From a virus: a DNA stretch of 25,556 nt. The stretch is taken from positions 1 through 25,556 of IMG/VR virus record IMGVR_UViG_3300043543_000333. One strand, written 5' to 3'. Under the pieces are notes generated by a model that did not search any database, was not told the origin of the DNA, and saw only the letters and a list, made by a program, of their open reading frames with translations. A program made the translations under genes and the position numbers. Numbering within the stretch: the first letter of the stretch is position 1; each line of letters opens with the position of its first letter. Below are positions 1 to 25,556 of the stretch, one piece after another.

Positions 1-135
1 TGTATCGTTGCCAAGCATGATGAGGTTACGCATCCAGCGTGTGCGGCGAAGGATGCGTCCCGTTTTCGCATCCGTGGTGATGATGCGAATGCGTCCTTTG
101 ATTGCTGAATTTTCTTTTTCTTTGATGCGTCTCAT
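1..135 (-). CDS. Tail protein, N-terminal 45 codons (duplicate of the gene at 25036-25527)
   Basis: The ATG at 135 lies 4 nt after the TAA of the tail-tip gene (140-142), and the frame runs off the left edge of the window. It is the same gene as 25036-25527, seen again because the window ends overlap. The only difference (37 g versus 25429 a) falls in the third base of codon 33, both reading Arg, so it is synonymous. On the circular map this gene follows the tail-tip gene. It should be counted once. Confidence 0.9.
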   Translation of the reverse strand, partial: MRRIKEKENSAIKGRIRIITTDAKTGRILRRTRWMRNLIMLGNDT

Positions 136-164
136 GGTTTTAAGACCAAGTGCTGAAATTCCAT
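1..164. repeat. Left copy of the terminal overlap (circular genome)
   Basis: Bases 1-164 match 25393-25556 across the full length with one substitution (g at 37, a at 25429). The gene that starts at 25527 also starts in this copy at 135, directly after the stop of the tail-tip gene at 140. The two window ends therefore join into one continuous tail gene order. This is the signature of a circular or circularly permuted molecule cut open at an arbitrary point. Confidence 0.95.
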
Positions 165-1573
165 TTGAGCGCGTTAGTCGCTGGTGCCCAGCGATATGGT
201 GGCGAAGTTTTTGTGGGTACTCCGAGAGTGTCTGTGATTGTCATTTGTTCAGTGAATAATTCGAGGCGCTGAAGAACTTCGTTCGAAGCAATTACGATGT
301 TCTTTTTATCCTTGGATAGAAGATCGACCATCACGTCTGTGAAAGTGATTTCGCCCGATGCGAGCATTGAAACTTCGTATTCAAGTTTGTCATTACCTCG
401 TGCCTTGCCGACAATGCGATTGATTTTGAAAGATTTATTGATGCCGCGAATTGCGCTGATGAGGGTGATTGTCTGGCCGACGCGGAGGCCTGATTTGAGT
501 GTTTTGAAGCGAGCTTCGTAAACGCTTGATGCAAATTTTTCAAGTTCGGATTTTGCTCTGCTTTGTGCTTCTCCCACACTTGTGATGCTTTTGTCAATAA
601 CTGCTTGCTGGAATTCCCCGTATGTGGCGATACTGATCTGGTCGCGGACGTTTGCGATGATTGGAATAAGGGCATCACCGTATATCACAATGCTGTCTCC
701 ATTCGCTGGGGCTGCTCCTGTGAACTTAATAAACTTCTCGTTAAAGTTATACAAAACATCAACGGCGCTGGGAGGTGTCAGTTCATCTGTCCCGACTGCT
801 TGAGGAATTCCGTTCTTTTTAACAAAGATGGTGGCGTATCTATAAGCCAAATGAAATATTTTCTTTGTTCCATCGCCCAGATATTTGTCTACGGCGGCTG
901 CTTCAGTAATCGTCTTTTGGTATTCCCCGCCGCGGACGAAGATGTTGTTTTTGAGATTAAGAACGCTCTGATTGATTTCAAGCGTCTGCCACTCAAAATT
1001 GCCGCTTGTATCATCGAGAATAAATGGTGCGGACGCTATCTCTGTATCAAAGAAGTGAATGTCCTTGTCTGCGTCGACGTACCAGTCCCAGCCGATCTGG
1101 TCGGCGAGCTGGGTAAGGGCTCGGCTCACTTGCTCGTAATTGAATTTGATCGAGCCAACGGTCGGGGTTATGAGAGCGACATTATTTGTAGTGAAGCCGC
1201 TCGTGAAGTTATTAATGATATCAAGAACAATCGCGCGTGCGGTCTGTCCCGCGTATGATTTTGTGACAAGTTTTCCGTCGAGTTTGTGTGAATAATCTTT
1301 GCAGCGAATTTCATAGCCAATGAGGCGTCCGCCGATGATCTTCTCGTTTCGCTCAACGACTACGCCGCCGAAAAGTTTCTGCCACGTCGTGCCACCATCG
1401 GTGCTTTCTTCGAGAAGAACATCATCTCCTAATGCGGGGATTGTTTTCGTGCTTGTTTTTTTAATTTCAAATTCGAGGCGGTCGACTTCTTTAGAGAGCA
1501 CGGATGTCCATACCAGCGTTTCCCATGCAACGCTTGAACTTCGATCAATTGAATTGACTCTAATACGCAGCAT
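140..1573 (-). CDS. Tail-tip / baseplate hub protein (Tal or Gp37-like)
   Basis: This 477-residue protein is encoded directly after the tape measure, with one base between the stop and this ATG. That is the usual place for distal tail and tail-tip proteins. The N-terminal third is beta-rich (FEIKKTSTKTIPALGDDV, GTTWQKLFGGVV), as expected for a hub domain that sits on the tail tube. Residues about 150-170 (RALTQLADQIGWDWYVDADK) match a segment typical of siphovirus minor tail proteins related to T4 gp27 and Mu gp44. No peptidase or lysozyme motif was recognised. The C-terminal 60 residues (EQMTITDTLGVPTKTSPPYR onward) look like an adaptor for the fibre genes that follow across the circle junction. 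Structural class is fairly sure, exact family less so. Confidence 0.75.
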   Translation of the reverse strand: MLRIRVNSIDRSSSVAWETLVWTSVLSKEVDRLEFEIKKTSTKTIPALGDDVLLEESTDGGTTWQKLFGGVVVERNEKIIGGRLIGYEIRCKDYSHKLDGKLVTKSYAGQTARAIVLDIINNFTSGFTTNNVALITPTVGSIKFNYEQVSRALTQLADQIGWDWYVDADKDIHFFDTEIASAPFILDDTSGNFEWQTLEINQSVLNLKNNIFVRGGEYQKTITEAAAVDKYLGDGTKKIFHLAYRYATIFVKKNGIPQAVGTDELTPPSAVDVLYNFNEKFIKFTGAAPANGDSIVIYGDALIPIIANVRDQISIATYGEFQQAVIDKSITSVGEAQSRAKSELEKFASSVYEARFKTLKSGLRVGQTITLISAIRGINKSFKINRIVGKARGNDKLEYEVSMLASGEITFTDVMVDLLSKDKKNIVIASNEVLQRLELFTEQMTITDTLGVPTKTSPPYRWAPATNALKWNFSTWS

Positions 1574-1574
1574 G

Positions 1575-2894
1575 TTAGAGCTTGAGTTGATATTTTATGA
1601 TTCGCGCGATTTGGTTTGCAAAGCGTTCGGCGGTTTCTGTGTCTGTATAAAAATCGCCATAGAGGTTAATTGTGATGCCGCGGCCACCGATGCCCGCACC
1701 CGCGAGACGATTGAGAGGGATCACTGCTTCTGCCCCCGCTTCACCAATCAAGGCAAAGGTTGGACGGGTGACGATGCCGCCTTCTTGCAGGCCGAGAACT
1801 CCCCTTGCGGATTTCACGACGTTGCTTCCGATGCTCTTTGCAGTAGAAATTGCGCGGCTCGCTGCTTCATAAAGACGCTCGAATGCATTGATGATTTTTT
1901 GAATATCTGAAATGAAAGCCTCGAATTGATCCTTGATGGCTTTGATAACGGTAAGAACGATATCTCGAACACCAATAAAGTTAGTTGACCATGCGGTGTA
2001 GAGTGTAGATGCAATTCCTATGAGGGCGCCGATCGCCGCCAAAAGCATGCCAAATGGACCCAGCGCGGATAGTGCAGCGGATGCTGCTGCGGCTATTCCT
2101 GCCCCAAAAACTCCAACCATTGCCGCTCCAGCTGCTATAATGAGCCCCTGATGCTTTTCAATGAGTGCATTGATGTCTCCTTGTGCTTCAATCCATGCAA
2201 AGAGCCAGCCGAGCACGATCTTGATCCATTCTGCAAACGGTTGCCCGATTGCTTTCATGATTTCGTTAATATAAGCACGGAGAACTGTCGTCATGCCCCT
2301 GAGTGTTTGCGCGAATCCTTCTGCTTGTCCTTGCGATTGTTTTGCGACAATCAACCAAGTCCCCATTCCTTTGATTGTGTCGTCGACATCAATCCCAAAT
2401 GCTGCCAATACCCTGCCTCCATTCACCCAAGCCCTTGCTAATAAATCAGTCGCCTGTCCGAGTGATATTCCTTTCAATCGCGCGAAATCCATTGCTATTT
2501 GAAGCCCAAAAAGTGCATCCTTCATGTTCCCTGTTATTGCAAGGAATCTCACGAGAGTAACTGCGGCGGTTTCACTATCAAAGCCGAAACGGAGAGCATT
2601 GTTTGCCGCAGCCAGAATCTGGGCGCGGTAGGCTTGCAATGATGGCGGGAGGGTTCTAAGAATTGCTTCGAAGCGTGCTGTTTGAACTTCAGCATCCGCA
2701 AATGCCTTGATGCTGCCTCCAATTGCGGCACCGCCGATTGCGGCAAGAGCGCCTGCAAGAACTCCTGCTTTCATTCCTGCGAAATTAAGCGATCCGCCAA
2801 GATCCGAAAGACTGTTCGACATTGACCGCATTGCGGCGGTCGCTTCGTCTCGAACTTTGATGAGAATATTTAATTGACTTGTGGCTTCTGCCAT
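1575..2894 (-). CDS. Tail tape measure protein (short)
   Basis: This protein of 439 residues sets tail length and occupies the tail lumen. The N-terminal part has the usual tape-measure opening (VRDEATAAMRSMSNSL, then FADAEVQTARFEAIL). The middle holds long hydrophobic, Ala/Gly-rich helices at about 45-64 and 250-300. The C-terminal GGIVTRPTFALIGEAGAEAV is a hallmark found near the end of many tape measures. At the commonly used 1.5 angstroms per residue it predicts a tail of about 66 nm, short for a siphovirus. It follows the frameshifted chaperone gene, as in lambda. The start at ATG 2894 has no Shine-Dalgarno site. Confidence 0.92.
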   Translation of the reverse strand: MAEATSQLNILIKVRDEATAAMRSMSNSLSDLGGSLNFAGMKAGVLAGALAAIGGAAIGGSIKAFADAEVQTARFEAILRTLPPSLQAYRAQILAAANNALRFGFDSETAAVTLVRFLAITGNMKDALFGLQIAMDFARLKGISLGQATDLLARAWVNGGRVLAAFGIDVDDTIKGMGTWLIVAKQSQGQAEGFAQTLRGMTTVLRAYINEIMKAIGQPFAEWIKIVLGWLFAWIEAQGDINALIEKHQGLIIAAGAAMVGVFGAGIAAAASAALSALGPFGMLLAAIGALIGIASTLYTAWSTNFIGVRDIVLTVIKAIKDQFEAFISDIQKIINAFERLYEAASRAISTAKSIGSNVVKSARGVLGLQEGGIVTRPTFALIGEAGAEAVIPLNRLAGAGIGGRGITINLYGDFYTDTETAERFANQIARIIKYQLKL

Positions 2895-2927
2895 AGCGTT
2901 ATCTTTTCACATTGCTTTATGAATTCT

Positions 2928-2993
2928 TCATGCCTCATTACATTTTTTGACTTTTTTTCCGCAGATTAAGCATTTTATCTTGATTTCTGGCAT
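2928..2993 (-). pseudogene. Possible broken C2HC zinc-finger microgene
   Basis: ATG 2993 lies 4 nt after the stop of the chaperone extension, the same spacing seen at many junctions here. The frame gives 21 residues with a CLICGKK zinc knuckle and then stops at TGA 2928-2930. Skipping one base in the A6 run (2943-2948) or A7 run (2952-2958) continues the frame as KNVMRHEEFIKQCEK. That would complete a C-x2-C-x12-H-x5-C finger and end at 2870, inside the tape-measure start. It could be a broken gene, a homopolymer sequencing error, or chance. No function assigned. Confidence 0.3.
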
Positions 2994-2997
2994 AATT

Positions 2998-3222
2998 TTA
3001 ATCAAATTTTTTTGTTTGTCTTTCGATTCCCTCTGCTTCTGCTTGTAGCATCATTATCAGTAAATCTATAAACCATGCTGGTTGTCTTTGATAGGTGTGA
3101 TAATCCCACTTCATCTCTCTACAGATCAATGCCATAATCATGATATCATTAAGCCGTCCTTTACCTAAGGCGAAGTAGCGCTCCCATTCATATCGCAGGG
3201 CTTCAGCTACCTCGCCATCTGA
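2998..3222 (-). CDS. Tail assembly chaperone, -1 frameshift extension (GT-type)
   Basis: This frame has no start of its own. It is entered from the upstream chaperone gene by a -1 shift at the heptamer A AAT TTT (3228 down to 3222), which lies in the exact X XXY YYZ phase of the upstream frame, 12 nt before its TAG (CAG ATG GCG AGG intervene). It adds 74 residues, beginning SDGEVAEALRYEWERYF and ending EGIERQTKKFD, giving a 177-residue fusion. Tail chaperone pairs of this kind (lambda G and GT) are made at a fixed ratio and chaperone the tape measure, which is the next substantial gene. The frame is open from the slip site to TAA at 2998-3000, which would be unlikely for non-coding sequence. 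Fusion efficiency cannot be judged. Confidence 0.8.
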   Translation of the reverse strand, partial: SDGEVAEALRYEWERYFALGKGRLNDIMIMALICREMKWDYHTYQRQPAWFIDLLIMMLQAEAEGIERQTKKFD

Positions 3223-3530
3223 AAATTTCCTGTCTGGAGTTTCTGAGCTTCTGCGACGATGAAATCGTAGTCCTCCTTCGATGTAGAATCAAGGATGCGC
3301 TCAAGGATCCTTTCTTTGCTGCCGTCATATGAAACAACTGCAAGTTCAAGGAGCTTTCGCTCTGCATCTGCAACAGCGATGCCCGAAACTTCTTTGACCT
3401 CCGTGCCTTCGATTTTCATGTGCCGAAGAAAAACATCACGAAGTTCAAGTTGTTCGCGCACCGTGAGGTATGTTTTGAGTTCCACCTCTTTACCGCTCGG
3501 CGTTTCGAGTTTTTTTGTTTCGCGATCCAC
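3207..3530 (-). CDS. Tail assembly chaperone, short form (G-type)
   Basis: This 107-residue protein lies between the tail tube and tape-measure genes, the standard position of the lambda G-like chaperone. It is charged and mostly helical (TVREQLELRDVFLRHM, AERKLLELAVVSYDGSKE), with the common pattern of a short beta-rich start and helical body. It starts at GTG 3530; no ATG lies nearby in frame. A T-run plus CGACC motif (3549-3560) precedes the start. The last four sense codons before TAG follow the -1 slippery heptamer at 3222-3228, so part of translation is expected to continue into the extension at 2998-3222. Acts in the cytoplasm during tail assembly and is not expected in virions. Confidence 0.8.
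   Translation of the reverse strand: MDRETKKLETPSGKEVELKTYLTVREQLELRDVFLRHMKIEGTEVKEVSGIAVADAERKLLELAVVSYDGSKERILERILDSTSKEDYDFIVAEAQKLQTGNFQMAR
3222..3228 (-). promoter_or_regulatory. -1 programmed ribosomal frameshift site (A AAT TTT)
   Basis: The minus strand reads GGA AAT TTT CAG in the chaperone frame, so A AAT TTT is in the correct phase for simultaneous -1 slippage of both tRNAs. Position, phase and the open -1 frame agree with the conserved tail-chaperone frameshift. No strong downstream pseudoknot was identified by eye. Confidence 0.8.
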
Positions 3531-3564
3531 GATAAGAATTGTATGTTATTTTTTTCGACCTTTT

Positions 3565-4551
3565 TTAGTAGGAAGATTGCGTATTGATCAGCTTGGCCTC
3601 GATTGCTTTTGCATCTGAAAGCGAATAGTATCCCTTGAATGCAAGGGTCTGCATCACGATGTCGTTATTATTAAACGGCCGAGTGAGCTCTTGGAAGATT
3701 ACCTTTGCGAGATCAATCTGAAGTTGCGGATTTGTGCTCGTCCCGATTGTTACGTCGGTGTTTTTGAGATCAATTCGCATCGCTTTTGCGGCTCCTGCGA
3801 GAAATTGCGTTTTGAATTCCGCCTCGGAGTTCCAGATTGCCTCGAAATTGCCCGTGATAACGAAGTGTTTATTGAGAAAATCGACGGGATCGACGCTCCC
3901 AAGAACGTCATCATCTTCGAGGTTTTTGTCAATTTTGAGTGAGAGACTTTTGATTTGTGTTGCGGAAGCGGCATCCAGTCCTGAGAGATCGGAAGCGAGC
4001 TTGAAGGTTACATCCTTTGAGCGAAATAGATTTTCCGCCGTGAAGGATGATGTAAGGACTGCGGTTGTGCCTTTTTTGGCGCGAACATTAACGGTTGCTT
4101 CGATATACTTACCGCGCTCGTATTTGAGTTCAAGCGACTCAATCATACCAAGCGCATGCTTGTAGTCCTGTCCCGAAAGGGTGTCGTCGATGAAAAGCGT
4201 GAGGCTTGGATGCTGCGCGTTTTGGGCGACCGAGAATGTGTGAGTGTTCACTCCTGTCTCTGGAGTATTCGCTTGCGTAGAAACAGACCCAAGAGTTGCG
4301 AGAAGAATGAGCCCGATCGTTTTATCGCTCACAGGGATCGTGAACTCTCCCTGCGCGAAGGCTTTGACGATATCAGCACCGATGGCGTCTTCGATAACTC
4401 CGATCGACTGCTCCTGTTGTGCGAATTCCTTCTTCTCTTCAAGCGCGGCAGTGATTTTTTGGAGCCAGAATGTCGCGTTTGCTTCTGCTGTTCCTCTTGT
4501 CGCTTCTTTCGCGATGCCGAGATTGATTTTTCTACCGATTCCTTTTGCCAT
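3565..4551 (-). CDS. Major tail tube protein
   Basis: This is a 328-residue, beta-rich protein, the building block of the tail tube. The start MAKGIGRKINLGIAKEATRG and the conserved sequence layout (HPSLTLFIDD, then ESLELKYERGKYIEATVNVR) are typical of siphovirus tube proteins of the type with an inserted domain. It lies between the tail terminator/small gene and the chaperone pair, the canonical position. The ATG at 4551 follows the TAA of the 64-residue gene closely, with an A-rich lead (AACAACTATG) and no Shine-Dalgarno site. It is longer than lambda V, so an extra Ig-like or loop domain is possible; the C-terminal part (KAMRIDLKNTDVTIGTS onward) may be that region. Confidence 0.8.
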   Translation of the reverse strand: MAKGIGRKINLGIAKEATRGTAEANATFWLQKITAALEEKKEFAQQEQSIGVIEDAIGADIVKAFAQGEFTIPVSDKTIGLILLATLGSVSTQANTPETGVNTHTFSVAQNAQHPSLTLFIDDTLSGQDYKHALGMIESLELKYERGKYIEATVNVRAKKGTTAVLTSSFTAENLFRSKDVTFKLASDLSGLDAASATQIKSLSLKIDKNLEDDDVLGSVDPVDFLNKHFVITGNFEAIWNSEAEFKTQFLAGAAKAMRIDLKNTDVTIGTSTNPQLQIDLAKVIFQELTRPFNNNDIVMQTLAFKGYYSLSDAKAIEAKLINTQSSY

Positions 4552-4556
4552 AGTTG

Positions 4557-4751
4557 TTATTCGTTAATTTTTTGCGGAGGTTCGACCTTTACCCTCCGTT
4601 CTTGCCAGAGGCGTTCTGCTTCTTCGCGGCTGTTGGCGATAATTGTAATCGGTTCGTATTCGCCGTTGCCGTGGAAGAAGTATTCTTGCGGCGTTCCTTC
4701 CTCTTTTGATGCCGCGTCAGTAATCTGTTTGTTTTTTGCGTTTTTGATCAT
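4557..4751 (-). CDS. Small hypothetical protein in the tail module
   Basis: A 64-residue protein encoded between the tail terminator and tail tube genes. The central part, EYEPITIIANSREEAERLWQ, suggests a beta-strand followed by an amphipathic helix (SREEAERLWQERRV), a layout common in small phage proteins. The rest is charged and probably flexible. No family recognised. The tight spacing to both neighbours (2 nt before, 5 nt after) supports it being a real gene of the late operon. A tube-associated or assembly role is only an inference from position. Confidence 0.6.
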   Translation of the reverse strand: MIKNAKNKQITDAASKEEGTPQEYFFHGNGEYEPITIIANSREEAERLWQERRVKVEPPQKINE

Positions 4752-4753
4752 AG

Positions 4754-5191
4754 TTAGATTGTAATTGATTTAATTCCTTTTGCCCGAATGATAACCGAGA
4801 AAACAATGTATGTTTTCCCGCGCGAGGTCACTGCTTCAGGCGTTGTAGTCGCGGGTTCGACCTGAATTGCTGTACCCGCGAGCGTATCGTCTTTGTCGAA
4901 TTCGTCAAGAATTCTTTCTGCTAAATCTTCGATTTCGGTGATGCTTGCAACGTTTTCACCCTTTGAGATCACGACGATCTCAAAAGAATGCGTGCGGAGG
5001 TTTTCGCCACTTGTGAAGTATTCGCCCTCGATGCTCGGCGTTGTTAAAACTGCGGCTGGGTAGGCGGCGAAGTCATAATCGAAGATACTGAGCTTGTAAT
5101 CGTGGACGATGACATCGCCGAGAACTCCTGCGGTTTTCAGCGAATCGAGGTGGGCTTTTATTTGGTTTTTAATATCAGAAACAAGGGACAT
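4754..5191 (-). CDS. Tail terminator protein
   Basis: This 145-residue protein is encoded between the gp10-like protein and the tube genes, where siphoviruses place the tail terminator (lambda U, SPP1 gp17 type) that caps the tube and joins it to the head. The sequence shows an N-terminal helix (SDIKNQIKAHLDSL), then strands (AAYPAAVLTTPSIEGEYF, RTHSFEIVVISKGE), an acidic helix (TEIEDLAERILDEFDKDD) and C-terminal strands (YIVFSVIIRAKG). This alpha/beta order fits the terminator fold. ATG 5191 overlaps closely with the stop of the upstream gene. The family call rests on position and pattern rather than a diagnostic motif. Confidence 0.6.
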   Translation of the reverse strand: MSLVSDIKNQIKAHLDSLKTAGVLGDVIVHDYKLSIFDYDFAAYPAAVLTTPSIEGEYFTSGENLRTHSFEIVVISKGENVASITEIEDLAERILDEFDKDDTLAGTAIQVEPATTTPEAVTSRGKTYIVFSVIIRAKGIKSITI

Positions 5192-5192
5192 G

Positions 5193-5618
5193 TTAGTAAG
5201 CGCGTGATTTTTTTGCGATGGTAGAAACTATTCGATCCGCTGCCTGCTTGAAAAATTTCTGAATGCGCGGTTCGGCGGCTTTGGCGATCCGATCTATGTA
5301 GGGGTTGGGTGCGATACCGCGGCTTGTTCCGAAGTACACATACGGCGCATAATGAACGGTTGGACGGATTGAGCCCCAGAGGGATTTCGGGCTGGCAAGG
5401 CGAATGCCTTGTGCGAATGAGAGCTGAAGAAAGCCCGTGCGTTTCGCGCGTGGGAGTTTGAATTGAAAAATTGCATCATTACCAGTGATCTGGTGAACAA
5501 TGGCGAGAGAGGCATTGATCGTATCAGCAAGGATCGGGTTTGCGATTTTTGGATAGTCGCGGATCGCGCGGCGGAGTTCATCGAGGTTTTCAATTTTGAC
5601 TTCAACGGTTGCTGGCAT
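5193..5618 (-). CDS. HK97 gp10-like head-tail / minor tail protein
   Basis: The 141-residue product from ATG 5618 has the usual features of the HK97 gp10-like family of tail completion proteins. It opens with a strand and helix (VEVKIENLDELRRAIRDYP), and VHYAPYVYFGTSRGIAPNPY corresponds to the family's Y-x-x-x-x-E/F-x-G-T segment. A C-terminal basic helix ends in KKSRAY. An upstream TTG at 5630 would add MSKS, but it overlaps the previous gene. ATG 5618 leaves 4 nt after that stop, the commonest junction in this genome, so I prefer it. It follows the connector gene, as expected for a head-tail joining protein. Confidence 0.7.
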   Translation of the reverse strand: MPATVEVKIENLDELRRAIRDYPKIANPILADTINASLAIVHQITGNDAIFQFKLPRAKRTGFLQLSFAQGIRLASPKSLWGSIRPTVHYAPYVYFGTSRGIAPNPYIDRIAKAAEPRIQKFFKQAADRIVSTIAKKSRAY

Positions 5619-5622
5619 AGAT

Positions 5623-6249
5623 TTAGACAAAAGAAGGAATGAGGACGTATTTTGCGAGAATTTCTTTGTCCTCGTCAGTAAGCTCCGAGTTCCATGTTAC
5701 CGAGCCGCCCGCAAATGATTCGGCTGATTTACCTTCGGCTTCGCGGCGTTTGAACCAGCGGATTACAAGTCGCTCGGCAAGTTCGGTGATATCTGCGGGA
5801 AGGGTGTGGGTCGTCATATCTCCATAATTTGCGAAGTCAATTTTGTATCCAGCGGTGTAAGAAAAACGAACGGCATTGATACCTAATACTGGAACATTCA
5901 CAAATCGCACGATACCCGCCGCGCCGTTTTCGACGAGTTCGTAGTCATCGGTGCTGAAATCAGTCCATTGCGGGTTGGAGATTGTGCCTGCGCGGTATTG
6001 GGCAGATATAATTGCTATAACTGGGCGATTTTTAAGAAAAACCATATTCTGATGCGCGCCGCTGATAGAGTGCATTTCGTTTGTGTAGGTCGTTTCTTTG
6101 AAACGGCGGTTACATTTTCCCTCAATAAAATCCGTGGCGCTATTTATGAGGCGTAGAAGCAGCGCATCGTGTGCGGTCGTTGTCAAACCGAGGCGGTCTT
6201 TGACCCGCTGAACAGTCGTTAAACTATATGGCAATAAACTTTCGGGCAT
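5623..6249 (-). CDS. Head-tail connector (gp6/gp15-like adaptor)
   Basis: This 208-residue protein matches the DNA-packaging adaptor family (HK97 gp6, SPP1 gp15). The start has the expected helical opening with LTTVQRVKDRLGLTTTAHD, LLLRLINSATDFIEGKCNRR and the RRF segment, and the middle contains the exposed loop FLKNRPVIAI, typical of the family (the 'L..RPV..I' pattern). C-terminal helices (ADITELAERLVIRWFKRREA) end in DEDKEILAKYVLIP. It forms a ring below the portal. The 4-nt spacing after the upstream zinc-finger frame supports ATG 6249. Longer than gp6 but within the family's range. Confidence 0.8.
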   Translation of the reverse strand: MPESLLPYSLTTVQRVKDRLGLTTTAHDALLLRLINSATDFIEGKCNRRFKETTYTNEMHSISGAHQNMVFLKNRPVIAIISAQYRAGTISNPQWTDFSTDDYELVENGAAGIVRFVNVPVLGINAVRFSYTAGYKIDFANYGDMTTHTLPADITELAERLVIRWFKRREAEGKSAESFAGGSVTWNSELTDEDKEILAKYVLIPSFV

Positions 6250-6253
6250 AGAT

Positions 6254-6402
6254 TTATATTTTTGCTAAATCATAATTTTTGTGACACTTTGCGCAGAGTT
6301 GTATCCAATCTGATATATTGAACAGAATCTCCGCCGATTGTCTATCTTCAGGAATTCTTTTTTACAAAATTCGCAATATGATATTTTGGGTTTTATCGCC
6401 AT
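6254..6402 (-). pseudogene. Frameshifted HNH-like zinc protein
   Basis: ATG 6402 opens a frame reading MAIKPKISYCEFCKK. After the A6 run (T6 on the plus strand, 6358-6363) that frame yields no family-like sequence. The -1 frame continues RIPEDRQSAEILFNIS, then DWIQLCAKCHKNYDLAKI and TAA at 6254-6256, exactly 4 nt before the connector ATG. Joined, the product is about 49 residues with CxxC, then the LCxxCH signature of HNH endonucleases. HNH proteins are often encoded in phage head or terminase modules. One extra A in the run would restore the gene. It may be a pseudogene, a sequencing indel, or a slippage-expressed gene. Confidence 0.5.
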
Positions 6403-6415
6403 AGTTTCGGGGATG

Positions 6416-6467
6416 TGTGTCCCCGCTTTGCTTCCCGACTTTTGTCGGGAAGCAGAAGCCGAGACAC
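6416..6467 (-). other. Long imperfect hairpin downstream of the 129-residue head gene
   Basis: The core is a perfect 10-bp stem (6430-6439 with 6444-6453, loop of four T on the plus strand). It is extended by an imperfect outer stem so that arms 6416-6439 and 6444-6467 pair with a few mismatches and one bulge. A second hairpin, 6408-6413 with 6420-6425, competes with the left arm. The structure starts 4 bases after the stop of the gene ending at 6472. No U-run follows, so simple termination is unlikely; mRNA stabilisation or processing fits better. Confidence 0.7.
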
Positions 6468-6471
6468 CAGA

Positions 6472-6861
6472 TTAGTTCACTGGCTCTCGATAGGCGCGAC
6501 CGAGAAGAACTACAACTGCTAAATTGAAGCTCGGCGAAGTTCCGCCAACGGTCGCAACTGCTCGGAGATAGCGCTTGCGTGAAGTACCGAGACCTTCTAC
6601 GCGGAGAATCTGGCTGTTGTTAGCAGCTGTTACCTGCGTAAAGACTGCGTCAGGAACATCAGTCCAACCCGTTGAACCATCTGCTGATTCTTGAACCTTG
6701 ACATCCAAGGTCGGGCTTGTGCCTGAAACTGCTCCTACCTCAAGAACTACTGCTGCAGAATTGTATCCCAGCGTGTCAACGGCTACGCCATTGACGTTTG
6801 AGGTTGCCGCCTGCGGTCTAAGCGTGACGGCTGCTTTTATTGCATCGTAAACTGAACGCAT
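6472..6861 (-). CDS. Putative head decoration / capsid-associated protein
   Basis: This 129-residue protein is encoded two genes after the major capsid protein. It is beta-rich and low in charge, with SGTSPTLDVKVQESADGSTG and KRYLRAVATVGGTSPSFNLA. This pattern occurs in small phage head proteins encoded between the capsid and connector genes, often thought to decorate or stabilise the shell. No functional motif is known to me, so decoration is inferred from position and composition. The start is preceded by an A-rich tract (AAAAAATAAAAAACCATG) with no Shine-Dalgarno site. Long hairpins lie directly behind it. Confidence 0.6.
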   Translation of the reverse strand: MRSVYDAIKAAVTLRPQAATSNVNGVAVDTLGYNSAAVVLEVGAVSGTSPTLDVKVQESADGSTGWTDVPDAVFTQVTAANNSQILRVEGLGTSRKRYLRAVATVGGTSPSFNLAVVVLLGRAYREPVN

Positions 6862-6867
6862 GGTTTT

Positions 6868-7092
6868 TTATTTTTTATTTTTTATCTTGGGCTTGACAGC
6901 CGCCTCACCCTCGACCTGAACCCTTGCGGGTTCTGCGCCTGCGGTCGCAGGTGCGGGTTCTGGCGCGACGTACTCGTCGCCAAGATTCTTTGCTTCCTCC
7001 TCCGAAAGCTCGAGGATTTCGCCAACCTCTCGGCGTCCTCCCCAAGCGATCGGCTTGAGGACACGATATAATTTCTTTTCTTTTTCGCTCAT
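6868..7092 (-). CDS. Small hypothetical head-region protein
   Basis: A 74-residue protein encoded after the capsid gene. The first 45 residues (YRVLKPIAWGGRREVGEILE, then LSEEEAKNLGDEYV) form a compact, probably beta-barrel-like unit also seen in short proteins encoded near phage capsid genes. The rest is Pro/Ala/Glu-rich and ends in a Lys tail, so it is likely disordered. Function unknown. ATG 7092 is preceded by a T-run/CGACC motif (GGTCGAAAAAA on the coding strand, 7111-7121). The large hairpin at 7128-7181 separates it from the capsid gene. Confidence 0.55.
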   Translation of the reverse strand: MSEKEKKLYRVLKPIAWGGRREVGEILELSEEEAKNLGDEYVAPEPAPATAGAEPARVQVEGEAAVKPKIKNKK

Positions 7093-7127
7093 TTTCTTAA
7101 TGTGAAATTATTTTTTCGACCTTGCTG

Positions 7128-7181
7128 GCTTCGGTTCTTGCGTTCCCGCCAGAGGAGGGCGGGAGACGTCAGAACCGAAGC
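7128..7181 (-). other. Large two-part hairpin directly after the capsid gene
   Basis: The outer stem is 11 perfect bp (7128-7138 with 7171-7181). Inside it is a second stem, 7144-7150 with 7158-7164 (7 perfect bp, loop 7 nt), extended by cgt/acg (7141-7143 with 7166-7168) around one bulged base. It begins 9 nt beyond the capsid stop codon. No U-run follows on the coding strand, so it is more likely an mRNA stabiliser or processing signal that sets capsid levels apart from downstream genes. Confidence 0.8.
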
Positions 7182-7189
7182 ACAGATTA

Positions 7190-8359
7190 TTATGCTGCGG
7201 TCTTGAGAACTACGAAGGCTGCTGGTAAGGTTACCACCAAGCCGTGGCGGTGCTTGTAGACGATTCCTGTCTGGTCTGCTAATGCTACCTCCTTGCCGCC
7301 GAAACTGCCTGAGGCGAATTGCCCAACGCGGAGTTCCCCTTTGTCTCCGTAAGCGAGTGCTTTCAAGTTTCCGAAGATGGCAAATTTGGTTGAAACAGCC
7401 GATGCAGATAATGGAGGTAAATGCCGAATCGTGTACACGGGGAAGCCAAGAATTGAACCTACTGGCTTAAGACCGCCGCCTTGCGGTTGAAACTCAAGCC
7501 CGCTGTTGTTGGCATAACCGAAGATGTAGTTGCCTGCGTCATCTTTTTTTACACGGATTTTTGCCCAGACCGTGCGGTGGAAGTAGAATGCCGCGCCGTC
7601 AAGGACTGATTCCTCAACGTTGCCGATGGCATCTGATGCATCTTCGATACTGAAGTCGCTGAAGGCACCACCTCCTATTGTCTGCACCGTCACTTCGGGG
7701 TGATTGAGAACGCCGAGGAATGGCGCACCCACTCCTGTTAAGCCTTCCTTGTCGATTCGGTTAGCAAGCGCTTCTGCTCCAAGAGCCAGTAACCAATCCG
7801 CCAAATTGACGCTTGCATCCTGCAGAAGGTCATTGCCGACAACGAAGGGAAGCTGCCATTTTTTGAGGATAAGGTTGGCGTTCGCGAAGGTGAGGCCTGT
7901 TACCGAACCTGCAGCGTCAACGCCGAGGTATTCGCCTTCAAGGAATGCTCCTGTATAAGCAGGAACACCGAGCTCGTCGGTTGTAAGAGGCCACTTTTGG
8001 GCTTGGTTTAAAACCAGACCGACGGAAGCTGCGATGCGAACGATTGCCGCCGCCACTTCCTTGCCCACGAGATAACCGCCGCGATTATCCTGCTCTTCGA
8101 TGAGAGCTTCGTTCGCTTTGGTTGAAATTCCAGCAAAAGGAGCATTACGGACGGCCTTGCAGAATTCGATTTTCTGTTCGTCTGTCAAGCCCGATCGGTC
8201 GTAACCGAACAGTGCGCGCTCCACCCTTATTTGATTGACGATTTTGCGCGTTTCGGCTGCAACGATTGGGCTTACGGCTTCACCGAGGCGTTTCTCCAGA
8301 ACAGAATCGATCACGCTTTCCAGTTTGCCTTCCAGTTCTTTTATGAATTTTTCGTCCAT
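7190..8359 (-). CDS. Major capsid protein (HK97 fold)
   Basis: This is a 389-residue capsid protein of the HK97 class. The N-terminal ~80 residues are helical and charged (FIKELEGKLESVIDSVLEKR), as in the delta domain that serves as scaffold and is removed by the protease encoded just upstream. The mature part begins near DNRGGYLVGKEVAAAI, a common HK97-type start. Later landmarks are LILKKWQLPFVVGNDLLQD, GVGAPFLGVLNHPEV and the C-terminal ALADQTGIVYKHRHGLVV. The start ATG overlaps the end of the protease gene by 19 nt. The delta-domain cleavage point is inferred, not seen. Confidence 0.92.
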   Translation of the reverse strand: MDEKFIKELEGKLESVIDSVLEKRLGEAVSPIVAAETRKIVNQIRVERALFGYDRSGLTDEQKIEFCKAVRNAPFAGISTKANEALIEEQDNRGGYLVGKEVAAAIVRIAASVGLVLNQAQKWPLTTDELGVPAYTGAFLEGEYLGVDAAGSVTGLTFANANLILKKWQLPFVVGNDLLQDASVNLADWLLALGAEALANRIDKEGLTGVGAPFLGVLNHPEVTVQTIGGGAFSDFSIEDASDAIGNVEESVLDGAAFYFHRTVWAKIRVKKDDAGNYIFGYANNSGLEFQPQGGGLKPVGSILGFPVYTIRHLPPLSASAVSTKFAIFGNLKALAYGDKGELRVGQFASGSFGGKEVALADQTGIVYKHRHGLVVTLPAAFVVLKTAA

Positions 8360-10044
8360 CTTTTTCTTGCTCGCTCGTTGAATTTTTCGAGCGATTTGCT
8401 TGTGATATTGTTAATTAAACGCAAGACCTGACGAACCGCAAGCCATTCATTGAGATTGAGGGCTTCGGCGTCAAACCCTGCGTCGATCGACCTTTGTTTT
8501 GGCATCTCGCTTTGGCGAGATTCCCCTGCCGCGCCACCCTGCCCTTTTTGGGTTGAGGCGGCGTTGTTGATTGCTTTTTGAATTTTTTCTGCTTCTTCCT
8601 CTCCGTATTCGGTGCGAACAATTTCGATGATTGCTTGCGAATGCCGCACGATTGCGTCGTCTACTTCAGTTTGAAGGGCTGCGAGTTCTGCCCCAATCTT
8701 TTCAAGATTAAGCGTTCGAGTTGCATTGATCGTTGTATCTTTTGGCATAAAATCTTGGTATGGAATACCCTTGTGTTCTTCTACCCATGCTTGCGCTTCG
8801 GTTTCTGTCCATTTTTCCTTATCAAAAAGAAAAGTAATTATCTCAACGCCGACATTACATTTGCCGTTCTCGTATTCTCCCTTCGGGCATCCTGTTAATG
8901 CTTTGATGCCTTTTTCTTCGCTGATGGTAATTGTCCTGATGCTGTCGGGGTCATAGTCGTCTGGATCCTTGACTGGAATTCTGATGTAGTTTTCTGTGAC
9001 TTCTGGCTTTGTGGTTGCATTTTTCATTGATTTTTCTGGCGGCTCTTTGTCAAATTGCGCGTAGTGCTTCGCCAGATGGTTGTAAACTGCATCCCATTCA
9101 TCGTCTGGGATATCAACTCCACCCCTTGCACCCATTAGGGCTGCCATTGCCGCCGCTACTCCGCGCCAGACAACCTTGAGTTCGCCGTCGATCACCTCAT
9201 GGTGCGGGAGTTTGTATGCACCGAAGGTTTCTTTGTTTTCGACATCATACCAAGCGAAGCCCCTGCGGTATTTTTCCCAATCTATGGTGTCTGGCTCTCC
9301 CGAGCCATCGCTTGATGCCCATTTTCGAAGAGACATCACTGCTCTGTCCGCATCCCAGTCCCTGTCCTCTGGCGCTTTTGGTGTTTCTGCAAAAGGAACT
9401 GCGGCTTTAGCGTTCACGATGATCCCTTTAGTTGCGAGCATTGGCAGGTCAAGCCCCAATTTTTGAACTGCATTCAGAGAAAGCGCAAAGGGATTTGCTG
9501 GGACAGGAACGAATGACCACTCCAGAAGTTCGGCTTTAAGGATTCGATTGTCTTGTGCCTCTTTGGGAATAAAGCCAACGGATGTTGCCCGAACAATTTT
9601 TAGATCGTAAAGTTTCCTGATTTGCTGAGCAAATGGATTCGCTTCTTCGGGCGCGAAGCGTCCGCGTGCTACGAGCTTACCATCTTTGACTTCTATTTCA
9701 TCGGTTATACCAATCGGAAGGCTGGAATAGTCATGAGCCCATAGAACCACGGGGTTCATGCGGTAGAAAGTCAAGTCCCAGCCCGCCTGATCAATAGTTT
9801 CGCCTTGTCTGTCGACCTCTTCCGTTGAAACTATTACCTCAAAAGTACCCGAATCGTTCGACTCTTTGATGCGTTGAAGAACCTCCTGAAAATCAGGTGC
9901 ACGAAAACGATCGGATATCTCCTTTTTGATTTCTTCTGTTAAAATTTTGTGATCTATTTTTTTCATTTTGTGTTTTGAGTTATTTTTCGACCCAACCGCT
10001 GGATCATAAATTGAAATTGTTGGCTCTTTTTTTTGTTTAGACAT
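8341..10044 (-). CDS. Prohead protease with extra domains and scaffold-like tail
   Basis: The protein has 567 residues, far longer than an HK97 protease (about 200-230). Residues 65-190 are the serine protease: EVIVSTEEVDRQGETID, His104 in LWAHD, Ser155 in ATSVGF, and LEWSFVPVPANPFAL closing the domain. Residues about 225-340 form a second domain (YKLPHHEVIDGELKVVWRGV, then NHLAKHYAQFDKEPP) known to me from fused phage proteases. Residues 375-425 form an XkdF-like segment (FLFDKEKWTETEAQAWVEEH). The last ~120 residues are helical and polar, and may act as internal scaffold. It matures the capsid from within the prohead. An ATG at 9966 is an alternative start; I prefer 10044 because it follows the portal stop by 5 nt in the usual AAAACTATG context. 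Confidence 0.85.
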   Translation of the reverse strand: MSKQKKEPTISIYDPAVGSKNNSKHKMKKIDHKILTEEIKKEISDRFRAPDFQEVLQRIKESNDSGTFEVIVSTEEVDRQGETIDQAGWDLTFYRMNPVVLWAHDYSSLPIGITDEIEVKDGKLVARGRFAPEEANPFAQQIRKLYDLKIVRATSVGFIPKEAQDNRILKAELLEWSFVPVPANPFALSLNAVQKLGLDLPMLATKGIIVNAKAAVPFAETPKAPEDRDWDADRAVMSLRKWASSDGSGEPDTIDWEKYRRGFAWYDVENKETFGAYKLPHHEVIDGELKVVWRGVAAAMAALMGARGGVDIPDDEWDAVYNHLAKHYAQFDKEPPEKSMKNATTKPEVTENYIRIPVKDPDDYDPDSIRTITISEEKGIKALTGCPKGEYENGKCNVGVEIITFLFDKEKWTETEAQAWVEEHKGIPYQDFMPKDTTINATRTLNLEKIGAELAALQTEVDDAIVRHSQAIIEIVRTEYGEEEAEKIQKAINNAASTQKGQGGAAGESRQSEMPKQRSIDAGFDAEALNLNEWLAVRQVLRLINNITSKSLEKFNERARKRWTKNS

Positions 10045-10049
10045 AGTTT

Positions 10050-12236
10050 TTATTCAATGATTTCGATTTCATCGGGGCGAATGTAGCAACGGCAGTTCGG
10101 GTGAAGCGCTCCACCCGAGATCGGGGCGTAATCGACCACTAATGTTCCACCCTCTTTGCCTTCTACCACATCACCCTTTTCAAAGAAATTTTCTTCGATA
10201 GAAACAACCTTACCGTTCAGCGGCGCGCAAAATTCGCAGACCCTCTCATCCACAGCAGTGTACCATCGAATCGTCTTTACAATTCCCGATTTTTTCCAAG
10301 CTTCACGGGTAGCATCATTTGCGATTCGGTAGGTTTCGGTGAGGGCTACACGTTCGGCGCGAACATCATCCGACCATTCGCGAACCGTTGAAACCATATC
10401 GGTAAGCTCTCGAAGACTTGCGCCTTCTTCGAGGGCTTCTGTTAGAACTTCTTTTAGCGCTTGGCGTGTTGTGCGGTTATATTCTTTCGCCATAAATTCG
10501 ATCGAGCGGTCAAGGGCGCGACGAACTTCAGGCGTGAGGATATTGAGATCCTCGATACCGAGAAGTGCGGCTGCTTCTTTGCCTTCTTTTTGATAAAGAT
10601 CTGTGAGGATTGGTGAAACGAGGTCTATCATAATACCGACCCACTCTTCCTCGTCAAAGAGGAGATCGGGATCGATTGCTTTCTGTGATTTCAAAATGCG
10701 GGGTAGGTTTTTGACAATTTCTGCCTCTTGTTTTTTATTAAAATCGCGAATTGAATCTGTAAGGCGTTTTTCATAGGGCGTGAGGCGAATGACGAATGCT
10801 TTCCAAACTGCTTCGTATTCCGCGTCCGTTAGAGAAGTGATGTTTTTGGCTTTTGTTTCTCTGATCTCTTTAAGTTTTGATTGCGTTTCGGTAAGCGTTT
10901 TTGCTACACTTTCTGCGATCATTTTGGCAATTTGCTTTCTTTTTTCGGCACTGCGGGCGTAGCGCGTTTTCCTTTTCGGTGGTCGCCCTTTCAGGCGGGG
11001 TTTTTCGCTTTTTTTGATCGGGCTACCAAGCGGAACGCTCGAGAAGTCCGTCATGACGCTGTCGCCGCCTGTAATTGGAGGTAATCCCTCTTCTTCGCGC
11101 ACTTCGTTGACGCTTTTGTATGGCTTATTAGCAAGTGCGGCTCGATATTCTGCAATTTTCAGCTCGCGATTTTCTGGAACAGGGTCGACGAAGTCGAGGA
11201 AGAGATCATCGCCAAAACGCGGTACGAGGAATTCGTTGAGATATGAAACAATGAGCTGCATTTTTGGCTTGATCGTTCGCGCGGCGAAGACATAGTTTGC
11301 GGTTTCGGCAGTTGCGCGGTTTGTTTCCGATTCTGCGGTGCCGAGAATTGTTTTTGGTACGCGAAAGCCTGCGAGGATTTTGTCACGCATAACCTGCTGC
11401 AAATTGTAGAAGTCCATATCTTTAGGGTTATCGGAGAGCGGAGTGTATTTTGTGCCGCTCGGAAGCGCGGCGATTTGATATGCGTTGTCAACGCCCGAAA
11501 ATATCTGCGCAAATGATCTTCGGAGATATTCGAGCTGCTCTTTGGTGAGGGCTGTGCTTGATTCAAGCAGCCCTGTGAGGCGGGCGCCATTTTTGAAGTA
11601 TTTGAGATTAAGTTCTGAAGCGTAATTGTCGGCAAGAATCCAGTTGAGAATCGCTTGCACGGTTCCGATGCCTTCATAAGGATCGTTCGGGTCTGGATAT
11701 TTCAGGTGAATAATTTGGTATGGCTTTAATTCGCGAGTTTCCGTTCCAATACGTACTTCATAGCCAGTAATAAGGTTCGGGATGCCGCCGCGCTTTGGCG
11801 AAACATAGCGAGGATTCAAGGGATAGATCGCGGCTGGTTTATCATTTTCGTTTTCGACGCCATCAAGGAGAAGGTATGCGTTCCCCGCAAGCTCGAGATG
11901 CGAGGCGATGATATATTTCAGCTCGTAGCCCGTCATGATGGAATTCACGCCGTTCAAAAGATCAAGGATTTCGTGTTCGAAAATCTCTTCTTGATCTCCT
12001 GAGGCTGTAATACGAAAAAGCCGAAAGTCGATGCTGGCAACGGCTTCCGCGATTGCGCGGACGCAGGCATATGTCCAAGAATTGAAAAGTTGCATCGCGC
12101 GAGCTGCTTGTGCTTTTTTCTCGCCGAATGAAAGCAGAAAATTGCTCGAAGATCCAACATTCGACGCAAGAGGAAGGTTCTCAAGGTGCGACTTCGAATA
12201 ACCAAAGCGACGAAGAATTTTGTCGATTAGTGTCAT
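10050..12236 (-). CDS. Portal protein fused to a Mu F-like head morphogenesis domain
   Basis: From ATG 12236 the product has 728 residues. Residues 1-390 are an HK97-type portal: FNSWTYACVRAIAEAVASID, the wing segment LAGNAYLLLDG, LKYPDPNDPYEGIGTVQAI, and AGFRVPKTILGTAESETN. A basic linker follows (GRPPKRKTRYARSAEKRK). The last ~120 residues are a Mu F/SPP1 gp7-like domain (RVALTETYRIANDATREAW, YTAVDERVCEFCAPLNG, ALHPNCRCYI) that carries the family's Cys/His pattern. The portal forms the DNA gate; the F-like protein is normally a separate minor head protein. A GTG at 12275 could add 13 residues but lies inside the 5' hairpin, so ATG is preferred. Confidence 0.9.
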   Translation of the reverse strand: MTLIDKILRRFGYSKSHLENLPLASNVGSSSNFLLSFGEKKAQAARAMQLFNSWTYACVRAIAEAVASIDFRLFRITASGDQEEIFEHEILDLLNGVNSIMTGYELKYIIASHLELAGNAYLLLDGVENENDKPAAIYPLNPRYVSPKRGGIPNLITGYEVRIGTETRELKPYQIIHLKYPDPNDPYEGIGTVQAILNWILADNYASELNLKYFKNGARLTGLLESSTALTKEQLEYLRRSFAQIFSGVDNAYQIAALPSGTKYTPLSDNPKDMDFYNLQQVMRDKILAGFRVPKTILGTAESETNRATAETANYVFAARTIKPKMQLIVSYLNEFLVPRFGDDLFLDFVDPVPENRELKIAEYRAALANKPYKSVNEVREEEGLPPITGGDSVMTDFSSVPLGSPIKKSEKPRLKGRPPKRKTRYARSAEKRKQIAKMIAESVAKTLTETQSKLKEIRETKAKNITSLTDAEYEAVWKAFVIRLTPYEKRLTDSIRDFNKKQEAEIVKNLPRILKSQKAIDPDLLFDEEEWVGIMIDLVSPILTDLYQKEGKEAAALLGIEDLNILTPEVRRALDRSIEFMAKEYNRTTRQALKEVLTEALEEGASLRELTDMVSTVREWSDDVRAERVALTETYRIANDATREAWKKSGIVKTIRWYTAVDERVCEFCAPLNGKVVSIEENFFEKGDVVEGKEGGTLVVDYAPISGGALHPNCRCYIRPDEIEIIE

Positions 12237-12247
12237 AAAATTGAAAA

Positions 12248-12284
12248 GCCCGCAATTTTTGGCGCTTTCGCGCACGTTGCGAGC
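12248..12284 (-). promoter_or_regulatory. Structured 5' leader of the portal gene
   Basis: An 8-bp stem (12248-12255 with 12277-12284, one G-U pair) encloses a short GCGC-GAAA-GCGC hairpin with a GNRA-type loop (12262-12273). It lies 11 nt before ATG 12236 within the ~79-nt leader predicted from the late promoter. It is not followed by a U-run. A role in translation control or transcript stability is inferred. Confidence 0.55.
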
Positions 12285-12321
12285 TTATTGTTCTTCAATT
12301 CAGCTCGATGATTTTGATTTC

Positions 12322-12349
12322 AGTGTATATCAATTTTTGATTTTGTCAA
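12322..12349 (-). promoter_or_regulatory. Late-region sigma70-type promoter
   Basis: The coding strand carries a perfect TTGACA (12349 down to 12344), a 16-bp spacer and TACACT (12327 down to 12322, with the conserved TA and final T). It sits in the 95-nt gap between the last early-region gene and the portal gene, so it would start the structural transcript near 12315. A TTTTCCACA site (12357-12365), which fits the relaxed DnaA-box consensus, lies just upstream. Confidence 0.7.
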
Positions 12350-12370
12350 TAGTAAGTTTTCCACAATATT

Positions 12371-12571
12371 CTATGCGAGCGGGAAGACGCGGAATTTATC
12401 ATCAAGGTCTGAGTCAGAATCGATTTTATTTTGCCTGTAAATATCAAAGCGAACGAGTTTGCCGCGTTGGAATATAAAGCGCAGTTCGCCGTAAAATTCC
12501 TCACTTTGTGCGAGGTCGCAGGCTTTTTTGATTATTTCCCAGTGCGAGGTAAATTTTGGTGTGTCGTTCAT
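12371..12571 (-). CDS. DUF2292-like small protein
   Basis: A 66-residue protein encoded between the large terminase and the late promoter. The segment EFYGELRFIFQRGKLVRFDI resembles DUF2292 and YezG-like small proteins, which have a short two- or three-strand unit with a conserved 'YGxxxxxxxxGK' pattern. The N-terminal helix (HWEIIKKACDLAQSE) fits too. These proteins are common in phages and have no established function. Its ATG overlaps the terminase TGA (ATGA), so the two are probably translationally coupled. The family call is by pattern only. Confidence 0.5.
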   Translation of the reverse strand: MNDTPKFTSHWEIIKKACDLAQSEEFYGELRFIFQRGKLVRFDIYRQNKIDSDSDLDDKFRVFPLA

Positions 12572-13980
12572 ATTAGCCCGATAACTTCTGGTTTCTCAAA
12601 TCCGAATCGAAGTAGTCCAAGAATTAAATAAACGAACGCATCGACAAGATCATCGTGTTCCTCGATGCCAAATCCTAAAAGCTGGATGATCAAATCTTCG
12701 CAGCCTCGACGCGGGAATAAAATCGTGCCGTTTTGGATATACGGAACAATGGCGCGGAGGCGGCTGCGCTTGTCTGTGCCCGCTTTCATTGGAACTGCGG
12801 CAAGGAGGTGCCGCTGCATTTCTTGGATTGCCACTTTCTGGTAAGCCACATCCTCAACGAAGAATTGATGTATACCGCCTTTTGTTTGCGCGATGGCGCG
12901 CGCCTGTTCAAGGAATTCGTGAAAAAGAAGGCGGTCATTGATCGGATGCGGCTCAATGAAAATTCGAGGCTGGTCTCCGACGAAGATAAGATTGCCTGTT
13001 ACCATCGCCGTGTAGTCCGCGGTCTGCTTCTGGCTCGAGGCGAGGTCGACGCCTGTGCCGCTTGCACTCGGTTCCGCAGTTGGCGGCTGGTCGTAGTAGT
13101 GAATCATATCCTCTGTCACCTCCTGACCTTCCTCGGGAACGATTTTAAGAAGCATCTCGCGCTGCCAAGCGCTTGCGCCGAGTTCTGCACGGCGCGTCTC
13201 GATTGCTTGCGCGGTTGGATATTTTGCTGGCCATGTCACATTTCCTTGTGCGTCGATGAGTGGATATTCGAGAACCTTGAATGTTTCATCTTTTTTCAAT
13301 CGCGCAAGAAGCGCGTCGGTGTGGAGCCAGTTACCGATGATGATGAGTTTGCCGTCTTTTTCATCGAGTGCGGGGATGACTTCACCCTTCAGCCATTTTT
13401 CGGTTTTGTCGCGGTTTTCTTTGGTTCGAACCCATTCGAGATCTTCGGGGTCGTCAATGATGATGAGCTTCGGGCGGTGTTGCTGGTGCTTCAGACCGCG
13501 GATTTTTTGACCTCGGGAGCGCGCCATGATGCGGACGCCATTTTTCAGGAGAATGTTTGTTGCTTGCCATTCGAAGTCCGAATCCTTCATATCGCCATAG
13601 TCGGCAAGAATACGTTCATTTGTTTCGAGTTCATATTTGATATTCGCGATATTGATTTTTGCCTGTGCGAAGGTGTCGGCAATCGGCAGAATGAATTGAT
13701 ACTTATCCGATCGCTCAAGCGCAGCCCACAAAGGAAGCGCAAGGGAGCAGAAGGTGGTTTTCGCGCTGCCTCGAAAGGCAACGACAAGGAGCATGCGGAT
13801 GGAATCATCTTCAAGTGCCTCGATAAGTTCGCGGTGGAAGGTTGCGGGCGGGAGCGTGAGATGATGAGAAAGGTAAAGCAGACAGAAGCCAAGCAAGCTT
13901 TGTGCCTGCATACGGCGCATGCGGTAATCATCAAGAATTGCGGCTGCTTCGTGGTATTCAATTTTTAGTGGATTCTCCAT
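12568..13980 (-). CDS. terL: Terminase large subunit
   Basis: This 470-residue protein is the packaging motor. The N-terminal ATPase carries a Walker A motif at residues 69-76 (FRGSAKTT) and Walker B at 172-180 (LIIIDDPED), followed by the coupling segment GKLIIIGNWLH. The C-terminal RNase H-like nuclease has Asp312 in GVDLASSQKQTADYTA, an acidic pair near residue 376 (FFVEDVAY) and HDDLVDAFVY (443-447) with the last metal-binding Asp. All expected catalytic residues are present. Its start overlaps the small-subunit gene by 23 nt. It cuts the concatemer and drives DNA through the portal, whose gene follows after the late promoter. Confidence 0.95.
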   Translation of the reverse strand: MENPLKIEYHEAAAILDDYRMRRMQAQSLLGFCLLYLSHHLTLPPATFHRELIEALEDDSIRMLLVVAFRGSAKTTFCSLALPLWAALERSDKYQFILPIADTFAQAKINIANIKYELETNERILADYGDMKDSDFEWQATNILLKNGVRIMARSRGQKIRGLKHQQHRPKLIIIDDPEDLEWVRTKENRDKTEKWLKGEVIPALDEKDGKLIIIGNWLHTDALLARLKKDETFKVLEYPLIDAQGNVTWPAKYPTAQAIETRRAELGASAWQREMLLKIVPEEGQEVTEDMIHYYDQPPTAEPSASGTGVDLASSQKQTADYTAMVTGNLIFVGDQPRIFIEPHPINDRLLFHEFLEQARAIAQTKGGIHQFFVEDVAYQKVAIQEMQRHLLAAVPMKAGTDKRSRLRAIVPYIQNGTILFPRRGCEDLIIQLLGFGIEEHDDLVDAFVYLILGLLRFGFEKPEVIGLI

Positions 13981-14518
13981 TTTGTGTGGGAAGTTTTAAT
14001 CCCTGCGCTGGTAGATTTTTCGCTTCATCTGGGTTTTTGGGTTTAATCAACCCCCATTTTAGAAAAACCGAAAGGATTTTCGCTTTTTCTGCATCTGTAA
14101 GTGGCGCGGGGCGGTGTTCGATTTCGCCAAGATGTCGGGTGAAAACACCAGCGTCCATCTCGGCCTGCAAAAGTTCGAGCTCATTTTTGAAAAGTTCTCT
14201 GAGAGCCACGATGCGAGCCACGGGAGGGTTGTTCGGATTTGTCGCCTCGCGCCAGAGGCGCTCGTCAATCAACCTTTTCTTGTCTTGGATTGTTGCGATG
14301 CGGAGGTTAAGATTTGCAAGTTCGAGGCGTCTGCGCCGCTCTTCGATGATTTTTTTCATTAGCTTAGCAATGTATTCATCATCAAGGTGCAGTGGCGCTT
14401 CGATGCTCTGCTCGAGCACGGTTTGAATTTCACGGGGCGTCGCGTTCGGACGCAGAATCATAACGGCACGAACGCGCTCGAGATGGTATTTTCTTTTTTC
14501 TTCGGAATAAGCGGGCAT
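13958..14518 (-). CDS. terS: Putative terminase small subunit
   Basis: This 186-residue protein is encoded directly before, and overlapping, the large subunit. It begins with a DNA-binding-like helical region (MILRPNATPREIQTVLEQS), continues with long charged helices likely to oligomerise (IAKLMKKIIEERRRRLELAN, ELFKNELELLQAEMDAGVFT), and ends in a polar tail. This order (N-terminal helix-turn-helix, coiled-coil core, variable C-terminus) is normal for small terminases, which recognise the packaging site. No exact family was recognised, so the call is based on position and architecture. It follows the glycosyltransferase after 6 nt. Confidence 0.7.
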   Translation of the reverse strand: MPAYSEEKRKYHLERVRAVMILRPNATPREIQTVLEQSIEAPLHLDDEYIAKLMKKIIEERRRRLELANLNLRIATIQDKKRLIDERLWREATNPNNPPVARIVALRELFKNELELLQAEMDAGVFTRHLGEIEHRPAPLTDAEKAKILSVFLKWGLIKPKNPDEAKNLPAQGLKLPTQNGESTKN

Positions 14519-14524
14519 GTATAT

Positions 14525-15484
14525 TTAGGCATTATTTATAATTGAAAAATCTAAATCGTGCATACTTAATATTGCTTTAGCATTTTCTGCTATTTTTTTT
14601 ACATTTTCTTCGGAACAATGCATTATAAGATCCGCAAGCTCCATTTCATTTTCAACAGCAAAACAATTTTCACCAGGACGCAAAATCTCAATCCCATTCT
14701 CAAACCATTTTTTATTAAGAATAAGAACTGCACCAGAATAAATCGCTTCTAAAAAAGTATATTGTGTACCAGCACCATCATTTTTTATAGCAGTCATATC
14801 TACCATAAAACGGGCTGGGGCAAGGATATTGCCAACCGAAGCAAAACTTTTACCAAATTCTCCGTGCCAATATTTTCGCAAGTTTAATCCTTTTAACTTA
14901 TGAAACTCATAAATGGGGTTAATAACGCCATAGATTTTAATTGGTGGGAAGCCCTCTTTTTCTAAAATTTGATTCGCTTTCAAAATAATTTCAGTGTGTT
15001 TATCAAAATCAATCCGAGAAATAGCCACCACTTCTTTCTTTTCAACTGGCGGCGGCAGTGGGTATTGATAAAAAGGGTGATTGATATTAACAGATTGAAT
15101 GCCGTATTTTTTCAATAAAAGATTCTGCATTTGACGACGAATTGTGATAATTTTAAACTCTTTAAGATATGGAACTATGTCGGGCTTAATTTCGGTCGGA
15201 TCATGCATTACAAGCCGCATCCCCCGCAAATATGGTAAAAGGTGATAATAACTTTTATCAAAGGCGGTAATAATGGGGTTTGGAAGTGATCGTAGCGTTT
15301 CGCAGGGTATATTTTGATATGCTAAGTTCCAACCGAAGTCCCGATTTTTTCTTTCAAAGCGTTTTCCTACGCGATAAATACCCACCAATCCCCCTTTTTG
15401 TTTCAAAAGATGCGCAAGATGCGCCGTAAAGGTTACCCACCCTCCCAATTTTGGCTTTGCTAAATATAAAAGTGAAAATATCAT
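14525..15484 (-). CDS. GT-B fold glycosyltransferase, probable DNA-base glycosyltransferase
   Basis: This 319-residue protein has GT-B/GT4 landmarks. It begins with a Rossmann-like strand and Gly turn (LLYLAKPKLGGWVTF). The C-terminal donor-binding half starts at VVAISRIDFDKHTEIILK (152-169), the usual 'SRL...K' nucleotide-sugar segment. NDGAGTQYTFLEAIYSGAVL (235-253) corresponds to the acidic donor-contact motif; here it is D-x9-E rather than the common E-x7-E. RPGENCFAV completes it. Its ATG overlaps the dioxygenase TGA, so the two are coupled. In that setting I infer that it adds a sugar to the hydroxymethyl base made by the dioxygenase. It could instead modify a protein or cell surface. 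The gene is AT-rich: 32-33% GC in two sampled 60-base lines versus 52% in the terminase and portal lines sampled. Confidence 0.75.
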   Translation of the reverse strand: MIFSLLYLAKPKLGGWVTFTAHLAHLLKQKGGLVGIYRVGKRFERKNRDFGWNLAYQNIPCETLRSLPNPIITAFDKSYYHLLPYLRGMRLVMHDPTEIKPDIVPYLKEFKIITIRRQMQNLLLKKYGIQSVNINHPFYQYPLPPPVEKKEVVAISRIDFDKHTEIILKANQILEKEGFPPIKIYGVINPIYEFHKLKGLNLRKYWHGEFGKSFASVGNILAPARFMVDMTAIKNDGAGTQYTFLEAIYSGAVLILNKKWFENGIEILRPGENCFAVENEMELADLIMHCSEENVKKIAENAKAILSMHDLDFSIINNA

Positions 15485-16362
15485 CTTACCTCGTATCCAA
15501 AATCGCCCTCACGCTTTAATTTTTCAGCTCTTTTAACGATCGTTTCGGCAAGCTCTCCTCTTGCCCGCCGCATTTCAATGTCTTGACGAATATTGCGAAT
15601 GCGTGCAATCTCTTCATCAACTGTTAAACACTCCCACATTCGGCGAAGGGAATAATAAACAATTGTATAGCGATAGGCATCTTTAGAAAGAAGCTTAAAA
15701 GGAGTAACGCCGTGCAAAATGTTTTGACCGTCGAATATCAAAATGCTGTTATTCCGAATTTCCAGAGCGCAATCATATTCGGGCAAAGCAAGGTACCCAC
15801 CCGAAATATCTTTTTTGAAGGCCAACATGCAAGAATAAACATCTTTAAAGTTGCCAGTATCAAAATGATATTTAAGAGGATTATTTTTGTTGATAATTCC
15901 AGATGTAAAAGGAGTTCCTTCGATACGATATTCGTTGAGCACTTTTTCCGCCATTTTTTCGTGTTTCAAATAGGTTTCAGGGTCTTGTTTAAAATAAATC
16001 TCTGCAACCTTCTTGGCATATGAACAAATTATAGCGTGCTCTTTGGGATTTTCTCTGGCGAGAGAGGTAACGCGACAATAATTCTGTCTAAACTCTATAC
16101 GAGGAGCGAAGCCAAAAATACGGCTAATGCTTTTAAGCCCTCGTGAACGTTCGCCTTCTACATATTTAACCCTCTTTAGAGCAGCTACAATTTCGCTTTC
16201 GTCAAGATCCAGTTCCTGATAAATAACTTTGACCTTTCCATCGTCAGCATCCACCAACTTTACGCTTTCACGAAACAAAGTAGAATAATCGGTTTCTAAA
16301 GCCGAGCGGCGAATATAATCATTGTAATCAATTTTTTTTCTTTTAACGGTTATGATTTTCAT
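15481..16362 (-). CDS. TET/JBP-type 2-oxoglutarate/Fe(II) dioxygenase
   Basis: A 293-residue protein with the double-stranded beta-helix iron site: His166-x-Asp168 in LKYHFDTGNF, the distal His217 in NILHGVTPF, and the 2-oxoglutarate Arg231 in DAYRYTIVYYS. Between them, SGGYLALPEYDCALEI and LIFDGQ give the GG-x-L-x-x-PE and D-x-x-x-x-H-G-V-T-P pattern I associate with the TET/JBP family, which oxidises the methyl group of thymine or 5-methylcytosine in DNA. No C5-methyltransferase is encoded here, so thymine (giving hydroxymethyluracil) is the simpler substrate. It overlaps the ParB-like gene by 20 nt and the glycosyltransferase by 4 nt. Oxygenase call is strong, DNA-base substrate is inference. 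One sampled line is only 25% GC. Confidence 0.8.
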   Translation of the reverse strand: MKIITVKRKKIDYNDYIRRSALETDYSTLFRESVKLVDADDGKVKVIYQELDLDESEIVAALKRVKYVEGERSRGLKSISRIFGFAPRIEFRQNYCRVTSLARENPKEHAIICSYAKKVAEIYFKQDPETYLKHEKMAEKVLNEYRIEGTPFTSGIINKNNPLKYHFDTGNFKDVYSCMLAFKKDISGGYLALPEYDCALEIRNNSILIFDGQNILHGVTPFKLLSKDAYRYTIVYYSLRRMWECLTVDEEIARIRNIRQDIEMRRARGELAETIVKRAEKLKREGDFGYEVR

Positions 16363-16963
16363 AAAAGTCTAAAAGTTTTAATACTGCTTCGGTATTATTT
16401 TTTAACCCTTCTTTTTCTATAACTGCCTCTAATCTTTTAATCGTTCTTTCAAATTCTTCAGCTGAAAATATAAGAACAATTTCGCGGATATCAGATTGAA
16501 GCCATTTTGACAGCTGCTCTGTGTGCAGGGTATCTATATCTCTTTCTATGTTTGGTTGATTAAAACGCTCCAATATTGATTGGAGATCACTCTGATACGC
16601 AAGATCAACACGGTAATCATCCAAAGGGAATTCTGGTAAGGCAGATAAAAGCTCTGCAAGTCTTTTTTCTTCATAATATCCAGCCCTATCATTATCCGAT
16701 AAAGCGTATTCCAGCATCTCACTTTCGTTTTTAGGATGAACAATAGAAACCCAAACCTCCTCAATCCCGAGATCTCGATATGCTCGCAGTCGCATATTGC
16801 CTCCCAGCACTATACCGTCGGGCGTGATAATGAGGGGTTTATATTGCCCAAGTTTCCGAATTTGATTTTTTAACCGCTCGTAATCTTCTGGGCGAATTGC
16901 TTTTGGATTCTTATCCCAGTTTTTAAGTTTTGAAATATGCCAAAATGTCTTTTGAGTTTCCAT
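16343..16963 (-). CDS. ParB/Srx-like domain protein of the modification cassette
   Basis: A 206-residue protein whose first ~100 residues are a ParB N-terminal-like domain: FWHISKLKNWDKNPKAI, then RLKNQIRKLGQYKPLI and GGNMRLRAYRDLGIEEVWV. The NP at 19-20 and GGNMR at 54-58 match ParB box I/II layout. The C-terminal half is helical and unassigned. ParB-like domains can bind CTP or act as nucleases, and they recur next to phage DNA-modifying enzymes. It is first in the cassette and overlaps the dioxygenase gene. It may target or regulate modification, and it is unlikely to be a partition protein because no ParA is present. Its ATG lies 6 nt after a -10 box. Confidence 0.8.
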   Translation of the reverse strand: METQKTFWHISKLKNWDKNPKAIRPEDYERLKNQIRKLGQYKPLIITPDGIVLGGNMRLRAYRDLGIEEVWVSIVHPKNESEMLEYALSDNDRAGYYEEKRLAELLSALPEFPLDDYRVDLAYQSDLQSILERFNQPNIERDIDTLHTEQLSKWLQSDIREIVLIFSAEEFERTIKRLEAVIEKEGLKNNTEAVLKLLDFYENHNR

Positions 16964-16969
16964 ATTAAT

Positions 16970-16975
16970 ATTTTA
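16970..16975 (-). promoter_or_regulatory. Possible leaderless -10 box of the modification cassette
   Basis: The coding strand reads TAAAAT, then six bases, then ATG 16963, so +1 would be the A of the start codon. A weak -35 (TTGCGG, 3 of 6) lies 16 bp upstream. The same TAnnnT-N6-ATG geometry occurs at the HTH gene (21792). Confidence 0.45.
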
Positions 16976-17012
16976 GCAAATTTTAATTCTTCCGCAACGC
17001 TCGCATTGGATT

Positions 17013-17252
17013 TTAATTTTTAATTTTTGATTTTCCCGCCCGTTTTTCTACTAATTGCCGTGCAGCATGCTGGATGGCTTCGGGGTTGAAATTGAAAACA
17101 TAGCGAAAAAGAAACCAGCGCCAAAGCCGCAGCGGGATCCAGCGGGGCTTGGGACGAAGAAACCCCAACCACCGCCCCAGCACCCAGTTCTCCCAAAATT
17201 GTGCCTCTTTGCGGATGAGTTTCCTCAATTTTTTGGCATTCTTCTGGTTCAT
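17013..17252 (-). CDS. Small basic hypothetical protein
   Basis: A 79-residue, very basic and Trp-rich protein (KEAQFWENWVLGRWLGFLRP, then RWIPLRLWRWFLFRYVF). The Trp/aromatic content suggests an amphipathic helical protein that binds nucleic acid or the membrane surface. The N-terminus (MNQKNAKKLRKLIRK) and C-terminus (KRAGKSKIKN) are strongly basic. I recall similar short proteins in metagenomic phage and candidate-phyla sequences but know no function. It ends the replication block, 49 nt before the AT-rich modification cassette. Confidence 0.55.
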   Translation of the reverse strand: MNQKNAKKLRKLIRKEAQFWENWVLGRWLGFLRPKPRWIPLRLWRWFLFRYVFNFNPEAIQHAARQLVEKRAGKSKIKN

Positions 17253-17260
17253 AGGTTCAT

Positions 17261-17431
17261 TTAAGGCCTAAATAGTCCGCATTTGGTGCATTGCCAGATT
17301 CCCAGAAATGTGTAAGTAGAGTTTTTATCTGGGCGCCAAGTCCATTCGTGGTTGCACTCCTCAATCTGCTCTTGTTTTTCGCGGTCTTCCAATTCTATTT
17401 CTTTTTCCTTCTTGCTTTTTTCTTCTTTCAT
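17261..17431 (-). CDS. Small zinc-ribbon protein
   Basis: A 56-residue product. The first 25 residues are an almost pure Lys/Glu helix. The rest carries CNHEW (Cys26, His28) and GIWQCTKCG (Cys48, Cys51), giving a C-x-H...C-x2-C zinc-binding set like many one-ribbon phage proteins. Its ATG overlaps the RusA stop (ATGA, 17428-17431), which supports expression by coupling. Function unknown; nucleic-acid or protein binding is likely. Confidence 0.6.
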   Translation of the reverse strand: MKEEKSKKEKEIELEDREKQEQIEECNHEWTWRPDKNSTYTFLGIWQCTKCGLFRP

Positions 17432-17847
17432 ATTTTTGGTTCGATGGCAATGATTACCTCCACGCGCCCTCGACCATCTGGCGCGGTAGATGATTTCGCC
17501 GAGATTTCTTTGATGTTTCGATCGTCGACGAAGATCGAATCAAGAATCCCCTTGAGGACATTATCGAGATCGCCGTGGTTGCCTGTTGCCCAAAAGACCG
17601 CGATTGACACCTTTGCTGCAAGATAGTGCGGCAGTTTGATGCGGCCGCCCTTGAGGGTTTGCACCGCGAGATCGAGCCAGTTCGTTTCCGCTGCTTGATA
17701 GAATGCGGCGCGGACGTAATTCTGCCATTCGCGGTAGCGCTTGGCCTGCTTAGTCCAGAGTTGACGCTGCGTCTGGCGAGCATAAGGCACGGGGTTGCCT
17801 GTCGGATCTTCATGGTTGCCGTGAATTGTGAAGGTAATTGTTTTCAT
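17428..17847 (-). CDS. rusA: RusA-like Holliday junction resolvase
   Basis: This 139-residue protein matches RusA in length and motifs. The N-terminal strand and basic turn are present (NPVPYARQTQRQLWTKQAKR). The catalytic core is HGDLDNVLKGILDSIF with Asp93, Asp95 and Lys99, followed by VDDRNIKEI with Asp108/109. These correspond to the RusA D-x-D, K and DD residues. It cuts Holliday junctions and branched replication intermediates, which helps the annealing protein/exonuclease system and packaging. Its ATG overlaps the stop of the replication initiator gene. Confidence 0.9.
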   Translation of the reverse strand: MKTITFTIHGNHEDPTGNPVPYARQTQRQLWTKQAKRYREWQNYVRAAFYQAAETNWLDLAVQTLKGGRIKLPHYLAAKVSIAVFWATGNHGDLDNVLKGILDSIFVDDRNIKEISAKSSTAPDGRGRVEVIIAIEPKI

Positions 17848-18836
17848 GATTTTGCCGCTCTTATTTCTGCCGCCGCTTCCTCTTGAGCCCTCGACCGCTC
17901 TGTCGGGCTCAAAAATTCTGTTTTTTGGAACAGGTGTGCTTTGAGTTTAGCGACTTGCTTGAATATTTCCGCCGCGTCGGTTTGGTTCGGTTTGCGAAGG
18001 TAGGTTGATGTAAATTCTGAAACCTCCTGCCAGAAGTTCGGATCATTCTGCATACGGTTTTGGAGGCCATTTAAAATGCCTTGCGATAGAAACGTAGAGA
18101 TTGTCGGTGCGAAGTTGCGGAAGTCTGGATGCGCCAGAAAATAAACGGCAAGCTGTTCAAGCGTGGTTTGGTCTATGATTGCCAAATCAAGAATCCGCTT
18201 GAGATTGCGGGCGTCTTTAGCAGTGATAATGGGCTTAATTCCCCGCGTTTTCTTTACTGTTTCATAGAAAAAATCCACGAATTGCCTATGCGGGCTGGGT
18301 TGGGTTGTTTTGACTTGTTTTTGTTGCTTTTGTTTGGCTTTGACGTTTTCTTTTAATGAATGAAGGGTTTCGAGCGCGGGCGGCTCTGCCGTCCGCATGT
18401 AATTATTATGTGTATCCTTATTATGTGTATCCTTATTAGGTCTCTGTTTTCCTCTGGTTGAGGTCTTTATTTTCCTCTGGTGAGACCAGAGGACACTGAT
18501 TTCCTCTGGTTTTTTCCATTGGCTTTTGTCTAACAAGATATAAACGTTATTGAGCCATTTCCCCCCCTTCGTTCTTTCCCTGTTAATAGCGATAATGTTC
18601 GCTTGTTTTAGTTTTTTAATCGCGTTCCTGACCGTTCTTGCAGTAATATTATGTTCCTCGGCTATTTTGGCTTGGGAGGGGAAGCATTCTTGGTCTTTAT
18701 TGGCGTGGCGGCAAAGACTGAGATAAACGGCTGTAGTTGTAATACCCAGAATTCTGGCATATCCGTTTAGGTAAACATCATCTACAAAGAACTTCTCTTT
18801 TTGGCGCAAATCTCTAATTTTTATTGGTTTTTCCAT
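17844..18836 (-). CDS. Winged-helix replication initiator
   Basis: A 330-residue protein of the phage O-like/DnaD-like kind. Residues about 35-105 form a winged helix-turn-helix (LSLCRHANKDQECFPSQAKI, ARTVRNAIKKLKQANIIAIN, KGGKWLNNVYILLD). A low-complexity linker follows (KTSTRGKQRPNKDTHNKDTH). The C-terminal half contains helical segments (NLKRILDLAIIDQTTLEQL, ISTFLSQGILNGLQNRM) like helicase-loader-binding domains. The linker coding region holds short DNA repeats that are not in register with codons (18403-18510). This mirrors lambda, where the origin lies inside gene O. No helicase gene is present, so the host helicase is probably recruited. Start ATG 18836 lies 4 nt after the upstream stop. 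Confidence 0.75.
   Translation of the reverse strand: MEKPIKIRDLRQKEKFFVDDVYLNGYARILGITTTAVYLSLCRHANKDQECFPSQAKIAEEHNITARTVRNAIKKLKQANIIAINRERTKGGKWLNNVYILLDKSQWKKPEEISVLWSHQRKIKTSTRGKQRPNKDTHNKDTHNNYMRTAEPPALETLHSLKENVKAKQKQQKQVKTTQPSPHRQFVDFFYETVKKTRGIKPIITAKDARNLKRILDLAIIDQTTLEQLAVYFLAHPDFRNFAPTISTFLSQGILNGLQNRMQNDPNFWQEVSEFTSTYLRKPNQTDAAEIFKQVAKLKAHLFQKTEFLSPTERSRAQEEAAAEIRAAKS
18403..18438. repeat. 15-bp AT-rich tandem repeat (2.4 copies)
   Basis: TTATTATGTGTATCC occurs at 18403-18417 and exactly again at 18418-18432, with six more bases of a third copy. It encodes the NKDTH-NKDTH stretch of the initiator linker. It lies about 10 nt from the CCTCTGG repeats and could be the DNA-unwinding part of an origin. 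Confidence 0.85.
18448..18510. repeat. Iteron-like TTTCCTCTGGT repeats: candidate replication origin
   Basis: The 11-mer TTTCCTCTGGT occurs at 18448-18458, 18471-18481 and 18500-18510. Its inverted core ACCAGAGGA (18485-18493) makes a 9-bp dyad with the middle copy around a 3-nt centre. The three direct copies fall in three different codon phases, so they do not reflect a repeated peptide. Together with the adjacent AT-rich tandem repeat and the location inside the initiator gene, they form a credible lambda-type origin. Confidence 0.65.
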
Positions 18837-18840
18837 GTTT

Positions 18841-19332
18841 TTAAAGAAGTCGCTGCGTTATTTTATTATTTTTTTCCGCCTCGACCTGACGGATATGGCG
18901 GCATTCCTGCCTGTGCCTGAAGCTTGGGCAGGTGCAAGTTATATGATAGCCGAAATCCCGCACCAGATAAACCTGATGAGGATCGGTTCGACTTCGTACA
19001 CGATAAACCTTCACCTCTCGGATGCTCGGCGGAAGGTGCGTGCCGTCCGTAGTTGGGTAACCCATAGCCGCGCGCCATTCTTCAATGTTCATTTTGCGTT
19101 GGCGAGCTACACTTTCAATGGTTGGGAGATATTTGCCGTGTTGATTGAACCAGCGGCGGCAACGCTCGATTGAGGTTGCCACTTTGATTGGATCGTAGGG
19201 CTGGCCGTGCTTGTCGCGGAATTTTGCGCAGACGAGTGTTATAAGCTCCGCGTCCGAGTTCCTTGTTTCGGTATGCGTGGCAAGGATGTATTCGACTTGC
19301 TGCTTGAGGGTTTTGATTTCGTGGTATTCCAT
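18841..19332 (-). CDS. SWIM zinc-finger protein
   Basis: A 163-residue protein. The C-terminus has a complete SWIM-type zinc site, Cys133-x-Cys135-x8-Cys144-x-His146 (ITCTCPSFRHRQECRHI), preceded by strands that normally form the finger's sheet (KVYRVRSRTDPHQVYLV). The N-terminal 90 residues are helical and polar (ELITLVCAKFRDKHGQP, KVATSIERCRRWFNQHGKYL). SWIM domains bind DNA or proteins, and in eukaryotic and archaeal Shu-type complexes they assist recombination. Here it sits between an exonuclease and a replication initiator, so a recombination or replication accessory role is inferred. Confidence 0.7.
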   Translation of the reverse strand: MEYHEIKTLKQQVEYILATHTETRNSDAELITLVCAKFRDKHGQPYDPIKVATSIERCRRWFNQHGKYLPTIESVARQRKMNIEEWRAAMGYPTTDGTHLPPSIREVKVYRVRSRTDPHQVYLVRDFGYHITCTCPSFRHRQECRHIRQVEAEKNNKITQRLL

Positions 19333-19340
19333 GTTCCGAC

Positions 19341-19392
19341 TGGGGGTTTAGCTCCCCATCTCTGCCCTCACGCTCTCGCGATGAGGGCAGAG
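19341..19392. other. Strong hairpins in the exonuclease/SWIM junction
   Basis: Arms 19360-19370 and 19382-19392 (CTCTGCCCTCA/TGAGGGCAGAG) form a perfect 11-bp stem, with a loop that can add CGC/GCG. A smaller TGGGG/CCCCA hairpin (about 19341-19357) lies next to it. Together they fill most of the 74-nt gap between genes. No U-run follows on either strand. Confidence 0.75.
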
Positions 19393-19406
19393 TCGAGAGC
19401 CAATCT

Positions 19407-20126
19407 TCATCGTTCAAGTTCCTGAAGCCGCCGTTTGAGATGAACGCAAGCAAGGAAGGCTGCGGCATCTTTTTCATTCTCTTTGAGAAGCCGAAATTCG
19501 AAGGTGCCATCATTTTTCCCGAAACGGATAAGCAAGCGATGAGCTATTTTCTTTTGGGTCATCTCTTCGAAGGCGATCTGGTATCCTGCGGTCTGGAGAG
19601 CATGCTCTGGGTAGATAGCGTTTGAGCTCTTGAAATCCACGAGAATGAGCTCTTTACTTTTCTTGGCGATTGCATCGAGGATGCCTGCGTATTCGTGCTT
19701 CTCGCTGTAAACGATCCGCTCGCTTTCTATCCATTTGAGTCCATATTCTTTCTGGAATGTGAGGAAGGCATTAATGCCGTTTTGGATTCGCTCATCCTCT
19801 GGGATCGGTGGCTTTTCGCCTTTAATCCAAAGAGATACCCACTCGTGAATCTGAGTTCCTATGTCCGCAGCCTCCTCTTTTTGCCTGCGGTGTTCCTGCA
19901 CCGCTTCACGGATATCAATCTCGGTGATCTGCTCGCCATTTGCGAGTTTGGCAAGGAGATATTCAGCAGTGAGGCGCGTTGCCCAGCCGAGAAGCGCGTC
20001 GCTTTTGTCTATGATTCTCGTAAAAGTTGTTACCGATTGAATCGTCTTACCTGTCTCATCCCAGAAGCGGTGGCGTTCATCGTCGAAGAAGATGGTCTTT
20101 TTGCCAATTTTAGTTTCGTGGATCAT
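19407..20126 (-). CDS. PD-(D/E)XK exonuclease (RecB/Cas4-like)
   Basis: A 239-residue nuclease. The conserved order of the PD-(D/E)XK fold is clear: G-x-x-H in DIGTQIHEW (90-94), Glu136 in SERIVY, Asp151 in AGILDAI, Asp164-Phe-Lys166 in VDFKSS, and QTAGYQIAFEE (178-188). It is probably a double-strand DNA exonuclease that produces single strands for the annealing protein encoded just upstream; the two genes overlap at ATGA. The pairing resembles lambda Exo/Beta in function. It lacks the iron-sulphur Cys cluster typical of Cas4. Confidence 0.85.
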   Translation of the reverse strand: MIHETKIGKKTIFFDDERHRFWDETGKTIQSVTTFTRIIDKSDALLGWATRLTAEYLLAKLANGEQITEIDIREAVQEHRRQKEEAADIGTQIHEWVSLWIKGEKPPIPEDERIQNGINAFLTFQKEYGLKWIESERIVYSEKHEYAGILDAIAKKSKELILVDFKSSNAIYPEHALQTAGYQIAFEEMTQKKIAHRLLIRFGKNDGTFEFRLLKENEKDAAAFLACVHLKRRLQELER

Positions 20127-20908
20127 TTTTCTTTATTTTGGACGATCGCGGCGAGGAGCTGGCTTTTGATGATTGTGAAGTAGCGCTCGCTCGGATCAGT
20201 GAAGTTTACCGTGTGGCCGACCTTTTCTTCGAGAAACTTTTTCTCTTCTCCCGCTTTTGCACCGTGTTCGCGGGCAAGTACTTTGAGTTTCTCGACGACA
20301 TTGGATTTGTCTGAAAGCTCGGCCTGAGATTTTTTCTCCTCTTGGACTTCTTCGGCCGAGGTAGTTGTGGCCGAACCCAATGCCGTCACCTCTTTATCTG
20401 TAATTTCTTTTCGACCATATAGCTCTTCGATATTGGCGAGCATCTCCTCGTGGATGCGAACACCGAATGCTTCAAGGATTGCTCGGTTTCTGGCGCGAGT
20501 TTGCGCCATGTGGTTTTGGTAGCCCTTGAGCGTTCCCATTCTCTGGGTGGAAGGCGAGCATTCGCCCACGACCCAGTCGCAAAGCGGTTTGCCATTAGCA
20601 TCTACAACTCGCGCCTTGCAGATTGCTTTTTGTATGTCATCTTCTGCAAATTTGACCCATTCATATTCAAGTCTTGCATTCGGTGCATATTCGCTAAGTT
20701 TTTGAGTAAGGCCGAGTTTGTTGATGTAAGGAAGGCTACCGAGGATATTAACCCCGAAGGGGCTAACCCCGAGAACCTTGGCTGCGAGGAGAATGAGCTT
20801 TCGCTCTCGTTCTTCTTGCGACGTCTGCGGCCTCTGCATAAGGCGCTGTGCGCCAAGCCAGACCGCTTTTTTTTGTGGCTCTCGTTTTTCAATTGATTTT
20901 TTTGTCAT
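20123..20908 (-). CDS. Putative single-strand annealing / recombination protein
   Basis: A 261-residue protein encoded directly before, and overlapping, the exonuclease, where phages place RecT/Erf/Sak-type partners. The central part (AKVLGVSPFGVNILGSLPYI, LGLTQKLSEY, ARLEYEWVKFAEDDIQKAIC) and KGYQNHMAQTRARNRAILEA are reminiscent of the 'G.P....I......Y....G' and 'xTRAxxRA' regions in annealing proteins. I do not recognise an exact family. The C-terminal third is charged and poorly conserved-looking. Expected role: bind single strands and anneal homologous DNA in the cytoplasm. Context is the main support. Confidence 0.5.
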   Translation of the reverse strand: MTKKSIEKREPQKKAVWLGAQRLMQRPQTSQEERERKLILLAAKVLGVSPFGVNILGSLPYINKLGLTQKLSEYAPNARLEYEWVKFAEDDIQKAICKARVVDANGKPLCDWVVGECSPSTQRMGTLKGYQNHMAQTRARNRAILEAFGVRIHEEMLANIEELYGRKEITDKEVTALGSATTTSAEEVQEEKKSQAELSDKSNVVEKLKVLAREHGAKAGEEKKFLEEKVGHTVNFTDPSERYFTIIKSQLLAAIVQNKEK

Positions 20909-20930
20909 AAGTTTTTTTTAATTTTTTTAT

Positions 20931-21002
20931 ATTCGAGGGGGCTCGGTGTCTCCAGAATCCGTCGCCGTAAACTGGTAGACATTGATCCGAGCGCCCTCGA
21001 AT
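20931..21002. ncRNA. Unexplained 72-nt structured element
   Basis: Arms 20931-20946 and 20987-21002 pair at 15 of 16 positions (one G-G mismatch). A second 9-bp stem, 20947-20955 with 20972-20981 (one bulged T at 20976), stacks on it, leaving a 16-nt loop and a 5-nt side bulge. It fills the gap between the zinc-ribbon and annealing-protein genes and has no open frame. There is no U-run on either side. It does not fit a tRNA (no T-loop). It may be a 5' leader element, a small RNA, or a replication/packaging structure. Confidence 0.6.
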
Positions 21003-21010
21003 GCGACCGA

Positions 21011-21166
21011 TTATTCTTCTTGCGACGGATTTTTTTTTGCGCATCGCGGGCAGATTTTGTCGGCATCTTCATCTAATTCAAACCATCCCCATTCGGTTGA
21101 CGGATCGCCATTCTCTCTCGCTCCGCAATATGCGCACTGATCGAAATCAAAGAATTTTTTCTCCAT
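21011..21166 (-). CDS. Small zinc-ribbon protein
   Basis: A 51-residue product starting MEKKFFDFDQCAYCGAREN. Cys11/Cys14 (CAYC) and Cys39/Cys42 (CPRC) form a classic two-knuckle zinc ribbon. The middle (STEWGWFELDEDADKI) is acidic and Trp-containing. ATG 21166 lies 4 nt after the previous stop, in the AAAACTATG context common here, which supports the call. Function unknown; nucleic-acid binding is possible. A GGTCGAAAAA-type motif lies upstream at 21189-21201. Confidence 0.65.
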   Translation of the reverse strand: MEKKFFDFDQCAYCGARENGDPSTEWGWFELDEDADKICPRCAKKNPSQEE

Positions 21167-21170
21167 AGTT

Positions 21171-21341
21171 TTATTTTTTTTTATTTAATTTTTTTTCGAC
21201 CTTTTTTTCTTTCATTATTAGCTCGTCAACAGCTTTTCTTACCAATCCCACCATCGTTGCCTTTTCTCCTTCCTTCTTTTTTCTTTCTCTTAATTGATAA
21301 AGTGCTACAAGCTGCTCTTGTGAAAGTTTAATGAGATACAT
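21171..21341 (-). CDS. Ribbon-helix-helix-like small protein
   Basis: A 56-residue product, MYLIKLSQEQLVALYQLRER followed by EKATMVGLVRKAVDELIMKE and a Lys-rich tail. A short N-terminal strand (YLIKLS) and two helices with a small, polar turn match the ribbon-helix-helix layout of CopG/ParD-like regulators, which dimerise through the strand. It is probably a DNA-binding regulator of the early operon. It overlaps the upstream membrane-protein gene by 14 nt. The call is by pattern, since the family is short and divergent. Confidence 0.5.
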   Translation of the reverse strand: MYLIKLSQEQLVALYQLRERKKKEGEKATMVGLVRKAVDELIMKEKKVEKKLNKKK

Positions 21342-21507
21342 ATTCAAGTAATTGCACCAATTTTTGGGCTTGCCAAATCCAAAATGCGTTCCATTCTCCC
21401 GTCCTGCCTTCTATTCCGAGTTGCAATAATGCAGTACATAATATCAGAAAATCCAAACAAGCAGCAACGGCAATTGTGGTGATTACAAAATTCAAAGTTT
21501 TCTTCAT
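21328..21507 (-). CDS. Tiny membrane protein
   Basis: A 59-residue product. MKKTLNFVITTIAVAACLDF is followed by more hydrophobic residues up to about 30, giving one transmembrane helix or signal anchor with a Lys-Lys start. A Trp-rich amphipathic C-terminus follows (EWNAFWIWQAQKLVQLLEY). Early small membrane proteins of phages often block superinfection or affect the host envelope, but nothing here shows which. It overlaps the next gene by 14 nt, suggesting a coupled early operon. Confidence 0.55.
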   Translation of the reverse strand: MKKTLNFVITTIAVAACLDFLILCTALLQLGIEGRTGEWNAFWIWQAQKLVQLLEYVSH

Positions 21508-21567
21508 TTTTTTGTTTTTTTGGCTTTTTTTAGCTGATTAAGGCACAGCCTAACCCGACCTTTATTT

Positions 21568-21792
21568 TTAATTATAAATAAACCAACGGCTATTGCAATA
21601 ATTGGTTGTGGATAAACCAACGGCTGATTTTGGCGGCTTTTTACCATATTTTTTTGCGATTTTCCAGTAAGCCTGAAAGGCTGTTTTGACGTTAATACCG
21701 AAAATCTTCGCAATAATGCGAAAACTTGTCCCGTTTTTCTCCCTCAATTCATAAATAAGCCGATCTCTTTCTGGCCTCGATTTTCTTGGCAT
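21568..21792 (-). CDS. HTH DNA-binding protein, first gene of the early operon
   Basis: A 74-residue protein. RPERDRLIYELREKNGTSFR, IIAKIFGINVKTAFQAYWKI forms a helix-turn-helix of the sigma-region-4/resolvase kind, where the second helix of the turn starts at INVKTAFQ. The last 20 residues look unstructured. A near-consensus promoter ends 6 nt before ATG 21792, so the mRNA is predicted to be leaderless. Two 14-bp repeats and a second -10 box lie inside the 3' end of the gene, so it may regulate itself or the next genes. Likely an early regulator. Confidence 0.65.
   Translation of the reverse strand: MPRKSRPERDRLIYELREKNGTSFRIIAKIFGINVKTAFQAYWKIAKKYGKKPPKSAVGLSTTNYCNSRWFIYN
21571..21598 (-). 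promoter_or_regulatory. Possible internal early promoter
   Basis: TATAAT (21576 down to 21571) lies 16 bp after TTGCAA (21598 down to 21593) on the coding strand, at the 3' end of the HTH gene. It would transcribe the tiny membrane-protein gene and those after it from about 21564. One 14-bp repeat sits between the boxes and another just upstream, as operators would. Confidence 0.4.
21578..21625. repeat. Pair of 14-bp direct repeats (putative operators) with a DnaA box
   Basis: ATAAACCAACGGCT occurs at 21578-21591 and 21612-21625, 34 bp apart. Since 34 is not a multiple of 3 and the copies encode different peptides, selection is on DNA. A perfect DnaA box (TGTGGATAA, 21607-21615) overlaps the second copy. 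Confidence 0.7.
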
Positions 21793-21798
21793 ATTTTA

Positions 21799-21827
21799 AT
21801 TATAAATCAAAACCCAACAAAAGACAA
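21799..21827 (-). promoter_or_regulatory. Early promoter with leaderless start
   Basis: The coding strand has TTGTCT (21827 down to 21822), a 17-bp spacer and a perfect TATAAT (21804 down to 21799). Six bases later comes ATG 21792, so +1 is expected on the first base of the start codon. It is the only good promoter between the late terminator (21880-21914) and the first early gene. Confidence 0.75.
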
Positions 21828-21879
21828 TAAGGAAGTTATCCCCAATCCCCAACGCATCATCGAAAGCTGCGAAGAAAAC

Positions 21880-21914
21880 AAAAAGAGCCGCTATCGTCCT
21901 AACGGTCTTGGCTC
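21880..21914 (-). terminator. Rho-independent terminator of the late operon
   Basis: The coding strand forms a hairpin with a GAGCC/GGCTC base (plus positions 21910-21914 with 21885-21889) and internal partial pairing, followed by TTTTT and then TGTTTTC. It overlaps the stop codon of the last late gene and separates late from early transcription units. Confidence 0.7.
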
Positions 21915-22056
21915 ACTCAGATTCGGTCAAATCATCTGCCTCCTGCGGTTCTTCGCTTGGATCATGTTTCGGTAAGAGGCAGTGCGGACATTCTAATAGC
22001 CAGATGCTACTTTCCTTGCCGCAGTTCGGACAAATTTCACGTTCATAGTCGCTCAT
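21913..22056 (-). CDS. Small zinc-ribbon protein, last late gene
   Basis: A 47-residue product starting MSDYEREICPNCGKESSIWL, with ECPHCLLPKHDPSEEP after it. CPNC (9-12) and CPHC (23-26) form a tight zinc ribbon, and the tail is acidic. Its ATG overlaps the transglycosylase TGA (ATGA at 22053-22056). It resembles the C-terminal-type ribbons of membrane or cytoplasmic accessory proteins. Function unknown, possibly linked to lysis by position. Confidence 0.6.
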   Translation of the reverse strand: MSDYEREICPNCGKESSIWLLECPHCLLPKHDPSEEPQEADDLTESE

Positions 22057-22505
22057 ATTTTTGGAGGCATGCCGATCTTCTTAATGCACTCGGGGAACTC
22101 TTTTTCGAGGCGAACATCTGGATCCTGAATCATCCGAAGAACCGTCTCGCGCTGTGCGGCGTAGTCCATGAGGTCGGCGCTGGGAAGGCCGTACTTTTGG
22201 CGATAGAAAGCGAATGTCTGGGGTTTAAACTGAAAGGCACCCCATGATTGCGTGCCGTCCCGATCCATTGGATTGATAGCATTCGGGAGGCCACGGCTCT
22301 CGCACCATTCCAGTGCATAAAGCCAAACATCAAGCTGATGCGCGAGGATGAGTTCTGTCTGCGAGGGTGTGGGTTCTGGTTGCGGTGTGACCTCGCGTTT
22401 CTGGAATAAATTGCGAGGCAAGACCATCCCGATTGCGATGAATGCCGCCGCAAGAATAACAATCTGCGTCACGCCATGAAGTTTCAATTTTGTTTCGTAT
22501 GTCAT
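22053..22505 (-). CDS. Membrane-anchored lytic transglycosylase (endolysin)
   Basis: A 150-residue protein. Residues 13-30 (TQIVILAAAFIAIGMVLP) form one N-terminal membrane helix, which could be a signal-anchor (SAR-type) or permanent anchor. A Pro-rich spacer follows. The catalytic domain has LEWCESRGLPNAINP with the likely acid Glu69, then GTQSWGAFQFKPQTFAFY, the G-x-x-QF-xx-T-F pattern of the lysozyme/SLT fold. This arrangement is common in short transglycosylases of uncultured bacteria and phages. It would cleave glycan strands at lysis. It lies after the holin-like gene. A 7-bp hairpin ends 3 nt before its ATG. Confidence 0.75.
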   Translation of the reverse strand: MTYETKLKLHGVTQIVILAAAFIAIGMVLPRNLFQKREVTPQPEPTPSQTELILAHQLDVWLYALEWCESRGLPNAINPMDRDGTQSWGAFQFKPQTFAFYRQKYGLPSADLMDYAAQRETVLRMIQDPDVRLEKEFPECIKKIGMPPKI

Positions 22506-22508
22506 AGA

Positions 22509-22527
22509 TGCGGGGACTCACCCCGCA
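22509..22527 (-). promoter_or_regulatory. Hairpin next to the transglycosylase start codon
   Basis: TGCGGGG (plus 22509-22515) pairs perfectly with CCCCGCA (22521-22527), loop 5 nt. On the coding strand it ends 3 nt before ATG 22505, where it would occupy the ribosome landing site. There is no U-run. Confidence 0.6.
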
Positions 22528-22539
22528 ATGCCGTAATGC

Positions 22540-22764
22540 TTAGAGATTTTTAGGGATGGCTTTCTCGCCCGCGAGGATGCTCGCTATGAGCACCGCGAGC
22601 GTAGCGAGATTTTGCCAGCCAAGTTCTTGAAGGAGATTCGGAACGGTTGAGGTGAGATAGTTGAGCGCCGCCGAACCTGCGGCTGCAAGAACCGTTGCGA
22701 CGAATCCCTTAAGCCATCGCTTGACGATGGGATTGGTGATAAGTGTCTGAATTTTTTTAGCCAT
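22540..22764 (-). CDS. Holin-like membrane protein
   Basis: From ATG 22764 the product has 74 residues. Basic MAKKIQTLITNPIVKRWLKG is followed by two membrane segments, GFVATVLAAAGSAALNYL and NLATLAVLIASILAGEKAIP. This size, two helices and position before the lytic enzyme fit a holin that releases or activates it. ATG 22809 and TTG 22824 are in-frame upstream starts; they would add a charged tail, as in dual-start holins such as lambda S. A perfect AAGGAGG (22832 down to 22826) lies 16 nt before ATG 22809, rather far. ATG 22764 has the AAAACCATGG context usual in this genome. Confidence 0.6.
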   Translation of the reverse strand: MAKKIQTLITNPIVKRWLKGFVATVLAAAGSAALNYLTSTVPNLLQELGWQNLATLAVLIASILAGEKAIPKNL

Positions 22765-22832
22765 GGTTTTTATTATTTTGTTTTTGTCGGGAGACGACCG
22801 CTCCCGCATCCCCGCGCGACTCAACCCTCCTT

Positions 22833-22872
22833 AAAAAAATAATGCGGCTGTGCCGCTTGGGGGCACTGCGGC
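22833..22872 (-). terminator. Terminator/attenuator before the holin gene
   Basis: The coding strand forms GCGGC-ACA-GCCGC (22856 down to 22844) followed by ATTATTTTTTT (to 22833), a classic terminator. An upstream GCCGC (22872 down to 22868) can pair with the same GCGGC and would then prevent the terminator. This three-segment layout (1:2 versus 2:3) is that of an attenuator. It lies between the peptidase gene and the holin gene. Confidence 0.65.
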
Positions 22873-22928
22873 CACCCTTAATATAATGATCGAGTGTGGC
22901 GAGGGGTCGGGCGGGGATGCGGAGGCGG

Positions 22929-23996
22929 TTATGCGAATTCTTTATTAAGAGCACCTAATGTCAGGGTATCAACGATACCGCTTTGTGTCAAATTTCGAAG
23001 AGCTTGGAATCTCTTGACTGCTGCTCTTGTGACTCCGCCGTAATAACCTGTGGGTTCTGTCGTAAGCGGGAAGAGGTATCCTGCATCGTCTTGGAGATAT
23101 CCAAGGCATCTCTGAAGCATGGCGACGTCATTACCGCGCGATCCCACGCCGAGTGTTCGGGTGAAAATATATTTCGGCTTTTGAAGCTGATTATTAAGAA
23201 GCGCGAGGTTGGCCAAATCCTCAAAGTAGAAGGCACCCATAATTCTGTCGTTTGAGGGTTTGAACCAGTCCTCAGTTACGATGCGGCGTCCTTTGATACC
23301 CGCACCCTCACCCCACGAATCTTCGATGATGATTGCGCGCTTGTTTTGATACAGCGTAAAATCAACGCCAGTGACCGCATGACCGTATGGCTTTTGGCTT
23401 GCAGAATCGATGCGGGGCACGTCGCGGTTCCATTCATTCATATCGAAGCGAAAAAGAAGCATGACGGGCTTGCCCGTTGCGATTATGGCAGCTATTTTCT
23501 CTATATCAAAAGGAAGATGGAACCAATTTTTGGCGCGATAAATTTTGCCTATAACTTCATAGGAGGGCTTTCGGTCGCTTGCCTGATTCATTGCCGTCTC
23601 TGGTTGACGTTGGCCATCCATTAAAGCATTAAGCGTTGCCCCGAAATTCCGCGCAATTTCGCAGGCATCGGCTCCATACATTCCCGCCTGCGGATAATTG
23701 GAACGCCGCGAGTAGATATCCCGAGCAGAGAACATAAGGAATTGCCCCTCTTCGAGGTAATTCATAATCCCGAGGCATTTGGCTGTTGCCTGTGCTACGC
23801 AGGATTGCGATCCATCTTGATCGAAGATCGGGAACTTACGCCATTCTGATTCCGACTTTTCGCGCCATGGAACTGCGCCGAATGTCAGTACCTCCTCGGC
23901 AGAGTAATCTTTGGCTTTCTCAAATTCTGGGCGCGGGTCGGGAAGCGCGCCAGTTCCAAATTGCCTCTTTTTGAAGAAAATCTGCATCAGCCCCAT
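22929..23996 (-). CDS. Papain-fold (C1A-like) peptidase with peptidoglycan-binding domain
   Basis: A 355-residue protein. The peptidase part (about 50-250) has the oxyanion Gln60 and Cys66 in FDQDGSQSCVAQATA, His206 in PYGHAVTGVDF, and IIEDSWGEG (224-231) at the place of the family's N-SWG, so Asp226 replaces the usual Asn. Residues 280-355 are a PG_binding_1 repeat (GVGSRGNDVAMLQRCLGYL, TGYYGGVTRAAVKRFQALR). The combination suggests a cell-wall peptidase, either virion-borne for entry or for lysis. No signal peptide is evident. The start overlaps the previous stop; ATG 23987 (TGATG) is an alternative start. Confidence 0.85.
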   Translation of the reverse strand: MGLMQIFFKKRQFGTGALPDPRPEFEKAKDYSAEEVLTFGAVPWREKSESEWRKFPIFDQDGSQSCVAQATAKCLGIMNYLEEGQFLMFSARDIYSRRSNYPQAGMYGADACEIARNFGATLNALMDGQRQPETAMNQASDRKPSYEVIGKIYRAKNWFHLPFDIEKIAAIIATGKPVMLLFRFDMNEWNRDVPRIDSASQKPYGHAVTGVDFTLYQNKRAIIIEDSWGEGAGIKGRRIVTEDWFKPSNDRIMGAFYFEDLANLALLNNQLQKPKYIFTRTLGVGSRGNDVAMLQRCLGYLQDDAGYLFPLTTEPTGYYGGVTRAAVKRFQALRNLTQSGIVDTLTLGALNKEFA

Positions 23997-24238
23997 ATCT
24001 TTTTAATAAAGTTTAGCGTTGCGGAGGCGATGATACCTGCGATACCTCCGATTATTGCGACCACTCCTTTTGCATGTGCTATGTCCCCTTCGATTGAGCG
24101 GATACGCTTTTCGTGATCATTGAGGGTGGCAGTGATTTTTGCAGTTTCTTTTTGGAGTGCGGCAAAGCCCTCCTCGATTTTTCCTTCGAGGCGCCCGAGT
24201 GAACGAGAAATTTCATTGTGGAATGATGTTTCAGTCAT
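23987..24238 (-). CDS. XhlA-like coiled-coil membrane protein
   Basis: An 83-residue product. Residues 1-55 form a charged coiled coil (GRLEGKIEEGFAALQKETAK, LNDHEKRIRSIEGDI). The C-terminus has one membrane helix (VVAIIGGIAGIIASATLNFI) and a basic end (KKIWG). This arrangement is that of XhlA-type proteins, which assist holins in phage lysis. It overlaps both neighbours by a few bases: the fibre gene (by one base) and the peptidase gene. Holin partner is a guess by pattern and location. Confidence 0.6.
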   Translation of the reverse strand: MTETSFHNEISRSLGRLEGKIEEGFAALQKETAKITATLNDHEKRIRSIEGDIAHAKGVVAIIGGIAGIIASATLNFIKKIWG

Positions 24239-25029
24239 TATGATAGTTCATATTTATATTCGACCCACGAAGAAAGAATTGGGGTGAAAAAAGAATGTGA
24301 TTGCTCTGTTATCACCCTGTAATAAAAATTTTTGGGGACAATAAAAGATAGGGTATCTATAAAAATAGGGAATGTTCCAACTGTCTCTACTGCTCCCTCT
24401 ACACCAACTCTTCCAACTTCAGAAGTGGGTGGCGAACTTGAGCCGATTTGGGCAATTGCTCGTCCATAACCATCTAATGTATTAGGACCCTTTGTTTTCA
24501 CAGTCACTACTACTAATAAAAGTTTCCCTGTTGTGTTCTGGTAAGTAGTTCCGAAACTGCGAGTAGGATCTGATTGTGTTGCATTAAGAATCTGCTTCGC
24601 AGTTTTGAAAAGAAATTCTCTTGCATCCTTTCGGATGTAAGCATTTGCTCCTTGATCTGTATCGTAAATCGCTGTTGATCCCACCCTCAAAAAAACCTCA
24701 CAAATTACCAATTTGTCGGTGGGATAAGTTGGTGGCGAAGGCGACGCCGCTTCTGTTCCCTGAATGATAGAGAGTGTTCCATCAGAATTCATCACCAGCA
24801 GATCGATGCGAGGATTTGTCGTGGGTGCGGTAAAGGTCGGGGAGTTGCCGCCTGCGAATGTTATTTGCATCCCATCAAGATAAGCAATGCCCTTTTCAAC
24901 CTTAAGCGTCATATTTGGCGTTGTCTGCTGATGCGCCAGAAGTTGGCTGCCGCCAAATGCATCATCAACGAGATTATTGTATTGTTCGGCTGTTGCTGTA
25001 TCTCCTGCGTTGACTTTTGTGCTTTTCAT
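24238..25029 (-). CDS. Tail fibre / receptor-binding candidate
   Basis: A 263-residue protein. Residues about 1-140 (DTATAEQYNNLVDDAFGGSQ, MTLKVEKGIAYLDGMQITFA, NPRIDLLVMNSDGTLSIIQG, TDKLVICEVFLRVGSTAIYD) form a domain found at the start of many tail-fibre-like proteins. The C-terminal half (ARSFGTTYQNTT-like segment DPTRSFGTTYQNTTGKLLLV, PKNFYYRVITEQSHSFFTPI) looks like a beta-rich tip that could bind the cell surface. It is the last large tail gene and is followed by lysis genes. Receptor binding is inferred. Confidence 0.6.
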   Translation of the reverse strand: MKSTKVNAGDTATAEQYNNLVDDAFGGSQLLAHQQTTPNMTLKVEKGIAYLDGMQITFAGGNSPTFTAPTTNPRIDLLVMNSDGTLSIIQGTEAASPSPPTYPTDKLVICEVFLRVGSTAIYDTDQGANAYIRKDAREFLFKTAKQILNATQSDPTRSFGTTYQNTTGKLLLVVVTVKTKGPNTLDGYGRAIAQIGSSSPPTSEVGRVGVEGAVETVGTFPIFIDTLSFIVPKNFYYRVITEQSHSFFTPILSSWVEYKYELS

Positions 25030-25035
25030 AGTTTT

Positions 25036-25527
25036 TTAGTTAATAGTTATTTGAACTTCGATTGTGGTATCTTCACCGCTTGCCTTCGTGTATGGTAAAC
25101 CGAAAAGCGCGCGGTTGAAGATTCGACCTGTGCTAATTGTTCCGCTCCCGTCGACGAAGGTACCAAATTCTCTATAGGTACCATTCGGGAGCAATGCATC
25201 CGAAAAGAAGAATTGAAGGGTAAGAGTATTGCCCGAAACACTGGCAGATGTCTTTACGGCGCGAACAGTTGGGTTCTGAAGTTGTGTATCGCTGGCTGCG
25301 GGCGGGTTCGTGCCTGTACCGATATCGGCGTGCGTGATATTGAGGCTGTAAGTATTCGTGCCAGCAAGGCGATCGAGAATGAGATCTTTACCTGTATCGT
25401 TGCCAAGCATGATGAGGTTACGCATCCAACGTGTGCGGCGAAGGATGCGTCCCGTTTTCGCATCCGTGGTGATGATGCGAATGCGTCCTTTGATTGCTGA
25501 ATTTTCTTTTTCTTTGATGCGTCTCAT
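25036..25527 (-). CDS. Small tail-fibre-like protein
   Basis: A 163-residue protein that, on the circle, lies 4 nt after the tail-tip gene. It begins with a charged part (IKGRIRIITTDAKTGRILRR), then RWMRNLIMLGNDTGKDLILD and GTGTNPPAASDTQLQNPTV, typical of tail-fibre and collar-region proteins. The rest is beta-rich (TLTLQFFFSDALLPNGTY, EFGTFVDGSGTISTGRIF) and ends in VQITIN. Probably part of the distal tail. The first 45 codons also appear at window position 1-135. Confidence 0.65.
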   Translation of the reverse strand: MRRIKEKENSAIKGRIRIITTDAKTGRILRRTRWMRNLIMLGNDTGKDLILDRLAGTNTYSLNITHADIGTGTNPPAASDTQLQNPTVRAVKTSASVSGNTLTLQFFFSDALLPNGTYREFGTFVDGSGTISTGRIFNRALFGLPYTKASGEDTTIEVQITIN

Positions 25528-25556
25528 GGTTTTAAGACCAAGTGCTGAAATTCCAT
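25393..25556. repeat. Right copy of the terminal overlap
   Basis: It matches 1-164 with one synonymous substitution (25429 a versus 37 g). See the left copy. The unit genome is about 25,392 bp. Confidence 0.95.

Follow-up and report, generated by a model that had tools for sequence, protein, structure and literature searches.

A three-gene phage cassette that may write a base-J-like glycosylated base into DNA

The IMG/VR phage IMGVR_UViG_3300043543_000333, a DNA record of 25,556 nt that we analysed over its whole length (hereafter the window), carries a compact cassette that probably installs a glycosylated 5-hydroxymethylpyrimidine in already replicated phage DNA. In its most specific form, which we regard as an even call, a TET/JBP enzyme and a glycosyltransferase of a new GT-B family would make a phage base J post-replicatively, in a small phage apparently free of polymerase and nucleotide-pool enzymes, and with a freely exchangeable slot for the decorating enzyme. 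The cassette consists of three overlapping ORFs on the minus strand (16963-14525), at exactly the positions given in a first-pass annotation of this DNA, with the presumed terminase genes directly downstream. The overlaps amount to 20 bases between ParB and TET and 4 bases between TET and GT-B. The features, with the evidence for each, are as follows.

16343..16963, minus strand: ParB-like protein, first cassette gene, 206 aa, with a ParB/Srx-type N-terminal domain and a conserved C-terminal segment (PHROG, family profile, synteny)
15481..16362, minus strand: TET/JBP Fe(II)/2-oxoglutarate dioxygenase, 293 aa (Pfam Tet_JBP, iron triad, AF2/Foldseek)
14525..15484, minus strand: GT-B (GT4-like) glycosyltransferase, 319 aa (AF2 model, Foldseek, relatives mostly beside TET)
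13958..14518, minus strand: terminase small subunit candidate, context outside the cassette (position between the cassette and the terminase large subunit)
12568..13980, minus strand: terminase large subunit candidate, context (tblastn matches downstream of TET in loci L017 and L021)

The phage genome is probably complete at ∼25.4 kb, since the termini of the record repeat over 164 bases (1-164 versus 25393-25556), 163 of which are identical with a single A/G mismatch. A terminal repeat with one mismatch would escape an exact-repeat test. The cassette has a G+C content of 37.3% versus 47.5% elsewhere in the genome, and third-position G+C is 0.29-0.34 in its genes versus 0.45-0.59 in ten other genes of the window. 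This departure in base composition suggests that the cassette was acquired recently and as one unit. The gene order from cassette to terminase recurs in relatives; a PHROG search with the terminase small subunit candidate gave no match. Searches of the window found no DNA polymerase of family A, B or C, neither PF00303 (thymidylate-synthase type) nor PF18723 (5-hmdU DNA kinase), and, in agreement with the first-pass annotation, no C5-methyltransferase (PF00145). Elsewhere (22929-23996) the window encodes a protein that combines a papain-type C1 peptidase domain with a peptidoglycan-binding domain, which is unusual for a phage protein.

The middle gene is, by sequence and structure model, a bona fide TET/JBP dioxygenase, and its predicted activity is very probably the oxidation of a 5-methylpyrimidine in DNA. 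Pfam Tet_JBP matched residues 92-238 with E=1.2e-16 (60.8 bits, cut-off 34.9). The dioxygenase motifs named in the first-pass annotation are all present, namely H166-F-D168, H217, R231, HGVTP (217-221) and GGYLALPE (188-195, the GG-x-L-x-x-PE feature). The iron triad H166-x-D168...H217 and R231, the residue for 2-oxoglutarate, are invariant in 53 viral relatives with identities down to ∼22%, and among all solved structures the profile of these relatives aligns to TET2, CMD1, NgTet1 and CcTet. With the AlphaFold2 model (pLDDT 94), the top 26 Foldseek matches were NgTet1, TET2, CcTet and CMD1 (5e-13 to 2e-10), while AlkB/FTO-type enzymes came at 5e-8 or worse, five orders behind the best E-value. 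The first-pass annotation had named clustering with other oxygenases as the outcome that would speak against it; on this fold ranking, the alternative of a protein or small-molecule hydroxylase was rejected. Homologues were found at 54-60% identity, which, like the Tet_JBP score, is far above what chance would give. An alignment scan using distant TETs yielded nothing, the conserved blocks being missing. In Mycobacterium phage records, gene 2 (e.g. NC_011044.1:776-1744) encodes a TET/JBP protein under the name queuine tRNA-ribosyltransferase, a label that PHROG 6059 also bears and that looks like a propagated misannotation.

The third gene is, on its structure model, a glycosyltransferase of the GT-B fold (two-Rossmann, GT4-like), from a family outside Pfam, NCBIfam and PHROG. 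As proposed earlier, it holds SRIDFDK (156-162) and an acidic donor-site region (D236/G237/E246), and both are conserved in 29 relatives. Single-sequence searches of Pfam, PHROGs, NCBIfam, PDB sequences and IMG/VR returned no match, and neither did Pfam at E up to 10, the TET-associated family TAGT (PF20691) included. Profile searches, which the first-pass annotation had suggested for both enzymes, bore out the dioxygenase, above the Tet_JBP cut-off, and gave no family match for the glycosyltransferase. By sequence, GT4/Glycos_transf_1 did not match the window protein and matched one relative (L092) weakly, below threshold. A plasmid match at E=1 was discarded as noise. The AF2 model (pLDDT 95), obtained with the help of its relatives, did place the protein, as Foldseek aligned it to the GT4-type GT-B enzymes MshA, BshA, PimA and HepE at ∼1e-11. 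Among the 50 matches listed, the top query-normalised TM-score (0.73) was that of T4 AGT with UDP and hydroxymethyluracil DNA, and among viral predicted structures the closest function-assigned proteins of named phages were two glycosyltransferases of Bacillus phage SP-15. The DNA of SP-15 contains a glucosylated hypermodified uracil in place of part of its thymine (PMC5977210).

Relatives of the glycosyltransferase were reached first via TET neighbourhoods and then by an alignment scan, giving 52 loci; the viral ones mostly adjoin TET. In tblastn searches with three different members, the family did not turn up in any of 50,697 named phage records. The closest cellular relatives, at 37-42% identity, lie on Nitrososphaerales MAG contigs (L142-L148) with no TET or ParB nearby. 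A likely prophage form of the cassette lies on an Actinomadura rayongensis contig (L149:7105-12704), where ParB and a GT-B/TET region occur together with probable terminase genes.

The ParB/Srx assignment of the first gene, also made in the first-pass annotation, is weak on the single sequence, where Pfam ParB_N scored E=6e-4 (20.2 bits, below the 26.3 cut-off), and firm on the family profile: a profile from 16 relatives matched Noc/ParB structures with E=4e-13. PHROG ParB-like families matched the window protein with E down to 2e-20. This protein probably loads or guides the TET oxygenase on DNA.

Two IMG/VR scans with TET queries and the glycosyltransferase scan together gave 138 distinct viral TET loci. 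In 99 of the 103 loci with enough sequence, a ParB-like gene precedes TET by at most two genes, and in at least 66 of 92 a terminase large subunit follows it by at most five; both counts come from HMMs built here and from fragmentary contigs, and are lower bounds. In 83 of the 138 loci a glycosyltransferase of TAGT or GT-B type adjoins TET. The ParB-TET-glycosyltransferase architecture is thus a widespread and known kind. In the relatives a single decorator adjoins TET: TAGT, which is an existing Pfam family ('TET-Associated Glycosyltransferase'), GT-B, an FkbM methyltransferase, or amino-acid-transfer/kinase genes. Some of these loci hold genes for an amino acid:DNA transferase and a P-loop kinase, together with DAO-like or PLP-enzyme-like genes; the PLP assignment was made by eye, the others by Pfam. 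Among named phages, the order is ParB-TET-TerS-TerL in mycobacteriophage Nigel, while phages of Arthrobacter, Gordonia and Rhodococcus have kinase or aGPT-type genes in addition. One operon type (L075:1325-4832, also L079 and L081) comprises ParB, an amino acid:DNA transferase, an FAD oxidoreductase, a P-loop gene and TET, in a record without a C5-methyltransferase. In many loci (L171-L189, e.g. L173:6873-8239 and L186:4765-6131) TET is followed by proteins of 308 and 148 aa without a Pfam match, which may be a further decorator pair.

Crucially, the two glycosyltransferase types replace each other in otherwise nearly identical phages. Between ParB and TET, locus L066 has a GT-B gene (958-1860) where L071 has a TAGT gene (1137-1859), with both flanks 94-96% identical. 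The same exchange, with flanks of the same identity, separates L066 from L069, and L061 differs from L052 likewise with immediate flanks 85-93% identical; over all exchange pairs (L066 versus L071/L069, L061 versus L052/L051) the immediate flanks are 82-96% identical. With decorators sorted into six classes, the label must change 32 times on the TET tree; for GT-B the number is at least 9 even when only strongly supported branches are counted. Two unrelated enzymes, GT-B and TAGT, are thus interchangeable at a single position, and the simplest reading, which we hold to be very likely, is that both decorate the product of TET and so the same base. This exchange is the strongest evidence that the third gene of the window would act on DNA.

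As to which base is modified, we lean towards thymine, hydroxylated to 5hmU and then glycosylated to a base-J-like glycosyl-5hmU, rather than towards oxidation of 5mC. This preference is based on the absence or rarity of C5-methyltransferases and on a TET-less GT-B clade beside homologues of 5-hmdU kinase and thymidylate synthase. Among whole records, only 5 of 48 for TET relatives and 2 of 50 for glycosyltransferase relatives had a C5-methyltransferase above cut-off. Since many of them are fragments, the absence is best established in the window and in the complete named actinophages Nigel, Margaery, LittleMunchkin and Ottawa, all four of which have ParB-TET and no such enzyme. The genes next to TET in relatives include amino acid:DNA transferases and P-loop kinases of the type used in thymine hypermodification. 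Of 16 records with TET-less GT-B operons, 14 encode both a 5-hmdU DNA kinase domain and a homologue of thymidylate synthase; this set is essentially one clade on the tree and is weighed as one observation. Neither gene was found in the 34 other GT-B records (0/34), 32 of which have a visible TET. In 10 of 11 of these synthase homologues the motif RSNDxIWGxxGAN has Asn where the aligned CMP hydroxymethylase has Asp, and Asn/Asp at this site is a known dUMP/dCMP switch (PMC8670742). The TET-less operons (L115-L133) also encode a radical SAM/SPASM protein along with the kinase domain, the synthase homologue and GT-B, with the further addition in L124 of a cytidylyltransferase/mannose-6-phosphate-isomerase-like fusion. 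Their product is possibly an elaborate sugar-bearing thymine. The first-pass annotation had likewise named thymine as the likelier substrate, and these contexts support it.

An alternative that we consider possible though rather doubtful is that TET oxidises 5mC made by a methyltransferase of the host or a co-resident element, and that GT-B glycosylates the resulting 5hmC. It is kept alive by the nearest TET relative (L002/L003, 57% identity), whose operon reads ParB-C5MTase-ParB-TET, so that this TET lineage may oxidise 5mC, supplied by the host in the present case. C5-methyltransferases also occur in L016 and in the records of L025 and L117/L118, and phage TET systems are described in the literature as producing glycosylated cytosine (PMC12730594). 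Against it, the methyltransferase is missing from about nine tenths of the related records as well as from the window and the four actinophages, the family's decorators belong to the thymine type, and reliance on host methylation would leave only few sites modified. The base-contact residues do not decide between the two. In the profile alignment N171 matches TET2 N1387 (NgTet1 D234), which would suit cytosine, and in the HMM alignment L239 sits where TET2 has H1904 and NgTet1 H297; the former pair binds N4 of 5mC and the latter N3 (PMC7854593, PMC4224472). Both N171 and L239 are common to TET relatives with and without a C5-methyltransferase, and a substrate call from these residues was therefore dropped.

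Two further readings were weighed. In one of them, which is unlikely, TET acts on DNA while GT-B does other work, such as the alteration of host surface glycans against superinfection. GT4-like folds do occur in enzymes that glycosylate cell-surface and small molecules, and the archaeal chromosomes mentioned above carry close relatives without TET. Yet the GT-B gene overlaps TET translationally, TAGT takes its place in phages that are almost identical, distinct TET-GT-B loci number at least 25, and the second habitat of the family is beside a 5-hmdU DNA kinase domain. More improbable still is a counter-defence in which TET strips or further oxidises host methylation marks and no stable glycosylated base is formed. 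Characterised TET enzymes do oxidise 5mC stepwise, but the frequent presence of a decorator partner, with varied chemistries, points to a stable hypermodified base.

Sequence and models show the enzyme classes and folds, the catalytic residues, the operon layout and the exchangeable decorator; action on DNA, the choice of thymine, the sugar, the part played by ParB and the gain for the phage are inferences. In the favoured thymine route, the TET/JBP enzyme would hydroxylate a 5-methyl group in replicated DNA, most likely that of thymine, to give 5-hydroxymethyluracil, and the GT-B enzyme would move a sugar from a nucleotide sugar onto the new hydroxyl. TET would be a second, post-replicative way to hydroxymethylate a base that is otherwise made via a thymidylate-synthase homologue, and such a route fits this phage because no DNA polymerase of the three families was found in the window. 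The modified genome would then be packaged, and a possible coupling of modification to packaging may account for the position of the cassette next to the terminase genes. The likely benefit would be a genome shielded from host nucleases, which may include resistance to restriction.

The first-pass annotation took such a minimal system to be undescribed, which does not hold: ParB-TET-glycosyltransferase sets are common in viral contigs, and Pfam already contains TAGT. What is unusual here, within a known kind of cassette, is that the GT-B family has no model in Pfam and that the context is of thymine type and lacks a methyltransferase. The prediction of phage base J, which was unreported as of 2019 (PMC6449724), is credible. 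If true, this would be the first phage counterpart of trypanosome base J, from a prokaryotic virus; phages would join kinetoplastids in having TET/JBP enzymes that use thymine, and two small modular enzymes would become available for adding sugars to thymine within DNA. The substrate of phage TETs without a companion methyltransferase is directly testable, because named actinophages with ParB-TET and no C5-methyltransferase exist.

Several known systems resemble the cassette in part. Iyer et al. 2013 (as a prediction) and Burke et al. 2021 reportedly describe cytosine hypermodification by phage TET and glycosyltransferase. Such systems share with the window a TET/JBP enzyme, a glycosyltransferase and modification at the polymer level; the window and most of its relatives differ in lacking a C5-methyltransferase, and the window glycosyltransferase is a GT-B enzyme outside Pfam rather than TAGT. 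TAGT itself occupies the same slot in sister phages, between ParB and TET or after TET, but it is undetected in the window protein and is replaced wholesale by the GT4-like GT-B enzyme. Phages M6, ViI, phiW-14 and SP10 share their decorators (amino acid:DNA transferase, kinase) with relatives of the window, and operons of their type harbour a GT-B clade; they make 5hmdU as a nucleotide by means of a thymidylate-synthase homologue, whereas the TET of the window would make it in DNA. T4 AGT has the GT-B fold in common with the window enzyme (TMq 0.73 to its complex with hydroxymethyluracil DNA), and differs in its natural substrate, 5hmC, and in the lack of sequence similarity detected in PDB sequence searches. 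The predicted two-step logic is that of kinetoplastid base J, where JBP1/2 hydroxylases act on thymine in DNA and JGT then performs the O-glycosylation; the cassette differs in having a ParB partner, in sitting in a phage rather than a protist, and in that its product is a prediction.
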